This document shows, piece by piece, positions 1-64,000 of a stretch of 64,000 bases of DNA. The position numbers and the translations under genes are program-made. Below the pieces are notes generated by a model. That model saw only the letters and a program-made list of their open reading frames with translations, searched no databases and was not told the origin of the DNA. How positions within the stretch are numbered: position 1 is the stretch's first letter; each line of letters starts with the position of its first letter. Origin of the DNA: a candidate division FCPU426 bacterium (lineage in GTDB: Bacteria > Oederibacteriota > JAAXVQ01 > JAUVAV01); contig JAUVAV010000013.1 in assembly GCA_030591525.1 (NCBI GenBank), positions 1-64,000 of the forward strand. Reading direction: 5' to 3'.

Positions 1-2
1 GG

Positions 3-1694
3 ATGGAACGGAACAAGGTTAAGCAATATGGTTTTGAGTACTACCGGCCGGCCTGGGATTTTGCCGGCCTGTTCATGCACGGCATGGGAAACCTGTTTAT
101 GGATGAGCGCTTTACCGAGATGGGGCTTTCTACTGCCAATTTTGCCTATGCGCAGATGCTTTTCGCGCGGGATAACGGGTATCCGATTTGGGGCTGGTCC
201 GCCTGCCACCGCCCGGGACAGGGATATACGGTCAATGGCCTGCTTTCCCAGGCCGTAATTACACCGCACGCCTCGGCCCTGGTTATTGATTATTATCCCC
301 GCAAAGTAATCGCGAATTTTAAAAAGCTGGAAGCCATGGGGTGCCGTAAGCCTTTTAAAGAGCATGGCCAAGCACACGCTTTCGGTTTTTGGGACGCGGT
401 TAATGTTACCACCGGAGAAATATCCCATCTTTATTATACAGGCCTGGACCAGGCCATGCTTTTTATCTCCCTGGTGAATTTTCTGGAACCCGGGTGTATT
501 TGGAAACTATTTTTCAATGATCCCGTAGTCCGGGAAGGCCTGAAAAAACTTCCGTATTTTACCGGCAAGGATGAAAAGCTCGCTGGCCTTTACGCCCAGC
601 GGGATAAGGACCCTTTGCCCCAGGCGGCCGCTGCAAGCAAGAAACCATCCGTAATGATAATCGATGATTTCGAGAATAAAAAGGTTAATTCTTTAGGCTG
701 TCAGCGAAGAATTCAATGCGAAAGAGCTCCATCCCAGGCCTGTCAAATGTTTTTATTCAAGGATCCAGTCAGAAAGAATGTGCTTAAAATCAAGTATGAT
801 TTAAGCCGGCATGACCGGGCCAATGCTATATTTATTGAGCCGCTTAAGAAGCTGGATGCCTCAGGCTGTAATGCCGCGGCGTTTTGGTGCCGGAGTGAGA
901 GCGAAAAGAATATCCCCTTGAGTTTTCGGCTGAGAATCACGGATGCCAATCATAGCCGGACAATCGGTTTTGTGGAAGAAGTAGGAACCAAGTGGAAGGA
1001 GATTATTTTTCCCTTTGAAAATTTCCGGGGGGTTCTGGCTGATACCTCGCGATTAAACGCTCTGGAAATAAGGTTTGAGAGGGCGCCTATAGAATTCCCG
1101 GGCAGGCCGTTGACCATAACCAGCGGAACTCTTTTCCTGGATGATATGCGTCTGGTCCGCCTGGATTCGGACGAATTAAAGAACCGGGTCCGGGATTTAT
1201 TGAATTTAAAAAGCCTTACTTTAGGGCCTAAGGGAGAAATGCGGGGCATAACCCGGATGGCCGGGTGGCAGAGTTTTCATGACGCGGATGCCATTCAGGA
1301 TTTAAGAATAAATAGTGAAGAAAATATCCTGGGCCTTATATACGATCTCGGTCATAAGGGTAAATGGGTTACCTGGGAAAAGAGCTTTTCCGCGGACCTG
1401 TCCGAAGATTTTGAAATTACTTTTGACATTAAAGGCATGGGCAGCAGCAATACCCTGGAGATAAAGTTGTTTTCAACCGCAGGCGCCGTGTTCGGTATCC
1501 ATTTAACTGGGCACACGGCATTCTCCAAATGGAGGCATATTAGCTTATCCCGGGAAGATATTAAGCATTTATGGGGCGGAAAGCCTGGCGATAAGCTGGG
1601 AACTGTTAAAATGTTCGGATTGGCAATATCCGGCGATCCGGGAACCAAAGGTATGGTGGAAATTAGGGATCTTAAATTAAAAATCCGAAATTGA
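3..1694 (+). CDS. Glycoamylase-like protein with C-terminal CBM-like modules (5' partial)
   Basis: The frame is open to the window edge, so the N-terminus is probably missing and the ATG at base 3 need not be the start. Residues about 1-200 match the C-terminal half of the lipoprotein at 20336-21733 (shared features: G-Y-P-(I/V)-W-G, IITPHAS, F.D..(N/D)V.TGE, LDQ.M.F..L.N). This is an (alpha/alpha)6 glucoamylase/DUF3131-like fold, so alpha- or beta-glucan hydrolysis is plausible but unproven. Two beta-sandwich modules follow: about 215-385 (begins VMIIDDFEN) and 410-563, the second with the HLWGG signature shared with secreted proteins downstream. The protein was probably secreted or lipid-anchored. 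Substrate is unknown; the family call is by similarity of motifs read by eye. Confidence 0.7.
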   Translation: MERNKVKQYGFEYYRPAWDFAGLFMHGMGNLFMDERFTEMGLSTANFAYAQMLFARDNGYPIWGWSACHRPGQGYTVNGLLSQAVITPHASALVIDYYPRKVIANFKKLEAMGCRKPFKEHGQAHAFGFWDAVNVTTGEISHLYYTGLDQAMLFISLVNFLEPGCIWKLFFNDPVVREGLKKLPYFTGKDEKLAGLYAQRDKDPLPQAAAASKKPSVMIIDDFENKKVNSLGCQRRIQCERAPSQACQMFLFKDPVRKNVLKIKYDLSRHDRANAIFIEPLKKLDASGCNAAAFWCRSESEKNIPLSFRLRITDANHSRTIGFVEEVGTKWKEIIFPFENFRGVLADTSRLNALEIRFERAPIEFPGRPLTITSGTLFLDDMRLVRLDSDELKNRVRDLLNLKSLTLGPKGEMRGITRMAGWQSFHDADAIQDLRINSEENILGLIYDLGHKGKWVTWEKSFSADLSEDFEITFDIKGMGSSNTLEIKLFSTAGAVFGIHLTGHTAFSKWRHISLSREDIKHLWGGKPGDKLGTVKMFGLAISGDPGTKGMVEIRDLKLKIRN

Positions 1695-1712
1695 CAAAAT
1701 AGTATTTCTTAC

Positions 1713-1741
1713 GTGACAGATTGCCCAAAAAATGTTATAAT
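1713..1741 (+). promoter_or_regulatory. Sigma70-type promoter candidate
   Basis: GTGACA (1713-1718) and TATAAT (1736-1741) are separated by exactly 17 bp. It lies about 20 bp after the stop of the first gene and 48 bp before the small ORF at 1790, and would start a new transcript there. Confidence 0.55.
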
Positions 1742-1789
1742 TTTTCTCTTTGTATATACACCTATAAGAAAATGTAAAAGAGGTGTCTT

Positions 1790-1915
1790 ATGCGTACTAG
1801 CCAATCTCAAAATGTTGTCCAATATAAAATTCTTGAAATGAATTCCAGCCGAGTATGTCTAAAAATATTATCTAAGTATAAGAAATATATTGATTTAGAG
1901 GAGTGTTTTCCTTGA
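1790..1915 (+). CDS. Small ORF, 41 residues, unknown
   Basis: The frame starts at ATG 1790 after a good ribosome-binding site (AGAGGTG, 4-5 nt spacing) and lies downstream of a near-consensus promoter. It encodes 41 residues with a basic middle (LSKYKKY) and an acidic C-terminus (DLEECFP). It is not in the supplied ORF track because it is short. I do not recognise it; no signal peptide or membrane segment is seen. It could be a real small protein, a leader peptide, or the broken start of a former gene. The promoter and RBS together are the main support. Confidence 0.35.
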   Translation: MRTSQSQNVVQYKILEMNSSRVCLKILSKYKKYIDLEECFP

Positions 1916-1959
1916 ACAAGCTCAAAAAGCCATTAAAATGATCTGTTTTGAGACATATC

Positions 1960-1988
1960 TTGAAAAAGGCTATAAAATATGGTATACT
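1960..1988 (+). promoter_or_regulatory. Sigma70-type promoter for the small-subunit operon
   Basis: TTGAAA (1960-1965), 17 bp, TATACT (1983-1988). It would give a 5' untranslated leader of about 180 nt ahead of the ATG at 2176. The leader contains a run of seven G near 2104 but I could not match it to a known riboswitch. The stretch 1695-2175 holds nothing else I can recognise beyond the two promoters and the small ORF. Confidence 0.55.
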
Positions 1989-2175
1989 TATTACAAGAAG
2001 CAGTGAAGAGACATCCTTGCGACACTCCTGTTTATCTATAAAACAATATTTTTATGCCTAAGACGGCTTCATTTTTCGATTACTTTCTCGTCAATGGCAG
2101 AAAGGGGGGGACGGTACTAATAGTTTGAGGTAATTAAGTGCAAAATCTATTAAAAAATAAAAAAGGAGAAATAAA

Positions 2176-2772
2176 ATGAAAAAGAGTATTTTGAGTATTG
2201 CAGTTGCTGCCCTGTTATTGGGCGTGGCAAGCATGAGTTTTGCGGCTACTGACACGGAAGATTTTAATGTAGCCATTATGATTATTACTGCCGCAGTAGA
2301 TGTTCAAGTTCCAAGACCATATGCATTTAATGACGGTGTTGCAGCTTCTGCATCAGCGGCTGTAAATACTATATGTGCCAATGCGGCTGGTATAAGAAAT
2401 GTGGGCAGCGATGAAATAGATCTAACTCTAACGGGTGTGACTGATACCGTAGGTACTTATACATGGGTCCAAGACACAACTAAAGTTGCTCCTGGAGGCG
2501 CGCCTGCAAATGATTACTATCGTCTTTATGGTGCTTTTGCTAAAGATGATGATGATATGCAACAAAGTGATTTTGGTATTGAGGATATGTTTGATGGAAA
2601 TGCTTTAGCATGCTCTGATACTAATCATGGCGGTGGAACGATCGGATTCAGAGGCTACAATATCCCGTCTGGGGAGTGGCGTAATTTGTATTTCTGGCTT
2701 GATCTGGGTGCGTATGCAAGTGCGATCGGCGAAGAATTAAATGTTACAATAACAGTACTAGCTAGTAACTAA
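2176..2772 (+). CDS. Secreted small structural-type protein, paralogue A
   Basis: This is a 198-residue exported protein: a Sec signal peptide ends near the A-A-T at residue 24 (MKKSILSIAVAALLLG... SFAA). The mature part is Ser/Thr/Asp-rich with few Lys, as in pilin, spore-coat-U or WxL surface subunits. It is homologous to the next gene: (I/V).N(V/I)G...I.LTL in the middle, FRG(Y/F)NI...(E/T)WR before the end, and (N/L)VTITVLA at the C-terminus. Start chosen by the RBS AAGGAG 9 nt upstream. It is first in a four-gene set with two Ig-like periplasmic proteins. A surface or filament subunit is inferred; no family match is certain. Confidence 0.75.
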   Translation: MKKSILSIAVAALLLGVASMSFAATDTEDFNVAIMIITAAVDVQVPRPYAFNDGVAASASAAVNTICANAAGIRNVGSDEIDLTLTGVTDTVGTYTWVQDTTKVAPGGAPANDYYRLYGAFAKDDDDMQQSDFGIEDMFDGNALACSDTNHGGGTIGFRGYNIPSGEWRNLYFWLDLGAYASAIGEELNVTITVLASN

Positions 2773-2783
2773 TTAAATAAAAT

Positions 2784-2820
2784 CGCCTGGACGCCTGGTA
2801 TTTAGCCATGCGTCCAGGCG
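2784..2820. other. Stem-loop between paralogues A and B
   Basis: An 11-bp perfect inverted repeat (CGCCTGGACGC / GCGTCCAGGCG) with a 15-nt loop sits 11 bp after the stop of paralogue A. On the + strand no U-run follows, so it is more likely a partial terminator or mRNA-stabilising hairpin inside the operon. On the - strand it is followed by a T-rich tract, but no gene there would use it. Confidence 0.6.
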
Positions 2821-2933
2821 AAAACAACAAAAACATCAAGAGCAAAATGACGCAAGAGTTTTTAACTCAACAGCGTAGATGGTTGTTTGATGCAGGGGAA
2901 TTCAAGAGAAAAAGTAAACAGGAAAGACGAAGA

Positions 2934-3593
2934 ATGATTAAAAATATTGCGTTTTGTTTATCATTAGCAATTGGTTTTTTCTTGCCGGTTATGGGTTTTG
3001 CCGCAACAGACAGCCTGGAATTTATAATCCGGATTGAAGTTAACGCAGACCTAATTGATGTTTGGGTGCCGGAGTATGCAGGTTTTGGCAGAGGGATTGG
3101 ATTTGGAAGCACTACGATTTCAGCAATAAGTTCCGGAGTAAAAAATATCGGAGATTGCAATATTAAATTAACCTTGAGCGCAAAACCTAATACGGTATTG
3201 TCATATGCCTACATTGATTCTTTAGCTTCAACTTACTGGATACAGAACGAAGAAAAACCGGGTGGTCCTTTAGTAGAAAAAGAATACCGTTTGGCCGGGA
3301 TTTACACTAACAAACTGCGGGAAGTGGATGTAGCGGATTTCAATGCTGATGATGTATTTTGCCAGGCAGGCCGGGAATGTACCAGTGCAGCCTATGCTTT
3401 TGATGATGAAGTTGATCCGGATCCCAATCCTTTGACCAATGATCCGGATAAATTCAGGGGATTTAATATTTCACCGGAGACATGGAGGGATATGTTCTTT
3501 TTGATTGAAATACCGGAAATGGATGATGAACTTGAAGAAGATTTAAAAGGCGAATTATTAGTTACTATAACTGTTTTGGCTGAAAAGCAGTAA
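2934..3593 (+). CDS. Secreted small structural-type protein, paralogue B
   Basis: 219 residues from ATG 2934. The longer ORF start at 2808 lies inside the upstream hairpin and would put 42 non-hydrophobic residues before the signal peptide, so I reject it. The signal peptide (MIKNIAFCLSLAIGFFLP) ends near GFAA-TDS. The mature part aligns with paralogue A: VKNIG...IKLTL, FRGFNI..ETWRDMFF and LLVTITVLAEKQ. It is larger and more acidic near its C-terminus (EMDDELEEDLK). Probably a second subunit of the same surface structure, made in larger or smaller amount depending on the hairpin between the genes. Confidence 0.72.
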   Translation: MIKNIAFCLSLAIGFFLPVMGFAATDSLEFIIRIEVNADLIDVWVPEYAGFGRGIGFGSTTISAISSGVKNIGDCNIKLTLSAKPNTVLSYAYIDSLASTYWIQNEEKPGGPLVEKEYRLAGIYTNKLREVDVADFNADDVFCQAGRECTSAAYAFDDEVDPDPNPLTNDPDKFRGFNISPETWRDMFFLIEIPEMDDELEEDLKGELLVTITVLAEKQ

Positions 3594-3630
3594 GAGAAAC
3601 TAGACTGAAATAAAGCCCGGAAAGGCTGAG

Positions 3631-4530
3631 ATGAAAAAAATAACTATTTTTGTATCATTTGTATTTATATTATTGTTTTTTCCGGAATTTTCTTGTGCCG
3701 GCGGGTTAAAGATGAATTATGCAGAAGTTTTAATCCAAAACCTTCAAATCGGCTCAGATTACAGTATGGTGGAAATGGGTAATTTGCCTCTGGAGATTAC
3801 CAATAAATACTATAAAGATATCTATATTCAATTAGAAGTTTTAAAACCAAATATAAAGAAGCTTAAAAAAGATTTTGAGCCTATTCCGGATACTGGTTGG
3901 ATAAACATCAACAAGAATATAGTGAAAATACTACCTAAAGAAACCTACAAAACCGATGTAAAAATATCAATTCCTGATAATGTTGAATTTCTGGGAAAGA
4001 AATATCATGTCTTGATTCGTTCAACTGTTAAACCGCAAGGTAAAGGCATAAGCTTAGTCTTGGCTGTGCAAGGCAATTTGCTTTTTAGTGTTGCGCCGGT
4101 TAAAAAGTCTGTTTCCAAGCAGCCATGTGTCGATATCGGATTTCTAATTAATCCTTTAAGAATAGAACTTGATAATATACAGCTTGGCAAAAAAATAGAG
4201 ATTTTAACTTCAGATGGCAAAAAGGCAATATTAAAAAATCCGAGCAATAAAAAAATGAAGTTTAAGTTGTATAGTCTTGATCCAAAAGATACTGTTATGA
4301 AAATTGAATCCGGCTATGAAGCCTGCCCCAGCCCGGATTATCTTACCTTCAAACGCGAGGAAATAAGCATAGGCAAAGGCCGGGAGAAACCCATAGAGAT
4401 GTTTCTCGAGATTCCGGATAAGCCGGAGTATAAGGGGAAAAGATTTCAGTTTTTAGTCTCGGTCTCTACCGGAACCGCAACCAGCGGGAGCCGTTATCTG
4501 CGGGTGCTGGTATCAACGGCTAAAGAGTAA
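3631..4530 (+). CDS. Exported Ig-like protein, DUF916/chaperone-like
   Basis: 299 residues with a signal peptide (MKKITIFVSFVFILLFFP, cleavage near SCAGG). The mature protein reads as two beta-sandwich domains, about 25-160 and 170-299. Phrases such as LPLEITNKYYKDI, DTGWI.I..NIVKILPKE and KISIPDN..FLGKKYHVLI follow the pattern of DUF916 (WxL-interacting) and PapD-like domains: a protein-binding face, then a proline-bearing strand. It has no visible membrane anchor at the C-terminus. It lies 37 bp after paralogue B and 15 bp before another Ig-like gene, so it probably binds or assembles the small subunits in the periplasm. The specific family is inferred. Confidence 0.65.
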   Translation: MKKITIFVSFVFILLFFPEFSCAGGLKMNYAEVLIQNLQIGSDYSMVEMGNLPLEITNKYYKDIYIQLEVLKPNIKKLKKDFEPIPDTGWININKNIVKILPKETYKTDVKISIPDNVEFLGKKYHVLIRSTVKPQGKGISLVLAVQGNLLFSVAPVKKSVSKQPCVDIGFLINPLRIELDNIQLGKKIEILTSDGKKAILKNPSNKKMKFKLYSLDPKDTVMKIESGYEACPSPDYLTFKREEISIGKGREKPIEMFLEIPDKPEYKGKRFQFLVSVSTGTATSGSRYLRVLVSTAKE

Positions 4531-4545
4531 GACGGAAATTCGCTT

Positions 4546-5313
4546 ATGAAGAACAGCCTGGGTCTGGTACTGGTTTTATTGGCGTTCAGTACCTCTGCCT
4601 CAGCTGCGGTTACTATAGAACCGGGTTTTATAAAATTAACCCTGGAAGCGGGAGAAATATACAATACGGAATTGACCCTAACCAATCAAGGTGCCCGGGA
4701 GGTGGAATTAACCGTTGAACCGGAATATTGGTATCAAGGTGCATGTCAAGAGCCGCTGAATGACTGGCTGAAAATATCACCGGCCAGGGTGAAGATTCCC
4801 GGGCAGGGGCAAAGAAACTTGAAGGTGAAGATTAATACTCCTGGTACTATCCTGGGTGAGTGCATGGTTATGCTGTTCTTGGCCCGGCAGCCTTTTGGGA
4901 GCGGAATTTTGATTCAGCCGAGAACCGGAATTCCCATATATCTGCGCCGGGCAGGCACAGAGAGGCTAAAAGCCGGGATAACGGATTTTAGGCTTATGTC
5001 AGGCCTGGCAGGGGAAAAAGGGCCGGTTTTTTCGTTTGAAGTACGCAACCAGGGAAATGTGCATTTAGTGCCGTTTGGAGTAATGGTTTTAAAATGCCGG
5101 CAATCAAAAAAGGCATATCAACAGGATTTTAAATTCACTGAGCCGGTTTTTGCCGGAAAGAGCCGGTCAATAACAGTGCAGTTTGAGAAGGAGATACCTG
5201 CCAACACTTACCAGGCAGAGGTGAAAGTTTTTTTGGATAATTTATATAACCGGGAAAATCAGGACGCGGATTTAAAGGTTATTTCCCGGCGATGCAATGT
5301 AATAGTGGAATAG
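4546..5313 (+). CDS. Exported Ig-like periplasmic protein, chaperone-like
   Basis: 255 residues with a short signal peptide (MKNSLGLVLVLLAFSTSASA). Domain 1 (about 20-135) begins VTIEPGFIKLTLEAGE and has L.L.N.G..EVELTVEP and WLKISPARVKIPGQG, the pattern of an N-terminal PapD-like or DUF11-type Ig fold. Domain 2 (140-255) contains FEVRNQGNVHLVPFG, again Ig-like. It ends the four-gene set started at 2176. No usher, sortase or type IV pilus gene is in the window, so the assembly route is open. It could be a second chaperone or an anchor. Confidence 0.62.
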   Translation: MKNSLGLVLVLLAFSTSASAAVTIEPGFIKLTLEAGEIYNTELTLTNQGAREVELTVEPEYWYQGACQEPLNDWLKISPARVKIPGQGQRNLKVKINTPGTILGECMVMLFLARQPFGSGILIQPRTGIPIYLRRAGTERLKAGITDFRLMSGLAGEKGPVFSFEVRNQGNVHLVPFGVMVLKCRQSKKAYQQDFKFTEPVFAGKSRSITVQFEKEIPANTYQAEVKVFLDNLYNRENQDADLKVISRRCNVIVE

Positions 5314-5370
5314 TTGATAGTTTATTAATTTGTAATTATACTTAAATGCTGTGGTGAGGATTTATCTAAC

Positions 5371-5564
5371 AAGGAACTTGAGCATTTAGTCGGTTTTAAT
5401 ATAAATAATTCCTCTCCCTTGAGGGGAGAGGTTAGGTGAGGGTGCGATTTTAAAGACTTTTATCACCCTCCCCTTCATCCCCTCCCCTGGCCAAAATCAG
5501 CCAGGACAGGCCGCAAAAAGGGAGGGGAATACTTGAATTCTGGACTAATTGTTCAAGCTCCTAG
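5371..5564. mobile_element. MITE-like element (a) with GAGCAATTAGT-type inverted ends
   Basis: The left end AAGGAACTTGAGCATTTAGT and the right end (reverse complement TAGGAGCTTGAACAATTAGT) are imperfect inverted repeats matching in most of the outer 23-25 positions. The interior holds a C/G-rich palindromic repeat (CTCTCCCTTGAGGGGAGAG and a matching CCCTCCCC region further on). Same ends as the elements at 48012 and 61342. It fills most of the gap 5314-5580; no gene is inside. Confidence 0.6.
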
Positions 5565-5589
5565 TAGGTTGTAAGAAAGGATGGCAGTA

Positions 5590-6540
5590 ATGAGACTCGT
5601 AAGAGGCATGATTTTTATGATGGCCGGTCTGGTGCTGATGGGGTATCCCTTAAAAGGCCATGCCCAGACTTTTATACATGCTGACGTACGAAGTGTCTCG
5701 ACTAATGCCATTGTTACAGGCGATATTGCCCCGGAAGAAGAAATATCTAAAGATCAGGGTTTATATCTTTTACCATATTATATCCAGTTTGATTTTCCCG
5801 CCAAGAATTTTACGGCCTGGGGTATGCAGTTATACACCAATAATAGTTCCCGGTTTACTACTCCGCCCACGGATGGTGTGTACGGCGGATTGCGCGGGAA
5901 TAGTACCCCCGCCCAAAAAACTCCTTTGTTTTGGCAGGTGTATTCCTCGCCCCCTTTAGCAACCAGCACAGTCAAAGAATTAGGGTTTTACCAGGATATA
6001 ACCTATACCCCTGAAGACGAAAGTACCTTGAAGTATTGGGGACTTGTGAAGGATAGAAATGATGACGATTTGGTGGATAACTGGATGAGCATGGACAATC
6101 TTTTGAACCGGACATTGGTAAGCTACCAGGGACTCGGAAAATATCCCCAAGCGGGAAGGACTGAAAATCTTCCGCCAATCTTTCTCTACATGGGCATTGA
6201 TGTGAGCGGAGTTACCGAATCACAGGAGTTCGGAACTACCCTGTGCGTGGATTTATACAATCTCGGCATAGATATTACCAGCGGAGGTTATGCTACGCCT
6301 AATCCGTTTACGCCGGTAACCGGGCAAAAAACCAGTTTTAACTTTTTCCTGAAAAATATTGATTCCGGATTCAAGATAAAAATATTCACCATTCGTGGCC
6401 GCCTGATTCGTACTATTACTACTGAACGCGAGTGGGATGGGCGAAATGATTCCGGGCGATGGGTCGAGGGCGGTGTTTATATTTACCAGGTCGAGGCTGA
6501 GAACCAGCGTGTCAGTGGAACTGTGGTTTTAATCAAGTGA
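5590..6540 (+). CDS. Secreted protein with FlgD-type C-terminal domain (cargo 1)
   Basis: 316 residues from ATG 5590; the ORF-track ATG at 5581 touches the AAGAAAGG ribosome site, so the internal start fits better. Signal peptide MRLVRGMIFMMAGLVLM, cleavage near GHAQ. The body (about 25-225) is unrecognised. Residues about 232-316 form a FlgD/T9SS-type Ig domain: N-P-F-T-P, F.IRGR.IRTI, W(D)GRNDSGRWVEGGVY.Y. and the closing GTVVLIK. Its last codons overlap the GTG codon at 6537, and the PorV-OmpA gene follows directly, so the two are probably translated together. Export to the surface through that PorV-like partner is inferred. Confidence 0.7.
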   Translation: MRLVRGMIFMMAGLVLMGYPLKGHAQTFIHADVRSVSTNAIVTGDIAPEEEISKDQGLYLLPYYIQFDFPAKNFTAWGMQLYTNNSSRFTTPPTDGVYGGLRGNSTPAQKTPLFWQVYSSPPLATSTVKELGFYQDITYTPEDESTLKYWGLVKDRNDDDLVDNWMSMDNLLNRTLVSYQGLGKYPQAGRTENLPPIFLYMGIDVSGVTESQEFGTTLCVDLYNLGIDITSGGYATPNPFTPVTGQKTSFNFFLKNIDSGFKIKIFTIRGRLIRTITTEREWDGRNDSGRWVEGGVYIYQVEAENQRVSGTVVLIK

Positions 6541-6551
6541 GGATGAAGATT

Positions 6552-8444
6552 ATGAGCTTCAAACCCAAAGAACATAAAAAAATAATGCTGAAAGCAGGCT
6601 TATTGAAACTGGGATTTAGCTTGGCATGCTTTTTCGTTATTATCTTTGTTGCCATAACTCCGGTACGAGCCTATTTCCAGGATCTCGGGCTGGGAGTCCG
6701 GCCTGTCGGAATGGGTGAGGCTTATACTGCGGTGGCGGATGACTCCAACACGGTATTATGGAACGTGGCCGGTATTGCGGACCTGGACCGGCGCGAGCTC
6801 AATGCCATGTATTCCAATCTCTATTCCAATTTAAACGCCAAGCTCTATACCGGGAAGTACGATTTGCTGGGTTATCATAATGTGGGAATGGTCGTGCCTT
6901 TTGATGAGCAGATAGGGTCTTTCGGATTTACCTGGAGCCTGTTTAATACCCAGTTTTACAAGGAGAATACTTTTGTCCTGAGCTATGCCCGGAATGTAGG
7001 GCCGGTTATTTTTAAATGGTTTAGGGCCGAAGAGAGCATGAAGGATTTCAAATTGAATGCCGGTATGAATATGAAAATCCTCAATTGGCGGGTTGAAGCC
7101 AATGAATTCACGGAGGACAACCCGGTTTTTATTGATAAGGGACTTACCCGCACCGGATTTACTGCTGATATCGGGTTATTGCTATCGACGCCTTATAATT
7201 TAAAATTTGGGCTTTCCCTGGAGAATTTTATTCCGGCCAATGTCGGAATCACGATTTATGAGACCATACCGATTAATTTTCGTCTGGGCACGGCCTATTT
7301 GTATGATTGGCAGGGAAAGATTAAATATCTGGATTCTCTTTTGGGAGCTCTGGATTTTACCCAGCGGAACGGCATTTCCGATATTCGTTTTGGCATAGAA
7401 GCCTGGTTTTTTAAACAGTTTCTGGGTTTGCGCACGGGAACTACGGTTGATGAATTCACCTCGGGCCTGAGCGTGAATCTTTCGCTTAAACAGAGTCCGG
7501 TTGATCTGCGTTTTGATTACGCCTTTCTTTATCCATACGGGATTATGTCAACCTGGGGATCTCATCGTATTGCCATGATTATCCGCTGGGGAGCTTCGAC
7601 AAAACCTCAAGTAGAAAAGATTTCGCCTCCGCCACCGGAAATGAAAATCGAACCAGAGGAAGATTTAGCTGCCAAGCGCGAGCAGGAGCTGGCCGAGCAG
7701 CGCGCCCAGGAAGAGGCCAGGCTAAAAGCCGCGATGAATAAGCTGAAGACGGAAATCCAGCGAGTGCGGGAGGAACTGGACCGGATAAACGAACTTATCA
7801 GGATGGGCAAGATTCCTTCCATCCGTTTTCAGTCCGGTAAAACCATTCTCCAGCGCACCTCTTTTAAGTCTCTGGATCAGGTTGGCACTATTTTAGAAAA
7901 ATATCCTCAAATCAAGGTAAGGCTGGAGGGACATACGGATTCCATAGGCCGGGCTGAGTATAATCAGCGTCTCTCACAGCAGCGGGTTGAATCCGTAAAA
8001 GAATATTTGCAGGGCAAGTTTAAATTAATCGGCTCTAATCTTATACCGCTTGGTTATGGTGAGACCCGGCCGATTGCCGGCAATAAAACCAGCACCGGCC
8101 GTGCGGCCAACCGGCGGGTCGAGTTTAAGGTTCTGATACCGGCCGGCATGGAGGCAGTTAAAGATATTTTGGGGAAGGAAAGGGCACCTGCGAAATTTTT
8201 GGATGAGAAGAGTAATGCAAAAAAAGAAAGTGTGCTTGTTTATGGAGAAAGCAGAGAAGAAAAAAATGGTCATGAAGAAGCCAAAAAAGATCCGGTAAAG
8301 GGCCAAATTAGTCGCGAAGATATTATTCAATATGAAGATATCGATAAGCTTCGGGAAAAATTGAAGGTTTTCGAGATGCAAATAAATACCGATGAAGTAG
8401 AACAGTTATTTGAACAGCAGCATCGCGAAAACGGTAAGCCATGA
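6552..8444 (+). CDS. PorV/UPF0164 barrel fused to OmpA domain
   Basis: About 630 residues. Possible starts are GTG 6537, ATG 6543 and ATG 6552; I prefer 6552 because GTGAGG lies 9 nt upstream. After a long signal peptide (ends VRA-YFQD) comes a PorV/UPF0164 barrel with the family signature (VGMGEAYTAVADD...WNVAG), to about residue 335. A Pro-rich hinge and a coiled coil (about 365-415, repeats of E/Q/A) lead to an OmpA-like domain (about 420-530) with GHTDS...N..LS..R and the closing NRRVEF. This binds peptidoglycan diaminopimelate in known OmpA proteins. An acidic/Lys tail follows. It couples an outer-membrane PorV-type barrel to the cell wall, an uncommon fusion. Confidence 0.85.
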   Translation: MSFKPKEHKKIMLKAGLLKLGFSLACFFVIIFVAITPVRAYFQDLGLGVRPVGMGEAYTAVADDSNTVLWNVAGIADLDRRELNAMYSNLYSNLNAKLYTGKYDLLGYHNVGMVVPFDEQIGSFGFTWSLFNTQFYKENTFVLSYARNVGPVIFKWFRAEESMKDFKLNAGMNMKILNWRVEANEFTEDNPVFIDKGLTRTGFTADIGLLLSTPYNLKFGLSLENFIPANVGITIYETIPINFRLGTAYLYDWQGKIKYLDSLLGALDFTQRNGISDIRFGIEAWFFKQFLGLRTGTTVDEFTSGLSVNLSLKQSPVDLRFDYAFLYPYGIMSTWGSHRIAMIIRWGASTKPQVEKISPPPPEMKIEPEEDLAAKREQELAEQRAQEEARLKAAMNKLKTEIQRVREELDRINELIRMGKIPSIRFQSGKTILQRTSFKSLDQVGTILEKYPQIKVRLEGHTDSIGRAEYNQRLSQQRVESVKEYLQGKFKLIGSNLIPLGYGETRPIAGNKTSTGRAANRRVEFKVLIPAGMEAVKDILGKERAPAKFLDEKSNAKKESVLVYGESREEKNGHEEAKKDPVKGQISREDIIQYEDIDKLREKLKVFEMQINTDEVEQLFEQQHRENGKP

Positions 8445-8631
8445 ATAACACAACTTTGATTTAAGAAAAATAACCGGCATTGCTTTTAGAAATAGAAAAT
8501 TTGATGTTTTGTTTTCTGTTTTTCTTTGGTAAACTATAAAACGCATTAAATCAAATTATTGTGTTTGGTGAACAGGGATGATACTTGAAATATCTTGAAA
8601 TTTAATACTTATTAAGGGGGGTGAGCAACAT

Positions 8632-8742
8632 ATGAAATTAATAAACCATGCAAAAAGACCAGAGGCTTTTAAGCCTGGAGATAAACGGTATACCGGAGAG
8701 AAGCTAGAGCCAATCAGGCTTTGTTTGCGTTTAGACTTGTAA
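8632..8742 (+). CDS. Possible small ORF, 36 residues, in the leader of the next gene
   Basis: ATG 8632 follows a strong G-rich ribosome site (AAGGGGGGTGA) and the frame runs 36 codons to a TAA. The product is basic and has no recognisable motif. It overlaps two short palindromes (AGGC/GCCT at 8663-8676, CGGTATACCG at 8686-8695), so the region may instead be a structured RNA leader. I cannot decide between them. Confidence 0.25.
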   Translation: MKLINHAKRPEAFKPGDKRYTGEKLEPIRLCLRLDL

Positions 8743-8823
8743 AGTGGAATTTTGGCCTTTAGGCCGGGGAGATTTATTTCGTGGTTAGTTGTTATTAAAA
8801 AACCGAAAAGGGGAATGATATTC

Positions 8824-9957
8824 ATGAGAAAAAATATTTTATGCTTAGGACTTTGTGTCGCTATATTAGCGTTAGCTAATACGGCATCAGCAAGAAGAGC
8901 AAGAGTTTTTGACGATACTAAAACCACATTTGGATGGAAAATCTATTCTGATAAACAAGCTGAGACTAAATTGGAAGTTGTGCCCGGATATAAAAAGGCG
9001 AGGGCTATACAGATGGGTTATAAATTTAATGACAGCGCGTGGATCGCGTTAGTGAAGGAAAAATCTGTAGCTTTGGAAAAGAATGAGGGAATAGAATGGG
9101 CGTATAACGGCTCCGGCGCTGTGGTTAATTTAAGGCTTAAGCTCCAGGATATGAAGGGAGTGGTTTTTGGCTATACGGTTCCAACCGGAACAGAGGTTAA
9201 GGACTGGAAGAAAATTGTGATTCCGCGTTCTAAATTTGTTTACCTTTGGGGCGGCGAGGGGGCAGGCTCCATGAATTGGAATAGTATAAAAAAAATGGAG
9301 ATAACTCTGGATGTTGATAAAATACAGGACGCAAAATATGTATTAACCAAGCATAAACCGGGGACGTTAGCTATTTCGAAAATACGGATAGTGAAAGTCT
9401 CTAGTTACGTATCATCTCCCATAAGTTTGGGTGAAAAGAAGAAGACTAGCGGAAAAAAGGTCAAGGGGGGTTATCTGATCGATTCCCTGACTTCAACCAA
9501 GGAGTGGTCAAGCGCCAGCGATCAGGATGGAAAATGTCAACTTTCTTCCTCTCGTGTTGTGGTTGGGAAAAAAACCATAAAATCCTTAAAGGCAGAGTAT
9601 GACTTTGGTAAAAAAGGCGCTTGGAATGCCATCATAAAGTCGACGAATTTTAATTTGAGTAAAATGAAGTTTATTAGATTTTGGTATAAAGGAAAAGGCG
9701 GGGAACATAAATTGGTTTTTAAGATTGTTGATAAGGAAGGAAAGATATTTGGATATACTATCGAGACTGCGACAAATATTAATAAATGGCAAAGTGTTAT
9801 TGCTGCTAAGGAAGATATGCAATACCTGTATGGGGGAGCCGGCCCGGGAGAGTTGGATTTAGCTAATATTAAAAAAATTGAATTCACAATTGAGAAAAAA
9901 GATCAAAAAAGCACTAAAGGCATAATTCATTTTCGTTGGTTAATGTATAAAACATAA
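8824..9957 (+). CDS. Secreted protein with two LWGG-type CBM-like domains
   Basis: 377 residues from ATG 8824, with AGGGGA 8-9 nt upstream; the ORF-track start at 8752 would precede the signal peptide with unlikely residues. Signal peptide MRKNILCLGLCVAILAL, cleavage near ASA-RR. Two similar beta-sandwich domains follow (about 25-200, 215-377). Each has W.(I/S)(Y/A)SD near the start, a G..(I/V)...T.(V/I)..W stretch, then YL(W/Y)GG at residues about 139 and 333. They resemble CBM11/CIA30-like carbohydrate-binding folds. No catalytic domain is present. The same spacing of the two signatures occurs in the protein at 13207. A polysaccharide-binding or surface-layer role is inferred. Confidence 0.7.
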   Translation: MRKNILCLGLCVAILALANTASARRARVFDDTKTTFGWKIYSDKQAETKLEVVPGYKKARAIQMGYKFNDSAWIALVKEKSVALEKNEGIEWAYNGSGAVVNLRLKLQDMKGVVFGYTVPTGTEVKDWKKIVIPRSKFVYLWGGEGAGSMNWNSIKKMEITLDVDKIQDAKYVLTKHKPGTLAISKIRIVKVSSYVSSPISLGEKKKTSGKKVKGGYLIDSLTSTKEWSSASDQDGKCQLSSSRVVVGKKTIKSLKAEYDFGKKGAWNAIIKSTNFNLSKMKFIRFWYKGKGGEHKLVFKIVDKEGKIFGYTIETATNINKWQSVIAAKEDMQYLYGGAGPGELDLANIKKIEFTIEKKDQKSTKGIIHFRWLMYKT

Positions 9958-10104
9958 ATTTTTTAGCACCTCGTTTTTGTGGAGTAGAATTAGCAAAGGG
10001 AAGCACATCGTCTGCTTTTGAAAAAAGTAAAGTTTGTATTAAAGAGTACAGGAATTTCATGTTTTCTAAAATAGAGATGAAAGGCCTGGGGGGAGAAAGA
10101 ATTT

Positions 10105-12072
10105 ATGAGAGGATTTAAAATATTTTGGCAGGTAGGATCTTTTGCTCTGTTTTGTTTGTTTTGTTGCTCGGCTATTTCGGCTAAAACTATTTTACCTACC
10201 CGGGATATTACTGATTCGCAAGCCGGATGGGAAATTTTTAACGACAGCAATAGTTTTGTTGAAATTAATACCGTTGCGGATGGGGTCAAGGATAAAGTGC
10301 TTAAATTATCCTATGATATGGGAACCGGATCATGGGTTTCATGCAAAAGCCAACAATTTAATCCTTATATTAATTTTCAGATTCTAGGTGATGCCTTGGA
10401 GTTTTACTACCGCGGCGATGGTTTGGAAAATAAGGTTGCGGTTGAATTGCAGGATATCAATAAGGTGGTTTATAAACCTAAACCTCTGGTGGGTGATATT
10501 TCGACGAAAAGCACGGAATGGAGATTAATATCCCTCCCGTTTTCCTGTTTTGAATTCGCCTATGATCTTTCCATACCAGATGGTGAACCTCAACCGGAAG
10601 ATGCTGATTTGGCATGGAGTAGTATTAAAAAAATCGGGTTTACAATTGAGCCGGTTGCCGGCGGAGCGGGAAGTCTGGCCATTGACGAATTGTGTATAAC
10701 AGCAGCGAACACAACAATTACGGCTAAAATACTGGTGGACAATTGTGAAAAGGATGATTGGAATAATTTGGATAGTGGTGTGGGAAAGTTGGGAGACGCT
10801 GATGTAAGCCGGGTGGAAAGTCCGGCGCCCTATGAAGGGAAATTTTGCCGGAAAATAGAGACGAATTCATGTACTCAATTATACAATGGGATGTGGGAAG
10901 AAATCTATTATGATAGTTTAAGTACAACGGCGCTGGATATTAGTCCCTATTCATATTTATCCTTCTATATTCAAGCTCCTGGCCCCGTACTTGAAGAAGA
11001 TATTTTATTGGAATTTAAGGATAATTTGCTTAATAAAAAAGAAATTTTAATAAAAAATTATACAGCAAGTGGAAACATTCCGGTAGGGGGTTGGGAACAG
11101 GTAATGGTTCCAATGGATGTTTTTTCCGATTCGCCCGTTGATTTAACCGATATGGGTGAATTGGTTTTTCTTATCCCGGAAGATACTATTATCTATATAG
11201 ATGATATCTCTTTTTCTGCTGTTGCCAGGACGAATTACGTCCTGGATACAATGGATACAGGCTATGAAAATTCTTCATGGAACAGTTGCTATCCGGAGGA
11301 AACGAATAAAACCACGGTTTGTCTTTCTACGGTCAGCGGGCAAAAGGGGAACGCTATTCAGTTGAATTACAAATTTCCCAATAATGCAGCCGGTGAGTGG
11401 GCGAACATGTATCGGAGTTTTGAATTAAATGTGCTCGAAGATAACGCAGATGCCTTCCAATTCGAGTACAAGGGATCCGGAGGCAGAAATGACCTGGAAT
11501 TTAAGATTATTGATGACAATGATACGATCCACCGTTTTGTTCTTAATGAAGTTACGGATACTAATGATGTCTGGCAAACCCTTACTGTGCTATTTGACGA
11601 CATGAGTTATTTTGCCGGCACGGATAAAATATTCAATTTTAAGCATGTTTCTCGGGTGGAGTTCGTTGTTTCCAAAGGCCTAGGAGGTATGGGTGATGTT
11701 TATTTAAATAATATCCAGTATTTAAAACGTCCTGATTTTTCTAAAAATTTTCCTTTGGACCGGCTGATTGAAAATTTCGAGATTGATTATAACCCCTTTT
11801 CGCCACAAAGCGGCACACCAAATTCTCAGGCAACCTTTAGTTTCGTCCTCAGCGAACCGGCTGAGGTATGGATGAAATTCTATGATCTTGCGGGCCATAC
11901 TATTTTAAAATTGGAAGCTGGCCGGCTGTCTTCCGGTGCCCAATCCATTGTCTGGGACGGGCTGGATCGCAATAACAAATTAGTTCGCAACGGACTTTAT
12001 TTATATCAATTCGTGGCCAAAGGACAAAATACTACTCAAAAAATAAAGAATATTATTGGGGTTATACGCTAA
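10105..12072 (+). CDS. Secreted multi-CBM protein with FlgD-type C-terminal domain (cargo 2)
   Basis: 655 residues, signal peptide MRGFKIFWQVGSFALFCLFC then S-A-I-S-A. Three CBM-like modules are visible: about 30-200 (D..AGWEIFND), 205-370 (ILVDNCEKDDW) and 375-545 (YVLDTMDTGYEN). Each ends with a strand such as S(L/I)AIDEL or VYLNNIQYL. A FlgD/T9SS-type Ig domain closes it at about 558-655: YNPFSPQ, (Y)DLAGHTIL, IVWDGLDRNNKLVRNGLY.Y and IIGVIR. The next gene is a PorV homologue. No catalytic residues are evident, so a binding or scaffold role is likely. Confidence 0.72.
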   Translation: MRGFKIFWQVGSFALFCLFCCSAISAKTILPTRDITDSQAGWEIFNDSNSFVEINTVADGVKDKVLKLSYDMGTGSWVSCKSQQFNPYINFQILGDALEFYYRGDGLENKVAVELQDINKVVYKPKPLVGDISTKSTEWRLISLPFSCFEFAYDLSIPDGEPQPEDADLAWSSIKKIGFTIEPVAGGAGSLAIDELCITAANTTITAKILVDNCEKDDWNNLDSGVGKLGDADVSRVESPAPYEGKFCRKIETNSCTQLYNGMWEEIYYDSLSTTALDISPYSYLSFYIQAPGPVLEEDILLEFKDNLLNKKEILIKNYTASGNIPVGGWEQVMVPMDVFSDSPVDLTDMGELVFLIPEDTIIYIDDISFSAVARTNYVLDTMDTGYENSSWNSCYPEETNKTTVCLSTVSGQKGNAIQLNYKFPNNAAGEWANMYRSFELNVLEDNADAFQFEYKGSGGRNDLEFKIIDDNDTIHRFVLNEVTDTNDVWQTLTVLFDDMSYFAGTDKIFNFKHVSRVEFVVSKGLGGMGDVYLNNIQYLKRPDFSKNFPLDRLIENFEIDYNPFSPQSGTPNSQATFSFVLSEPAEVWMKFYDLAGHTILKLEAGRLSSGAQSIVWDGLDRNNKLVRNGLYLYQFVAKGQNTTQKIKNIIGVIR

Positions 12073-12127
12073 CTTAAGTTTACACTTTAGAGAGGCGGTA
12101 TCATAATTAAAATTTTCATAATATTTT

Positions 12128-12154
12128 GTCATTCCGGCGAAAGCCGGAATCCAG
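12128..12154. repeat. Short dispersed palindrome, GTCATTCC family
   Basis: GTCATTCCGGC followed by GCCGGAATCCAG forms a hairpin. The gap 12073-12296 holds nothing else I recognise. Related copies are at 28986-29079, 41408-41497, inside 48012-48172, and in degenerate form near 60520-60597. Confidence 0.6.
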
Positions 12155-12296
12155 AAAATTATTTTAATATAAGCAATATGCGTCCTGAATCCTGAATTAA
12201 GTCCGGGATAACAACCTTGAAAAGCTATTATGACACAATCTGAGAAAAGGGATTCTGGGGTTTTTAAATTAAATCATTATCTAGGGGGAAGGCCTT

Positions 12297-13166
12297 GTGA
12301 GACAAAGGTATAGTTGTTTTTTAAATTCGTTAATTATATTAACAATATTAATTCCAGGGATTTGTTTGGCAGGGGCTTTTGATCCCATAGCCGTCAATGC
12401 CAGGGCCTGGGGCATGGGCAGCGCCTACACTGCGGTGGCTGAGGATCCCACTGCCGTCTATTGGAATCCCGCCGGCCTGGCCGGTGTCCGGCGTCCGGCA
12501 GCAGCCATAACCCATCTTGATATCCAAACCCTAGGCCTGCTTTCTTATGACCAAATCGCTTATGCCCAGCCCTTTGTTTTCAACAATACTATTGGGGTTT
12601 CATGGTCCAGAATGGGAACCACTAACCAGGTTGCATTTTTAGATTATGCGGAACATACTATTATCCTTTCATACCAGCAGTCCGTATGGGATGCCCTCTC
12701 GCTAGGTTTGAATATGAAGGTCTTTCAAGTCCAATATGACAAGGCCGCCGGCGGATTTGGTATCGATATAGGCGCACGCTATACCTTTTTGCCGAAATTA
12801 GTTATTGCGCTGATGGCTGAAAATCTAAATTACCCGGAAATATACTGGATCACGGGCGCGTATGACCGGCTCCCAATTAATCTCCGGCTGGGTTTGGCCG
12901 GCTATATTGACAAACATACAATTTTAGCTCTGGATGGAGATCGCCTTCTGGATAATAATCCCCAGGTTCATTTTGGAGTTGAGCGCTGGTTTTTTAATCA
13001 TGTTCTGGCTTTGCGGGCGGGGACAATTTATTTATCCATGGAGAATCATTTTTCAATCTCAGGAGGGTTGGGTGTAAAAATATTATTTATGGAATTAAGC
13101 TATGCCTATGCCAGCCACCTTGATCTTGATGGAAATCACATCCTGAGTCTGAATTGGGAATTTTGA
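12297..13166 (+). CDS. PorV/UPF0164-family outer-membrane protein (2)
   Basis: 289 residues from GTG 12297, placed by the upstream GGGGGAAGG. Signal peptide to about residue 24 (ICLAG-AFDP). The family signature is clear: R(A)WGMGSAYTAVAEDPTAVYWNPAGLAG. The remainder alternates polar and hydrophobic residues as in a barrel (FGVERWFFNHVLALRAG near the end), and the last residue is Phe, as in classical outer-membrane proteins. It lacks the OmpA domain of the first PorV. It follows a FlgD-domain protein and may carry or anchor it, by analogy with PorV in type IX secretion. Confidence 0.82.
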   Translation: MRQRYSCFLNSLIILTILIPGICLAGAFDPIAVNARAWGMGSAYTAVAEDPTAVYWNPAGLAGVRRPAAAITHLDIQTLGLLSYDQIAYAQPFVFNNTIGVSWSRMGTTNQVAFLDYAEHTIILSYQQSVWDALSLGLNMKVFQVQYDKAAGGFGIDIGARYTFLPKLVIALMAENLNYPEIYWITGAYDRLPINLRLGLAGYIDKHTILALDGDRLLDNNPQVHFGVERWFFNHVLALRAGTIYLSMENHFSISGGLGVKILFMELSYAYASHLDLDGNHILSLNWEF

Positions 13167-13206
13167 TTTAAGTGGAAAAAGCACAAAAATACAAAGAGGT
13201 GTATGA

Positions 13207-16200
13207 ATGAAAAAAAAATGGATGTGCGTTTTGTGTTTCAGTATAATGGTATTTTGTTTGGTGGGACCATCCATAGCTGGAAATATTCTTGTTGATAAAA
13301 CCAATACTTCAGAAGGATGGTTAGTCTATAAAGATAACGACGCAAAGGGTACGGTTATGGTAACTACTGGACCGAATAGCGCTATGTCGGCATTGGAATT
13401 GAAGTTCGACCTAACCAGAGGTAATTGGGTCGCCTGGGGTAAGAAGGTGCCGGGAGGATTGCCGAACATGCAAGGTTTAAGCTTTAATTATAAAGGGAAG
13501 GGGCACTCTAATTTGGAAATAAAAGTTGTCCATGCGGATGGTGCGACTTTTGGAGTTAAAATCCCCGGGGGGACCAACGTTACCGACTGGTACAACATTG
13601 TTATTCCCATTGAGAAATTCGATTATCTTTGGGGCGGTGCAACCAACGTTTTAAACCCTGGAAGCATAACCAAACTTGAGCTGGGAGTATCAGTAATCGG
13701 CGATGGTGGGCCGGGATATATTCTGGTATCCAATATTCAGTATTCGACGGATAAAGGAGTGAAATTGCTTTTACCGAAAGGTAAGGCAATAAAAGAAAAA
13801 AAACAGCTTAAAGATGACACTTGGCCCGGGCCGGGGCCGGTTGAAATAGGCTCTAAAGATGATTGGGAGGTATTTATTGACAGAGGTGCTTCCATGAAGC
13901 TGGTTATTAGCGAAGGTCCGGACGAAAAACAAAAAGCTATTAAAGCGGACTTTACCTGGGGGCCGCGTGAAATTCCGGGCAAGCGGAAACAAACCGGCAA
14001 CTGGGTGGCATTTCTTAAGAGTATAGGACGCGATTTATCTGAAATGAGAAATCTAATACTTGTTTATAGAACTACCGGCGCTGTGGCTAATTTGGAAATT
14101 AAAATCAAGGATCAGCATGGTGCCACTTGTGGCAAGATTTTACCGGGTGGAAGTTCGAAGACTACATGGACAAGACTGGCTATTTATCGTTCGGATTTTA
14201 AATATTTATGGGGAGGGGATGGAACTGGAAAATTCGATTGGGACCATGTCAAGGTTTTAGAAATAGCCCTCTCACGCACAGATGATCCGCGCGATAATGG
14301 GACGATTGCCATCGGCAATATTAACTTTGTAAGCGCGGTCTCTACCTCGCTGGCTTTAAAAGGACGCAGCCCAGCGGTTAAAACCGGCAAAATGCCTTCG
14401 GTGCCTAAAAGCAAGCTCGTTATTGATGATTTTGCCGACTTAAATCCAGCCAATAGATATTATATTGTTTCCGGAGATGATTCAAGTCTTAGCCTTGCTT
14501 CTTCACGCATAACTTTTTCTGCTGATTATTCAATGCGTATGCGTTACGTTTTTAATTCATCCCGCCCAACCGGATCATGGGTGGAAGCGCAGCGGTATTT
14601 TTCTCCGGACTTGGACTGGACAGGCGTAGAAAGCGTGAAAATATGGGTTAAAGGCGATGCCTCAAATAATATCTTTAGATTTGCTCTTACTGACGGCGAG
14701 GGAAATATTTGGGTGTGCGATAACCAGAAAGTTCTAGCCTCAACGGACTGGTATTTAGTTAATATGCCGATAGAAAATTTTGTGATGTACAAGGACCTTT
14801 ATCGGGGGGGAAAGTCTAAGGAAAATAGTAAAAAACATCTGCACGCAATCAAAAAGATGGGCATTGGGATTGTAAGCCAGCCGAATAGAAGCAGTTCAAA
14901 CCAGGGTGAGATTTTTGTTGAAAAACTATATTTAACCGGAAAAGGAGTTAATCCGGACCGGGCCGTACCGCTTTTTGACAAGCCGCCGGTTGGCATTGCC
15001 GTGCCGCTCAAAAATTGGAATATCGGTGGAACTTCCGAAACTCTTTTGGAGAAATATCCGACGATTGGGAGCAATTTAACCCAGGAATTAAAATTCAAGC
15101 TGAATGGGAATTTTGAAAAATTCAGCCTATTGGGTGAGATTTGTATGAAATCGACATTTGGCAACGACGATGACGGTTTTCGTACCAAGGCTGCGGATAT
15201 GAGCGGAACGAATGCCAGCGTGACTATATTGAATCCCGTGGACGGTATAAGTAATATTATAATAGGAAATCTCTGGTTTGATTCATCTCAGCATATTTTT
15301 TCGTATGATAACCTCTATGGAGTATGGGGATTCACCGGAGCAATAGTGGAAGGATGGATCGACAGGCTTCACCACCGTACTTATTTTTTAAAGCACGCGC
15401 CGGATTCATATACATTGGCCGGTCATTATGCCATGGATGTGCATAATTTTAACATCAACCTTATCGGTACTTATTATAACCAGGCACCGTTTATTCAGTC
15501 CGCCACCAGGCTGGAGGATGATGATAAAGCTTTATTTCTGGATTTATCCCAGAAAATCATAATTTCTGATGTTTTTGATGCAGTGATTAGATTGCAGGCC
15601 GGATATGATTGGTATCAGAAGTACTGGAACGCGAGTACGCAAACAGAAATCGACGAACGTTCCGGAGGGAGCTATCTGGAAGGGGAACTGAATTTCTCAG
15701 AACTATCCAATATATTTTGGCCGGGAGTATCGTTAACCGGTAAATACCGCTATGTCGAGCCGGATTATAAACCCGCTTTTCGCCGGGATCCTGGTTATTG
15801 GGATATTGAATATGCCGACCAGAAAGGATATAATCTTCGTTTTTACCAAAAAGTTGCCGGCGCCTTTTTCTCGGCTGAGTACGATAAAATCGATCGGATA
15901 TCGAATTTTGATCAATGCCGCGAGCGGACCTTGCTGTCTATCGGGTATAATGACTGGTCAGCACTGGATATTACCCTTACCCAGGAATTTGTGACCAAGA
16001 TATACCATTATATTGATGCCCGTTACATTTATAATGGCCAGCCGGCTATCTTGAATGAAGATAAGCGTGAAAATATCACTACCTTATACCTGTCGTATCA
16101 TCTGGGAAGAGCTTTTGCTATTTCCGAATGGCTGCAATTTAAAGACATACTGCAATTTGAAAATAATGAAGAATATACGGAGATGATAGCTGTCACCCGG

Positions 16201-16350
16201 GTTTCATATTCGCCTGCCCCGAATATTTCTTTCTCGTTGGAAAATAAATTCAGCCGTTATGGACGTAAAAATGATATTCCAACGATTGATCCTAATGATC
16301 CTTATTCGATATATGAATATACGAGAGCAAGGATTGACCTTACTTTCTAG
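13207..16350 (+). CDS. Secreted CBM-like modules fused to an outer-membrane beta-barrel
   Basis: 1047 residues, signal peptide to about residue 25 (PSIAG-NILV), RBS GAGGTG 5 nt before ATG 13207. Two LWGG-type CBM-like domains have their signatures at about residues 140 and 332, the same spacing as in the protein at 8824. A third CBM-like module spans about 404-580 (LVIDDFADL). From about 600 to 1047 the sequence alternates aromatic and polar residues in strand-length steps (ELKFKLNGNFEKFSLLGE and so on) and ends RIDLTF, with the terminal Phe of barrel proteins. So the binding modules are probably displayed on a barrel anchored in the outer membrane. Ligand unknown. Confidence 0.72.
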   Translation: MKKKWMCVLCFSIMVFCLVGPSIAGNILVDKTNTSEGWLVYKDNDAKGTVMVTTGPNSAMSALELKFDLTRGNWVAWGKKVPGGLPNMQGLSFNYKGKGHSNLEIKVVHADGATFGVKIPGGTNVTDWYNIVIPIEKFDYLWGGATNVLNPGSITKLELGVSVIGDGGPGYILVSNIQYSTDKGVKLLLPKGKAIKEKKQLKDDTWPGPGPVEIGSKDDWEVFIDRGASMKLVISEGPDEKQKAIKADFTWGPREIPGKRKQTGNWVAFLKSIGRDLSEMRNLILVYRTTGAVANLEIKIKDQHGATCGKILPGGSSKTTWTRLAIYRSDFKYLWGGDGTGKFDWDHVKVLEIALSRTDDPRDNGTIAIGNINFVSAVSTSLALKGRSPAVKTGKMPSVPKSKLVIDDFADLNPANRYYIVSGDDSSLSLASSRITFSADYSMRMRYVFNSSRPTGSWVEAQRYFSPDLDWTGVESVKIWVKGDASNNIFRFALTDGEGNIWVCDNQKVLASTDWYLVNMPIENFVMYKDLYRGGKSKENSKKHLHAIKKMGIGIVSQPNRSSSNQGEIFVEKLYLTGKGVNPDRAVPLFDKPPVGIAVPLKNWNIGGTSETLLEKYPTIGSNLTQELKFKLNGNFEKFSLLGEICMKSTFGNDDDGFRTKAADMSGTNASVTILNPVDGISNIIIGNLWFDSSQHIFSYDNLYGVWGFTGAIVEGWIDRLHHRTYFLKHAPDSYTLAGHYAMDVHNFNINLIGTYYNQAPFIQSATRLEDDDKALFLDLSQKIIISDVFDAVIRLQAGYDWYQKYWNASTQTEIDERSGGSYLEGELNFSELSNIFWPGVSLTGKYRYVEPDYKPAFRRDPGYWDIEYADQKGYNLRFYQKVAGAFFSAEYDKIDRISNFDQCRERTLLSIGYNDWSALDITLTQEFVTKIYHYIDARYIYNGQPAILNEDKRENITTLYLSYHLGRAFAISEWLQFKDILQFENNEEYTEMIAVTRVSYSPAPNISFSLENKFSRYGRKNDIPTIDPNDPYSIYEYTRARIDLTF

Positions 16351-16366
16351 AAAAAGGCTGAATATT

Positions 16367-17971
16367 ATGCGTCTTTTCTTTTTATCAAAATATTTTCGGG
16401 TTATTAGCTTGGCTCTAATCGTAAGCCTGTCAATACTGACGAAACTGGCTTGGGCGGCTCCTACCATGCAGGCGTTGAATCAATGCGATACGCATGAGTG
16501 GTATGCAGAGCCGGAACTTTATGGGAGTGAAGTTACTACGACTATTAGTTATGGTTCTTATCACGAAAGAAAGTCAACGCAGGCCGGATTTAATGTTACT
16601 GGCGGTAATAATTGGGCTTGTATTCGGACAGATCATTATTTTGCTCCGGAAATTTGGAATAATGTAACCCAGATTGAAATGGAAATTTATATTGAGAGCG
16701 AAGATATTAATGCTAAGCACATCGAAATGCAACTGCTTGACATTGATGGAAACGAGATGAAAAAACCGATAGCTACGGGAATTATCAAAAACAGTTGGCA
16801 AAACGTTCCTTGGCCGGTAGATTTAACCTCTGCTGCTCAAGTGGCGAAAATCATACTTATTCCCGGCAACCTGCAAAATGGGGATATAATCTATTTCAGG
16901 AATATGTGTTTGATCCACAGCAGTGGGCCTGATACAACTTGGGATACTTTTGAGGCGCCGAGTTATAAATGGCTGGGAAGTGAAGATTTCGCTCCATGGC
17001 ACCCAGTAACAAGTGGTTATCCAAGAAATGAACCGATTTCTCACAAGCAGACCTATAATAGTTCCGCCGGTGCACTCTATATCCCCTGGGATGCCAGCCT
17101 TGATGCCGCGGTTTCGGCTAAGATGGAAACAGTCGATCTGCATGGTTTCGCTTTTACAGGATTTGACAGGATAAGGGCGCAGGTGCGGAGTGATCGAACT
17201 GATGCACCGATTTTTATTGGCTTCTGGGACGGCACTTGGGCTCAAACTTCGTCGCAAAATGTAAGCGCGGTGGATACCTGGCAACTTTTGGAGTGGGAGC
17301 TTCCCGGGGGAATAACTTGGGGCAATTTACAATCATTTATGTTTATGGTCGATACTACGGCGGGCGGTACGGGAGATGTGTATATAGATGCCATAGATTT
17401 TTTCCTATATCATACTCCGACTGTTACACTTTCTCCCAGTATAACTCCTACTCCTTCCCATAGTGCGACATTCACCCATACTCCTACTAATACACCCTCC
17501 CCCACAATATCTCCCACTCCGACAATAAGCCAAACGTATACTTCATCGCCTACTATCAGCCCGACTGGTACCATAACTTTAACTAGTACAATAAGTCCTA
17601 CCAACACTATTACACCAACGATTACCATAACCAATACTCTTTATCCCACCACAACCCTAACGCCGACAATTGCCGCGGACTGGGGCGTAGACCAGGTCCG
17701 GATAGGGCGGAATAGCTTTAATCCAGCCCGGGGAGAGAGTCTGGACATGCAGGTGGATGTTAAAAAGCAGGGAAAACTGAGGGTTACCATTTACAGCCGA
17801 ACGGGCAAGAAAATTGACGACCTGGTAAATCAGGAGACCGGCCCGGGTGTTGTATCCCTGGTATGGAATGGAAAGACTTCCAGCGGGGAGGAAGTGTCCA
17901 GCGGAGTATATATTGTTTTTATTGATGCTCCGGATCAACAAGTTAAGCGTGTGATTGCAGTAATCAAATAA
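16367..17971 (+). CDS. Secreted CBM-like protein with Thr/Pro linker and FlgD-type domain (cargo 3)
   Basis: 534 residues from ATG 16367. The ORF-track start at 16259 lies inside the barrel gene and lacks a signal peptide in place; from 16367 a good signal peptide ends at KLAWA. Two CBM-like modules occupy about 25-185 and 190-345. A linker of about 85 residues made almost wholly of Thr, Pro, Ser and Ile follows (TPTPS, TNTPSPTIS). The C-terminal FlgD-type Ig domain (436-534) has NSFNPARGE, LVWNGKTSSGEEVSSGVY and VIAVIK. The CBM part is nearly identical at DNA level to the gene at 19083 in long stretches. A PorV gene starts 17 bp after its stop. Confidence 0.75.
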   Translation: MRLFFLSKYFRVISLALIVSLSILTKLAWAAPTMQALNQCDTHEWYAEPELYGSEVTTTISYGSYHERKSTQAGFNVTGGNNWACIRTDHYFAPEIWNNVTQIEMEIYIESEDINAKHIEMQLLDIDGNEMKKPIATGIIKNSWQNVPWPVDLTSAAQVAKIILIPGNLQNGDIIYFRNMCLIHSSGPDTTWDTFEAPSYKWLGSEDFAPWHPVTSGYPRNEPISHKQTYNSSAGALYIPWDASLDAAVSAKMETVDLHGFAFTGFDRIRAQVRSDRTDAPIFIGFWDGTWAQTSSQNVSAVDTWQLLEWELPGGITWGNLQSFMFMVDTTAGGTGDVYIDAIDFFLYHTPTVTLSPSITPTPSHSATFTHTPTNTPSPTISPTPTISQTYTSSPTISPTGTITLTSTISPTNTITPTITITNTLYPTTTLTPTIAADWGVDQVRIGRNSFNPARGESLDMQVDVKKQGKLRVTIYSRTGKKIDDLVNQETGPGVVSLVWNGKTSSGEEVSSGVYIVFIDAPDQQVKRVIAVIK

Positions 17972-17988
17972 ATAGAGACTGAATACCT

Positions 17989-18924
17989 ATGAAAAAGATA
18001 AATTTATTTATATCCGGAATTATCTTAAGCAGTGTTGCTTGGCCCTGGGCGGCAATAGCAGGAGATGTTTTTCCAACTCCTTTTTTACCCCGTGCGGTTG
18101 CTATGGGCGGAGCTTATGCCGCAATGGCCGGAGATGTATATAGTATGGCTTATAACCCGGCCGGCTTAGGGCAGGTGCGTAATGCCCAGGTCTGCCTGCT
18201 GCATAATATTGGAATAATTGATTCGCGTGAATACGTTGCCGCGGCCGGTCCGATAAAAGTCGGCGGGACCCTGGGGGCGGGACTGCTTTACCGCGGCCTG
18301 CCTCCAATTGAGAATGAAGGGGCCGTGGATCCGGCGGTAAAGTCCAGCGATATGGCAGTGAATGTCAGCTACGCCTTGGCCTTTTCGACTGGTCAGGCGG
18401 TGGAAGAGAAAAATCTGTCCGCCGGGGTGAATATAAAGTGGCTTCGCTCTGTTCTAGGAGAATACACAGCCACATGCATGGCCGCAGACTTGGGCGTATG
18501 GTGGCAGCCCGTCGGTCTGAAGGCTATTCAGCTTGGTCTTGTCCTGCAAAACCTGGGAACAACTTTAAAATATATTGAGGTTGAAGAGTCATTGCCCCTG
18601 AACCTGAAATTAGGAACCGTCTGCCATATTCTTCAAGATGTCAACCATGAAGTAACCCTGGCGGCCGATATTAATCTTCCCCTGGCAGCGGATTGGTTCT
18701 ATGCCGGCCTGGGGGCGGAATATTGTTTTAATCGTTTAATTGTCCTGCGCGCGGGATACCAGTATCAGGATGAATCTCTTGCCAGTGTAATAATGGGAGG
18801 TGTTGGCCTGCGTTATCTACTGGGAAGTTTTGAGGTTCAGTTGGATTACGCTTTTAAACCCGTGGTCTTTTCGGAAGAGACGCTGGAAGCTGAACATTTC
18901 TTGTCGCTTACGATAGGATTTTAA
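17989..18924 (+). CDS. PorV/UPF0164-family outer-membrane protein (3)
   Basis: 311 residues with a signal peptide (MKKINLFISGIILSS, cleavage near AIAG). Family signature PRAVAMGGAYAAMAGDVYSMAYNPAGLGQ. Barrel-like strands continue to the end, which is FLSLTIGF with a terminal Phe. It is translationally close (17 bp) to the FlgD-domain gene before it, completing the third cargo/PorV pair. It is the most diverged of the three PorV homologues in the window in its N-terminal signature (A-A-M-A-G-D instead of A-V-A-[DE]-D). Confidence 0.82.
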   Translation: MKKINLFISGIILSSVAWPWAAIAGDVFPTPFLPRAVAMGGAYAAMAGDVYSMAYNPAGLGQVRNAQVCLLHNIGIIDSREYVAAAGPIKVGGTLGAGLLYRGLPPIENEGAVDPAVKSSDMAVNVSYALAFSTGQAVEEKNLSAGVNIKWLRSVLGEYTATCMAADLGVWWQPVGLKAIQLGLVLQNLGTTLKYIEVEESLPLNLKLGTVCHILQDVNHEVTLAADINLPLAADWFYAGLGAEYCFNRLIVLRAGYQYQDESLASVIMGGVGLRYLLGSFEVQLDYAFKPVVFSEETLEAEHFLSLTIGF

Positions 18925-18956
18925 GAACTTTTAATTTACGGGGTTGCTTTATTGAG

Positions 18957-18990
18957 TTCCCCCTTTGGAAAAGGGGGCAGGGGGATTTTA
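18957..18990. repeat. Short dispersed palindrome, C/G-run family
   Basis: TTCCCCCTTT..AAAGGGGGCAGGGGGA pairs with itself; the same type of C-run/G-run repeat lies in element (a). A second perfect hairpin (CCGCAGC-TT-GCTGCGG) is at 19016-19031. Together they fill the gap before the next gene. Confidence 0.5.
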
Positions 18991-19082
18991 CAAATAATAA
19001 ATCAGATTAGATACACCGCAGCTTGCTGCGGGGAGAATTCATTTGTGGATTAGAAGGCTTCTAATGCTAAGGAAGTGAAAAA

Positions 19083-20156
19083 ATGCAGAGAATAAGGAAA
19101 ATTTTATATATTAGTTCGACGGTTTTCATTTTATTAATAAACGCCGGCTTAAATGATGTCTTTGCTGCGAGTTCTGATTTTCAAGTGGCAGTGCGTATTA
19201 TTAATTTTGATAGAAGTTTGTTAAATAAGTGTGATAATCATGAGTGGTATCCGGAGCCGGGACTTTATGGGACTGAAGTCACAACGACTATTAGTTATGG
19301 TTCTTATCACGGAAGAAAGTCGATGCAGGCTCGATTTAATGTTACTGGTGGTAATAATTGGGCTTGTATTCGGACAGATCATTATTTTGCGCCGGAAGTT
19401 TGGAATAATGTAACCCTGATTGGAACGGAAGTTTATATTGAGAGCGAAGATATTAATGCTAAGCACATCGAAATGCAACTGCTTGACATTGATGGAAACA
19501 AGATAAAAAAACCGATAGCTACGGGAATTATCAAAAACAGTTGGCAAAACGTTCCTTGGCCGGTAGATTTAACCTCTGCTGCTCAAGTGGCGCAAATTAT
19601 ACTTATTCCTGGCAACCTGCAAAATGGGGATGTTATGTATTTCAGCAATATGCATATAACTATCAGCGCCAAAGATGAAATCTGGGAGACTTTTGGGGCC
19701 CCGAGTTATAAATGGCTGGGAAGTGAGGATTTCGCTCCATGGCACCCAGTAACAAGTGGTTATCCAAGAAACGAACCGATTTCGCACAAGCAAACTTATA
19801 ATGGTTCTGCCGGCGCTTTATATATTCCCTGGGATGCGAATCAGAGTTCAGAGCATGACACTGCCAAGATGGAAGCTACGGATTTATATGGCGCGGATTT
19901 CACGAATTTCAATACCATAAAAGCCTGGGTGTGGCGCAGTGGAAATGACGCGGACATTTACATGGGCTTCTGGGATGGCGGTGAGCCGAAGGATACTACC
20001 GCGAAGACGGTGTCTATCGGGGATTGGGTGCAGGTGGTATGGAATAAACCCGCTGGCATAAATTGGTCCGGCCTCCGAACTTTTATGTTTATGATTGATA
20101 CCTCGGGTGGAGGCATAGGCGAGTTCTATATAGATGAAATTGAATTTGTTGAATAA
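19083..20156 (+). CDS. Secreted CBM-like protein, paralogue of cargo 3 without C-terminal domain
   Basis: 357 residues; RBS AAGGAAGTG upstream; signal peptide ends near VFAAS. Two CBM-like modules match residues about 30-345 of the protein at 16367, with runs of identical DNA longer than 60 bp (for example around the codons for ESEDINAKHIEMQLLD). The gene ends right after the second module (EIEFVE), so the Thr/Pro linker and FlgD-type domain are absent. This suggests a recent tandem duplication with loss, or a gain in the other copy. Without the C-terminal domain it would not follow the same sorting route, if that domain is a signal. Confidence 0.72.
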   Translation: MQRIRKILYISSTVFILLINAGLNDVFAASSDFQVAVRIINFDRSLLNKCDNHEWYPEPGLYGTEVTTTISYGSYHGRKSMQARFNVTGGNNWACIRTDHYFAPEVWNNVTLIGTEVYIESEDINAKHIEMQLLDIDGNKIKKPIATGIIKNSWQNVPWPVDLTSAAQVAQIILIPGNLQNGDVMYFSNMHITISAKDEIWETFGAPSYKWLGSEDFAPWHPVTSGYPRNEPISHKQTYNGSAGALYIPWDANQSSEHDTAKMEATDLYGADFTNFNTIKAWVWRSGNDADIYMGFWDGGEPKDTTAKTVSIGDWVQVVWNKPAGINWSGLRTFMFMIDTSGGGIGEFYIDEIEFVE

Positions 20157-20335
20157 GAAAATTAATCAAGGTGAGAGATAGGTTTCCTGCCGGATAATAC
20201 TAATCTTAAATCTGCATAAGGACAATCGGCTGGATGGGAAGTTGCTACCGGATAATGTCATGCCTGCCTTGCGGGGAAAGAAAAATCCCTGGGTAGAGGC
20301 TATTATGGGGAAATAGGTTAAGAAGGAGTTTTTTT

Positions 20336-21733
20336 ATGAAAAGGATATTGAGGAAAATCAGCGGATTCAAAAGTATTTTGCTGATTAACGTGATAACATT
20401 GCTATGCCTAAGTGGGTGTGTTAATGTGTATAAAAATTACACTAAACCCGAGAAGCTGGATCCGGAAGCGCGGAAATTTCTCTATGAAATTGCGGAACGT
20501 ACATGGAAATACCTGGTGTTCAGCGCTGAAGAATCCGGCATACCGGCTGATCATGTAATACTGCGTAAAGACCAAAAACTTCATGATGCGGATTACACCA
20601 CGCTTACGAATTTAGGGCTGTTTTTAATGACGTTGCCGGCAGCAGTTGATTTCGGCTTTCTTGAGCAGGCGGAAAAGGATAAATGGCTGCAAAAGATTCT
20701 TGTCTTTATAGATGCCATGCCAAAATCAAAGGGAAAGCTTTATTATAATTATTTTAAGATCAAGAACGGAAAACCGGATGAGCAACTTTATGTTTCCAGT
20801 GTTGACAATGCATGGATAGCCGCCGGATTAAAAGTGGCCTCCAAAACCGAAAATACTGAATTACAAAGGTTGGCGCTTAAGTTGTATAATGATATGAATT
20901 TTTCGCGTTTTTATGATCCAAAAGTAGGCCAAATATGTTTGGGTTATAATGACAAGGATAATAAAAAATCACCCTACCATTACGGGATTTTATGCACTGA
21001 AGCAAGAGTGTTAAGTATGATTGCCTTGGCCAAGAACCAGGTTCCTAAAGAGCATTGGTACAAAATATATCGGGCTTTACCAAGTAATTGGGACTGGCAG
21101 AGGCAGCAACCTAGAAGTGGTGTGCGTAAAATTAATGGTGATAAATATTCTGTTGGTTATTATAAAGTTGCTGGGACACGAATTGTTCCTTCCTGGGGCG
21201 GCAGCCTTTTTGAATACCTTATGCCGTTGCTGGTAGTTCCGGAATTGGAAATAGCTAAAAAAAGTTTTGGGTTAAATAATGTCCGGGTGGTCAAACTGCA
21301 TAAAGAGTATTGTTTGAAAGAAGCGGGTTATCCGGTTTGGGGGCTTTCGCCTTCCTCCATGCCCGCGAAAGTCGGTGAGTTCAAATATGGTGAATTCGGA
21401 TACGGGGAACTCGGTGCGAGGGGATATCCTGATAAAGGAATTATAACTCCGCATGCGTCTGTCCTGGCGCTGGAAATCGATACTTTGGCAGTGGTTGAGA
21501 ATTTACAAACTATGAAAGAAAAATTTCCGGCTATATGGACAGAGTATGGATTTCACGATTCACTGGATGTTAATACCGGCGAAGTGGCCAAGCTATATTT
21601 GACTCTTGATCAGGGTATGATTTTCCTGGCCTTGCATAATTATTTAAAAGACGGTAATACGCGCAAAAACTTTTTTTCGGATGAAATCAAGAAAAAGATG
21701 ACGCCGATTCTGGCTCGGGAGAGGTTTTTTTAA
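20336..21733 (+). CDS. Glycoamylase/DUF3131-like lipoprotein
   Basis: 465 residues, RBS AAGGAG 8 nt before the ATG. The lipobox LCLSG-C puts the acylated Cys at about residue 28. The mature part is mostly helical with W- and Y-rich loops, as in (alpha/alpha)6 glucan hydrolases: TLTNLGLFLM, SSVDNAWIAAGL, FHDSLDVNTGE, LDQGMIF. It is homologous to the first gene of the window over the C-terminal half, but has no CBM modules. The acidic residues at D-N-A-W, H-D-S and the E after TG are candidates for catalysis. A periplasmic or surface-anchored glycan hydrolase is the best guess. The gap 20157-20335 shows nothing else. Confidence 0.65.
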   Translation: MKRILRKISGFKSILLINVITLLCLSGCVNVYKNYTKPEKLDPEARKFLYEIAERTWKYLVFSAEESGIPADHVILRKDQKLHDADYTTLTNLGLFLMTLPAAVDFGFLEQAEKDKWLQKILVFIDAMPKSKGKLYYNYFKIKNGKPDEQLYVSSVDNAWIAAGLKVASKTENTELQRLALKLYNDMNFSRFYDPKVGQICLGYNDKDNKKSPYHYGILCTEARVLSMIALAKNQVPKEHWYKIYRALPSNWDWQRQQPRSGVRKINGDKYSVGYYKVAGTRIVPSWGGSLFEYLMPLLVVPELEIAKKSFGLNNVRVVKLHKEYCLKEAGYPVWGLSPSSMPAKVGEFKYGEFGYGELGARGYPDKGIITPHASVLALEIDTLAVVENLQTMKEKFPAIWTEYGFHDSLDVNTGEVAKLYLTLDQGMIFLALHNYLKDGNTRKNFFSDEIKKKMTPILARERFF

Positions 21734-21795
21734 ACGTCTGCCGGACGATTGATTTAAAGAGTATTAATGAAAAATTTGAAAAATTAAAAACTATT

Positions 21796-21839
21796 AACGA
21801 AGGGACAGCGAATTTAAAAATTTAGTCTGTCCCTTCGTT
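21796..21839 (+). terminator. Long perfect stem-loop after the lipoprotein gene
   Basis: Arms AACGAAGGGACAG and CTGTCCCTTCGTT are perfectly complementary (13 bp), and inner A/T bases (AAATTT) can extend the pairing. There is no proper U-run, so it may be a transcription end or a dispersed palindrome. Confidence 0.5.
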
Positions 21840-21911
21840 ATAAACACCGGTAGGCCATGCAGTATACTTGAACCGGTCTAAGAGGATGTAATTTAAAAGG
21901 AGCGCGTTGCA

Positions 21912-24317
21912 ATGAAATTCATGCCCGGCAGCCGGGGATTTACTTTGGAGGGCAAGCCTTTTTTTCTCTACAGCGGGGAAATGCAGTATTTCCGTGTAAA
22001 AAGAGAGCTTTGGAAGCTGCACCTGGAAAAGCTGAAGGCCATCGGCGCTAATACGGTTTCTACTTATATTCCCTGGTCCTGGCATGAGATTTCCGAAGGC
22101 CAATTTGATTTTACCGGAAAAACCGATCCGCAGCGGGATCTGCTGGGATTTATGCGGTGCGTTGCTGACGCCGGGTTATTTATGTCAGTCAAGCCCGGAC
22201 CTTATATCCTGGCCGAGTTCGCGGACCGTGGAATTCCCGGGTGGCTGTTCCGTAGTCACCCGGAAATACAGGCGCGCGGCGTGGATATGGCGACCTATCT
22301 GCACCCGGTTTTCCTGGAATATACGGGCAAGTGGTATGACGCGGTTATGCCGCTTCTGGCGGAACGTCAGGCGAGCCGCGGGGAAAAAATAATTTTAATG
22401 CAGGTTTGCAATGAAGTGGGGCTTTTTAACTGGCTGGAAGGGGCCGGGGATATTAGCCCGGTTTCCCTGAGGTACTTTCGCGGGTTTTTAAAGCAGCAGT
22501 ATAAGCAGATCGGAAAGCTAAACCAATTGTATAGAACTGCTTTTCGTTCTTTTGATTCCATTCCCCCTCCCCGCAAACCTACGGCTAATCCGGGCGATTT
22601 TGTCCGCTGGAATGATTGGCATGATTTTCATCGCTGGTACTATGCCGAGTATATATCCCGGCTGGTCAGCGAGATCAGGCAGCGGGGAATAGATATCCAA
22701 CTGTTTCATAATATTGCCGGCTGGGTTTACGGGCGAGGAACCGAGTACCCGGTCAACATCTCATTCTATAACGAAATTATTAAGCGGAATCCGGAATTGC
22801 TGCTCGCGGTTGATCATATGCCGGAAAACCTGAACTACCGCAACCAGCATGACGACCTGGTGATTAATGAGATGGTCAGAGCGGTGCAGGGCAATCAGAA
22901 GCCGCTCTGGGCGGCTGAACAGCAGGCCGGTACGCGCGAGCATAATGTGCATACTTTCCCGAATGAGATGGAGCTTTTTTATAAGGCCTGCCTGGGCCGC
23001 GGCATGATGGGCATGAATTTGTACATGTTCTCACAGGGATTGAATCCCGGCCGCAGAGGCGCCTTTGGGCCTACTTTCTATTGGATGACAGGATTAGGTC
23101 ATGACGGCACGGAAAAACCTTTATACCCGGTATTGCGTAAATTGGGAAGGATCATCCAAACCTTTGGCCAGGACCTGATACAGACCCAAAAGCGCGCCTC
23201 AATCGGCGTAGGTTTTTACCTTCCATACTATCATGATGAATTCTATTATTCGCTTTTCGGCGGAGTGCCTAATTTGAATGCCGCCCAAGCCGGTTTGCGT
23301 TATGATCCCAAGATGATGCGCAATACGTTTTATTTTGACGGTATGCTGCGCGTATTGGTCATGCAGAACCGGGAATTTGCAATGCTTAATCTACAGGCGA
23401 ATAAACCGGATCCGCGGAAAGTCCGGCAGTTATGGGTAATGGCTTTGGATTGCATGGACCGTAAGGCCCAGGAACAACTGGCGGAATATGTGGAAACCGG
23501 CGGACACTTGTTTATCTGGCCCGGTTTTCCGGATAAGGACTTGAAAATGCGTCCTTGTAGTATTCTCAAGAAGCGCCTGGGAATACGGGAAGGGACTTCT
23601 GTAAAAACTTCCGGCATTGCCAAGATAGATATTCTAGGGCTGAAGGATATTAATGTCCTCTCTCCGGTCCGGACTTTTTCTGCTTCCCAGGCCAAGGAAA
23701 TCGCGCGTACTCCGGACGGCCAGTGCTGCGGCCTGACTCACCGGGCAGGGCAAGGCAAGGTTACTGTGCTGGGCACTATGTTTGGATATAATATCAAGGA
23801 ACAACTATGGGCTTTTGAAAGACTTTGCGGTCTTGAGCCGGCGGCTTCCTCAGTTGAGATCGATAATCACGCTCTCCAGGCGCATGTTCGTTATGGCAAG
23901 GACTCGGCTTTCCTCTGCCTCTTGAATTATACTCCGGTTCCCCAGGCCGTATGCGCTACAGTGAAAAATGTACCGGGCCTGGGCGGCTTGCGGATCCCGG
24001 ATAAAAATAAAGTTATGCTCGCGCCGTTAAGTGGGATAATAATACCTCTGAATTTTCCTCTCCCTGAGAGGGGGGGACGTTTGCTCTGGACCACCTGTGA
24101 GGTTCTGGGACTTGCTGCCGTGCAGCGGGGAGTGGAGATGAATATTCAAACCTCGATCCAGCAAGAGACGGAAATGCTGATTGAACTGACCGGCAGTATG
24201 ATTGCGCCGGAAGTGAAACTTGATGGTGTTGCATGGAATTTTGAGCAGGAAAAAAACCGGATACGTATAAGACTGCCTCAGGTGGATAAAAGTTCGAGGT
24301 TGGAGATATTGGGCTAG
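21912..24317 (+). CDS. Glycoside hydrolase family 35-like (beta-galactosidase type)
   Basis: 801 residues; AAAAGGAG lies 9-10 nt before the ATG. The N-terminal (beta/alpha)8 barrel matches GH35: PFFLYSGEMQYFRV, TVSTYIPWSWHE, VKPGPYI.AEF..RGIPGWL. The likely acid/base is Glu168 in QVCNEVG; a likely nucleophile is Glu336 in WAAEQQAG. Two C-terminal parts (about 450-660 and 690-801) look like accessory and jelly-roll domains. No signal peptide is seen, so it probably acts in the cytoplasm on imported beta-galactosides or related glycans. The stretch near 24053-24075 (CCTCTCCCTGAGAGG) resembles the C/G-run dispersed repeat and codes for F-P-L-P-E-R-G-G. Confidence 0.8.
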   Translation: MKFMPGSRGFTLEGKPFFLYSGEMQYFRVKRELWKLHLEKLKAIGANTVSTYIPWSWHEISEGQFDFTGKTDPQRDLLGFMRCVADAGLFMSVKPGPYILAEFADRGIPGWLFRSHPEIQARGVDMATYLHPVFLEYTGKWYDAVMPLLAERQASRGEKIILMQVCNEVGLFNWLEGAGDISPVSLRYFRGFLKQQYKQIGKLNQLYRTAFRSFDSIPPPRKPTANPGDFVRWNDWHDFHRWYYAEYISRLVSEIRQRGIDIQLFHNIAGWVYGRGTEYPVNISFYNEIIKRNPELLLAVDHMPENLNYRNQHDDLVINEMVRAVQGNQKPLWAAEQQAGTREHNVHTFPNEMELFYKACLGRGMMGMNLYMFSQGLNPGRRGAFGPTFYWMTGLGHDGTEKPLYPVLRKLGRIIQTFGQDLIQTQKRASIGVGFYLPYYHDEFYYSLFGGVPNLNAAQAGLRYDPKMMRNTFYFDGMLRVLVMQNREFAMLNLQANKPDPRKVRQLWVMALDCMDRKAQEQLAEYVETGGHLFIWPGFPDKDLKMRPCSILKKRLGIREGTSVKTSGIAKIDILGLKDINVLSPVRTFSASQAKEIARTPDGQCCGLTHRAGQGKVTVLGTMFGYNIKEQLWAFERLCGLEPAASSVEIDNHALQAHVRYGKDSAFLCLLNYTPVPQAVCATVKNVPGLGGLRIPDKNKVMLAPLSGIIIPLNFPLPERGGRLLWTTCEVLGLAAVQRGVEMNIQTSIQQETEMLIELTGSMIAPEVKLDGVAWNFEQEKNRIRIRLPQVDKSSRLEILG

Positions 24318-24325
24318 GAGTAAGA

Positions 24326-27300
24326 ATGGCAAAAAACAGTATATTAAAAAATGGATTATTGAGGCTCAGTCTGCTGGCCGGCTTGGCCGGATGCCTGCTG
24401 GCCGGCCCGGTGATGGCTGCGGGATTGTCGGAAACCTGGCAGTCCGCGGTGCGCGCATATGCCAAAGGGAATTACGCCCGCAGTGTACGCCTGCTCCAGG
24501 AATTTCTCAAGTTGGAGCGGGAACCTGAAAAAATTACCACGGCCCGATTTTTCCTGGCCGAGGCTTACCGGCTTAGGGGTTCGGGCGCTAGGGCTATGCC
24601 CATATACCAGTCTCTGTCCTTAAAGGCGCCGTCCGGGCCGCTAAAGAGCAGCGCGCGCTTTCGCGTAGCCGAGATGGCCTACAACCGGGGGGAATACCAA
24701 CAGGCGGGTAGGATTTTAAGAAGTCTGACCCGCGACAGCCGGGCGGATTTTCTGTTTCCGCAGACCCGGCTGGCGCTGGTGAAAACCGAGCTTAAATTGC
24801 GGCACCCGGCTAAGGCCCGCAAGGTCTTTTCCGAATTGCTGGCAGCCTTTCCGCGCTCGCTCCTGGATCCGGAGATAAAATTTCTTTTCGGGATTATGAA
24901 GGAGTTCCAGGGCCAGGATATTGACGCCCTGAAGATATACGAGGAACTTAAAGATAATCCTCTGGCCTGTCTCTTTTCCGGCGCCATCCTGGAATTCCAG
25001 GGACGTTATCTTCCCGCGATTAAGGCCTACAACCAGGTTCTGCAAAAAGCCAAGGTGGAAATGCACCGGCAGACGGCCCTTTATTTTAAAGCCCGGGCTT
25101 TTTACAAGACCGGAGATTTTCTTTCAGCCCAAACCCTGTGCCGGAAATTATTATCCAAATATCCGCGGAGTCCCTATTGCGGCCGGGCGGCCTTATTGCG
25201 CTTGCTGATATTGTTGTCCCAGGCCCGCTTTACTGAAGTGATTAATATCTATCCCGAATTAGCCGCCCGTTTGGCTTCGCTTTCAGAGGAAGACAGTTCC
25301 CTGGTCCAATTTACCCTGGCCGAGGCCGCGCTTAATCTGAACCGCTTCCGGGAGGCTGTTGCATACTACCGGGAAGCCCTGGCCTTGGCATGCCAGAACC
25401 GGGACGAGATATGGCTGAAACTGTCTTATGTCTACTGCGCCCAAGGGGAATGGGAGCAGGCCGGCAGATCTCTCTCTGCTTATTTCAAGGCTGCGAAAAA
25501 TCCGGACCCGCGGGCATATCTGTTTTCCGTCATCATCAACCTGCAAAACGGGCGCGGGCAGACCGCTTTTCGCTCGGCCAAAATACTGGTTTCAAGCGGC
25601 AGTCCTCTGGCGGAATTGGCCCGGTATTTCCTGGCAGAGTATTATTTGGATCATGCTCAGGCCCAAACCCTGGTGGTGCAGTGGGCTCTCCTGGAAAAAG
25701 CCATGGGCAAAAGGGCCCCGGCAGGGGAGTATCGGGAGATCACCGCCTGGGCCCGGCTGCTGGCGGCCGAGGCTTACTATCAAGTCAAGAATTACCAGTT
25801 GGCCCGGGATTTATATCAGCAAGCCCTGTTTGCTTACCCGCATGGGAAAATCCCGGTCTATGTTTGTGCCGGGCTGACCTGGTGCAGTTTTAAGCTGCAG
25901 GATTTTCATACCGTGCTGGTTCAGAGCAAGCGTCTGCAAGGTTTAAAGCAGGTTCCGGCCCGGGTAGAAAGGGAGATTGAGCTGCTTAAGGCGCATGCTA
26001 ATTTTAATCTGCAGCAGTATCCCCCAGCGATCCGCGCCTACCGGAACTGGATGAAAAATTCCCGTGAGAACGACCCCGCGGTTGCGGCAGTACTGTTTCA
26101 AATCGGTTGGGCGCACTATATGAATAGGAGTTACCTGGATGCGCTGGAAACCTGGCAGGACCTGGCCCAAAAATATCCGGATAGTCCGGAAAGTAGTCAA
26201 GCCTTGTTCCGGGTGGCGGATACCTTTTTCCAGGACGGGGAAAACCGCCGGGCCCGCATGATTTACCGGCAGTTGAATACCAAACATCAGGATTCGCCGC
26301 AGCGCCGGGCTTATGCCCTGCGCATTGCCCAGACATATTACAATGAGCAAAAAGACGCTGAGGCGATTCGCGGCTTTACCGCTATCCTGGAAGAGTTTCC
26401 GGATTCCGAGGAAGCCGTGCAGGCCGGAAAAGGAATTGAGGCCGCGTCCTACCGGATAGTAGACCAGTTGGATAATATTCCGGCTTTCCGGGAATACATT
26501 AGTAAATTTTCAGGGTCCAATCTGGCAGAAGATATCCAGTACCGCGTCGGTGAGGCCTATTATCAAAAAGAAAAATATGATGAAAGCCTCAAGGAATTCG
26601 TTCAATTTATTCTGGCGTATACCAAGAGTCCGCGGACACCCAATGCCCAGTATTATGTGGCGGTCTGCCAGGAGCAGTTGGGCAATACCCTGCAAGCCGT
26701 CCTCCAGGCCGAGGCTTTTGTGAATAACTATCCTCAGCATGAATTAACCCCGGAAATGTTTTTCCGTCAGGCTTCCAACGAGTTTCAACTGGCGCGTTAC
26801 TCCGAAGCGGCCGCGCATTTTAATGCCTGCGCGGAAAACTACCCGCTGAAAGAATATCAGCCCCGCGCCTGGTACAATGCCGGGGTGGCCTACGAAAAAC
26901 TGCAAATGCCGGAAGAGGCGCTGGATAATTACGGCAAACTGGTTGCTGCCTATCCTCAGGACGTTAATACCGGGGTAAGCCTTTCGCGCATGGCCTTGCT
27001 GCATGCCGGGCAGCAGAATTTCGAGGGAGTGGCAGCGGCCCTGGGGTTTCTGGAAAAAAACTCAAATCAGGAATTACTGCAAACCACCCGGCTGGGACTG
27101 GCAACTATCTACCAGGAACAGGGAGAGACGTCCCGGCAGACCGCGGCATTGAAAAAGATCATGGAACAAGGCCTGCCCAAGAGCGAGGAATACTCGCTGG
27201 CCCTGGTGGAGCTGGCATCCATATATGAAAAGGAAAAGAACTGGCCCGGGGCGATAAAAGCCTATGAGGTCCTGGCTAAAAAAGCCATTCAAACCAAATG

Positions 27301-27358
27301 GCGGGAAGCCGCTAAAAAGCGCGTCAAGCTTCTGCGGCGCATATTGAAAAGTAAGTAG
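24326..27358 (+). CDS. Large periplasmic TPR-repeat protein
   Basis: 1010 residues, starting 8 bp after the GH35 stop with AGGAG in front. Signal peptide MAKNSILKNGLLRLSLLAG to about PVMAAG. Nearly the whole protein is made of TPR-like helical pairs, with repeats of A..Y...G.Y..A....Q.....P and several YP.S.....A.(F)R(V/L)A units, as in YbgF/CpoB or gliding-motility TPR scaffolds. It precedes an OmpA/FlgD-like protein and an ExbB-ExbD-ExbD-TonB set, so it is likely the periplasmic scaffold of that machine. No enzymatic motif is seen. Confidence 0.75.
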   Translation: MAKNSILKNGLLRLSLLAGLAGCLLAGPVMAAGLSETWQSAVRAYAKGNYARSVRLLQEFLKLEREPEKITTARFFLAEAYRLRGSGARAMPIYQSLSLKAPSGPLKSSARFRVAEMAYNRGEYQQAGRILRSLTRDSRADFLFPQTRLALVKTELKLRHPAKARKVFSELLAAFPRSLLDPEIKFLFGIMKEFQGQDIDALKIYEELKDNPLACLFSGAILEFQGRYLPAIKAYNQVLQKAKVEMHRQTALYFKARAFYKTGDFLSAQTLCRKLLSKYPRSPYCGRAALLRLLILLSQARFTEVINIYPELAARLASLSEEDSSLVQFTLAEAALNLNRFREAVAYYREALALACQNRDEIWLKLSYVYCAQGEWEQAGRSLSAYFKAAKNPDPRAYLFSVIINLQNGRGQTAFRSAKILVSSGSPLAELARYFLAEYYLDHAQAQTLVVQWALLEKAMGKRAPAGEYREITAWARLLAAEAYYQVKNYQLARDLYQQALFAYPHGKIPVYVCAGLTWCSFKLQDFHTVLVQSKRLQGLKQVPARVEREIELLKAHANFNLQQYPPAIRAYRNWMKNSRENDPAVAAVLFQIGWAHYMNRSYLDALETWQDLAQKYPDSPESSQALFRVADTFFQDGENRRARMIYRQLNTKHQDSPQRRAYALRIAQTYYNEQKDAEAIRGFTAILEEFPDSEEAVQAGKGIEAASYRIVDQLDNIPAFREYISKFSGSNLAEDIQYRVGEAYYQKEKYDESLKEFVQFILAYTKSPRTPNAQYYVAVCQEQLGNTLQAVLQAEAFVNNYPQHELTPEMFFRQASNEFQLARYSEAAAHFNACAENYPLKEYQPRAWYNAGVAYEKLQMPEEALDNYGKLVAAYPQDVNTGVSLSRMALLHAGQQNFEGVAAALGFLEKNSNQELLQTTRLGLATIYQEQGETSRQTAALKKIMEQGLPKSEEYSLALVELASIYEKEKNWPGAIKAYEVLAKKAIQTKWREAAKKRVKLLRRILKSK

Positions 27359-27371
27359 GTAATATCGTAAA

Positions 27372-28244
27372 ATGAAACTATTATTTAAAATCAGCATCAT
27401 ATGCCTTTTAGGGGCACGATCAGGCTGGGGCGCCGAGGTTACGCCTACGGCCAAAGATTTTGTGTCAACGGGTAAAAACCGGGCCTCGGTTAAAACTGAG
27501 CGCACGGTTTTTACCGGCCGGCTGAATCTGGATTCCTTGCTGGGAACCCTGGCAAAAAAAAGCGACGGCATGAAACTGCCGACCGAATTACGCCACTTGT
27601 ACCAGGAAATCGATCCGGTTCCCCTGAAGAGCTCCAAGGTGTTCACGCCCTGGCTTAACCATTTTAAACAGGCCGTGGTTTTTATCATGGGTAAACTGGA
27701 TTCGGAGCGCCTGAAAATCGCCCGCTGGTCGGTCACGCTTCACGATCAGGCCGGCCAAGAGATTAGGTCTTTCAGCGGGGTGGGAAATCCGCCGGAGGCT
27801 TTCTACTGGAACGGCCGGGACTGGGAATATAATATCGTGGCTGTGGGGCAGTCGTATATTCCGGAAATTACCTTGACGGATTATTACGGGGCGCGGGTCA
27901 GTCTGCCCCAGAAGATGTTTTTCCTGGACCGTCTGATATGGAATGAACCTGGACGCCTGACCGCGGCCTTTGTCCAGGCAGGGGTATTTGGAAAAAAACA
28001 CGCGACATTTTCCCCGGAGGGCGTTATGATAATCAGGGAATTGTCCAACTTGATAAACTTGAAGGATGCCTTGATCCTGGAGATCGAATGCCAGGGGCCG
28101 GACGCGGACTTAATGCAGGATCGCGCGCAATTTTTGAAAGAATATTTTGAGCGGGAAAATCTGCGTTTGAAAAAAATACGGGTCCGAAGTTCCAAGACTT
28201 CGGGGACGGCCGTAATTTATCTCACAGCTATGAAAAGGCCGTGA
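27372..28244 (+). CDS. Periplasmic FlgD-Ig-like / degenerate OmpA-like protein
   Basis: 290 residues, signal peptide to about SGWGAE. Residues about 95-185 carry a FlgD-like Ig pattern (ARWSVTLHDQAG, SFSGVGNPPEAFYWNGRDW). Residues about 210-285 follow the OmpA strand-helix order (MIIRELSNLI..., ILEIECQGPDAD, QDRAQFLKEYFERENL), but the key peptidoglycan-binding H-T-D and N..LS..R residues are missing. It may therefore have lost cell-wall binding. It sits 13 bp after the TPR gene and 55 bp before exbB. Role inferred: a connector of the energised envelope complex. Confidence 0.55.
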   Translation: MKLLFKISIICLLGARSGWGAEVTPTAKDFVSTGKNRASVKTERTVFTGRLNLDSLLGTLAKKSDGMKLPTELRHLYQEIDPVPLKSSKVFTPWLNHFKQAVVFIMGKLDSERLKIARWSVTLHDQAGQEIRSFSGVGNPPEAFYWNGRDWEYNIVAVGQSYIPEITLTDYYGARVSLPQKMFFLDRLIWNEPGRLTAAFVQAGVFGKKHATFSPEGVMIIRELSNLINLKDALILEIECQGPDADLMQDRAQFLKEYFERENLRLKKIRVRSSKTSGTAVIYLTAMKRP

Positions 28245-28299
28245 GAGCAGACGTTATGCGTTCTTAACGCAGTATAATTCACAGAAGAGGAGAAAAAAC

Positions 28300-28911
28300 A
28301 TGCTTGACGTAAAATGGATGGCCATACTCATTTCCAGCCCGACCTTGCTGGTGCTGCTGTTTTGTTCAATTATATCCCTGGTTTTTATTCTGGAGCGAGG
28401 GATATATTACCTGATTAACCTAAGCAATACCGATAAATTCATCCGGGACCTAAAACCGATGATGCAGAACAAAGATATTATTGCGGCGCAGGACTATTGC
28501 CTTAAAAGACGCGGTCCCATGGCACGTGTGTTGTATGCTACGATTGAAAATCATAAGGAATCGCTGACCAGCCTGACCAATCTGCTCTCCAGCCTGATTA
28601 AAAAAGAAGAGGTTCAGCTGGAACGCTTTCTGGGCGTCCTGGGAACTTTGGGCAATACCGCTCCTTTTATCGGCTTACTGGGCACGGTTATCGGCATTAT
28701 CAAGGCTTTCCAGGCTTTATCGGCCAGCGGCTCCGGCGGGCCTAATGTGGTATCAGCCGGCATTGCCGAGGCCCTGATCGCCACGGCTGCGGGACTGGTG
28801 GTCGCCATTCCGGCGGTTATTTTCTATAATTATTATGTATCCCGGGTGCGCCAGACAGTTACTGAAATCGAGGCTGCGGTAGAGCAGGCGTTGTTTCTAT
28901 TGAAAAAATAA
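28300..28911 (+). CDS. exbB: ExbB/TolQ/MotA-family proton channel
   Basis: 203 residues, RBS AGAGGAG. Three membrane segments are clear: about 9-31 (LISSPTLLVLLFCSIISLVFIL), 117-140 (APFIGLLGTVIGIIKAF) and 155-180 (AEALIATAAGLVVAIPAVIFYNYY). The G-LLGTV-GI and EALIATAAGL-VAIP motifs are typical of ExbB/TolQ/AglR. It forms the proton channel with ExbD. A TATAAT sits at 28273-28278 without a clear -35. Confidence 0.92.
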   Translation: MLDVKWMAILISSPTLLVLLFCSIISLVFILERGIYYLINLSNTDKFIRDLKPMMQNKDIIAAQDYCLKRRGPMARVLYATIENHKESLTSLTNLLSSLIKKEEVQLERFLGVLGTLGNTAPFIGLLGTVIGIIKAFQALSASGSGGPNVVSAGIAEALIATAAGLVVAIPAVIFYNYYVSRVRQTVTEIEAAVEQALFLLKK

Positions 28912-28985
28912 GCGATTCGTTATCCAATAAACTCTCCCTTTAGAGAGGTTGTGTCATAATAGTTTTTCAGAAGCATTTGTGTTAC

Positions 28986-29079
28986 TTTGTCATTCCGAAC
29001 GTAGTGAGGAATCTCCACGAAATCGCTTAATTTAAAAGGGCGTTTGGAGATTTCTCGGCTACGCCTCGAAATGACAAAC
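28986..29079. repeat. Dispersed inverted-repeat element, GTCATTCC family
   Basis: The left half (TTTGTCATTCCGAACG... GGAATCTCC) and the right half (GGAGATTTC...GAAATGACAAA) are inverted relative to each other over more than 90 bp. It lies between exbB and the first exbD. Transcripts of the operon would fold here. The gap 28912-29166 shows no gene. Confidence 0.6.
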
Positions 29080-29166
29080 TTAGTGAAATTGCTCAAAAAC
29101 ACAATTGCGACTCAGCCTCGGAAAGTGGGAAGTGGAGTGGATTTTACCATTTAAGGAGTCCCTGGC

Positions 29167-29577
29167 ATGCTGGATTCTAAAAAGCCGATTGTGACTATTA
29201 ATCTTACACCCCTGGTGGATGTCAGCCTGGTCCTGGTAGTGATTTTCATGGCCACGGCGCCGATGTTCATGCAGAGCGGAATCATCGTGACGTCCGGCGA
29301 AAAGAAAGCTACGACCGAGGTTAAGGCGCCGTCTTCCCGGGAAAAAAGCATCCTCATAAAACTAAAGGGAAATCAGATTTGGCTTAACCAGCATCTGGTT
29401 ACAGAGAGCAATCTCCCCAATTTGCTAAAACGCATGCTGGCAGAATCTGAAACCCGGCGCGTGATAATTAATCCCAACCGGGAAGTGCGGCATGGCAGAG
29501 TGATCAAAATTATGGACACGGCCAAGCAATCCGGAGCCGCCAACCTTGTGATTCTGGGTAAGTCGAAAGAGAAATAA
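29167..29577 (+). CDS. exbD: ExbD/TolR-family protein 1
   Basis: 136 residues, AAGGAG 9 nt before the ATG. One N-terminal membrane segment (about 14-35) contains the conserved proton-carrying Asp in NLTPLVDVSLVLVVIFM. The periplasmic domain follows the ExbD fold (ILIKLKGNQIWLNQHLV, RRVIINPNREVRHGRVI). Partner of the ExbB-like channel. Two ExbD paralogues with one ExbB occur also in the AglRQS gliding motor and in some TonB/Tol systems. Confidence 0.9.
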   Translation: MLDSKKPIVTINLTPLVDVSLVLVVIFMATAPMFMQSGIIVTSGEKKATTEVKAPSSREKSILIKLKGNQIWLNQHLVTESNLPNLLKRMLAESETRRVIINPNREVRHGRVIKIMDTAKQSGAANLVILGKSKEK

Positions 29578-29594
29578 CGCCGGAGGATATTTCC

Positions 29595-30014
29595 TTGCTT
29601 AAGAGCATGATGCGCAGTGAAAGCGCCAAAGAAATGCTGACCGAAATTAATGTAACCCCCCTGGTGGATGTTTGTCTGGTTTTGGTAATTATTTTTATGA
29701 TAACCACTACCGCCTTTCTGCAACCGCCCTTTGAAATTATCCTGCCCAAGGCCCATACCGCGGAACAAACCAAGGAAGAAAATATTTTCGTGGCGGTCGC
29801 GCCGGACGGGAGTTTGGCCATTAATGAGAGCCGGATCGAGAGCCAGGAATTCGGCCGGTTGATTAAAGCCCGGCTAAAAAAAAGCCGGAACAAGCTGGTG
29901 ATAATACGCGCGGATGAAAATTCTTTGAGCGGTTCGGTCATCGATATCTTAAAGATTATTAAGGCCGCCGGAGCGCGTCGGATAACTTTCGGTACTGAAC
30001 AACAAATGGAGTAG
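29595..30014 (+). CDS. exbD: ExbD/TolR-family protein 2
   Basis: 139 residues from TTG 29595, supported by GGAGG about 8 nt upstream; ATG 29607/29610 would be alternative starts. The membrane segment holds the conserved Asp in INVTPLVDVCLVLVIIFM. The periplasmic part (IFVAVAPDGSLAINESRI, NKLVIIRADENS) is typical. It differs from the first copy, so the pair is not a recent duplication. Acts with ExbB as a proton-motive-force transducer. Confidence 0.9.
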   Translation: MLKSMMRSESAKEMLTEINVTPLVDVCLVLVIIFMITTTAFLQPPFEIILPKAHTAEQTKEENIFVAVAPDGSLAINESRIESQEFGRLIKARLKKSRNKLVIIRADENSLSGSVIDILKIIKAAGARRITFGTEQQME

Positions 30015-30019
30015 CCGGT

Positions 30020-30940
30020 ATGTATTTAGATCGTTTGCCTCAAAGAGTGCAGATTACCGTGCTCGCTTCGTTCCTAGTGCATCTGGTCATCCTGGGAATG
30101 TTCGGCTCGAAGAAATTCAGTGAACCGGGGAAGCGTTTGCAGCTTACCGAGGTTGAATTTCAGGAGGAGCGAGTCCCGTCCACTGAACTGGAAAAGCTTA
30201 TGAGCCGGATTGCCGCGCCTCCCAAACCTCCTTCCCGGCCGGTGGTGGAGGATAGCCGGATTGCGGCCCTGGCCGAGTTGGAAACAGCCTCTTTTAGGCA
30301 AGTCGTAGGTATACGTCAAAAACCGGGTCAAGATATGATAACTAAGAATGATCTCACCCGCCTGGCCGCCCTGCCCAAGCTGGAACTGGCCGGCCGGGCG
30401 CCCCGGCCTGACATTCTGCCGGTTGCACGGAAAATCGGCCTGGTGCGTAAGCAATCCTCGTCCCAGCGATTTCTGCAAGCTAAAGTGGTGCCTTTGGCTG
30501 AATTGCCTCTGCCTGATTTTGGGCCGGAAATCAGCCGGAAGAAGTTCCAGCAGCCCGAAATGATTATAAATAAAGTCAAGGCCGCGCGGCGCCGGCAGGG
30601 ATCGGCTGCGAAAAAGCGAAAAGCTCTTAATTTAAAACGGGATACTTATATCTCCGGAGAAGTGAAGAACCGGCAGATACTGCACCGGGAGTACCCTCAG
30701 GTACCGCGCTGGCTGGAGGAGAAAGGCGCAGAGGCCGAGGTGGTCATTAATTTTGTGGTAAATCCGGACGGCGAGGTCGGGGACCGGGTTTTAGTGGCCA
30801 AAACCTCGGGGTATGCGGAATTGGACCGGTTGGCAATTGCGGCTCTGAAAAAATTTATTTTCGCGCCCTTACCCTTGACCACCAAACAGGTGGAGCAGAA
30901 GGGGACCATATATATGCGGTTTTCTTTGGTATCGAGATGA
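30020..30940 (+). CDS. tonB: TonB-family protein
   Basis: 306 residues starting 5 bp after the second exbD. An N-terminal membrane anchor (about 12-30, VLASFLVHLVILGMF) is followed by a Pro/Arg/Lys-rich periplasm-spanning region (KPPSRPVV and similar). The C-terminal TonB fold is at about 225-306: EVVINFVVNPDGEVGDRVLV, LDRLAIAALKKF.F.PLP. It transmits energy from ExbB/ExbD to the outer membrane. No TonB-dependent receptor is in the window, so its target may be another outer-membrane partner. Confidence 0.88.
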   Translation: MYLDRLPQRVQITVLASFLVHLVILGMFGSKKFSEPGKRLQLTEVEFQEERVPSTELEKLMSRIAAPPKPPSRPVVEDSRIAALAELETASFRQVVGIRQKPGQDMITKNDLTRLAALPKLELAGRAPRPDILPVARKIGLVRKQSSSQRFLQAKVVPLAELPLPDFGPEISRKKFQQPEMIINKVKAARRRQGSAAKKRKALNLKRDTYISGEVKNRQILHREYPQVPRWLEEKGAEAEVVINFVVNPDGEVGDRVLVAKTSGYAELDRLAIAALKKFIFAPLPLTTKQVEQKGTIYMRFSLVSR

Positions 30941-30949
30941 AGACCTTAG

Positions 30950-31077
30950 GTAGGGGCGGGCCTCTGTGCCCGCCCGATAATAATCACGTGTAATCTTGGA
31001 TCCGCGGGCCGGCATGGAAGCCGGCCCCTACGGATTAATGAAGACCCGAGGCAGGGGCGGACTTCCTTATCCGCCCA
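30950..31077. repeat. Three GTAGGGGC-family palindromes in a row
   Basis: Hairpins at 30950-30977, 31002-31033 and 31051-31077 (for example GGGGCGG...CCGCCC and GGGCCGGC...GCCGGCCC). They separate the TonB gene from the Bat operon promoter at 31097. Confidence 0.65.
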
Positions 31078-31096
31078 TTAAATCCATGGTCTCTGG

Positions 31097-31126
31097 TTGA
31101 CAGCTTCCGATCGTCTGCTTTACAAT
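31097..31126 (+). promoter_or_regulatory. Near-consensus sigma70 promoter with leaderless start
   Basis: TTGACA (31097-31102), 18 bp, TACAAT (31121-31126). The ATG of the next gene is at 31136, 9 bp after the -10 box, where transcription should begin. No ribosome-binding sequence fits in front of it. Confidence 0.75.
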
Positions 31127-31135
31127 AAATCCACT

Positions 31136-32176
31136 ATGAGTCACTTCAAAATCATACTCAGCCTAATAGTAATCTCCTTCAGCCTTGCCTCTCAGATTTG
31201 GGCTGATCGGAATGAACACATGCAGGCCCGGGTGAATCGTGATCAAGTCAATTTGGGCGATACGCTGATTTACACTGTCGAGGTGGTAACCGCGGGAGCC
31301 CGGCAAAGTACCCCGGTTATTATTCTTCCGAAGTTTAAAGAAAAATTCCAGCAGCAGGATATTTTCAGCCGTTCCACGGCGAATATTTTGAACGGTAAAA
31401 CCTATATCAGCATTATCAAGGAAGCTTACCTGACCGCCCATCGAACGGGCCGGATAACCATTCCTCCCAGCCGGATAGACTTTATGGATAGCGCTACTGG
31501 GGAGCGCAGCGTGCGCTATACCCAGCCGGTTAATATTGTGGTTAACCAGGCCGGCGGCGCGCCCGCGGTTCCAACTCCTACGCCGGAAATAGACGTACTT
31601 CGCCCGATCAAAACATCAGCAGGGATTTCAGCCGGTCAGTGGCTTCCTATGGCGATCGGCGGCCTCATGATTTTCTTGGTTCTGGGCCTGGGGGCCTATT
31701 TTCGCGGAAGGTCCGTGGTTTCTGCGCCTGAACCGGACTTGCCCGGGGATACCAGGACAGCGGAACAGAAGGCCCTGGAAGCTCTGGAGCAGACCAAGGA
31801 CCTGCAAGCCGCGGGAAAAATCAAGGCCTTTTACACCGCCCTCTCGGATATTCTTCGGCTCTTCCTGGCAGAAAGGTATGCTTTCAAAGCGGAAGAATCA
31901 ACTACGCGGGAGCTGCTGGAGAAAATGAAAGACCTGGGTTTCCAGCCGGATTTTTTAGATCATTACCGGAAGTCCTGTCAGGAATGCGACCGCGTCAAGT
32001 TTGCCAATTTTCTTCCCGAACTCCCGAAACTCGAACAGGCATATGTCCAAACCCGGCAATTGATCCAGTATCCTAAAAAAACCGTGAGTCAGGCACAAGG
32101 GCCGGGTTCCGGTGAGGCCGCCGGCCGGGACATAGATAACCAGCATAAGGTTTCCAGCACTTCCCGAACTTCATGA
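31136..32176 (+). CDS. BatD-like membrane protein (Bat operon I)
   Basis: 346 residues from ATG 31136; the ORF-track TTG at 31097 is the -35 box of the promoter. Signal peptide MSHFKIILSLIVISFSLA to about IWAD. The N-terminal Ig-like BatD part (about 25-145) has QARVNRDQVNLGDTLIYTVEV. One membrane helix (about 180-200, LPMAIGGLMIFLVLGLGAYF) precedes a cytoplasmic DUF4381-like helical domain (KAFYTALSDILRLFLAERY, KFANFLP). It is shorter than classic BatD. Its stop overlaps the next ATG (ATGA). Probably leaderless mRNA. Confidence 0.75.
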   Translation: MSHFKIILSLIVISFSLASQIWADRNEHMQARVNRDQVNLGDTLIYTVEVVTAGARQSTPVIILPKFKEKFQQQDIFSRSTANILNGKTYISIIKEAYLTAHRTGRITIPPSRIDFMDSATGERSVRYTQPVNIVVNQAGGAPAVPTPTPEIDVLRPIKTSAGISAGQWLPMAIGGLMIFLVLGLGAYFRGRSVVSAPEPDLPGDTRTAEQKALEALEQTKDLQAAGKIKAFYTALSDILRLFLAERYAFKAEESTTRELLEKMKDLGFQPDFLDHYRKSCQECDRVKFANFLPELPKLEQAYVQTRQLIQYPKKTVSQAQGPGSGEAAGRDIDNQHKVSSTSRTS

Positions 32177-33225
32177 ACCCCATTTTTCCGCCCCAATACT
32201 GGCATTTAGCCAATCCCGATTATTTATGGTTATTACTTCTGATTCCGGTTTTCTTTTTACTCCGGAGTTGGATCCGGCGTAAACCGCCGGGAATTTTTTT
32301 TCCGGCCATCAGCACGGCGGAGAGGTTGATTCGCGATCCCCGGCAGTCGCTGCATCACGTAATTCCTCTTTGCCGGGTTTTGGCTCTGGTCTTACTGGCG
32401 TTCGCAATGGCCCGGCCTCAAGGCGAAGTGCGCCGGGTTGATCGTGTGGTGCGGGCGCTGGATATCATGCTGGTTTTGGATCTCTCAGAGAGTATGCGCG
32501 CTAATGATATTAAACCCAACCGTTTGGCTGCCGCCCGGGCCGTGCTTCAAAAATTCATAATGGAACGCAAGCTGGACCGTGTCGGAATAGTGGTTTTTTC
32601 CGGCGCCGGCTTTACCCTTATGCCCCTGACCACTGACTACCCAAGCGTTATTGCCGGCCTCCAGGATATCACAACCAATACCGTCCGGATTGAAGGAACT
32701 GCCATTGGCGAAGCGCTTTTAACCGCCGCTAACCGGCTCCTGGAAGCCGGGATGGAAAACTTTTCTGAAAACTCATCCCCGGGCCGGGTGGTTATCCTGG
32801 CTACGGACGGTGTTAATAATCGTGGGATTGATCCAGAGGCAGCGGCCCGAATATTGGCTGAAAAAGGCCTTAAACTTTACACTATTAGTTTAGGCGGCGA
32901 AGAGCGCGTACCTCGATTCAGGCGGGATTTTTCAGGACAATTGGTTCCCTTGCGGGATGTTTACGGGCGCCGGCTGTACTGGGAGAAGCCGGACGAGGAT
33001 ACCCTGCGCCGCCTGGCCGAAATCGGAGGCGGGCAGTATTTTCAGGCGGGAAATCGCGGGAAGCTGGAAGAAGTGCTTGACCAGATCAATAAATTAGAAA
33101 AACAGAAGGTAACGCTTAAACGCAGTGTCGAGCACCAGGAATGGTTTTTTTGGCCGCTGGCCCTGGCCTTATTTTTTCTGGGACTGGAGAGAATTTTAGC
33201 CAGGACCCGGTTCCGGAGGTTTTAG
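32173..33225 (+). CDS. batA: BatA-like VWA membrane protein (operon I)
   Basis: 350 residues, ATG overlapping the previous stop. Two N-terminal helices (about 15-30 and 60-75) and a C-terminal helix (about 318-338) frame a periplasmic or cytoplasmic von Willebrand A domain. The metal-binding MIDAS residues are present: LVLDLSESM, then the T of GTAIGEAL and ATDGVNNRG. Bat proteins are linked to oxygen tolerance and envelope stress in Bacteroides and Leptospira; the mechanism is not known. The TSL-type loop YTISLGGEERVP is typical of BatA. Confidence 0.85.
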   Translation: MNPIFPPQYWHLANPDYLWLLLLIPVFFLLRSWIRRKPPGIFFPAISTAERLIRDPRQSLHHVIPLCRVLALVLLAFAMARPQGEVRRVDRVVRALDIMLVLDLSESMRANDIKPNRLAAARAVLQKFIMERKLDRVGIVVFSGAGFTLMPLTTDYPSVIAGLQDITTNTVRIEGTAIGEALLTAANRLLEAGMENFSENSSPGRVVILATDGVNNRGIDPEAAARILAEKGLKLYTISLGGEERVPRFRRDFSGQLVPLRDVYGRRLYWEKPDEDTLRRLAEIGGGQYFQAGNRGKLEEVLDQINKLEKQKVTLKRSVEHQEWFFWPLALALFFLGLERILARTRFRRF

Positions 33226-33233
33226 AGTCCATC

Positions 33234-34241
33234 ATGCATTTTGTTCATCCTGACATGCTTCTATGGTTGCTCTTGCTTCCTTTGTTCTGGATGCTTGATT
33301 ACCGGATGACGGTCTGGCGGCGGCGGGCCGCTGCAAAGTTCAGTGCGCATCCTTTTAGTTCACATCTCATTCCCTCCGTGTCTCTTAGGCGGCAATGGTT
33401 AAAAAACGCCTTATGGTCACTTGCTCTGGCAGGGATAATTATGGGATTGGCGCGGCCGCAAGGAGCGCCTAAGCTGGTATATCGCACCGGCCAAAGCCTT
33501 TATCTCTACCTGGTTTTGGACTGTTCCTTAAGCATGCGGGCCCGGGATGTAAAACCGGACCGCTTCACCGCGGCCAAACAGACCCTGAGCGCTTTGGTGG
33601 AACGCCTGGCCGGGGATCATATCGGCTTAATCGGATTTGCCGGAACCGCGAGAGTCTTTTGCCCGGCTACCATGGATCATCATGCTTTGTTGCTGGCTTT
33701 GAAACAGGCCGGCCCCGAAGTTCTGGGAAGTCCGGGATCGAATCCGGCCGTGGGCTTGGCATTGGCCCTGGAAAAGCTGGAACACCTTCCTGGAAAATGC
33801 AAAGCCGTGGTTATTTTATCGGACGGAGAAGAGAACCGTTCGGAAAATCTTGCGGCTATGGCTCAAAAAGCTTCTCAGCAGGGAATCAAGGTTTACACCG
33901 CAGGGTATGGAAGCGAAGATGGCGCCCCCATTCCCATAGGGCAGGATTTTTGGAAAAAAACCCGTTACCGGATTTACCGGGGAAAAACCGTAAAAACCCG
34001 GCTGGTCTCAATCGGGCTGCTTAAGGCGGCCAAATTAGGACAAGGGCGTTACTGGCTTTTTGAAACGCAGCGGATCACGGCTTATAAAATAGCCCTGGAA
34101 TTAGAGAAACTAACGCGCCAGGCGGCCCGCCAGGCGGCTATATTGGAATACCGGGAGTTTTTCCCCTGGCTGGCTGTTTTGGCATTCGTCCTGTTATGGC
34201 TCGAGCCCCTGCTGCCTCTCAGGCGGGGAGCGAAAAAATGA
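33234..34241 (+). CDS. batB: BatB-like VWA membrane protein (operon I)
   Basis: 335 residues from ATG 33234; the ORF-track start at 33141 lies inside batA. N-terminal helix MLLWLLLLPLFWML, a second at about 60-78, VWA domain with MIDAS LVLDCSLSM and LSDGEENRSE, and a C-terminal helix (FFPWLAVLAFVLLWLEP). The loop GYGSEDGAPIPI is the usual BatB feature. It pairs with BatA and the TPR protein that follows with an ATGA overlap. Confidence 0.83.
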   Translation: MHFVHPDMLLWLLLLPLFWMLDYRMTVWRRRAAAKFSAHPFSSHLIPSVSLRRQWLKNALWSLALAGIIMGLARPQGAPKLVYRTGQSLYLYLVLDCSLSMRARDVKPDRFTAAKQTLSALVERLAGDHIGLIGFAGTARVFCPATMDHHALLLALKQAGPEVLGSPGSNPAVGLALALEKLEHLPGKCKAVVILSDGEENRSENLAAMAQKASQQGIKVYTAGYGSEDGAPIPIGQDFWKKTRYRIYRGKTVKTRLVSIGLLKAAKLGQGRYWLFETQRITAYKIALELEKLTRQAARQAAILEYREFFPWLAVLAFVLLWLEPLLPLRRGAKK

Positions 34242-34924
34242 TCCAATATGTGGCAGTGGTTTGGTTTCTGGGCGCGCTGATACGACTGGCAGGAATCCCG
34301 GCGGCTAATTATTATAACCTGGGTAATCAGTTGTATCAACAGGATCAATACTGCCGGGCGGAGGAGGTATATCAGAAGGCCTTTAAAAAGTTAGCCGAAA
34401 GATCGCATGCCTATTACAATGCCGGCAACGCGGCTTTTCAGCAGAATGATTTTCAGCAGGCGATTACTTATTACGAGTCGGCCCTGGATTTGGCTCCGCA
34501 GGATGAGGATGCCTGGCATAATCTGGGACTGGCGCGCCGGCGTGCTGAATCCCGGAGAGCGAAGAACGGCCGGGCTCCCGGTGTTCTTCCTGAAAAAAAT
34601 CAAGCGGCATCCCGGACTCGAAAACCCGGAAAAAAACGGGGGCAGTCGCTTTCCCTGGCCGGGAGCCGCCCGGAGTATAACCCGGATGCCGGGGACCGCA
34701 TTTTAAAAATATCGCGGCAAACCGAGCAACGCTTGAGGAGATTTTTTCAGCCATATCGAAGGACGGTCCGCCGGGCATCCCAACTGGAAGATATTTTTAC
34801 CATGTCGCCTGATAGGCTAATGAAGTATATGCGGAAACAGAACCGGGACAGTTATCCCTTTGGACCGGGAAAGTCCAGGCGTAAACGGGCGCCGTCCCCG
34901 GCGCGGGACGAGGTGGATTGGTAA
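34238..34924 (+). CDS. BatC-like TPR protein (operon I)
   Basis: 228 residues from ATG 34238, overlapping the batB stop (ATGA). An N-terminal helix (MIQYVAVVWFLGALI) serves as signal or anchor. Two to three TPR units follow (about 25-100): YYNLGNQLYQQDQYCRAEEVY, AYYNAGNAAFQQNDFQQAI, DAWHNLGLARRRAE. The C-terminal half is very basic and unstructured (many R, K, S, P). It corresponds to BatC/BatE. The long hairpin at 34925 follows directly. Confidence 0.75.
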   Translation: MIQYVAVVWFLGALIRLAGIPAANYYNLGNQLYQQDQYCRAEEVYQKAFKKLAERSHAYYNAGNAAFQQNDFQQAITYYESALDLAPQDEDAWHNLGLARRRAESRRAKNGRAPGVLPEKNQAASRTRKPGKKRGQSLSLAGSRPEYNPDAGDRILKISRQTEQRLRRFFQPYRRTVRRASQLEDIFTMSPDRLMKYMRKQNRDSYPFGPGKSRRKRAPSPARDEVDW

Positions 34925-34965
34925 GTACCCTATCAGTCATGCTACTACCATGACTGATAGGGTAC
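34925..34965 (+). terminator. 17-bp perfect stem-loop after Bat operon I
   Basis: Arms GTACCCTATCAGTCATG and CATGACTGATAGGGTAC with a 7-nt loop start at the final G-T-A of the region just after the TPR gene stop. No U-run follows. It is followed by GCATTTGA...AAATGCGGTC, a sequence also found inside the element at 61342. Confidence 0.55.
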
Positions 34966-35103
34966 GAAGCATTTGAACCTTGAAAATGGATAATAATATT
35001 ACAAATGCGGTCAATTTTCGATTTTCTATTCTCAATGCCAAGTTAATCACAACGGGATTTTAGGAGGTTCAGTAATAGGTTGCGATTGGTATGTACGAAT
35101 GCC

Positions 35104-35132
35104 TTGACTTTTGGCATAAGGTCTGCTATTTG
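35104..35132 (+). promoter_or_regulatory. Promoter candidate for Bat operon II
   Basis: TTGACT (35104-35109), 17 bp, TATTTG (35127-35132) with an extended -10 TGC in front. It would give a leader of about 24 nt with GGAGG before the ATG at 35163. Confidence 0.45.
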
Positions 35133-35162
35133 TTAATAAAATCAAGGGTTTTCGGAGGATGG

Positions 35163-36101
35163 ATGAAGCAGCGGATTGCCCGACAGACGATAGCTATGCT
35201 GGTTTTTTGGTTGGGAAGTGTGGCTGCCGGTTTGGCGCTCGATGAGGTAGCATACCGGGCCGTGATGGATAAACGGAAAATCAAGCTTGATGGAAAAATT
35301 CAATACATGCTGGAGGTTGATTATCCGATTGATACTTCAGTGCCTAATATCACACCGCCCCCTTTCAGCCAATTTACTATTATCGATACTTACAAAGAAA
35401 CCAAAGAAATGGGTCAGGGCCAGGAGAAATTTCTGAGATTACAAATAAAGTGGCTGCTGGAGCCTAAGCAGGCCGGCCGTATTCCGGTTAGCTCCTCGAG
35501 GTTAGCATACCAGGATACCACCTCTAATTTACTGAAAACCGGCATGACCGGAGTGTTTTTTGTAGAAGTTGAAAAAGAAGGGGGGAAGCCTCCCCCTGTG
35601 GTTGAAAAAAAAATCATGTCATTTAAAGGCCGGGTATGGCTTATTGGGGTTATAGCTGCGCTAATTGCCGGCCTCGCTATCCTGATAAGCTTGTTTTTAT
35701 TGAGAATCAAAACGAAACCTTCCCCGGTCGCCCGCACGATAGAGCATGAAGTGCTGAGATCGCTAGAACAGACGGGTGAGCTTTTAGAGCAGGAAAAGGT
35801 CGGGGAATATTACGCATTACTTACCAGGATCTTGCTGGAGTATATTAAGGATAAATTCGGATTGGAGGCCTATGTACTTTCCACCGGCCTGCTATTGGAA
35901 AAACTTTCCCACTTTCGAATTCCTAAAGAGCATATAATCCGGCTGGAAGATTTTTTCCGGGTGGCGGATAAGGTCAAATTCGCCGGCCATATACCGGAAA
36001 GTGAAGAAACGTTGCGTTTGCATACCATGGTAAAAGATTTTATCAAAGCCGGCCGAGCCGTCAAGCCTAAAGAAATCGGAGGGAGAGAGAACCATGCCTG
36101 A
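35163..36101 (+). CDS. BatD/DUF4381-like membrane protein (Bat operon II)
   Basis: 312 residues from ATG 35163, right after GGAGGATGG; the earlier ORF-track start lacks an RBS and would hide the signal peptide. Signal peptide to about GLALDE. An N-terminal Ig-like domain (RAVMDKRKIKLDGKIQYMLEV) is followed by a membrane helix (about 180-205) and a cytoplasmic DUF4381-like domain (EYYALLTRILLEYIKDKFGLEA, KVKFAGHIP). It is a paralogue of the first gene of operon I (same order and V(K)FA.(F/H) motif). It overlaps moxR by 8 bp. Confidence 0.72.
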   Translation: MKQRIARQTIAMLVFWLGSVAAGLALDEVAYRAVMDKRKIKLDGKIQYMLEVDYPIDTSVPNITPPPFSQFTIIDTYKETKEMGQGQEKFLRLQIKWLLEPKQAGRIPVSSSRLAYQDTTSNLLKTGMTGVFFVEVEKEGGKPPPVVEKKIMSFKGRVWLIGVIAALIAGLAILISLFLLRIKTKPSPVARTIEHEVLRSLEQTGELLEQEKVGEYYALLTRILLEYIKDKFGLEAYVLSTGLLLEKLSHFRIPKEHIIRLEDFFRVADKVKFAGHIPESEETLRLHTMVKDFIKAGRAVKPKEIGGRENHA

Positions 36102-37077
36102 AGTCCGCGAACTGGATAGAAAAGGAAAGGAACTGAGTAAAACTCTTAATCGTATAATGACGGAGTCCCGGAAAGTGCTGGTCGGACAGCCGGAAATGAT
36201 CCGGGGGCTTTTAATGGGTTTGCTTACCCAGGGACACATCCTTATAGAGGGGGTTCCGGGACTGGCTAAAACCCTGTCGGTCATGACGCTCTCATCCTGC
36301 ATGCAAGCCAAATTTTCCCGGATACAATTTACCCCTGATCTGCTGCCCTCTGATATTATTGGTACGAATATTTATAATGCCAAGACAGCCGAATTTTCCA
36401 TTAAAAAGGGGCCGATTTTTGCCAACATCATACTGGCGGATGAAATCAACCGGGCGGCCGCCAAGGTACAATCGGCTTTGCTGGAAGCCATGCAAGAGAA
36501 GCAGGTTACTATTGGCGGAAAAACCTTTAAATTAGATCAACCGTTTTTGGTGCTGGCTACTCAGAACCCGATTGAATCCGAGGGGACCTACACTCTGCCC
36601 GAGGCCCAGGTGGACCGCTTTATGTTCAAGATTCGTGTAAGTTATCCCACGGCCGAGGACGAGCTGGAAATCATTAATCGTTTTACGCAGGGGGAGAATC
36701 CTGTGGCCTCGGCGGTATGCAAACCCGAAGATATGGTTATGGCCCGCGAAGCCATTAATGATGTTTTTATTGATGAAAAAATCAAGCGTTACATCGTGGA
36801 CCTGGTTTTTGCAACCCGTTATCCCGAACGCTATGGGTTGAAAATCAAGAACCTGATCCAGTATGGAGCCAGCCCCCGGGCTTCGCTTTATTTGACGATT
36901 GGAAGTAAGGGCAACGCTTTTTTGGAAGGACGCGGTTACGTTACACCGGATGATGTTAAATCAGTAGCCTATGATGTTTTTCGCCACCGTATCCTGGTAA
37001 GCTACGAAGCCGAGGCCGAAGAGACCACTTCTGAGAATATCATTGATGAAATACTCAAGAACATAAAAGTGCCATAG
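36094..37077 (+). CDS. moxR: MoxR-family AAA+ ATPase
   Basis: 327 residues. Walker A EGVPGLAKT, Walker B ILADEINRA, sensor region LATQNPIESEGTYTLPEAQ and the arginine pattern DRFMFKI are all classical MoxR. It is a chaperone-like ATPase that acts on VWA-domain partners, here the DUF58 and Bat proteins. It is the only MoxR for two Bat sets in this window. The final G of its stop codon is also the first base of the GTAGGGG palindrome at 37077. Confidence 0.93.
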   Translation: MPEVRELDRKGKELSKTLNRIMTESRKVLVGQPEMIRGLLMGLLTQGHILIEGVPGLAKTLSVMTLSSCMQAKFSRIQFTPDLLPSDIIGTNIYNAKTAEFSIKKGPIFANIILADEINRAAAKVQSALLEAMQEKQVTIGGKTFKLDQPFLVLATQNPIESEGTYTLPEAQVDRFMFKIRVSYPTAEDELEIINRFTQGENPVASAVCKPEDMVMAREAINDVFIDEKIKRYIVDLVFATRYPERYGLKIKNLIQYGASPRASLYLTIGSKGNAFLEGRGYVTPDDVKSVAYDVFRHRILVSYEAEAEETTSENIIDEILKNIKVP

Positions 37078-37147
37078 TAGGGGGCGGGTTCCAAACCCGC
37101 CCAAAGGAATTGTAAATCGTAGGGGCGGACTTCCATGTCCGCCCAAT
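37077..37147. repeat. Two GTAGGGGC-family palindromes
   Basis: GTAGGGGGCGGGTT..AACCCGCCC (37077-37104) and GTAGGGGCGGAC..GTCCGCCC (about 37120-37144) fill the gap between moxR and the DUF58 gene. Confidence 0.65.
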
Positions 37148-37172
37148 GACGGTTACCCAATGAGGATCTGCC

Positions 37173-38060
37173 ATGCAGCTGAATCTCAAAGAAGTATTAA
37201 AACAGGTTAAAAAAATCGAGATCATCAACCGTATCCTGGTGGAAAATGTGCTGCGGGGCGCCTATCGCTCGAGTTTTAAAGGTCAGGGTATGGAGTTTGC
37301 CGATGTCCGGGAGTATGTGGAAGGCGATGACGTTCGTACTATTGACTGGAATGTTACGGCCCGCACCAATGTTCCTCACGTTAAACAGTTTATAGAAGAA
37401 CGCGAGATGACCGTTTTATTGTTGATGGATGCATCGGCCTCAATGGATTTCGGGACGATTAACCGCGTAAAACGGCAGTTGGCAGTGGAATTTTGCGCAT
37501 CCCTCGCTTTTTCCGCGATTAAAAATAATGACCGCGTAGGGTTGGTGCTTTTTACCGACCGGATTGAGCACTTTCTTCCCCCCAAAAAGGGAAGGATGCA
37601 TACCATGCGGTTGATACGCGATATGATCTACTTTCAGTCCCGCTCCCGGAACACGGACCTGAACTGTGTATTGGAATTTTTAACCCATTTGGTTAAAAAA
37701 AAATGTACTGCTTTTCTAATCTCCGATTTTTTGTCCGGGATTAATTTTGAAGAGAATCTCCGCCGGGCCAACTTCCGGCATGATCTTAACGCTGTGGTAT
37801 TGACGGATCAGCGGGAGCGCGAAATGCCGAATGTCGGTATCCTGGAACTGCAGGAACCGGAAAGCGGAAAACGCGTGGTTATTGATACCGGGAGCCGGCG
37901 GGCCCGGGAGCAGTTTAATCATTTTTCCCGGGAGCATCGTAAAAAGCTCATGGCCTTGTTTAAACGCTGCCGGGTTGATTCCGTAGATCTGGATACCGCC
38001 AAATCGTATGTGGATGTCATAGTGGCATTTTTCCGAAAACGCCTGAGGCGGCGCCGGTGA
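37173..38060 (+). CDS. DUF58 (VWA-like) protein
   Basis: 295 residues, no membrane segment. The DUF58 hallmark is present (GMEFADVREYVEGDDVRTIDWN), followed by a VWA-like domain with the MIDAS residues in LLMDASASM. It is normally encoded next to MoxR and Bat proteins and is thought to be a client of MoxR. The C-terminus is basic (FFRKRLRRRR). It overlaps the next gene by 4 bp. Confidence 0.9.
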   Translation: MQLNLKEVLKQVKKIEIINRILVENVLRGAYRSSFKGQGMEFADVREYVEGDDVRTIDWNVTARTNVPHVKQFIEEREMTVLLLMDASASMDFGTINRVKRQLAVEFCASLAFSAIKNNDRVGLVLFTDRIEHFLPPKKGRMHTMRLIRDMIYFQSRSRNTDLNCVLEFLTHLVKKKCTAFLISDFLSGINFEENLRRANFRHDLNAVVLTDQREREMPNVGILELQEPESGKRVVIDTGSRRAREQFNHFSREHRKKLMALFKRCRVDSVDLDTAKSYVDVIVAFFRKRLRRRR

Positions 38061-39055
38061 AATGGCATAATCTTACTCTTTTATGGATGGTCTTGCCGGC
38101 GCTCGCCATGGCCTGGCTGGTCTGGCGCGGACGGCGGTGGCGGCGGGGTATTACTTTCAGCTATGGGGAGGTACTGGACGGCTGCCGGCCGACCCTGGCG
38201 GTCCGCCTGCGCTGGCTGCCCGCAGGTTTGCGCTGGCTGGCTGTCGGCCTGCTGCTGATAGCGGTTATTCGTCCCCAAGTCCTGATGGGGGAGGATGAGG
38301 TAAAACTTAAAGGTGTTAATATAATGCTGGTTACGGATTTGTCCGGTTCCATGATAGCCGAGGATTTAAAACCCAGCCGTATTACCGCCGAAAAGAAAGT
38401 ACTGACTGATTTTGTCCGCCGCATCAAGCATGATAATGTGGGCCTCGTGGTCTTCGGGGCCAAGAGTTTCACCCAATCGCCCCTCACCATGGATTATGAA
38501 ATCCTGGCGAATGCCATTGAGGAACTGGATTTAAATACAGTTGATGCCGACGGCACGGCCATCGGCGACGGTATTTTGACCGCAGTCAACCGTCTTTCCA
38601 GGTGCAGGGGCCAGACCAATGTGATTATTCTTGCGACTGATGGCACGAATAATCGCGGTGAAGACCCGCTTAGGGCCGCCGAGATCGCGGCGGCCCGGCA
38701 AATACGTATATACCTGGTGGGTATCGGTGCCCGGGGAGGAGCGCCGGTTTATACCACGGATCAATTCGGCATGAAACAACCATACGTCCGGAATGGTCAA
38801 GCCATGCGCTGGGATGAGCCTCAGGATAAGGTCTTGCAGCAGATCGCCGCTAAAACCGGCGGAGCTTATTTCAGGGCTGCGGACGAAAAAGCCCTGGATG
38901 CCATCTATGCTCAAATCAATCAATTAATTAAAGATGAGAAAAAACGCCGGGATCCCCATTATAAAGAAATCTTTCCCTGGTTTTTGATGGCCGCCTTGGC
39001 CGGTTTGTTTCTGGAGGTTTTGCTGCGCACGACCTGGCTGAGGGCTTTGACATGA
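38057..39055 (+). CDS. batA: BatA-like VWA membrane protein (operon II)
   Basis: 332 residues, start ATG in the GTGAAATG context (GTG 38057 in frame, overlapping the DUF58 stop). N-terminal helices about 5-20 and 55-72, VWA domain with MIDAS LVTDLSGSM, GTAIGDGIL and ATDGTNNRGE, and a C-terminal helix (FPWFLMAALAGLFLEVLL). The YLVGIGARGGAPV loop is typical of BatA. It forms a near copy in architecture of the operon I gene at 32173. Confidence 0.87.
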   Translation: MKWHNLTLLWMVLPALAMAWLVWRGRRWRRGITFSYGEVLDGCRPTLAVRLRWLPAGLRWLAVGLLLIAVIRPQVLMGEDEVKLKGVNIMLVTDLSGSMIAEDLKPSRITAEKKVLTDFVRRIKHDNVGLVVFGAKSFTQSPLTMDYEILANAIEELDLNTVDADGTAIGDGILTAVNRLSRCRGQTNVIILATDGTNNRGEDPLRAAEIAAARQIRIYLVGIGARGGAPVYTTDQFGMKQPYVRNGQAMRWDEPQDKVLQQIAAKTGGAYFRAADEKALDAIYAQINQLIKDEKKRRDPHYKEIFPWFLMAALAGLFLEVLLRTTWLRALT

Positions 39056-40092
39056 AAGGATTGACCCTGCTGGCGCCGGACATGCTCTGGCTGTTTTTGC
39101 TGGTGCCGGTTTTTGCCATGCTGCAGTGGAGGGGAAACCGGCAGCGTCTCCGGAGCCGGGAGCGTTTCAGCGATCCCGGACTTTTCAGGGGTTTAAATCC
39201 GGCCGGGAGGCGAAGCGATTTAAGAGCTGTGATGGCGCTGGGAGTATATTTAACCGCCGTGGGATTTCTCATTCTGGGACTATGCCGTCCGGCGGGAAAT
39301 CCCCGCTGGGAGGAAGAAACTTTAGTCCGCCGGGGAGTGGATATCATGCTGTTGGTCGATCTCTCTTCTTCCATGAAAGCCACGGATCTTAAGCCGAATC
39401 GCATGCAGGCCGTCAAGTCGGCGGTTAAGCATTTTATCGATCAGTTGGGCAATGACCGGGTGGGATTAACCATATTTGCCGGCTCAGTATCTTTGCAATC
39501 GCCCCTGACCATGGACTACAATACTGTTAAGATGATGGTGGATATTATTAATACCGATTTTCTGCCCAAGGATGGTACCGCGCTCGGTAGTGCGATTAAT
39601 TTTGCTCTGGAAAAGATCAATGAGCATAAGCGGAAAAACGCGGTCATGATCCTGCTGACTGACGGCGAAAACACCTGCGGCCAATCACCCCAAGACGCCG
39701 CAATCAGAGCCCAACAGGCCGGTACCCGAATATTTACTATCGGCGTAGGCACACCCGAAGGCGCCATGATTCCGGAAGGCGTGGATAGCCGGGGAAATTC
39801 CGTATATAAAAAGCATAAAGGCGAGCCGGTTATTACCCGGCTGGATGTAGGACTGCTGCAGGACATAGCCGCCCAAACCAAAGGGAAATATTATGCGGCC
39901 AAGACTCATCAAGCCTTACAGGATGCCTATACCGATATCAGCCGTTTAACCAAGACCGAACATACGGAAAAATCCAAAAAAATGAAATATCAGGAGTATT
40001 ACGTGTGGTTTGTATTAGTATCTTTCTTATTGCTCTTAACCGCTATTGGTCTGGAGCAAAAATGGATATGGGATGGGATAAAGAGGAATTGA
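39052..40092 (+). CDS. batB: BatB/BatA-like VWA membrane protein (operon II)
   Basis: 346 residues, overlapping the previous stop by 4 bp (ATGA). N-terminal helix MLWLFLLVPVFAML, second helix about 60-80, VWA domain with MIDAS LLVDLSSSM, GTALGSAI and LTDGENTCG. The loop TIGVGTPEGAMIPEG is BatA/BatB-like. C-terminal helix VWFVLVSFLLLLTAI. Works with BatA and the TPR protein that follows. Confidence 0.85.
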   Translation: MKGLTLLAPDMLWLFLLVPVFAMLQWRGNRQRLRSRERFSDPGLFRGLNPAGRRSDLRAVMALGVYLTAVGFLILGLCRPAGNPRWEEETLVRRGVDIMLLVDLSSSMKATDLKPNRMQAVKSAVKHFIDQLGNDRVGLTIFAGSVSLQSPLTMDYNTVKMMVDIINTDFLPKDGTALGSAINFALEKINEHKRKNAVMILLTDGENTCGQSPQDAAIRAQQAGTRIFTIGVGTPEGAMIPEGVDSRGNSVYKKHKGEPVITRLDVGLLQDIAAQTKGKYYAAKTHQALQDAYTDISRLTKTEHTEKSKKMKYQEYYVWFVLVSFLLLLTAIGLEQKWIWDGIKRN

Positions 40093-40102
40093 ATAACTTG
40101 AA

Positions 40103-40879
40103 ATGAAAAAAATGCTGCGATTTATTATTGGTCTGCAAATTATTATTTTCGGGGCGCATCTAACCGGATGCGCTCAACGCCAATTTTCTCTGGGAAACCA
40201 GGCCATGAGGGATTTTAACTACCATGAGGCGATAACCCAGTATGATAGAGCTCTCAAAGCGGATGCTTCCATGTATGAAGCTCATTATAATATGGGAAAT
40301 GCCCTTATGCGTCTGCGCCACTATAGACAGGCGGTTACAGCTTATGAGAAGGCTCTGAAACTTAAACCGGATGACGAGGATGTTAAGCATAACCTTGAAA
40401 TTGCCCGCAAGCAGTTGAAAAAAAACCAATCCGGCGGTGGCGGCGGTGGCGGCGGTGGCGGTGGTCAAGGTCAGCCGCAGGGTCAGCCGCAGGGCCAGCC
40501 GGAAGGCCAGCCGGAAGGCCAGCCGCAAGGCCAGCCGCAAGGTCAGCCGCAAGGCCAGCCGGAAGGTCAGCCGCAAGGTCAGCCGGAAGGCCAGCCGCAA
40601 GGCCAGCCGGAAGGCCAGCCGGAAGGCCAGCCGCAAGGTCAGCCGCAAGGTCAGCCGCAAGGTCAGCCGCAAGGTCAGCCGCAGAGCCAGCCACCCCCGC
40701 AGGGGGGAGACAGACCGCAGACAAAGCAGCCGCCTCCCTTACCGCAGGAAATGCAGGATAAATTAGACCAGGCAGAAAAGGAAGACCGTAACCAACAGCG
40801 CCAGAAACAGCAAAGAAGAAAACAGGACGATAAAAGCGGATTCAATGATTCCTGGCGCCAGGAGGAAAAAAACTGGTGA
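40103..40879 (+). CDS. BatC-like TPR lipoprotein with Gly-Gln-Pro repeat region (operon II)
   Basis: 258 residues. A lipobox (HLTG-C) suggests a lipoprotein. Two TPR units at about 30-100 (GNQAMRDFNYHEAITQYDRAL, AHYNMGNALMRLRHYRQAV). Then a run of 11 Gly, then 18 tetrapeptides GQP(Q/E), then a Pro/Gln-rich part and a charged tail (FNDSWRQEEKNW). The repeat is flexible and extended. It fits BatC/BatE-like TPR proteins by place and TPRs, and its W-R-Q-E-E-K-N-W end recalls the basic or charged tails of that family. It overlaps ruvC by 4 bp. Confidence 0.78.
   Translation: MKKMLRFIIGLQIIIFGAHLTGCAQRQFSLGNQAMRDFNYHEAITQYDRALKADASMYEAHYNMGNALMRLRHYRQAVTAYEKALKLKPDDEDVKHNLEIARKQLKKNQSGGGGGGGGGGGQGQPQGQPQGQPEGQPEGQPQGQPQGQPQGQPEGQPQGQPEGQPQGQPEGQPEGQPQGQPQGQPQGQPQGQPQSQPPPQGGDRPQTKQPPPLPQEMQDKLDQAEKEDRNQQRQKQQRRKQDDKSGFNDSWRQEEKNW
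40469..40684 (+). repeat. In-frame 12-bp tandem repeat, 18 units (GQPQ/GQPE)
   Basis: The unit is GGTCAGCCGCAA or GGCCAGCCGGAA, always 12 bp, so length changes by whole units keep the reading frame. The - strand and +1 frames also lack stops here, which explains several long shadow ORFs in the ORF track. Confidence 0.95.
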
Positions 40880-41379
40880 GCAAAGCACTCTCTGTTTTAG
40901 GTATTGATCCTGGGTATGGGCGTTGTGGATGGGGATTGGTAGAGGTGGAGCATAATCGTCTTCAAAGCCGCGGTTATGGCGTGATCGAAACATCCAGCCG
41001 GGAATCATTTCCCAGAAGGTTGTTTTTACTGCATGAACAAATAAGGAAAATAATCCGGCAGTATGCGCCGGATGAATCCGCGGTTGAAGAATTATTTTTT
41101 TCGCGGAATGTTAAGACCGCGATTGATGTGGGTCAAGCCCGGGGCGTAGTAATATTAACCTGTGAGCAGGCCGAAATCGAGATAGCGGAATACAAACCGG
41201 TCGAGGTAAAGATGGCCGTAACCGGATATGGAGCTGCTTCCAAAACGCAGATTCAGAGTATGGTTAAAATGCTGCTGGGATTAAAAAAAGCTCCGCGCCT
41301 GGATGATGCGGCAGATGCTTTGGCAGTGGCTATTTGCCATGCTCATTCCAGGACACAACGAAAGTTGGCATTGCAATGA
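40876..41379 (+). CDS. ruvC: Holliday junction resolvase RuvC
   Basis: 167 residues from GTG 40876, overlapping the previous stop (GTGA). The four acidic catalytic positions are visible: Asp in LGIDPGYGRCGWG, Glu in VEELFF, and Asp residues in RLDDAADALAVAICH. Length and motifs are normal. It cuts the Holliday junction held by RuvAB, whose genes follow after a palindrome-filled gap. Confidence 0.96.
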   Translation: MSKALSVLGIDPGYGRCGWGLVEVEHNRLQSRGYGVIETSSRESFPRRLFLLHEQIRKIIRQYAPDESAVEELFFSRNVKTAIDVGQARGVVILTCEQAEIEIAEYKPVEVKMAVTGYGAASKTQIQSMVKMLLGLKKAPRLDDAADALAVAICHAHSRTQRKLALQ

Positions 41380-41407
41380 TGCGGTTCAGACAGTAGTAAA
41401 ACCTCCC

Positions 41408-41497
41408 GTCATTCCGGCATGATTTTAGCCGGAATCCAGAAAAGTGCTGTAATACAAGCAAAAATATTTCCTGGATACCGGCTTTCGCCGGTATGAC
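41408..41497. repeat. Dispersed inverted-repeat element, GTCATTCC family
   Basis: GTCATTCCGGC...GCCGGAATCCAG at the left and CTGGATACCGGC...GCCGGTATGACG at the right form an outer inverted repeat, each half being a hairpin itself. It lies between ruvC and ruvA. Confidence 0.65.
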
Positions 41498-41588
41498 GAG
41501 CTTAACTTGTCGTTTCCGCAACAGATACTGGTTACTGTCTAAAGTACAGCATTGCAATGATACTCAATTTCTGATAGGATTTTTTATT

Positions 41589-42191
41589 ATGATAGCTTTT
41601 TTAAAGGGTCTATTGGATTCCAGACGGGAAGACGGCTGTATAGTGGATGTTAACGGCATGGGATACGAGGTCAGCATGCCGGCTTCGGACCTGGACCGCC
41701 TGCCTCCGGCCGGGGAGCCGGTTACCATATATACCTGGTACCTTCAGCGGGAAAATGAAGTACAGCTTTTTGGATTCCTGGATTCCGGGGATCGCCGGCT
41801 TTTTAAACTTCTGCTGGGTGTAACCGGCATAGGACCGAAAGTAGCCCTGGCCGTTCTTTCCGGTCTTTCCCAATCCCAGCTTGAGCAGGCCGTGCTCCAA
41901 CAGGACGTGAATGCGCTTTCCCGGCTGCCGGGTATCGGGCGAAAGACCGCGGAGCGGCTGCTATGGGAATTAAAAGATAAGTTGAAAATTTCGCAATGGG
42001 AATCGCCCCGCATAACCGGGCATGAACGGGAAGATTACAGCGAAGCTCTGGAAGCCTTGATCGCCCTGGGCTACTCGGCAGTGGCGGCCCGTGGGGCTCT
42101 GCAAAAAGTGATGGATCAAGAACTGCCTCCCCGGGAGGAGGGCAAAGACCGGGTTGCGGAATTAGTGCGGCTGGGATTAAAGCATTGCTGA
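41589..42191 (+). CDS. ruvA: Holliday junction DNA helicase subunit RuvA
   Basis: 200 residues from ATG 41589 (MIAFLKGLLD), the conserved RuvA start; the ORF-track start at 41493 runs through the palindrome. Domain I OB-fold (1-63), domain II with two helix-hairpin-helix motifs (TGIGPKVALAVLSG, LPGIGRKTAERLL) and domain III (about 150-200, YSEALEALIALGYS) are all present. It binds the four-way junction and recruits RuvB. A weak AGGA lies about 11 nt upstream. Confidence 0.96.
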   Translation: MIAFLKGLLDSRREDGCIVDVNGMGYEVSMPASDLDRLPPAGEPVTIYTWYLQRENEVQLFGFLDSGDRRLFKLLLGVTGIGPKVALAVLSGLSQSQLEQAVLQQDVNALSRLPGIGRKTAERLLWELKDKLKISQWESPRITGHEREDYSEALEALIALGYSAVAARGALQKVMDQELPPREEGKDRVAELVRLGLKHC

Positions 42192-42297
42192 TAGGGGCGT
42201 TTAATTAAACGCCCCTACGATATACTAAAGGAATTTTGTTAACGGTTCATTATGTCATCACCGGCAGTTGTAGGGGCGACGCATGCGTCGCACCTAC
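42191..42297. repeat. Two GTAGGGGC-family palindromes between ruvA and ruvB
   Basis: ATAGGGGCGTTTAATTAAACGCCCCTAC-type hairpin at 42191-42218 and a second one (GTAGGGGCGACGCATG..) at 42270-42297. The first begins in the ruvA stop codon region. Confidence 0.65.
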
Positions 42298-42339
42298 ATT
42301 CCATGGATGGATTTGTTAATATAGAAGAGGAGAAGTATT

Positions 42340-43383
42340 TTGGCGGATTTGAAAAAAAAACCAGACCAGGATCGTCTGGTAAATAATCAATCATCGGGCC
42401 GGGAGCGGGTAAGGGAGATTTCGATCAGGCCCTCCTGCCTGGATGATTTTGTGGGACAGTCCAAGGTAGTAGGCGCGCTGAAAGTATTTATCCAGGCCGC
42501 CCGGAAACGCCAAGAGCCGCTGGATCACGTGCTTTTTTTAGGGCCTCCCGGATTGGGTAAAACCACCTTGGCCATGATTATGGCTCATGAAATGGGTGTG
42601 CATATCAAGATCACCTCCGGGCCGGCCATTGAAAGACCCGGTGATCTGGCCGCTATTCTCACTAATCTTCAACCGAATGATATTTTATTTATTGATGAAA
42701 TCCACCGCTTGAACCGGACGGTAGAGGAAATACTGTATCCGGCGCTGGAAGATTTCGCCCTGGACATCGTGATCGGCAAAGGCCCCAGCGCGCGTTCCAT
42801 CAGGCTGGATCTGCCGGCTTTCACCCTGATCGGTGCGACCACGCGGGCCGGACTGATTACCAGTCCCTTGCGCGACCGCTTTGGTGTTTCCCACCGGCTG
42901 GATTTTTATTCGGCCGAAGAACTGCAAACCATTGTAACCCGTTCAGCCTCTCTTCTGGATTTAAACACCGAGTCCGCGGGCGCCTTTGAAATCGCGCGCC
43001 GTTCCCGGGGTACTCCCCGGATTGCCAACCGCTTGTTAAAACGCGTACGCGATTATGTCCAGGTACAGGGGGACATGCTGGTTGATAAATCCCGGGCGTC
43101 GCGGGCTCTGGATATGATGGAAATAGATACCCAGGGATTGGATGTAATGGACCGGCGTTTGTTGAGCGTTATAATTGATAATTTTAACGGCGGGCCCGTG
43201 GGCATTGAGACTCTGGCCGTGGCTCTGGGAGAGGAAACCGGCACTCTGGAAGATGTCTATGAGCCTTTTTTAATTCAAATCGGTTATTTGCAGCGTACCC
43301 TCTCCGGCCGGCGGGTTACTCCAGCAGGGCTTAAGCATTTGGGCCGGCCCATACATCAGGCGCAGCAAGAAAAATTACTATGA
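42340..43383 (+). CDS. ruvB: Holliday junction helicase RuvB
   Basis: 347 residues from TTG 42340, set by GAGGAG 9 nt upstream. Walker [13 protein letters not shown], Walker [11 protein letters not shown], sensor 1 [10 protein letters not shown], arginine finger LRDRFG, and the C-terminal winged helix ([18 protein letters not shown]). Length normal. It is the motor that drives branch migration with RuvA. The stop overlaps the ATG of the NUDIX gene. Confidence 0.97.
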
Positions 43384-43835
43384 CTGCCAAAATTAAAAAA
43401 AATCCGCGTATCCGGCTGGCCGGGGTGGTCACCCGGGGCAACAGCATACTGCTGGTAAAGCATCAACGGGCCGGGCGTGAATATTATGTACTGCCGGGCG
43501 GCGGGCTCGAATGGGGAGAAAGTTGCGAAGCCGGGTTAGCCCGCGAGTTCAGGGAGGAACTGGAGCTTGAGGTGGCAGTGGGAAATTTGCTCATAGTCAG
43601 CGAGTCGATTGAACCTCAAGGGCAGCGGCATATTCTGGATTTAACTTTCAAGGCGAGGATAATTGGCGGAAGCTTAAAACTTAATCCCGATAGCCGTCTT
43701 AAGGGCGTGGACTGGGTTTCCCGCGAGAAGTTAATGAACCTGAGATTTTATCCTGAAATCCGGAAAGACCTGTTAAAAGCGTGGCAAGAGAGGTTTAGGT
43801 CGGGAATTACAGTAATGCCGACTGCCTGGAATTAA
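43380..43835 (+). CDS. NUDIX hydrolase
   Basis: 151 residues, ATGA overlap with ruvB. The Nudix box is complete: [26 protein letters not shown], matching GX5EX7REUXEEXGU. The substrate cannot be read from the sequence; nucleoside diphosphate derivatives are usual. Cytoplasmic, no other domain. Co-transcription with ruvB suggests DNA repair or nucleotide-pool cleaning, but that is inference. Confidence 0.9.
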
Positions 43836-43844
43836 TTATAAATC

Positions 43845-43914
43845 GTAGGGGCGGACTTTCATGTCCACCCAAAAGAATTTGAAATTGTAGGGGCGGCCCC
43901 CTGTGGCCGCCCAA
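43845..43914. repeat. Two GTAGGGGC-family palindromes
   Basis: GTAGGGGCGGAC..GTCCACCC (43845-43870) and GTAGGGGCGGCC..GGCCGCCC (43887-43912), separated by A-rich DNA, between the NUDIX and the phosphatidyltransferase genes. Confidence 0.65.
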
Positions 43915-43946
43915 AGAATTGAAAACACCAGGAGCGGGCAAATATC

Positions 43947-44492
43947 ATGTATCTGGCAAATTGGCTCACCATACTGCGCATTGTTCTGATACCGTTTTTT
44001 GTCAGCGCGCTTCTTTACCAGCGCATGGATTGGGCCTTGGGCTACTTTCTATTGGCGGCTGTCACGGATGCTCTGGACGGGTTTGTAGCGCGCCGTACCC
44101 AGATAACCGCTCTGGGCAGTTTCCTGGATCCCACGGCGGATAAGCTGCTGCTGGTTTCGGCCTTTGTCCTTTTACCCACGATAAATGGCATTCCGGTCTG
44201 GGTTGCGGTAGTAGTAGTCTCGCGCGATGTAATTATCTCCCTGGGCTGCCTGATTATGTACCTGACCTGGGGTTCGGTCAAGATCGGGGTACGATCCTTG
44301 GGCAAACTCGCCACTTTTATCCAGTCAATTTGCGTGGCCGGTGTTCTTCTGGGAGAGCTGGTGGGTGGTTTTGGTATGGTAATGCTTTATTTTGCTTATT
44401 TAGTCGCGGCTATCACCGCGGCTTCGGGCATAGATTACATTATAATAGGGATCCGGCAAGCCAATGAATTATCCGCGTCCGGCCGGGAATAA
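43947..44492 (+). CDS. pgsA: CDP-alcohol phosphatidyltransferase (PgsA-type)
   Basis: 181 residues with about five membrane helices. The family motif D-G-X2-A-R-X8-G-X3-D-X3-D is present as DALDGFVARRTQITALGSFLDPTADK. It joins a CDP-diacylglycerol to an alcohol in the inner membrane; length and context suggest phosphatidylglycerophosphate synthase, but other CDP-alcohols are possible. Starts with MYLANWLTILRI, typical of PgsA. Confidence 0.85.
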   Translation: MYLANWLTILRIVLIPFFVSALLYQRMDWALGYFLLAAVTDALDGFVARRTQITALGSFLDPTADKLLLVSAFVLLPTINGIPVWVAVVVVSRDVIISLGCLIMYLTWGSVKIGVRSLGKLATFIQSICVAGVLLGELVGGFGMVMLYFAYLVAAITAASGIDYIIIGIRQANELSASGRE

Positions 44493-44494
44493 AT

Positions 44495-45598
44495 ATGCGG
44501 ATTCAAGGCCAAGATTATCGTACTATTTGGGAGAAAGCCGGGAGCCCGGGTTTAGTGCAAATCATTGATCAAAGCCGGCTGCCGCATGAATTTATTATTG
44601 AAGATTTAACCACGGTCAGGGATTTTGCCCGCGCCATTAGGGACATGCATGTCAGGGGAGCGATACTAATCGGGGCGGCCGCGGGTTATGGCATGTACAT
44701 CGCGGCTCGGGAAGCGGCTAAAACGAATTATTTCAACGATTATATCCGGAAGGCAGGAGAAGCATTAAAATCCACCCGGCCGACTGCGGTGAATTTAGCA
44801 TGGGCTGTTGAAAAGCAAATCAAGATTATCCAAACCGGAAATACCATTGATGAAAAAATCCTCCTGGCCGGGGAGACGGCCCGGGCTATTGCGAGAGAGG
44901 AAGAATCGGCCTGCCAACAAATCGGTGAACATGGATTGCGGCTAATCCGGGAGTGCGGCCGGGCCAAAAAGGGAAAAGCCATAAATATCCTAACCCATTG
45001 CAATGCCGGGTGGCTGGCCTGCGTGGATTATGGGACTGCCACGGCCCCGATTTACGAAGCCTTTAACCAGGGTCTCAACCTGCATGTTTGGGTTGATGAG
45101 ACCCGGCCCTGGAATCAGGGCGCGCGGCTGACGGCCTGGGAATTGGGACAACACGGAGTTCCTCACACGGTTATTGCGGATAATACGGGCGGGCATCTGA
45201 TGCAGCATGACATGGTTGACATGGTTATTGTGGGGAGCGACCGGACCACGCGGCGCGGAGATGTTGCTAATAAGATCGGGACATATCTCAAGGCCCTGGC
45301 AGCCAGGGACAACCATATCCCTTTTTATGTGGCCCTGCCTTCATCCAGTTTTGATTGGCAATTAAGCGACGGATTAAAAGAAATACCCATTGAGGAAAGA
45401 ACCAGCGAGGAGGTCAAATATATCTCCGGACAATGCGAGGGCAAGATCAAACGCGTGCTTTTAACGCCCCCGGACAGTCCGGCTGTAAATTATGCCTTTG
45501 ATGTAACCCCGGCCCGTTTGATTACCGGATTGATTACTGAACGGGGAGTCTGCGAAGCCAGCGAGGCCGGAATCGCCGCCCTTTTCCCGGGGCACTAG
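44495..45598 (+). CDS. mtnA: S-methyl-5-thioribose-1-phosphate isomerase
   Basis: 367 residues, 2 bp after pgsA. Conserved MtnA/eIF2B-alpha-like motifs: VRGAILIGAAAGYG, PTAVNLAWA, ILTHCNAGWLA (catalytic Cys) and IVGSDRTTRRGDVANKIGTY (catalytic Asp). Converts methylthioribose-1-phosphate to methylthioribulose-1-phosphate in methionine salvage. The related ribose-1,5-bisphosphate isomerase or another eIF2B-like role is less likely because the THCNAG and GSDR motifs are intact. Confidence 0.93.
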   Translation: MRIQGQDYRTIWEKAGSPGLVQIIDQSRLPHEFIIEDLTTVRDFARAIRDMHVRGAILIGAAAGYGMYIAAREAAKTNYFNDYIRKAGEALKSTRPTAVNLAWAVEKQIKIIQTGNTIDEKILLAGETARAIAREEESACQQIGEHGLRLIRECGRAKKGKAINILTHCNAGWLACVDYGTATAPIYEAFNQGLNLHVWVDETRPWNQGARLTAWELGQHGVPHTVIADNTGGHLMQHDMVDMVIVGSDRTTRRGDVANKIGTYLKALAARDNHIPFYVALPSSSFDWQLSDGLKEIPIEERTSEEVKYISGQCEGKIKRVLLTPPDSPAVNYAFDVTPARLITGLITERGVCEASEAGIAALFPGH

Positions 45599-45605
45599 AC
45601 GACAA

Positions 45606-46220
45606 ATGTCTGAGCAGGGTTATATAAAATTCCAATGCCGCTGGATCAAAGCCAAGCCTTTGTCCTGTTTATATTTAAAAGAACTGAATTACTGGAGGAG
45701 AATACTATATCAGCTTGGGCTGATAGGCGCGGATAAGCATAGGATCGGGTTCGGAAACCTAAGTGTGCGTTTTAAACAAACCAATCAATTCATAATAACC
45801 GGTACCCGGACCGGCCATCTCAAGAAATTGTCCTCCCAACACTACGTAAAAGTCACTTCTTATAACTGGCAGGAAAACCGTTTAATCTGCCAAGGCCCGA
45901 TTAAAGCCTCATCCGAATCCCTAAGCCATGGCGCACTTTATCAGAGCGGTCCAGAAGTGCAGGCCGTAATTCATGTTCATCATCTTAAATTATGGAAGAA
46001 ACTCGTGCAAAGCCGGCTGGCCACGTCCCGGAAAGCCGAGTATGGAACCCCTGCCATGGCCGAAGAGATTATGAAATTGTTAGCCCGGAAATTGGTCAGA
46101 GAAAAGAAAATATTTGCCATGGCCGGGCATGAGGGAGGCATAATCTCTTTCGGCAGCAACATATCCGAAGCCGGGCAAGTACTCCACAATGCCATTGACA
46201 GCTTATGGCAACTTTGCTAA
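45606..46220 (+). CDS. Class II aldolase/adducin-family protein
   Basis: 204 residues, 8 bp after mtnA. Class II aldolase fold with GFGNLSVRF, the metal-binding HVHH and a later GHEGG. The usual metal-binding triad (H.H and a distant H) appears complete. Directly downstream of mtnA it could be MtnB (methylthioribulose-1-phosphate dehydratase) or the aldolase of the alternative DHAP shunt. The N-terminal 35 residues are unusual. I cannot choose between the two by eye. Confidence 0.7.
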   Translation: MSEQGYIKFQCRWIKAKPLSCLYLKELNYWRRILYQLGLIGADKHRIGFGNLSVRFKQTNQFIITGTRTGHLKKLSSQHYVKVTSYNWQENRLICQGPIKASSESLSHGALYQSGPEVQAVIHVHHLKLWKKLVQSRLATSRKAEYGTPAMAEEIMKLLARKLVREKKIFAMAGHEGGIISFGSNISEAGQVLHNAIDSLWQLC

Positions 46221-46275
46221 ACTCACCTTTAAATTTCAATGAAAAGGCAGTATTCCAAAGGTTTTTTGGGGAGTT

Positions 46276-46938
46276 GTGGTGGGGCCGGAAATATTTCTGA
46301 ATATTTTACTATTTGCTCCGGGTTTTTTGCTGGGGATTGTTTTTCACGAAGTCGCGCATGCCTGGACCGCGGATAAGCTGGGAGATCCTACCGCGCGCAT
46401 GCTGGGGCGGCTTTCCTTGAATCCTATGCGCCATATTGATATGTGGGGAACAGTGTTATTGCCGTTTATGATGCTTTTTATGTCCCGGGGCTCCATGATT
46501 TTTGGATATGCCAAGCCGGTTCCGGTGACAGGTGACAACTTCCGACGGCCTAAACGCGATCACCTGATAGTGGCCCTGGCCGGCCCGGCTGCTAATATAT
46601 TGCTTGCCATTGCGATTCTGCTGCTGGCTTGGATCATGCGCTACCTCGGTTTTCTGGACAACCCCGGTTTGCGTCAGGTACTGTATATGGGCTTGAAAAT
46701 TAACATTATTTTAGCCGCCTTTAATCTTCTGCCCCTGCCGCCCCTGGACGGTTCCGAGATTTTAACGGCGCTTTTGCCCGGTCCCTGGGCATACCGGTTT
46801 CAGCGGCTGGCGCCTTATACTTTTATAATCCTGATAGGGCTCTTTCTGACCGGGTTGATTCAAATCTTTATGATCCCAATTTATATTTTTATTCAACTAT
46901 TGCTGGCCCCGTTCGGAAATCCTTTTTATCCGGGGTAG
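46276..46938 (+). CDS. M50-family site-2-type zinc metalloprotease
   Basis: 220 residues from GTG 46276 (GTG 46279 possible). Five to six membrane helices. Zinc-binding HEVAHAW (HEXXH) is in the first helical region, and NLLPLPPLDGSEIL gives the LDG motif. This matches the short cytoplasm-facing rhomboid-like or YwhC-type M50 group. Probably cleaves membrane-bound substrates. It is followed directly by trpS, an order common in many genomes. Confidence 0.9.
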   Translation: MVGPEIFLNILLFAPGFLLGIVFHEVAHAWTADKLGDPTARMLGRLSLNPMRHIDMWGTVLLPFMMLFMSRGSMIFGYAKPVPVTGDNFRRPKRDHLIVALAGPAANILLAIAILLLAWIMRYLGFLDNPGLRQVLYMGLKINIILAAFNLLPLPPLDGSEILTALLPGPWAYRFQRLAPYTFIILIGLFLTGLIQIFMIPIYIFIQLLLAPFGNPFYPG

Positions 46939-46961
46939 GAAATAATTCAGGAGAAAATGTC

Positions 46962-47972
46962 ATGGTCGAAAATGAAAAAGTGATATTAAGCGGTATGCGT
47001 CCTACCGGACGTTTGCATTTGGGCCATTTTGAGGGGGCCTTAAAAAACTACTTGCAGTTGCAGGCCGAAGGGGTTCTCTGCTATTTCATGATAGCGGATT
47101 TTCACGCCCTTAGTTCAGAGTATAAAACTCCCGAGGTCGTAAAGGAGAATACTCGTGAACTGCTGCTGGATTGGCTGGCTGTCGGTATTTCCGAAGAACA
47201 TGCCGTGATTTTTGTCCAGTCGGATGTGCTCGAACACTTCGAGCTTTTTACCGTGCTGAGTATGATAACGCCTCTGGCATGGGCGGAACGCTGTCCCACC
47301 TACAAGGAGCAGCAGCAGGAGCTGCCGGATCGCGATCTGGCAACTTATGGTTTTTTGGGCTATCCCATACTGCAAGCTGCGGATATTCTTTTATACCGGG
47401 CCACGCACGTTCCGGTGGGCCAGGACCAACTCCCGCATCTGGAGATGACCCGGGAGATTGCGAGGCGTTTTAACCATTTCTATGGGCCGGTTCTATCTGA
47501 GCCCCAATCTTTGCTGACCGCGAGCCCGAAAGTTCCCGGGATCGATGGGCGTAAGATGAGCAAGAGTTATGGCAATACGATCATGCTCTCGGATCCGGAT
47601 CAAGCAATCGAGCGCAAAATCATGCAAATGTATACTGATCCCCAAAAAATGCGCGCGAGTACGCCGGGGAATCCGGATAATTGCGTGGTTCTGGCTTTAT
47701 ATAGAATGTATGCTCCGGAGGAAATTTCGGGAATCGAATCCGAGTGCCGGGCCGGGGGGCGGGGATGCGTGGATTGCAAGCGCGGACTGATACCGGTCTT
47801 GCATAAAGTTATCCAGCCGATTAGAAACGAGCGCGAGCATTGGGCAGAGAGACCGGAAGAGCTCGAAGAGATTTTAAAGTCCGGTGCGATAATTGCCCGG
47901 GAGCGGGCTCGGGGGACTATGCAGATGGTCCGTAAGGCCATGCAATGGCGGAACGAGATCAATAGTAAATAA
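46962..47972 (+). CDS. trpS: Tryptophanyl-tRNA synthetase
   Basis: 336 residues, AGGAG upstream. Class I signatures: HLGH in GRLHLGHFEGALKNY and KMSKS in GRKMSKSYGN. Length and motif order are normal. Charges tRNA-Trp. A Cys-rich region near the C-terminus (ECRAGGRGCVDCKRG) is present as in many bacterial TrpRS. Confidence 0.97.
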   Translation: MVENEKVILSGMRPTGRLHLGHFEGALKNYLQLQAEGVLCYFMIADFHALSSEYKTPEVVKENTRELLLDWLAVGISEEHAVIFVQSDVLEHFELFTVLSMITPLAWAERCPTYKEQQQELPDRDLATYGFLGYPILQAADILLYRATHVPVGQDQLPHLEMTREIARRFNHFYGPVLSEPQSLLTASPKVPGIDGRKMSKSYGNTIMLSDPDQAIERKIMQMYTDPQKMRASTPGNPDNCVVLALYRMYAPEEISGIESECRAGGRGCVDCKRGLIPVLHKVIQPIRNEREHWAERPEELEEILKSGAIIARERARGTMQMVRKAMQWRNEINSK

Positions 47973-48011
47973 GACCAAAGAAATGATGGCTTGAAAAATA
48001 AACGAATTTCC

Positions 48012-48172
48012 AGCTGGGAGACTGAGCAATTAGTCGGTTTTTTAGGTTATCATTCCCGAATGCTCTTATCGGGAATCCAGAGGCTTTGATTTTAAAGGAA
48101 TTAAAAGTCACTGGATTCCGGCTAAAAGCATGCCGGAATGACAACACGTACTAATTGCTCAAACTCCCAGCT
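48012..48172. mobile_element. MITE-like element (b) with GAGCAATTAGT inverted ends
   Basis: The left end AGCTGGGAGACTGAGCAATT and the reverse complement of the right end AGCTGGGAGTTTGAGCAATT match at 21 of the outer 23 positions. The interior is a GTCATTCC-type palindrome (TCATTCCCGA... and ...GCCGGAATGACA). It lies 40 bp after trpS and ends 25 bp before scpA. No open reading frame. Confidence 0.68.
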
Positions 48173-48197
48173 ATATCGATGAAATGGAAGGCGGATC

Positions 48198-48977
48198 ATG
48201 ACCTATCGGCTTAACCTGGATGTCTTCGAAGGGCCTTTTGACCTGCTGCTGTATCTTATCAAGAAAAATGAGATAGATGTTTATGATATACCGATTTCCC
48301 AACTGCTGGAGGAATTTTTGGCCTACGTGGAATTAATGAAGGAACTTGATCTGGATATTGCCGGTGATTTTATTCTGATGGCCTCCAACCTTATGCATAT
48401 CAAATCGCGTATGCTCCTGCCCCAAGAGTCCCTGGACCTGGAAGCAGGCGAGGAAGCAGATCCCCGGGCTGACCTGGTACGCCGTTTGCTGGAATACAAG
48501 CGGTATAAAGAGGTGGCCGGTGTGCTGGATAAGCGGGAACTTCACGCGCGCCAATTATTTTGGCGGCAGGCGGTTAAGCCGGATGAGAAAGAACTACGGG
48601 AAAACCAGGAAGAACCAGTGGCCCTGCAATTCCAGGAAGTGAATCTTTTCGATCTGCTATCGGCTTTTAAACGGGTGCTGGCCTATGCCAAACCGGAAAC
48701 CTTCAGGGAAATCAATCCGGAGGAGATAAAAACCAGCCAGAAAATCAACGAGATTCTGGATGCTTTGGAAGAGACGTCTGCTCTGGATTTCACAGAGTTG
48801 CTGATGAGCCAGGGGAGCAGGCTGGCCATGGTAACGATTTTCCTGGCCATTCTGGAATTGGTCAGGCTGGGGGCGGCTGTCATTCGGCAGGATAAGTCTT
48901 TTGATCGTATTATGATAGAGCGTCTGGATGAATTCACAGCCCCGGCACGCGAGGCCGCAATAGGAACGGAGGAGTAA
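48198..48977 (+). CDS. scpA: Segregation and condensation protein A
   Basis: 259 residues. The ScpA kleisin start LDVFEGPFDLLLYLIKKNEIDVYDIPI is clear, with a C-terminal winged-helix part (SRLAMVTIFLAILELVRLG). Bridges the Smc heads with ScpB in chromosome condensation. ScpB starts 2 bp after its stop. Confidence 0.95.
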   Translation: MTYRLNLDVFEGPFDLLLYLIKKNEIDVYDIPISQLLEEFLAYVELMKELDLDIAGDFILMASNLMHIKSRMLLPQESLDLEAGEEADPRADLVRRLLEYKRYKEVAGVLDKRELHARQLFWRQAVKPDEKELRENQEEPVALQFQEVNLFDLLSAFKRVLAYAKPETFREINPEEIKTSQKINEILDALEETSALDFTELLMSQGSRLAMVTIFLAILELVRLGAAVIRQDKSFDRIMIERLDEFTAPAREAAIGTEE

Positions 48978-48979
48978 CC

Positions 48980-49783
48980 ATGGAATCAAAAGAGATCAAG
49001 GCGGTTATTGAGTGCCTATTATTTGTTTCGGACAAGCCGCTTTCACTGGGCAGTCTGCATAATCTTTTCGAACGTGTGGACCGGAGGACTTTACTGGCCT
49101 GCCTGGATGAATTAAAGGCTGAGTATGATTTGCAGGGAAGGGCCTTTCAGTTAGTGGAGATCGCGGAAGGATACCAGCTTTCTACCCGGGTCCAGTACGC
49201 GCCCTGGATCAGAAAGCTTTATAAAAACCGTGCCAACAGCAAGCTTTCCCGGGCCGCTCTGGAAACTCTGGCCATTATCGCCTACCGTCAGCCGGTTACC
49301 AAGGCGGAGATCGAGGACATCCGGGGTGTTTCCGCCGATGGGGTAGTGAATTCACTGGCCGAGCGAAAGCTGGTTCGTATAGTAGGACGCAAGGAAGTCG
49401 TGGGGCGTCCCCTGCTTTATGGAACCACCAAGGAATTTTTGCATTTTTTCGGGCTGAAGGATTTAACCGATATGCCGGAACTGAAAGAACTTCAGGAAAT
49501 ATTAGAGGCGGATGAAGCAGGAGAGTCCTGGGATCTAAATCCGCACGGTGAATTAATCGCCAAGGCTCGGAGCAGTGAGGAGAGCGAGGCTGAAGCCAAT
49601 GAGTCTTCTCTGGAGAGTCAGGAGCCATTGGCAGCTGCGGCCGCGAACCAAGAGAATGAACAAGCCGGCAGCGAGGACGCCGAACCAGTGGCCGCGAACC
49701 AAGAGGATGAACAAGCCGGCAGCGAGGAAGCCGAGCCAGTGGCCGCGAACCAAGAGGGTGAAAAAGATGGCGGCCAGGCATGA
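48980..49783 (+). CDS. scpB: Segregation and condensation protein B with acidic repeat tail
   Basis: 267 residues. Residues 1-175 are a normal ScpB with two winged-helix domains (KAVIECLLFVSDKPL; AALETLAIIAYRQPVTKAEIEDIRG; GRPLLYGTT). From about 190 the tail is acidic and low in complexity, with a 17-residue unit (ANQE.EQAGSE.AEPVA) repeated twice and a part of a third copy. Such a tail is not needed for the ScpB fold. The stop overlaps the start of the pseudouridine synthase gene by 4 bp (ATGA). Confidence 0.93.
   Translation: MESKEIKAVIECLLFVSDKPLSLGSLHNLFERVDRRTLLACLDELKAEYDLQGRAFQLVEIAEGYQLSTRVQYAPWIRKLYKNRANSKLSRAALETLAIIAYRQPVTKAEIEDIRGVSADGVVNSLAERKLVRIVGRKEVVGRPLLYGTTKEFLHFFGLKDLTDMPELKELQEILEADEAGESWDLNPHGELIAKARSSEESEAEANESSLESQEPLAAAAANQENEQAGSEDAEPVAANQEDEQAGSEEAEPVAANQEGEKDGGQA
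49643..49762 (+). repeat. In-frame 51-bp tandem repeat in scpB
   Basis: Units begin at 49643, 49694 and 49745 (third is partial). Unit start GCGAACCAAGAG. The two full units differ at only a few positions. Confidence 0.85.
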
Positions 49784-50565
49784 GTGATTGCCGGGAACCG
49801 AATGTCCGGTTGAATCGTTTTCTGGCGGACGCCGGGATTTGTTCCCGGCGGGACGCCGACCAGATGATTTTTGGCAAACGGGTAACGGTTAATGGAAAGA
49901 TAATAGAATCTCCGGCTTTCCGGATAGATTCGGAGCACGATGCCGTTAAAGTCGGGGGGAGCCGGGTAAAGGCTCAGCCTCTGGTTTATGTGCTGATGCA
50001 TAAGCCCGAGGGCGTGGTTTCTACGGTGGAGGATCCCCAGCAACGCACTACGGTCATGGATTTGCTCCGGGGAGTTCGGGCCCGGGTTTATCCGGTGGGA
50101 CGTTTGGATTACAATACTTCCGGCGCGATTATGCTGACCAATGACGGCGAACTGGCGCAGCGGCTGGCGCATCCCCGCTATGAATTTCCCAAGACTTATC
50201 ATGCCAAGGTCAATGATATCCCGACACGTGAGGATCTGGTAAAAATGGCCAAGGGGGTCAGAATCCCGGATAAGCTCCAACGCTATACCAGGACCCGGCC
50301 GGCAAAAGTGCGCCTGGTCACCCGGATGAAAAAATATGCCGTGGTGGAAATTGTCCTGCAGGAGGGCCGGCAGCACCAGGTCCGTAAGATGTGTGCCGCC
50401 ATCCATCATCCGGTTGCGGCCTTGACGCGGGTAAAGTTCGGGTTCTTATCCGTGGCCGGATTGCCGGTGGGCCGCTGGCGTTATTTAACCTCGAAGGAGA
50501 TAGAAAAGTTAAAGAAAGGGGCGCCGATCCATGAGTCTCGACAAAGCCCGTCAAGCCATAGATAA
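49780..50565 (+). CDS. rluB: 23S rRNA pseudouridine synthase, RluB/RsuA family
   Basis: 261 residues. An N-terminal S4 RNA-binding domain (VRLNRFLADAGICSRRDADQMI) is followed by the RsuA/RluB catalytic domain with the catalytic Asp in GRLDYNTSGAIMLTNDG. Its C-terminal motifs (VEIVLQEGRQHQVRKMC) are normal. It is usually next to scpAB. The gene overlaps pheA by 35 bp in another frame. Confidence 0.92.
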   Translation: MSDCREPNVRLNRFLADAGICSRRDADQMIFGKRVTVNGKIIESPAFRIDSEHDAVKVGGSRVKAQPLVYVLMHKPEGVVSTVEDPQQRTTVMDLLRGVRARVYPVGRLDYNTSGAIMLTNDGELAQRLAHPRYEFPKTYHAKVNDIPTREDLVKMAKGVRIPDKLQRYTRTRPAKVRLVTRMKKYAVVEIVLQEGRQHQVRKMCAAIHHPVAALTRVKFGFLSVAGLPVGRWRYLTSKEIEKLKKGAPIHESRQSPSSHR

Positions 50566-51604
50566 AATTGACGAAAAAATCGTAGAGCTCCTCAACCGCC
50601 GGGCTTGCCGGGTGCTTGAGATATCCCGGCAGAAAGAGCGGGCGCAAATACCGGTTTTTGCTCCGGACCGCGAGAGCAAATTACTGGCCCGCCTTAAAAC
50701 CTTGCGCCGCGAAGGCCCCTTTCCCATGGCAGCCCTGCGCGCGATATACCGGGAGATTATATCCGCCTCGATCTCGCTGCAGGCTGGTTTGAAAATTGTC
50801 TACTTCGGTCCGGAAGGGACTTTTACGCACCAGGCGGCCAAGGAACAATTTGGAGCTTCAGCGCAGTATTTGCCGGTAAGCAGTATTGCGGATGTTTTTC
50901 GCGAGGTTGAACGCGGGCGGGCGGATTACGGCGTGGTGCCGGTAGAGAACTCCACCGAGGGTGTGGTTAACCATACGCTGGATATGTTCGCCGACAGCGC
51001 GCTTAACATTTGTTCCGAAATATCTTTGCAGGTGGAGGAAAATCTGCTTTCACGTGAAAACGGGATAGCGGACATAAAAAAAGTTTATTCCCATCCTCAG
51101 CCTCTGGCGCAGTGCCGCTTATGGCTGGACGGCAACCTGCCTGAAGTTGAAAAGGTGGAAGTCTCTTCCACGGCCAAAGCGGCCCAGATGGCTTTCCGGA
51201 ATCCGGGAACCGCGGCGATTGCTTCGCGCCTGGCCGCCCAGATTCATGGTTTGCAAATTCTGGCCCAAGGCATAGAGGATACCAGCGATAATGTAACCAG
51301 GTTTCTGGTGCTGGGACGGCATATGTCCGGGCCTACCGGGCGGGATAAAACCTCCATCATGCTGGCTATTCGGGACAGTGTAGGCGCGTTGCATAAAATC
51401 CTTAAACCTTTTTCCCAGCAGCGTATCAACCTGACCAGTATTGAATCCCGGCCTTCCCGGGAGCGGGCCTGGAATTATCTTTTTTTCATTGACTGCCATG
51501 GTCATGTCACTGAACCGAAGATTAAACGCATGCTGGCCGCGCTCAAGCCGTTAACCAGCAATTTGAAAGTGCTGGGTTCTTATCCCCGGAGCGAGGAAAA
51601 ATGA
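50531..51604 (+). CDS. pheA: Bifunctional chorismate mutase / prephenate dehydratase
   Basis: 357 residues. The chorismate mutase AroQ domain (1-85; IDKIDEKIVELLNRRA), prephenate dehydratase (about 90-265; YFGPEGTFTHQAA, VVPVENSTEGVV, TRFLVLG) and a C-terminal ACT domain (275-350; GALHKILKPFSQQRINLTSIESRPS) are all there. It makes phenylpyruvate from chorismate; the ACT domain with ESRPS usually binds Phe for feedback control. It starts inside rluB and overlaps hisC by 4 bp. Confidence 0.95.
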   Translation: MSLDKARQAIDKIDEKIVELLNRRACRVLEISRQKERAQIPVFAPDRESKLLARLKTLRREGPFPMAALRAIYREIISASISLQAGLKIVYFGPEGTFTHQAAKEQFGASAQYLPVSSIADVFREVERGRADYGVVPVENSTEGVVNHTLDMFADSALNICSEISLQVEENLLSRENGIADIKKVYSHPQPLAQCRLWLDGNLPEVEKVEVSSTAKAAQMAFRNPGTAAIASRLAAQIHGLQILAQGIEDTSDNVTRFLVLGRHMSGPTGRDKTSIMLAIRDSVGALHKILKPFSQQRINLTSIESRPSRERAWNYLFFIDCHGHVTEPKIKRMLAALKPLTSNLKVLGSYPRSEEK

Positions 51605-52701
51605 GGCTGGGACAGCCAAGGGTCCGGGCGTGTGTCCGAAGCATCCAGCCTTACCAGCCCGGTAAGCCGGTTGAGGAAGTGGAGCGGGAACTGGGAATCC
51701 GGGGAGCCGTAAAACTGGCCAGCAATGAAAATCCCCTGGGACCGGCTCCCCTGGTCATTCAGGCCCTGAAGCAGGCAGCCGGCTTAGCCGGAGTTTATCC
51801 GGACGCGGGATGCTACTATCTCCGGCAGGCCCTGGGGCAACACCTTAAACTCAGGGCGGAAGAAATTATTATCGGGAACGGATCCGATGAGCTGCTGGTG
51901 CTTTTAGGTTTGGCTTTACTCGAGCCGGGAGACGAGGTATTAACCTCGCAGATGAGCTTTGTAGTATATTATTCCGTGCCCCGGCTGATGAACGCCAAAT
52001 TAATAGCAGTGCCGATGCGGAATTATCAAATCGATCTGGAGGCCATGGCCCGGGCCCTTACGCGCAAAACCAGGATTATTTTTATCGCCAATCCCAATAA
52101 TCCCACGGGCACGGTGGTAGCGCCCGGCAGCTTACGGAAATTTATTGAAAAAGTTCCGGGAAAATGTTTAGTGGTTTTGGACGAAGCATACTATGAATAT
52201 GCGGATTCCCGGATTATGGGTCAAACCCCGGATCTGGTCCGCGAACGGAAAAACGTGGTGGTGCTTAGGACTTTTTCCAAAGCCTATGGCCTGGCCGGTC
52301 TGCGTATCGGATACGGCGTGGCGCCTAAAATCATAGTTGACGCCATTGAACGGGTGAGGGAGCCTTTTAATGTAAATCATTTGGCCCAGATAGGGGCCCG
52401 GGCCGCTTTAAAAGCACGCGGGCATATGCGCCAGAGCGTGGAACTGGCGCGTGCCGAGCGGTCACGCATGGGAAAGGCCTTGGCCGGAATGGGATTCAAG
52501 ACCGTGCCCTCCCAGACTAATTTCATATTTGCGCAAGCGCCCATCCGGGACAGCCAAAAATTCAGCGTCGACTTAATGCGGGAAGGAATTATAATCCGGC
52601 CTTTTGCGGGCTCCCACGTGCGGATTACCATGGGAACCCGGGTTCAAAATGATAAGATGATCAGGGCGGTTAAGAGAGTGTTGGGGAATTATATCAACTA
52701 A
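51601..52701 (+). CDS. hisC: Aminotransferase HisC/aromatic type
   Basis: 366 residues. Fold type I PLP enzyme of the histidinol-phosphate group: SNENPLGP near the start, NPNNPTG, and the PLP lysine in [15 protein letters not shown]. In this aromatic cluster it likely transaminates phenylpyruvate and hydroxyphenylpyruvate as well as, or instead of, imidazole acetol phosphate. The substrate cannot be decided by reading. Confidence 0.9.
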
Positions 52702-52724
52702 TTTGCTTCAGGAGGACCGTGAAT

Positions 52725-53738
52725 ATGGTTATTGTAATGCGCAAAGATGCTACTAAAGAACAGATCAATCATCTCTTGGAAAAGCTAAAAGAGAAGGGAT
52801 TGAATACGCATGTTTCCCAGGGGACCGAACGGACTATCGTAGGCGCTATCGGGGACGAGCGGATATTGCAGAGCGTACCTCTGGAGGCTTTTCCCGGAGT
52901 GGAACAGTCCATGCCGATTCTTCAGCCGTTTAAGCTGGTCTCCCGGGATTTTAAGACGGAATCTACTGTGGTGGAGGTTGGCGGAGTCAAGATCGGCAAC
53001 GGCCATTTTGGATTAATTGCCGGGCCTTGTTCCGTAGAAAATTGGGAAACCCTGATTCAGACCGCCCGCCTGGTAAAGGCCTCGGGTGCCAACCTGCTGC
53101 GCGGGGGGGCGTTTAAGCCCCGTACCAGTCCCTATGCTTTTCAGGGTCTGGGCGAGGAAGGGCTCAAGCTTTTAGTCCGGGCGCGCGAAGAAACCGGATT
53201 ACCCATAGTAACCGAGGTTATGAACGTAAGCCAGGTTAACCTGGTCGCCAAGTACGCGGATCTGCTTCAGATCGGCGCCCGTAATATGCAGAATTTTGAT
53301 CTGCTCAAAGCTGTTGGGGATACGAAAAAACCCGTGCTTTTAAAACGCGGACTTTCCGCTACGATTAAGGAATGGCTCATGTCGGCTGAATATATCTGTT
53401 CCCGGGGAAATTACAACGTGATTCTCTGCGAGCGCGGTATTCGGACCTTTGAAACCTATACCCGCAATACTTTGGACCTGGCAGCCGTGCCGTCAGTAAA
53501 GGAACTTTCTCATCTGCCCGTAGTAGTTGATCCTTCCCACGCTACGGGCCGCCGCAGCCTGGTTGCTATCATGTCCCGGGCTGCGCTGGCCAGCGGAGCG
53601 GATGGACTCTCAATTGAGGTTCATCCCCGGCCCGAGGAAGCCTTGTCCGACGGAGACCAGTCTCTGCTGCCCGAAGAATTCACCCGTCTGGTTGAGATGC
53701 TCAAGCCCCTGGCCCCGATCTGCGGACAGTCCTGGTGA
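52725..53738 (+). CDS. aroF: DAHP synthase, type I-beta with N-terminal regulatory domain
   Basis: 337 residues from ATG 52725; the RBS GGAGGA is 8 nt upstream, which excludes the GTG at 52719. The N-terminal 70 residues form a ferredoxin/ACT-like regulatory domain as in the Thermotoga enzyme, which binds aromatic amino acids for feedback. The catalytic barrel has [33 protein letters not shown] and the metal ligands in [12 protein letters not shown]. First step of the shikimate pathway. Confidence 0.94.
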
Positions 53739-53748
53739 GGATGCCGGG

Positions 53749-54651
53749 GTGAAGAAATTGCTGTTTTCCAGGGTCGTGATTGCGGGCGTGGGTTTAATGG
53801 GAGGCTCGCTGGGTTTGGCCATAAAAAGACAGGGATTGGCCCGGGAGGTAGTGGGACTGGTACGGCGTCGTTCGACTATTCGTGAGGCCAAGGCCCGAGG
53901 CTGCATAGACGCGGGCACACTGTCCATTCCCCAAGCGGTCCGGGACGCTGAAATGGTAGTATTGGCCGGGCCGGTTAGCAGTACTTTGCCGCTGCTCAAA
54001 GCCATGCTGCCCCATCTGCCTGCCGGATGCCTGGTTACGGACCTGGGCAGTACCAAGGTCAAGCTGCTGGGACATATAGCCGGCTTGTTGCCCCCCAAAC
54101 CAGGCTTTGATTTTATCAGTTCCCACCCCATGGCCGGCTCGGAAAAAGCCGGGGTCCAGGCCGCGCGCCGGGACTTGTACCAGGGATCGCTTTGTATGCT
54201 TATCAAGACGCCCGGGGTGAATCCGGAAACATTAGCGTGTCTTAAAGCCTTCTGGAATTCAGTAGGATGCCGGGAAATAAGGATCGTAACTCCTCAAGAG
54301 CATGATCGCTGGACAGCGGCGGTTTCGCATTTGCCGCATGCCGCAGCCGTAAGCCTGGTAAATTTAATTGCGGATTTAGCGGTCCGCGATACCGGCCTCA
54401 TGGAAATTGCAGCTACGGGGTTTTTAGATACTACCCGTATCGCCGGGGGATTGCCTGCCATGTGGCAGGATATTTTACTGAATAATCGTGAAGAAATTTG
54501 CACCGTGCTGGCCCGTTTTAGACAAAAATTGAGCCGCTTGGAAGGATTTTTAAGAAACCGGGAGGAAAAATCCCTGCGACAGGAATTGGAACGGGCTTAT
54601 GTTTTTCGCCAGGGCATGGAAGGGAAGAGGCATGGACGTAAAAAACGTTAA
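53749..54651 (+). CDS. tyrA: Prephenate dehydrogenase
   Basis: 300 residues from GTG 53749, with GTGAGGA about 8 nt upstream; the ORF-track start at 53527 runs through aroF. NAD(P)-binding VIAGVGLMGGSLGLA, then the prephenate-site pattern SSHPMAGSEKAGV and the C-terminal helical domain (WTAAVSHLPHAAAVSL). Makes hydroxyphenylpyruvate. No ACT domain. Its end overlaps aroA by 20 bp. Confidence 0.93.
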   Translation: MKKLLFSRVVIAGVGLMGGSLGLAIKRQGLAREVVGLVRRRSTIREAKARGCIDAGTLSIPQAVRDAEMVVLAGPVSSTLPLLKAMLPHLPAGCLVTDLGSTKVKLLGHIAGLLPPKPGFDFISSHPMAGSEKAGVQAARRDLYQGSLCMLIKTPGVNPETLACLKAFWNSVGCREIRIVTPQEHDRWTAAVSHLPHAAAVSLVNLIADLAVRDTGLMEIAATGFLDTTRIAGGLPAMWQDILLNNREEICTVLARFRQKLSRLEGFLRNREEKSLRQELERAYVFRQGMEGKRHGRKKR

Positions 54652-55948
54652 ACCCGCCAACCGGATCAAACACAAGATACTTATACCGGGAGATAAATCC
54701 ATTTCCCACCGGGCCGCGATCCTGGGTATGCTGTCTCAGGGAGAGACGCGTATTACTAACTTTTTAAAGGCTGAGGATTGCTTGAACACTTTGGCGGCCT
54801 GCCAACAATTAGGCGCCGGAGTGGATTGGCAGAAGGAAGAACTAATTATTCAAGGCTGCGGTCGGGAGGGACTGAAACCGCCCGGGAGCGTGATTGATTG
54901 CGGGAATTCAGGAACCGGCGTACGCCTGCTCACCGGCGTGCTGGCCGGACAGCCGTTTGAGTCGATTATAACCGGTGATGAACAGATTCGGCGCCGTCCC
55001 ATGCAGCGTATTATAGATCCCTTGACCCGGATGGGCGCGCGGATTGAGAGCGAACCGGGCGGATTCTGTCCTCTGCGTATCCGCGGGGGAAATCTTAAGG
55101 CCATTGATTATATTTCACCCGTGGCCAGTGCGCAGGTTAAGTCCTGTATAATCCTGGCCGGTCTGTTCGCGCAGGGTAAAACCAGTGTGTCCTCGCCGGG
55201 TAGTTCCCGGGATCATACCGAGCGTCTGATGAGGTTTTTCGATGTGGCAGTGGCCAGTGGAATGACCCCCGGTTCCGGGCCGGGGCAACCGCAGAATGAA
55301 AAAGTAATAGTAGACGGAAGGCCGAAGTTGAACGGCCGGAAAATAAACATACCATCTGATATCTCTTCAGCCGCGTTTTTTATGACTGCGGCCGCCCTTC
55401 TGCCGGGAACAGAACTTAAACTTAAAAATATCGGTGTGAATCCCGGCCGTTCCGGAATTATCCGGGTGCTGGAAGCTATGGGAGCGGAAATAGTAATGGA
55501 AAACCAGAAGCAGGAGGCCGGGGAACCGGTGGCTGATTTAATAATTAAAGGCAAAGGATTTTTGAAGAGCGCCCGGATTTTTGGTCCCATGATTCCCGGC
55601 CTGATAGATGAAATTCCTGTCCTGGCAGTAGCCGCGGCGGCGGCTGAAGGTGAAACCGTAATTTCGGATGCGGCTGAATTACGCGTGAAAGAAACTGACC
55701 GGATTAGTGTGCTGGCAACGGAATTAAGCAGCCTGGGAGTAGCGGTTGAGGAGCGTCCGGACGGTATGCTCATTCAAGGCGGCCATATTCGCGGAGGAGA
55801 GGTTGATTCTCATGGTGATCATCGTCTGGCCATGAGTCTGGCCATAGCCGGCCTGGTTTCCGAGCAGGGCGTAACCATTAAGCATACACAGTGTGTGAAT
55901 ACCTCTTTTCCCGGTTTCTGGGAGATATTGGAGCAGGCTGCGCGATGA
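54632..55948 (+). CDS. aroA: 3-phosphoshikimate 1-carboxyvinyltransferase (EPSP synthase)
   Basis: 438 residues from ATG 54632, set by GGGAAGAGG. Family motifs are complete: PGDKSISHRAAI, DCGNSGTGVRLLTG, RDHTERLM, DEIPVLAVAAA and ELRVKETDRI. Sixth step of the shikimate pathway. Overlaps tyrA at its start and cmk (ATGA) at its end. Confidence 0.96.
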   Translation: MDVKNVKPANRIKHKILIPGDKSISHRAAILGMLSQGETRITNFLKAEDCLNTLAACQQLGAGVDWQKEELIIQGCGREGLKPPGSVIDCGNSGTGVRLLTGVLAGQPFESIITGDEQIRRRPMQRIIDPLTRMGARIESEPGGFCPLRIRGGNLKAIDYISPVASAQVKSCIILAGLFAQGKTSVSSPGSSRDHTERLMRFFDVAVASGMTPGSGPGQPQNEKVIVDGRPKLNGRKINIPSDISSAAFFMTAAALLPGTELKLKNIGVNPGRSGIIRVLEAMGAEIVMENQKQEAGEPVADLIIKGKGFLKSARIFGPMIPGLIDEIPVLAVAAAAAEGETVISDAAELRVKETDRISVLATELSSLGVAVEERPDGMLIQGGHIRGGEVDSHGDHRLAMSLAIAGLVSEQGVTIKHTQCVNTSFPGFWEILEQAAR

Positions 55949-56640
55949 GTTTAAATTCAAAAAAACGCCTCATTATTGCGATTGACGGGCCGGCCGGAGC
56001 CGGCAAGAGTTCGGTTGCGAAATCGCTGGCCCAGCGGCTTAATTATTTATATATTGATACCGGCGCCATGTATCGCGCGGTTACTTTTAAAGCTATGCAA
56101 GCGGGGATAGACCTTTCTGACGGCCGGGCGGTAGAAGATATAGCCCGGACGGTGAAGCTGGAATTTGTGGCTGGACAAGCCGGCGTAATTTATATGGATG
56201 GCGCGGACGTGTCAGCAGCCATTCGTACACCGGAAGTATCCCGGAACGTCTCGGCTTACGTAGCCAGTTATCCGGGTGTGCGCCAAAAACTGGTTGAGCT
56301 TCAGCAGGCCATGGGCGCCCCCGGCGGGGTAGTAATGGAAGGCCGGGATATTACCACCGTGGTTTTTCCCCGGGCAGAGGTCAAGGTATTTCTGGATGCC
56401 GGGCAGGAAGAACGGGCTTGCCGCCGTTTTGAAGAACTCAGGGGCCAGGGCCGCGAACAATCCTATAATGAACTTTTGGCTGATCTGAAACGCCGGGACC
56501 AGGAGGACCGTAACCGGCCCGGAGGAGCCTTGCAATGCGTGCCTGATGCCCTGGTATTGGATTCCACTCGTATGAGTATTGACCAGGTAGTTGATGCCAT
56601 ACTACAGGTGGTTCACGAAAAAGCGGCCCTCCCGGAATGA
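55945..56640 (+). CDS. cmk: Cytidylate kinase
   Basis: 231 residues from ATG 55945, the ATGA overlap with aroA; the longer ORF is a shadow. P-loop AIDGPAGAGKSSVAK, substrate motif YIDTGAMYRAVT, MEGRDITTVVFPRA and RDQEDRNRPGGALQ, all typical of bacterial CMP kinase. Phosphorylates CMP/dCMP. aroA-cmk-plsC-ispH-rpsA order is common in many bacteria. Confidence 0.95.
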   Translation: MSLNSKKRLIIAIDGPAGAGKSSVAKSLAQRLNYLYIDTGAMYRAVTFKAMQAGIDLSDGRAVEDIARTVKLEFVAGQAGVIYMDGADVSAAIRTPEVSRNVSAYVASYPGVRQKLVELQQAMGAPGGVVMEGRDITTVVFPRAEVKVFLDAGQEERACRRFEELRGQGREQSYNELLADLKRRDQEDRNRPGGALQCVPDALVLDSTRMSIDQVVDAILQVVHEKAALPE

Positions 56641-57272
56641 GGTGGCATTACCGGATTATATTAGCTTTGGCCGAATTGGTTCTACGTCTTTTTTTCCGGC
56701 TGAAGGTCAAGGACTGGAAAAAGATTCCCCAACATGGCGGACTCCTTCTGGCCAGCAATCACGCCAGCTACCTGGATCCGCCCGCAATAGCGGTTGGGGT
56801 CTGTCACCGCGAAATTCACTTTATGGCCAGATCAACGCTTTTCAAGCGCGGCGGTTTTGGCCGGCTGCTCAGCAGCGTAAATACCCATCCGATTGTACGG
56901 GGAAAGGGTCCGGATCAGGATTGGGAGCTTTTTATAAAAGTCATGAAAAGCGGCGGGGCCCTGCTGGTTTTTCCCGAGGGTACACGCACGAAAAACGGCG
57001 AGCTGCAGCGCGGCAAAACCGGATTCGCCAAGCTGGCGTATATGAGCCAAATGCCGGTCTATCCCGTCTATATTCACGGCAGTTATGCGGCCTGGCCTAA
57101 AGGCGGCCCGATACGCTGCCGGCCGATAAGTGTTGTTTTTGGGGATCAGGTTGGGCTGGGCGATCTCTACGCCCAGCCGGAGGAAAAACCTGCCTTGCGG
57201 GAAATATCCCAGCGGGTTATGAATGCCATTGCCGGTTTAAAAAAGGAAGTCGAGGAGGAGGCAGCCGGTTGA
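56637..57272 (+). CDS. plsC: 1-acylglycerol-3-phosphate acyltransferase
   Basis: 211 residues, ATGA overlap with cmk. PlsC motifs: HX4D in SNHASYLDPP, then FPEGTRTKNG and the hydrophobic PVYPVYIHGS. An N-terminal membrane-binding helix (RIILALAELVLRLFFRL) is present. Adds the second acyl chain in phospholipid synthesis at the inner membrane. Confidence 0.93.
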   Translation: MRWHYRIILALAELVLRLFFRLKVKDWKKIPQHGGLLLASNHASYLDPPAIAVGVCHREIHFMARSTLFKRGGFGRLLSSVNTHPIVRGKGPDQDWELFIKVMKSGGALLVFPEGTRTKNGELQRGKTGFAKLAYMSQMPVYPVYIHGSYAAWPKGGPIRCRPISVVFGDQVGLGDLYAQPEEKPALREISQRVMNAIAGLKKEVEEEAAG

Positions 57273-58114
57273 AAATCTCGCTGACCAAAAACGCCGGACA
57301 TTGTTTTGGCGTGAAGGCTGCCATCCAAAAAGCTTTTGAAACCGTGCGCCGGGAGCGGCAGCCGGTTTTTACGCTGGGGCCGATTATCCACAATCCCCAA
57401 GTGGTGCGTAGCCTGGAAAAAGAAGGCGTGAAAGCGGTTAAAAACTTGAGCGAGATTCCCAAGGGTGTTATAATCATTCGTTCTCACGGAGTTTCACCGC
57501 AGGTTATTGCAACGGCCCAAGCCCGGGGTTTAAAGGTTGTGGATGCTACTTGTCCTTTTGTGCAGCGCGCCCATCAACTGGCGCGGCAACTGGTGGAGAG
57601 CGGGTATGACCTGATAATACTGGGTGATTTTGCTCATCCTGAAGTGGAAGGAATTGTCGGGACAGTGCAGGGCCGGGCAACCGTGGTCTCAGGAGCCAGC
57701 GAGATACTGGATCTGCCGGAAAAAAAGAGTTACGGCTTGATTGCGCAAACCACCCAGACCCTGGAAAATCTTCAGCAGGTGGCCAGCGCGCTGCTGACGC
57801 GAACCCGGACACTCAAGGTTTTAAATACTATTTGCAATGCCACTACGGATCTTCAGAAGCAGACTCGTTTGCTCGCACAAGCAGTTGATCTGATGTTGGT
57901 GGTGGGCGGGCGCAACAGCGCTAATACCACACGCTTGGCAGTGATTTGCCAAGAGGCCGGGGTGCCGGTTTATCATATTGAAACCGCGGATGAAATTCAA
58001 CCGGGCTGGTTGCAGGGAGTTAAACATGCGGGAGTTACCGCAGGAACTTCCACCCCGGAAGAAGTTATTAAAGAAATCATGGAGCGTTTAAAAAATATGA
58101 CGGATGCCGGGTAA
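57269..58114 (+). CDS. ispH: 4-hydroxy-3-methylbut-2-enyl diphosphate reductase
   Basis: 281 residues from TTG 57269 overlapping the plsC stop (TTGA). The three iron-sulfur cysteines are visible (NAGHCFGVKAA, DATCPFVQRAH, LNTICNATTD), as are IIRSHGV, the active-site region GDFAHPEVEGIVG and GTSTPEEVI. Last step of the MEP isoprenoid pathway, making IPP and DMAPP. Here it is a separate gene upstream of the S1 protein, to which it is fused in some Firmicutes. Confidence 0.96.
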   Translation: MKISLTKNAGHCFGVKAAIQKAFETVRRERQPVFTLGPIIHNPQVVRSLEKEGVKAVKNLSEIPKGVIIIRSHGVSPQVIATAQARGLKVVDATCPFVQRAHQLARQLVESGYDLIILGDFAHPEVEGIVGTVQGRATVVSGASEILDLPEKKSYGLIAQTTQTLENLQQVASALLTRTRTLKVLNTICNATTDLQKQTRLLAQAVDLMLVVGGRNSANTTRLAVICQEAGVPVYHIETADEIQPGWLQGVKHAGVTAGTSTPEEVIKEIMERLKNMTDAG

Positions 58115-58194
58115 TATATCAGGCGGTCGTTATAGCGGTATATTTCGCGATAATGTTGTATGTATTTGCCAAGGTGTTTGCCCGTGCATTTTAC

Positions 58195-58277
58195 GTAGGG
58201 GCGGACTTCCATGTCCGCCCATTAGAAATATCGCATATCCTTGAACCGCGGGTCGGCATGGAAGCCGACCCCTACGG
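58195..58277. repeat. Two GTAGGGGC-family palindromes before rpsA
   Basis: GTAGGGGCGGAC..GTCCGCCC (58195-58220) and GGGTCGGC..GCCGACCCCTAC (about 58250-58275), lying head to head. The gap 58115-58369 has no other feature I can name. Confidence 0.65.
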
Positions 58278-58369
58278 TTGGATGATTTGCGATAAGGAAC
58301 TCCAGGTTTATGCCCGGAGGTTTCATTACTCCGCACTTTACGGTGGAGAAGATATATTGGAGGCTGTAG

Positions 58370-60364
58370 ATGATGGTAGACGAAGAGATTAAACCGCGGC
58401 CGGACGAGCCGGAGGAGCCCTTGGCAGCGCAGGAAATAGGGGGCGGCACACCCTTGAATGACGATATGAAAATACCGAGCTATCCGGTTGACGAAAATTA
58501 CGAGACTAAGGAAGGGATTGGTCCGGGTACGCCTCTGAATGAACTGGAGACCACCTCTCCTGAAACTACGGCTAAGCCCGCCGAGGTTGCTAATAAACTT
58601 CCGGAAGAGCCGGAAAAGGAAGTTCCCAGCCGGCCGGAGGAACCGGTTGCGGAACCGCGGGAAGAAGAAGGGGATTTCGCCGAGGAATTGGAGCAGGCGC
58701 TGGAGAATGAACCCGAGCTCGGAGAAATAGTCAAGGGACGGGTCCTGCGTATTGATGAAGAAGGAGTTGTTGTAGATATAGGTTCAAAGTCCGAAGGCAT
58801 TATTCCACGGGAAGAATTTCTTGATGCCCGGGGAGAGTTTTCCGCCCAAGTAGGCGATGAAGTTGATGTTCTGCTGGAACGCCGGGAGAACCGGGACGGG
58901 TTGGTGGTCTTGTCCAAGCGGAAGGTAGATAAGCAAAGAAGCTGGAATGCGGCAAATATGGCTTTAGCAAACGGGACCAGCCTGGAAGGAATAGCACTCT
59001 CCAAATGTAAAGGCGGTTTTGTTGTAGATCTCGGAGGAGTGCAGGCCTTTCTGCCCGGATCTCATATGGATGTCCGGCCGGTTAAAGATCCGGATACCTG
59101 CTTAAACCAACGCCTGCAATTTAAAGTAATTAAGCTGAACCGGGAGCGCGGCAATATCGTGGTTTCCCGCCGGAATCATCTTATAGATGAACTCAACCAG
59201 CAGCGCTCCCAGGTTATTTCCGAACTTAAGCCCGGACGTCTGGTCAAGGGAGTAGTGAAAAATCTTACCAACTATGGAGCTTTTATTGACATAGGCGGAG
59301 TGGACGGACTGTTGCATATCAATGACATGGCATGGTCCAAGGTTACCAATCCCCGCCAGGTAGTAAAAACCGGCAAGGAGATAGAGGTCCTGGTGCTCTC
59401 GATTGATGAAGCCACGGGCAAAATAGCATTGGGACTCAAGCAGAAAAGTGAAGATCCCTGGGTCAATATTGCGGCCAAGTATCCGGTGGAAAGCCTGATC
59501 GAGGCCGAGGTGGTTTCTTTGACTGATTTTGGGGCCTTTTTGCGGATTGAGAACGAGGTAGAAGGTTTGCTCCCGATTTCGGAGATTTCCTGGACCAAAC
59601 GCCTGCGCCATCCCAAGGAAATTTTAAAGGTCGGGGACAGCCTGCGGGTGAAGATATTAGCGTTGGACCCCCAGGCCAAGAAAATCACCCTGGGGTTGCG
59701 CCAGACCGAGCCGGAGCCTTTTGCCTTGTTTATGGAGAATTTTCGAAACGGCCAGACGCTGGACGGCGAGGTAAAATCAATTACCAAATACGGTGCCTTT
59801 GTTGAACTGGTTGAAGGGGTAACCGGTTTATTGCATATATCCGATATGTCTTGGGATGGGTCGCTTAAAAACCCGGGAGAGCTGGTCAAAGTGGGTGAGC
59901 GGATAACGGTTAAGATATTGGAAATCCAGGCCGATAGAAAAAAAATATCCCTGGGATTGAAACAGCTCCAAGAGGATCCTTGGATCGTTGCCGCTAAAAA
60001 GTATTCCGTGGGAAGGGTGGTTAAGGCTAAGGTTGTCCGGAATACCAAATTCGGAGTATTTGTTCAGATGGAACCCGGAGTGGAAGGGTTGATTCATATT
60101 ACCCAATTGGAAAAAGGGAAAGAACGCTCCGAACCCAAACCTCTGCCCGAGGGAGAATACGTGCAGGCCAAAATAATCAAGGTAAATTCGAAAGAGCATA
60201 AAATAGCTCTTTCCATCCGGGAGTTTATGCAGGATCAAGAGCAGGTGGAAATGAAGAAATATTTGGAGCCGGCTAATAAACCCGGGATTTCACTGGGCGA
60301 AATTTCCGGTCTGAGCCGGGAAGAACTGCTTAAACGTTTCCCGGAGAAACCGGAAAATGAATGA
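58370..60364 (+). CDS. rpsA: Ribosomal protein S1-like, six S1 domains, long acidic N-terminus
   Basis: 664 residues. RBS TTGGAGG about 8 nt before ATG 58370. The first 115 residues are acidic and Pro-rich, with two G-T-P-L-N-(D/E) motifs, and are not part of the S1 fold. Six S1/OB domains follow at about 116-186, 205-270, 288-357, 375-443, 461-530 and 547-615; domains 3-5 carry the NYGAFIDI/DFGAFLRI/KYGAFVEL and (G)LLHI(N/S)DMSW motifs. It would bring mRNA to the 30S ribosome. Longer than E. coli S1 (557 residues) because of the N-terminal extension. Confidence 0.92.
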   Translation: MMVDEEIKPRPDEPEEPLAAQEIGGGTPLNDDMKIPSYPVDENYETKEGIGPGTPLNELETTSPETTAKPAEVANKLPEEPEKEVPSRPEEPVAEPREEEGDFAEELEQALENEPELGEIVKGRVLRIDEEGVVVDIGSKSEGIIPREEFLDARGEFSAQVGDEVDVLLERRENRDGLVVLSKRKVDKQRSWNAANMALANGTSLEGIALSKCKGGFVVDLGGVQAFLPGSHMDVRPVKDPDTCLNQRLQFKVIKLNRERGNIVVSRRNHLIDELNQQRSQVISELKPGRLVKGVVKNLTNYGAFIDIGGVDGLLHINDMAWSKVTNPRQVVKTGKEIEVLVLSIDEATGKIALGLKQKSEDPWVNIAAKYPVESLIEAEVVSLTDFGAFLRIENEVEGLLPISEISWTKRLRHPKEILKVGDSLRVKILALDPQAKKITLGLRQTEPEPFALFMENFRNGQTLDGEVKSITKYGAFVELVEGVTGLLHISDMSWDGSLKNPGELVKVGERITVKILEIQADRKKISLGLKQLQEDPWIVAAKKYSVGRVVKAKVVRNTKFGVFVQMEPGVEGLIHITQLEKGKERSEPKPLPEGEYVQAKIIKVNSKEHKIALSIREFMQDQEQVEMKKYLEPANKPGISLGEISGLSREELLKRFPEKPENE

Positions 60365-60467
60365 ACGTGTGTAATCGGGAAGTAGTCACAGGCGTAATTG
60401 GTTAGTATCTGTCGCGAAAGGTTGTTTTCGGAAAGGGTTGTCATAACCGAATGATTTTTATATTTCG

Positions 60468-60496
60468 GTAGGGGCAGGTTCTAAACCCGCCCTTAC
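60468..60496. repeat. GTAGGGGC-family palindrome, with a degenerate GTCATTCC-type copy next to it
   Basis: GTAGGGGCAGGTT..AACCCGCCCTTAC. About 25 bp further on (60520-60597) lies a decayed GTCATTCC-type element (CTGGATTCCCGCTC, GAGCGGAAT, GCATGCGGAAATGACG). Together they occupy most of the 317-bp gap 60365-60681; no gene seen. Confidence 0.6.
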
Positions 60497-60681
60497 AAAT
60501 AATTCTTTGAAAATCAAAGCCGCTGGATTCCCGCTCAAGTATGGAGATGAGCGGAATAGATTATTGACATGCATCTTAAAGGCATGCGGAAATGACGTAA
60601 CTCCCGTAATCAGAAAATATCTTTCCGCAGCAGGAAGTACTTAAAAGAGCAGGAAGACAACATAAGAGGAGGGAAAAAGGC

Positions 60682-61341
60682 ATGAGAACCGCTCAGGAGA
60701 TTTTTAGCCGCTATGGAAAAACGTATGCTGCCGGCGATGTAATATTCAACGAAGGCGATATTGGAGAGGAGATGTTTATTATCCAGTCCGGCCAGGTAAA
60801 AATCGTAAAAAAAACCAATAAGGAAGAGAAAACCCTGGTAATCCTTTCCGAGGGCGATTTTTTCGGAGAAATGGCGGTGATTGACCGCGAACCGCGTTCC
60901 GCCGGCGCTGTCGCCATTACCGAGACCAGATGCATAGTATTAAACAACGCGGTTTTTGAGTCCACCATGCAGTCGAATATACATATTGTAAAAAGAATAC
61001 TGCGCAACATGAGCTCCCGGTTGCGCGAAGCCAATAAACAGATTGCCAACCTGCTTTTAAAGGATCATAATCGCAGAGTAGCCAATACTCTGGTCCTGAT
61101 TGCCCAGAAGCACGGCACCCAGACCGATAAGGGGATTGTAATGGATTTTCCCCTTACGGTCGTGGAATTGGCCAGTTCCTCCGGCTTGTCCGCTGAGATT
61201 GATAAAGTTAAGGACATTCTGAGCAAATTGGAAAAAGCCAAAGTTATCAGATTCGAGGGAGAACGAATAATTATTAGTTCTCTGGAAAATTTGGGTAAAT
61301 TTATTCAATACCTTGAGATGAAGGAAGAATTCGGGGTATAG
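60682..61341 (+). CDS. Crp/Fnr-family transcription regulator
   Basis: 219 residues, GGAGGG 8-9 nt before the ATG. Cyclic-nucleotide-binding beta-roll (about 10-120; FNEGDIGEEMFIIQSGQVKIV, LSEGDFFGEMAVIDREPRSAGAVA) and the long dimer helix, then a short C-terminal winged-helix region (DFPLTVVELASSSGLSAEIDKVKDILSKLEKAKVI). No Fe-S cysteines of the Fnr type, so an effector such as cAMP or none is likely. The recognition helix is poorly conserved. Target genes are unknown. A hairpin at 61346-61375 follows the stop. Confidence 0.88.
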   Translation: MRTAQEIFSRYGKTYAAGDVIFNEGDIGEEMFIIQSGQVKIVKKTNKEEKTLVILSEGDFFGEMAVIDREPRSAGAVAITETRCIVLNNAVFESTMQSNIHIVKRILRNMSSRLREANKQIANLLLKDHNRRVANTLVLIAQKHGTQTDKGIVMDFPLTVVELASSSGLSAEIDKVKDILSKLEKAKVIRFEGERIIISSLENLGKFIQYLEMKEEFGV

Positions 61342-61480
61342 CCTAGGAGCCTGAGCAATTAGTTGCTCAGGCTCCAGAGCATTTGAGATTCGATAGTAGA
61401 AATTAGATAAAATATCGCAAATGCGGTCTACTTTCTACTATCCACTCTCAAAAAACCGACTAATTGCTCAAACTCCTAGG
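61342..61480. mobile_element. MITE-like element (c) with GAGCAATTAGT inverted ends
   Basis: The left end CCTAGGAGCCTGAGCAATTA and the reverse complement of the right end CCTAGGAGTTTGAGCAATTA match at 20 of 22 outer positions. The left end is part of a perfect 13-bp hairpin (GGAGCCTGAGCAA-TTAG-TTGCTCAGGCTCC, 61346-61375). The interior has GCATTTGA...CAAATGCGGTC, as at 34970-35010. It begins directly at the stop codon of the Crp gene. Confidence 0.68.
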
Positions 61481-61532
61481 TGCTCGGGTCAAACGCATGG
61501 CTAATATATTACAAGAAAAGGAGGGATGAAGA

Positions 61533-62123
61533 ATGAGGAAATTGTCTGCGGTTTTGGTGCTGGTTCTGGCGGCCGGATTAGGCGGTTGCGGGGGAGAAGG
61601 GCCTGATGAGCGGCGGGGAAATATGTTTTTTAAAAACGGAAAATATTATGAAGCCTTCCAGGCTTACGAGAAAGCCGTGGCCAAGGATGCTAAACTCCTG
61701 GAATCCCGGGAATTCGCAGAAAAATTCAAGAATGCTTATTATTACTACGGCGGGGCGCTGGAGATGAGCGGCAGCCTGGAATCAGCGGTTAAATATTATA
61801 TTTTAGGCTTTGACCTGGTTCCCACGGACGTGGGGATTTGTGATAAGCTGGCAAAATATTTCTGGGGAGATGAGGAGTTTGAAAAAGGCATAAAATATTT
61901 TAAACGCCTCTTGGAATTGGACGCGGAAAGCCCGGATACTGATAAAAAATGGGCTGTCATGGGTGAGGATTATTATGCCCTGGGATATTCCTTGTTTAAA
62001 ACCAAGAAGTATTTGGAAGCGATAGAAGCGTTGGAGCAATCACTTAAAGTCGCTCCCCGGGGAGCCTTTGCGAAGAAAGCGAAGAGTGCGCTGGCCGCTG
62101 CCAAGGCCGCGATGAAAAAGTAA
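61533..62123 (+). CDS. TPR lipoprotein
   Basis: 196 residues, GGAGG upstream. The signal peptide ends in a lipobox (AAGLGGC, Cys about residue 19-20). Three to four TPR-like units: GNMFFKNGKYYEAFQAYEKAV, YYYGGALEMSGSLESAVKYY, YYALGYSLFKTKKYLEAIEALE. The C-terminus is Ala/Lys-rich. An envelope adaptor is likely (compare BamD-like or PilF-like TPR lipoproteins), but no specific family is evident. Confidence 0.75.
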   Translation: MRKLSAVLVLVLAAGLGGCGGEGPDERRGNMFFKNGKYYEAFQAYEKAVAKDAKLLESREFAEKFKNAYYYYGGALEMSGSLESAVKYYILGFDLVPTDVGICDKLAKYFWGDEEFEKGIKYFKRLLELDAESPDTDKKWAVMGEDYYALGYSLFKTKKYLEAIEALEQSLKVAPRGAFAKKAKSALAAAKAAMKK

Positions 62124-62128
62124 GTATC

Positions 62129-63343
62129 GTGAATCCTAAGGGTCACCGGGATCGGGAAGTTTATTCGGTCTCCGAAGTAGTCGCGCGGGCCCGGGATTTA
62201 TTGGAAGGCGCGTTTTCGCGCGTTTGGGTTGAAGGCGAGATATCCAATTTCAAAGGGCATTTCTCCGGACATTTCTATTTTACCCTGAAAGACTCCGAGA
62301 GTCAGCTTCGTGCGGCCATGTTCCGCGGAGCCAACCGCGGGTTGAAGTTTCAAGTGGAAAACGGGCTCAAGGTAATTGCCGGGGGACGGCTTTCAATTTA
62401 TTCGGCGCGCGGTGATTTCCAGATGGTCGTGGAGAACCTGGAGCCCGCCGGGCTCGGCGCGCTCCAACTCGCCTTTGAACAGCTCAAACAAAAGCTGGCA
62501 CAAGCCGGACTCTTTGATCCGGGAAGAAAAAAAAACCTGCCGGAGTTCCCCCGCCGCATTGCAGTGGTAACCTCGCCTACCGGGGCCGCGATCCGCGATA
62601 TTTTAAATGTCACCGGCCGGCGCTCGATGTTGGCGGATATATCCATATATCCGGTCCGGGTCCAGGGGGAAAGCGCGGCCCGGGAAATCGCGCAGGCCTT
62701 GCGCCGGTTAAACGAGGAAAACGGATGGGATGTTATTATTTGCGCCCGGGGCGGAGGATCGCTCGAGGATTTATGGGCGTTTAACGAAGAGATCGTGGCC
62801 CAGGCTATAGCGGATTCCCGGATTCCGGTAATTTCAGCCGTGGGACATGAAATTGACTATACGATTTCTGATTTTGTGGCCGATGTCCGGGCGGAAACCC
62901 CGACCGCAGCGGCGGAGATGGTTCTGCGGGACCGCCGGGAACTGCTGGAACAAATTAAATCATTTTCCCGCATCATGTCCAACAAACTAACCGGCCGGTT
63001 GCGCGAGTCACGCCGGAGATTGGACCGGGTTCTGGATTCACGCATCCTGCAGCAGCCGCGAAGAGTTTTTGAGCCTTTGGCGCAGCGCCTGGATGATCTT
63101 TTCAACCACCTGCGGCAGAGGATGGGTAACCAGGTCCGGCTGGGTAGGGAGCGGCTGCAAGGCCGGGCGGCCCAGTTGGAAGCGCTATCGCCGCTTAAGG
63201 TCATGGGCCGGGGTTATTCTCTCGTATATCGTCTGCCCGGGCGGGATCTGCTTAGCAAGTCTGCAGGTTTGAAGCCGGGAGATGAATTGGAGATTGTTTT
63301 TCATAAAGGCGGGGCGGAGTGTGAAGTGAAGAAGATTAGTTGA
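62129..63343 (+). CDS. xseA: Exodeoxyribonuclease VII large subunit
   Basis: 404 residues from GTG 62129. N-terminal OB fold (VYSVSEVVARARDLLEGAFSRVWVEGEISNFK), catalytic core with RIAVVTSPTGAAIRDI, ARGGGSLEDLWAFNEE and AVGHEIDYTISDFVADVRAETPTAAAE, then a long coiled-coil region. Degrades single-stranded DNA with XseB. Length is close to normal (E. coli 456). Confidence 0.95.
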   Translation: MNPKGHRDREVYSVSEVVARARDLLEGAFSRVWVEGEISNFKGHFSGHFYFTLKDSESQLRAAMFRGANRGLKFQVENGLKVIAGGRLSIYSARGDFQMVVENLEPAGLGALQLAFEQLKQKLAQAGLFDPGRKKNLPEFPRRIAVVTSPTGAAIRDILNVTGRRSMLADISIYPVRVQGESAAREIAQALRRLNEENGWDVIICARGGGSLEDLWAFNEEIVAQAIADSRIPVISAVGHEIDYTISDFVADVRAETPTAAAEMVLRDRRELLEQIKSFSRIMSNKLTGRLRESRRRLDRVLDSRILQQPRRVFEPLAQRLDDLFNHLRQRMGNQVRLGRERLQGRAAQLEALSPLKVMGRGYSLVYRLPGRDLLSKSAGLKPGDELEIVFHKGGAECEVKKIS

Positions 63344-63358
63344 TATTCCAAACATCGT

Positions 63359-63384
63359 GTAGGGGCAAGGCATGCCTTGCCCTT
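63359..63384. repeat. GTAGGGGC-family palindrome
   Basis: GTAGGGGCAAGGCATGCCTTGCCC lies between xseA and xseB; the centre GGCATGCC is a perfect palindrome. Confidence 0.6.
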
Positions 63385-63414
63385 AATGCGAAGAGGAGCC
63401 AAGGAGCATCACCC

Positions 63415-63834
63415 ATGCCTAAGAAAAATAAAACCATGAATTTCGAAGAAGCCTTGCATCGTCTGGAAGAGCTGGTTTCACAGCTGGAACGCGCCGAGGC
63501 GCCGCTGGAAACCGCTCTGGCGCTGTATGAAGAGGGCGTAGGCCTGGCGCGTTTTTGCTCTCAGCAGTTGAAAACAGCGGAGCGGCGGGTTGAAATACTT
63601 GAAGATAAGAACGGGCGAATAGAGAGCCGGCCATTTTTATCCTCTGACCCGGAAAGGCCCGGGCTAGGGGAGGGAAGAGAGATGGACTTAGAAAATAATG
63701 AAGCGGAAAATATTGAACATGCCGAAGAAACCCCAGAGAGCGGTGAGGAAGAAGACGACGAGGAAAACGACGACGAGGAAAACGAAGAAGACTCTGAGTC
63801 GGGTCTCGGTCGCAACCAAAAGAGCTTCTTCTAA
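63415..63834 (+). CDS. xseB: Exodeoxyribonuclease VII small subunit with acidic tail
   Basis: 139 residues from ATG 63415, set by AAGGAG 10-11 nt upstream. Residues 1-65 are a normal XseB (NFEEALHRLEELVSQLERAEAPLETALALYEEGVGLARFC). The usual length is near 80; here about 60 further residues follow, very rich in Glu/Asp (EEDDEENDDEENEED). That tail overlaps the beginning of the polyprenyl synthetase frame by 116 bp. Confidence 0.92.
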   Translation: MPKKNKTMNFEEALHRLEELVSQLERAEAPLETALALYEEGVGLARFCSQQLKTAERRVEILEDKNGRIESRPFLSSDPERPGLGEGREMDLENNEAENIEHAEETPESGEEEDDEENDDEENEEDSESGLGRNQKSFF

Positions 63835-64000
63835 AACCCGGCCGGATTTTGATTTAAAAATATACCTGGAGCAGCGCCGGAAAGCCGTAGATACTGCGCT
63901 GGACTACTGGCTGCCGCCCTCGGACCGTTTTCCGGTTCGGCTCCACTCGGCTATGCGGCACAGCATTTTTTCAGGCGGCAAGCGTCTGCGTTCCATTCTG
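63719..64000 (+). CDS. ispA: Polyprenyl synthetase (IspA/GGPP synthase type), 3' partial
   Basis: The frame is absent from the ORF track because it runs off the window. From ATG 63719 it reads a very basic head (MPKKPQRAVRKKTTRKTTTR...) of about 42 residues, and then the usual start of a polyprenyl synthetase (FDLKIYLEQRRKAVDTAL) to RHSIFSGGKRLRSIL, the IPP-binding GGKR motif. The only in-frame starts before the conserved part are ATG 63719 and GTG 63743, so an overlap with xseB of at least about 90 bp is required. xseB-ispA order is common in bacteria. Confidence 0.82.
   Translation, partial: MPKKPQRAVRKKTTRKTTTRKTKKTLSRVSVATKRASSKTRPDFDLKIYLEQRRKAVDTALDYWLPPSDRFPVRLHSAMRHSIFSGGKRLRSIL

Follow-up and report, generated by a model that had tools for sequence, protein, structure and literature searches.

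Modular intergenic repeats with IS1182-like inverted ends, very probably MITEs, in the genome of an FCPU426 bacterium

Short mobile repeats without genes of their own, built from modules or from paired ends, have been described in several bacteria. MITEPye1 of Paracoccus yeei is an IS1182-family MITE with 1–3 copies per chromosome and 4-bp repeats (PMC11578231). IS1272 is autonomous, makes no target duplication, and removes a hairpin from its target (PMC5678879). BOX elements of Streptococcus are intergenic composite repeats whose modules follow a set order and vary in number between strains (PMC3049150), and REPINs are intergenic inverted pairs of short repeats around a less conserved spacer, present in hundreds of copies (PMC3116915). 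IS1182-derived MITEs, modular short repeats, and inverted pairs with free spacers are thus each known already. In the open-access literature we found no description of interiors common to unrelated bacterial MITE end families, and nothing on chimeric, mosaic, modular or nested MITEs in bacteria.

The repeats reported here, from the genome of an FCPU426 bacterium, share traits with all four systems. Like MITEPye1 they are short, lack an ORF, lie between genes, form long stem-loops, and carry IS1182-like inverted ends of ~18 bp; they differ from it in number (about 135 elements), in their TA flanks, in their module grammar, and in having interiors that are common to other end families. With IS1272 they share the transposase family, which is that of complete insertion sequences with GGAGYYTGAGCAWTTAGTC ends, and possibly hairpin-related exchange at insertion sites, but the empty sites found here fit a short duplication and the elements are non-autonomous. 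They resemble BOX as composite intergenic repeats of ordered modules in variable number, although sequence and ends are different and each module border is a copy of a mobile end. They also resemble REPINs, being intergenic inverted pairs of a short repeat with a less conserved spacer, whereas the matching transposase is an IS1182-family DDE enzyme rather than the Y1 (RAYT) tyrosine transposase of REPINs. We consider it very probable that the elements are MITEs derived from a DDE insertion sequence of the IS1182 family that had GGAGYYTGAGCAWTTAGTC ends, and that their modules are exchanged in place.

The host genome comprises 2.70 Mb in 91 contigs and is 96% complete. GGAGYYTGAGCAWTTAGTC is the end consensus of the family. 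The pattern YTGAGCANTTAGT occurs 212 times in this genome and 0 times in the reversed control, and exact TGAGCAATTAGT has 133 occurrences compared with 0 when the pattern is reversed, so the end repeats are not a product of chance. Clusters of ends were parsed from 100 stretches round listed end copies and from the window (the whole 64-kb stretch of DNA that was analyzed), a choice of stretches that skews the sample towards elements with GGAGYYTGAGCAWTTAGTC ends. Among the copies listed, about 135 clusters were recovered, and 92 of the 135 are complete inverted pairs, meaning that they start with an inward-facing end and finish with its inverted partner. These complete elements are multi-copy (n = 92), span 30–273 bp, and contain no transposase gene. 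A sequence-only reading of the window had described a modular, MITE-like family without a transposase, and the numbers of ends and pairs bear this out; it had named two findings that would count against it, a genome with no further copies and unpaired ends as common as pairs, and the same numbers speak against both. The end pattern had no match in viral contigs.

Three intergenic elements with imperfect inverted ends had been pointed out in the window. They are real, and their exact bounds, set from the outermost GGAG to CTCC, are given with measured arm complementarities in Table 1. Element 1 has a single mismatch in the core of each end. The ends of element 2 (48012-48041 and 48143-48172) are 83% complementary over 30 nt, and those of element 3 (61342-61363 and 61459-61480) are 91% complementary over 22 nt. 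Element 3 holds three copies of the end because one of its sides is a complete 30-bp hairpin, GGAGCCTGAGCAATTAGTTGCTCAGGCTCC. In the congeneric genome G001, element 2 is missing at the orthologous site.

Table 1. Features of the three window elements (strand "." where none applies).
Feature	Position	Strand	Remarks
Element 1, complete	5373..5561	+	L - module D (of CTCTCCC type; the long form, 189 bp) - R
Element 1, left end (L)	5373..5390	+	GGAACTTGAGCATTTAGT
Element 1, right end (R)	5544..5561	-	TA next, at 5562-5563
Element 2, complete	48017..48167	+	L - module C (GTCATTCC palindrome) - R
Element 2, module C	48046..48145	+	47-nt arms, 79% complementary
TA left of element 3 (CTAG context)	61344..61345	.	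second TA at 61477-61478
Element 3, complete, type A (131 bp)	61346..61476	-	minus-strand reading L - A - L-loop-R
Element 3, terminal hairpin (L-loop-R palindrome)	61346..61375	-	13-nt arms, 100% complementary
Element 3, module A	61382..61452	-	26-nt arms, 88% complementary
Element 3, outer L end (minus-strand reading)	61459..61476	-	

Two further stretches of the window also differ from G001. Another repeat, at 60398-60665 and thus 0.7 kb ahead of element 3, combines CTGTYGCGGAAAG-type ends with a GTCAT..AATGAC interior and has no counterpart at the orthologous G001 site; at ~58120-58293, ~170 bp that include a GGGGCGGACTTCCATGTCCGCCC hairpin are absent from G001.

The elements have a marked preference for particular sites. 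TA borders complete elements on the left in 66 of 92 cases and on the right in 74 of 92, compared to a background of 6.5% in the flanks, and CTAG does so in 56 and 60 of 92, respectively. Gene context and stop-codon distances were scored with a simple ORF caller, by which no complete element (0 of 92) lies inside an ORF of at least 100 aa. All three window elements had been placed within 60 bp after a stop codon; this holds for each of them, and the position proved general: the 73 elements beside a gene end lie a median of 12 bp from the stop codon, and 16 of the 73 start inside a stop codon, so that the target TA and the first G of the element together make TAG.

Sites that are empty in one genome indicate what happens to the target. 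The comparison was made with G001, a member of the same genus (the pair is ~86–90% identical). At L133:4428, the empty site in L238 of G001, CCATAAGGGAG, corresponds to CCA-TA-[element]-TA-GGGGAG, a clean fit to TA duplication. At L049:4832, the empty site CCCATAGGGG (L310 of G001) corresponds to CCCATA-[element]-TAGGGG; a TA duplication needs two changes in the right end of the element and an ATAG duplication one. TA duplication fits less well at a third, weaker site (L083 vs. L234). Across all elements, flanks vary as NTA|G on the left and as C|TAN on the right, which favors TA over a 4-bp, CTAG-like duplication. Relatives in the IS1182 family have been reported with 4-bp repeats (PMC3281130, PMC11578231) or with none (IS1272, PMC5678879). 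A TA target duplication fits the aligned sites best, short of proof, and a 4-bp duplication is possible; L049:4832 alone would read better as ATAG.

The interiors, at first taken to be different each time, in fact fall into recurring classes, comprising five modules (A–E) and an interior-less palindrome. Among the 92 complete elements, module A occupies 35 (exactly 131 bp long in 27 cases), module B 24 (mostly 149–153 bp), module D 16 (six of 164 bp), and module C 2; five are palindromes without an interior (30 or 41 bp), nine contain two modules or halves of two, and one is unclassified. Module E was found in incomplete copies and in relatives. Sizes inside the subfamilies are near-constant, at 131 bp for A, about 150 bp for B, and 164 bp for D. 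The modules follow a fixed grammar, (L-A or L-B)n and then L-(loop, C, D or E)-R. After A or B the next unit is another L and not R directly; in a few exceptional copies, a short repeated stretch marks where the terminal hairpin has collapsed. Halves of A and B also combine into half-hybrids, joined at a common core, AGACCGCA (L061, L100, L138, L065). In a related genome (G003; L214, L215, L217), a hairpin of ~40 bp (CCCGACCGG..TTCGGTCG) is set into modules A and B, always at their central point GACCG/CATTTG, giving a hairpin within a hairpin.

Several of these modules also occur inside other ends. We scored the module just inside each end at sampled loci from four genomes of the bacterial family, for GGAGYYTGAGCAWTTAGTC and for the end types T2 (GGAGYCTGTCGGACTT), T3 (GTGTCTCMNAA), T5 (GAGRCTGTGTCRYAAT), T6 (GTAACAGTTCAGTGAA), and T7 (CTGTTGCGGAAAG); since end types are short patterns with one to three mismatches allowed, the resulting pairings include some chance adjacency. 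Module C lies inside GGAGYYTGAGCAWTTAGTC ends and four others (T3, T6, T7, and, in one chimera, T2), module D inside GGAGYYTGAGCAWTTAGTC ends and two others (T3, T7), and module E inside GGAGYYTGAGCAWTTAGTC ends and three others (T3, T5, T7). Two more modules were found inside T2, T3 and, rarely, GGAGYYTGAGCAWTTAGTC ends (F) and inside T3, T5, and T7 (H), and A and B are practically confined to GGAGYYTGAGCAWTTAGTC ends. The locus L200 has one end of the GGAGYYTGAGCAWTTAGTC family and one T2 end. The idea that one type of end has captured other repeats was thus partly right: C, D, E, F, and H do sit within other end types, and this sharing is wider than had been thought. A more far-reaching proposal, which we put forward only tentatively, is that several unrelated transposon end families within one bacterial family draw on one pool of hairpin modules, the "elements" being passing combinations and not lineages; modules would then enter hairpin loops, or replace hairpins, by structure-guided transposition.

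Where the ends come from is suggested by a scan of a genome collection of 85,462 species with the end pattern AGGAGYYTGAGCAWTTAGTC. The scan returned 43 stretches, from relatives labelled Firestonebacteria and FCPU426 and from Elusimicrobia, Chloroflexi, and Goldiibacteriota MAGs; by our estimate chance would account for about four of the 43, apparently including L284 and L298. Complete insertion sequences are present in two of the stretches. One, in a Chloroflexi MAG (L288), is 1682 bp long, with one mismatch between its 18-bp ends and TA on both sides, and its 547-aa ORF scores 358.8 bits against the NCBIfam IS1182 equivalog NF033551 (cut-off 270). The other, in an Elusimicrobia MAG (L287), is 1437 bp long; its ends are identical, and its ORF reaches 272.9 bits (IS1182 cut-off 270). 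The first 18–19 bp of these two insertion sequences equal the element consensus at three of the four ends, and the fourth differs by a single mismatch. L265 resembles an L287-type element with an internal deletion.

No intact transposase with GGAGYYTGAGCAWTTAGTC ends was found in the host genome or its bacterial family, only decayed fragments, and those with recognizable ends have another end type. In the host genome itself, the sole trace of such a transposase is one decayed fragment within another end family; a search of the host genome with Pfam DDE_Tnp_1_6 likewise found no partner transposase. Ends that match complete IS1182 elements, in a host lacking an intact transposase, point to non-autonomous (MITE-like) derivatives. 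The missing transposase lowers the case for current activity and not that for MITEs, as old MITEs do not require one. Other IS1182-type sequences were seen as well. Decayed fragments of such transposases (L166 / L306 on contig C77 of the host genome, and L196 in G007) lie inside a second end family, GGAGYCTGTCGGA, and suggest an IS1182 element as the source of that family too; a lone perfect palindrome in the host genome (L156, AGGAGCCTGTCGGACTTAAGTCCGACAGGCTCCT) represents that second family without an interior. In G003 (L195, contig C222), a complete 484-aa IS1182-type ORF is bounded by CAGGCTGTGTCATAA ends, which resemble the ends of the small-repeat family T5 in these genomes.

Two insertions common to the host genome and G001 are one module apart: B then A in L047 vs. 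B in L227, and A then B in L088 vs. A in L220. Both pairs agree in their outer flanks and have their joints within the end sequence. Each is compared as a genome pair without an outgroup, so the order in which the two states are given implies neither gain nor loss. The right-hand hairpin type also changes between L088 and L220, and slippage between direct repeats alone is therefore insufficient. The sequence-only reading had offered, as its other option, that the ends serve as a docking site, and to this extent, with two orthologous insertions differing by one module and joined in end sequence, the option gains partial support. At L133:5912, one genome has D where the other has B, between the same flanks. 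G001 has other sequence at or near the spot of further elements, mostly another palindromic repeat (L102, L071, L043, and L110, corresponding to L290, L199, L258, and L236; L049:1495 and L049:8045, both in L310; and window element 3, in L240). These differing repeats may be independent insertions into short intergenic gaps.

In our preferred explanation, an IS1182-type transposase, now lost from the host genome or unsampled in it, would have recognized the GGAGYYTGAGCAWTTAGTC ends and carried complete units to TA sites, mostly CTAG, directly after genes. Transposition would have multiplied a small set of fixed subfamilies (131 bp for A, about 150 bp for B, and 164 bp for D), the interior being free to vary because only the ends are needed for movement. 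Interiors would be palindromic repeat modules, several of them also living inside unrelated end types. After insertion, modules would be gained, lost or exchanged in place with joints in the common end sequence, giving composites such as L-B-L-A-L-loop-R. Since the complete IS partners are in other phyla, it is from the ends that we infer past mobilization in trans by an IS1182-type transposase in this host. For the exchange step we infer recombination or template switching between end copies as first choice over stem-loop replacement; it would need only the common 18–19 bp.

Stem-loop-replacing transposition competes with this exchange step and not with the identity of the elements as MITEs. 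An IS1182-type transposase would attach the element at the feet of a hairpin in the target, and that hairpin would be lost; a composite would result whenever an incoming element took the place of a resident element's terminal hairpin, and differing repeats at one site would likewise reflect replacement. Such a reaction has been reported for IS1272, which is placed in the IS1182 family (PMC5678879). Both module differences described above look like a terminal hairpin swapped for a whole element, with no TA at the inner joint; different palindromic repeats occupy several orthologous sites; and the elements sit right behind genes, where hairpins are common. However, the empty sites fit TA duplication with no hairpin lost, and no element with unrelated ends follows any of 100 A or B right ends, although targeting by structure alone would permit this; together these results disfavor replacement as the main route. 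Recombination between 18–19-bp end copies would also yield identical joints, and we regard replacement as possible but rather unlikely. We think it less probable still that there were nested insertions only, in which C, D, and E entered separately by their own transposition, nothing was exchanged at the ends, and differing repeats at one site are chance hits of one short gap. The presence of C, D, E, and F in other end types is in keeping with this, as is the small number of target sites (CTAG in short intergenic regions). Against it, D copies, six of them 164 bp long, have size and joints in common and so multiplied as units, L047/L227 and L088/L220 are common insertions with altered module content, and the composites have no TA between modules and hence are not ordinary TA insertions.

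Two readings of a different kind fare worse than exchange between the ends of IS1182-type MITEs. A link to IS200/IS605-REP transposases had been raised earlier, and under it the repeats would resemble REPINs and owe their movement to a REP-associated tyrosine transposase (RAYT). REPINs share their general form (PMC3116915), namely intergenic paired inverted repeats with variable spacers, and the host genome has four PF01797 genes. Yet these four Y1 genes bear their own 23–28-bp inverted repeats of other sequence, no GGAGYYTGAGCAWTTAGTC end lies within about 1.4 kb of them, GGAGYYTGAGCAWTTAGTC is a flanking pair at 0 RAYT loci of relatives, and the ends match IS1182 elements instead; a RAYT/REP origin is largely refuted, and we give it almost no credence. 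Hardly more credible is a regulatory RNA or terminator family kept for its function, which the strong predicted hairpins and the placement directly after stop codons might suggest. There are 0 Rfam matches at gathering score in window positions 47900-61600, which hold elements 2 and 3, and hence none to a known RNA family there; terminator-like sites around element 3 are near chance (2 found vs. 1.3 expected). Moreover, neighboring genes occur in all orientations (33 ++, 29 --, 18 -+, 11 +-), A/B half-hybrids join halves that should not pair, and the same sites differ in element content between congeneric genomes. As a separate observation, RAYT-type genes of ~340 aa in the host genome (L031-L034) and in relatives (L178, L182, L183, L184, L187, L188) each lie between long near-perfect inverted repeats, several starting GGGGACG, and look like complete mobile units with small derivatives of their own.

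Through the elements described here, a large and modular family of repeats from uncultured bacteria is linked to a transposase family that is already known. In a congeneric pair that is ~86–90% identical, module gain, loss, and exchange can be followed at individual sites. Should stem-loop replacement, so far reported for IS1272, also operate here, it would offer a general route to mosaic intergenic repeats such as BOX and BIME that requires no homology between interiors.

Follow-up and report, generated by a model that had tools for sequence, protein, structure and literature searches.

Near the end of this stretch of DNA, the gene for the small subunit of exonuclease VII (xseB) appears to overlap the gene for a polyprenyl diphosphate synthase (ispA) on the same strand. 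The shared letters encode an acidic protein end in one frame and a basic protein start in the other. The question is whether both frames are really used, or whether ispA in fact starts later. In what follows, the window is the whole stretch that was analysed, at its full length of 64,000 nucleotides.

Overlaps of this kind have been looked at before. Palleja et al. surveyed 715 co-directional overlaps of more than 60 bp and judged all of them to be annotation errors (PMC2478687). Later work accepts long overlaps in diverse bacteria (PMC8665328). As in those long overlaps, the downstream gene here extends into its upstream neighbour in another frame of the same strand. No paper on an xseB/ispA overlap was found. 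The features involved are these:

62129 to 63343, forward strand: xseA, exonuclease VII large subunit, with a GTG start in the list of open reading frames (PF02601 1.1e-94, PF13742 1.7e-29)
63415 to 63834, forward strand: xseB, exonuclease VII small subunit with a C-terminal extension, 139 amino acids (PF02609 9.8e-20)
63442 to 63597, forward strand: conserved XseB domain (PF02609, residues 10-61; a search of the genome set gave the same place; helices with high pLDDT)
63652 to 63819, forward strand: acidic, predicted disordered XseB tail, residues 80-135 (AF2 pLDDT <50)
63698 to 64000, forward strand: ispA, farnesyl/geranylgeranyl diphosphate synthase; its reading frame leaves the window and ends at contig position 64741
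63719 to 63834, forward strand: overlap of xseB and ispA, 116 bp from ATG 63719, 137 bp from ATG 63698, 92 bp from GTG 63743
63719 to 63844, forward strand: basic, predicted disordered IspA head in the +1 frame, MPKKPQRAVRKKTTRKTTTRKTKKTLSRVSVATKRASSKTRP (from translation; pLDDT <50 for residues 1-41)
63814 to 63831, forward strand: conserved, clamp-binding-like XseB C-terminal peptide NQKSFF (from alignments and stop-anchored ends)

XseB scores 70.1 bits against TIGR01280 (cutoff 35), and its nearest solved structure is 8txr, an exodeoxyribonuclease 7 small subunit. An XseB domain adjoining xseA identifies it as the small subunit of exonuclease VII. IspA scores 349 bits against NF045485 (cutoff 275) and has the full catalytic domain of that family. 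It also matches PDB 7my1 at 1.4e-89, from residue 37 on. The match to the FPP synthase model covers residues 51-339, and the basic head falls outside it. An apparent dxs and other genes follow downstream of ispA.

The reading frame of xseB runs from ATG 63415 to the TAA stop at 63832-63834. The frame of ispA is shifted by +1 from that of xseB and opens at 63692. Its standard starts are ATG 63698, TTG 63713, ATG 63719 and GTG 63743. The initial annotation held that no start comes after 63743, and this is borne out for ATG, GTG and TTG up to the enzyme core at about 63848. Within the overlap, the sole near-cognate codon of the ispA frame after GTG 63743 is CTG 63794. Since all standard ispA starts lie inside xseB, with none later before the core, the overlap is 92 to 137 bp long. 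The earlier figure of about 116 bp is right for ATG 63719, but it overlooked ATG 63698. The purine-rich run that had been singled out, GAAGACGACGAGGAAAACGA, is indeed present in the overlap.

Counted from 63719, the net charge of the XseB tail is -16 and that of the +1 head about +15/+16. The description of one frame as acidic and the other as basic is therefore correct, but the surprise that the initial annotation implied in it is not. When GAN-GAN is read in the +1 frame, it becomes ANG, which encodes K, R, T or M and cannot be a stop. When the XseB tail of the source genome is recoded with random synonymous codons, the +1 charge is +13.7 +/- 1.5, against +15 observed, and the +1 frame stays open in about 85% of such recodings. 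The charge inversion is thus an automatic property of GAN-rich sequence and no more than chance provides. Opposite charges as proof of dual coding were rejected for this reason. The same effect is known from human disease, where the acidic tail of HMGB1 turns basic on frameshift (PMC9931588), and frameshifted tandem repeats in general show a change from acidic to basic (PMC12871928). There too an E/D-rich tract becomes K/R-rich in another frame. The difference is that those cases involve a mutation or an in-silico shift, whereas here both frames are apparently used in a normal genome.

Two things do go beyond chance: the recurrence of the overlap across the order, and a depletion of hydrophobic residues in the +1 frame. 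The order sample consists of eight genomes from six genera, whose records are named candidate division FCPU426, Firestonebacteria or Goldiibacteriota. These are independently named MAG assemblies from different projects. A comparison of xseB-ispA junctions in relatives had been proposed as a check, and it finds the xseB tail overlapped in the +1 frame in every one of the eight. Each time XseB has an acidic tail, and the open +1 frame of the same DNA encodes a basic head. In seven of them ispA itself overlaps the tail; in the eighth (G004) the overlap is by way of an intervening basic reading frame. All direct junctions are in phase +1, and the distance to the IspA core is nearly constant, with GGKR at +139 or +142 in six of seven. 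From the xseB stop to the IspA core, six of the seven direct junctions are without ATG, GTG or TTG. The exception is G002, with possible later starts at TTG +55 and GTG +58.

A frameshift from sequencing or assembly at the xseB end of the source MAG could have created the overlap artificially. The source assembly (2.7 Mb) is fragmented, in 91 contigs, and the region is repetitive, as such an error would have it. Against this, the same arrangement occurs in eight genomes from different projects, with matching ends. Sequencing error was rejected on these grounds, and there is next to no chance that it is the explanation.

The pair shows several features expected of a true overlapping pair: conserved families, conservation among orthologues, no alternative start (in six of seven), and selection in the upstream frame. 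The xseB-ispA overlap looks real and conserved, which is rare for same-direction bacterial genes. The surveyed overlaps of more than 60 bp were mostly start-calling errors, while this one is mostly without a later standard start and is common to six genera. It is a well-supported counter-example to the verdict of the survey (PMC2478687).

The junction of G004 has features of its own. Between xseB and ispA it has an extra reading frame of 172 amino acids (L166 2451-2969, and in the same place in L031 and L037), for which no Pfam match was found. Its product is Lys/Ala-rich, with a KAKK-rich basic head and an acidic tail that ends in EEKDQPF. It starts inside xseB, behind a perfect Shine-Dalgarno sequence (AAGGAGGTAATGGAGATG), and ispA in turn starts inside it, in the +1 frame over its acidic end. 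From the end of the extra frame to the IspA core (GGKR at about +139) the distance is the one usually seen from the end of xseB, which gives the impression of a duplicated junction. In this genome the xseB tail is a 21/63-bp tandem repeat.

It is helpful to look at relatives outside the order to see which partner came first. XseB is present in 41 of the phylum's 45 genomes. Outside the order, fifteen members from eight families have an XseB that ends in Phe (-LF, -LPF, -PF, -FKF), mostly preceded by an acidic linker. A +1 overlap is missing from twelve of them, and ispA, where in reach, begins no earlier than the stop. In the remaining three (families f10 and f14) the +1 overlap is short, at about 17-23 bp. 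In families f3, f4, f6, f8, f11 and f12, XseB does not have the Phe end. Because related families carry the tail without the overlap, the tail is independent of it. Most simply, the XseB tail would be the older partner and the ispA head the later addition.

The initial annotation described the overlap, but went without mention of this tail in relatives that have no overlap, and of a conserved C-terminal motif of XseB within the overlap. The tail is acidic in all eight order genomes, and its residues are not conserved in the alignment. Across the order XseB ends in QKSFF, QKNLF, QKSLF, QKTLF, QESLF, QERLF, QDTLF or RDTLF. The motif for binding the sliding clamp is QL[S/D]LF, since revised to Q-aliphatic-x-[L/M]-[F/L] (PMC13254535). 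The XseB ends share with it the Q at position 1 (in 7/8), the hydrophobic final pair [LF]F (in 8/8) and a place at an accessible, disordered end. At position 2, where the revised consensus has an aliphatic residue, they carry K, E or D instead. The presumed clamp-type motifs of DnaE in the same genomes (QMSIF, QVNMF, QMPMF, QLAMF, QGSLF, QVSLF) resemble the XseB end, apart from its charged position 2.

Through its C-terminal peptide, XseB probably attaches exonuclease VII to a partner, for which the DnaN sliding clamp is the foremost candidate, and we hypothesize that the clamp would be bound through the Q-x-x-L/F-F end. As a genome-wide DNA pattern, QxxLF-stop is not enriched (48 matches, against 53 in the reversed control). 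The literature search yielded no paper that connects XseB with the sliding clamp. A different candidate was mimicry of the C-terminal tip of SSB. The SSB tip is an acidic run followed by PF, and XseB likewise has an acidic linker with a terminal Phe. However, SSB in the sampled genomes ends in -PF (27/28), whereas the XseB of the order ends in -LF or -FF, usually has Q as its fifth-last residue, and does not fit [I/V/L/A]PF. This candidate was rejected since the tips are unlike those of SSBs.

XseB ends similar to those of the order also occur further away. Records L072, L084, L088, L092 and L099, from the PVC group and others, have SDNLF, QNNLF, GESLF, GDTLF and QPGLF after extensions that look disordered, and similar -LF ends are seen in records of Lentisphaerae, Kiritimatiellae and Planctomycetes. 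This suggests that exonuclease VII may carry a docking peptide at its C-terminus more widely. The comparison thereby exposes a likely docking peptide of which no description was found in the literature searched, and this clamp-like tail may be a more useful lead than the overlap itself.

Codon constraint in both frames had been named as a check, and the outcome differs between the two. Between the source genome and its near relative G001, 12 substitutions in the overlap are synonymous for XseB and change IspA, and 3 are the reverse, where the neutral expectation is 26% versus 28%. From this split the XseB frame is real and dominant. For the +1 frame, a recoding model was built from codon usage and next-base context, using 34-144 genes per genome, and applied to seven tails; G001 was omitted because it is so close to the source genome. 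In the +1 frame, hydrophobic residues fall below the recoding expectation, with a combined z of -5.9, or -4.2 without Met. As controls, 189 acidic windows elsewhere have a mean z of 0.11, and the xseB core has 0.45. The unread +2 frame deviates as well (hydrophobic z -3.4, charge z +6.8), so part of this hydrophobicity-lowering codon bias may act at the nucleotide level. Between the two species of the genus, no conservation of IspA-frame amino acids was seen in the overlap. For IspA, the composition hints at a constraint, next to a deviating +2 frame, and changes within the genus do not spare its residues.

Simpler tests are available. A GAC/GAT test with next-base context gives a modest z of 3.0, and a GAA test is dominated by the tandem repeat of G004; the recoding test was therefore relied on. 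The last six xseB codons share synonymous codons above expectation (P=5.5e-4). The final Phe codon is TTC in 8/8 order genomes, versus 2/15 for Phe-ended XseB elsewhere in the phylum (Fisher 9e-5, with GC content unmatched). Since the tails had been inspected before the recoding and codon tests were designed, the P values are guides. With this in mind, the IspA head is probably translated, under weak constraint on its composition, and overprinted on an older XseB tail.

A genuine, order-wide co-directional overlap, in which an upstream move of the start overprinted the basic IspA head on the XseB linker, is the likely explanation. Overprinting is favoured by the overlap in 8/8 genomes, the missing later start in 6/7, Shine-Dalgarno-like sites in several genomes and the codon signal in the +1 frame. 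Of the two options in the initial annotation, expression of both tails is thus the better supported one, with the expression of the head being what we infer.

The course of events might be as follows. XseB would have had an old, acidic and disordered C-terminal linker with a short hydrophobic end peptide (Q-x-x-L/F-F). In this order, the ispA start would have shifted upstream into the linker-coding part of xseB. Acidic C-terminal tails are natural sites for such start capture, and the linker a ready-made start region, because GAN-GAN in the +1 frame is free of stops, yields frequent ATG where GAT precedes G, and has purine-rich, Shine-Dalgarno-like runs. By this move IspA would gain a basic, disordered head of roughly 25-60 residues. 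The opposite charges would be a by-product of the code, and the head mainly tolerated, with weak selection for hydrophilicity.

The most likely route to translation would be ribosomes starting internally within the purine-rich xseB tail. Shine-Dalgarno-like sites do stand at in-frame starts: ATG -62 in G006 (dG -8.9), TTG -101 in G003 (-9.3), ATG -203 in G004 (-12.6) and ATG -98 in G007 (-7.5). The ispA starts of the source genome have weak matches, with dG from -3.3 to -5, and purine-rich tails yield Shine-Dalgarno-like runs by chance.

In the stretch 63667-63684, a strong Shine-Dalgarno-like run (GGGGAGGGAAGAGAG) stands before ATG 63682, which is in frame inside the xseB tail. This start could yield an acidic peptide of about 50 residues. 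G001 does not have the run.

Other ways of producing IspA have to be weighed. Its start might be a non-standard codon close to the xseB stop or beyond it, such as CTG 63794 or an ATA/ATC-type codon, so that the +1 overlap is untranslated and there is no long head. This was the other option of the initial annotation, and it is improbable. Phylum orthologues do begin right at the core (MDFKKYL, MSFSLKSYL), and there is a GAGGA run upstream of CTG 63794, though at 14 nt. But no near-cognate start with a well-spaced Shine-Dalgarno is common to the genomes, and standard in-frame starts lie inside every overlap. Such a start also does not predict that codon choice depletes hydrophobics in the +1 frame, and nothing points to one. 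An XseB-IspA fusion, made by programmed +1 frameshifting close to the conserved CTC TTC TAR, is very unlikely, even if it would suit the conserved synonymous codons (CTCTTCTAR) with which xseB ends, the constant +1 phase and the near-constant core distance. Slipping from UUC to UCU should re-pair poorly with the Phe tRNA, and to our knowledge the CTC TTC TAR end fits no known +1 signal, be it of the prfB (CUU UGA) or antizyme type. RNA folding at this site is not in excess in the 4 genomes examined (z -1.1 to +1.2), the stop varies between TAA and TAG, and the codon bias spans the whole overlap, which a fusion does not need.

It is also conceivable, though rather doubtful, that selection maintains the basic head for a separate role, for instance to tether IspA to acidic membrane lipid or to bind the acidic tail of XseB. 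All members have a basic head, most of them somewhat above the recoding expectation (combined z 3.3-3.6), and 6-7 of 8 keep S-S-K/R/N at its end in the IspA frame. Even the ispA of G004, which lies over the extra reading frame and not over xseB, has one. On the other hand, the charge is mostly automatic, the head sequence is not conserved within the genus, and no ordered structure is predicted for it. Most far-reaching would be a de novo basic IspA extension overprinted on a clamp-tethering tail and selected in both frames across the order, with products that perhaps bind each other through their charges. This we consider unlikely.

The window holds two other elements of note. Between xseA and xseB, at 63359-63385, lies a near-perfect palindrome, TAGGGGCAAGGCATGCCTTGCCCTTA, the only copy within the window. 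Further upstream, the intergenic region at 61342-61480 has nested inverted repeats, with outer arms of 22 nt, inner arms of 26 nt and a 13-nt hairpin, and could be a small mobile or REP-like element.
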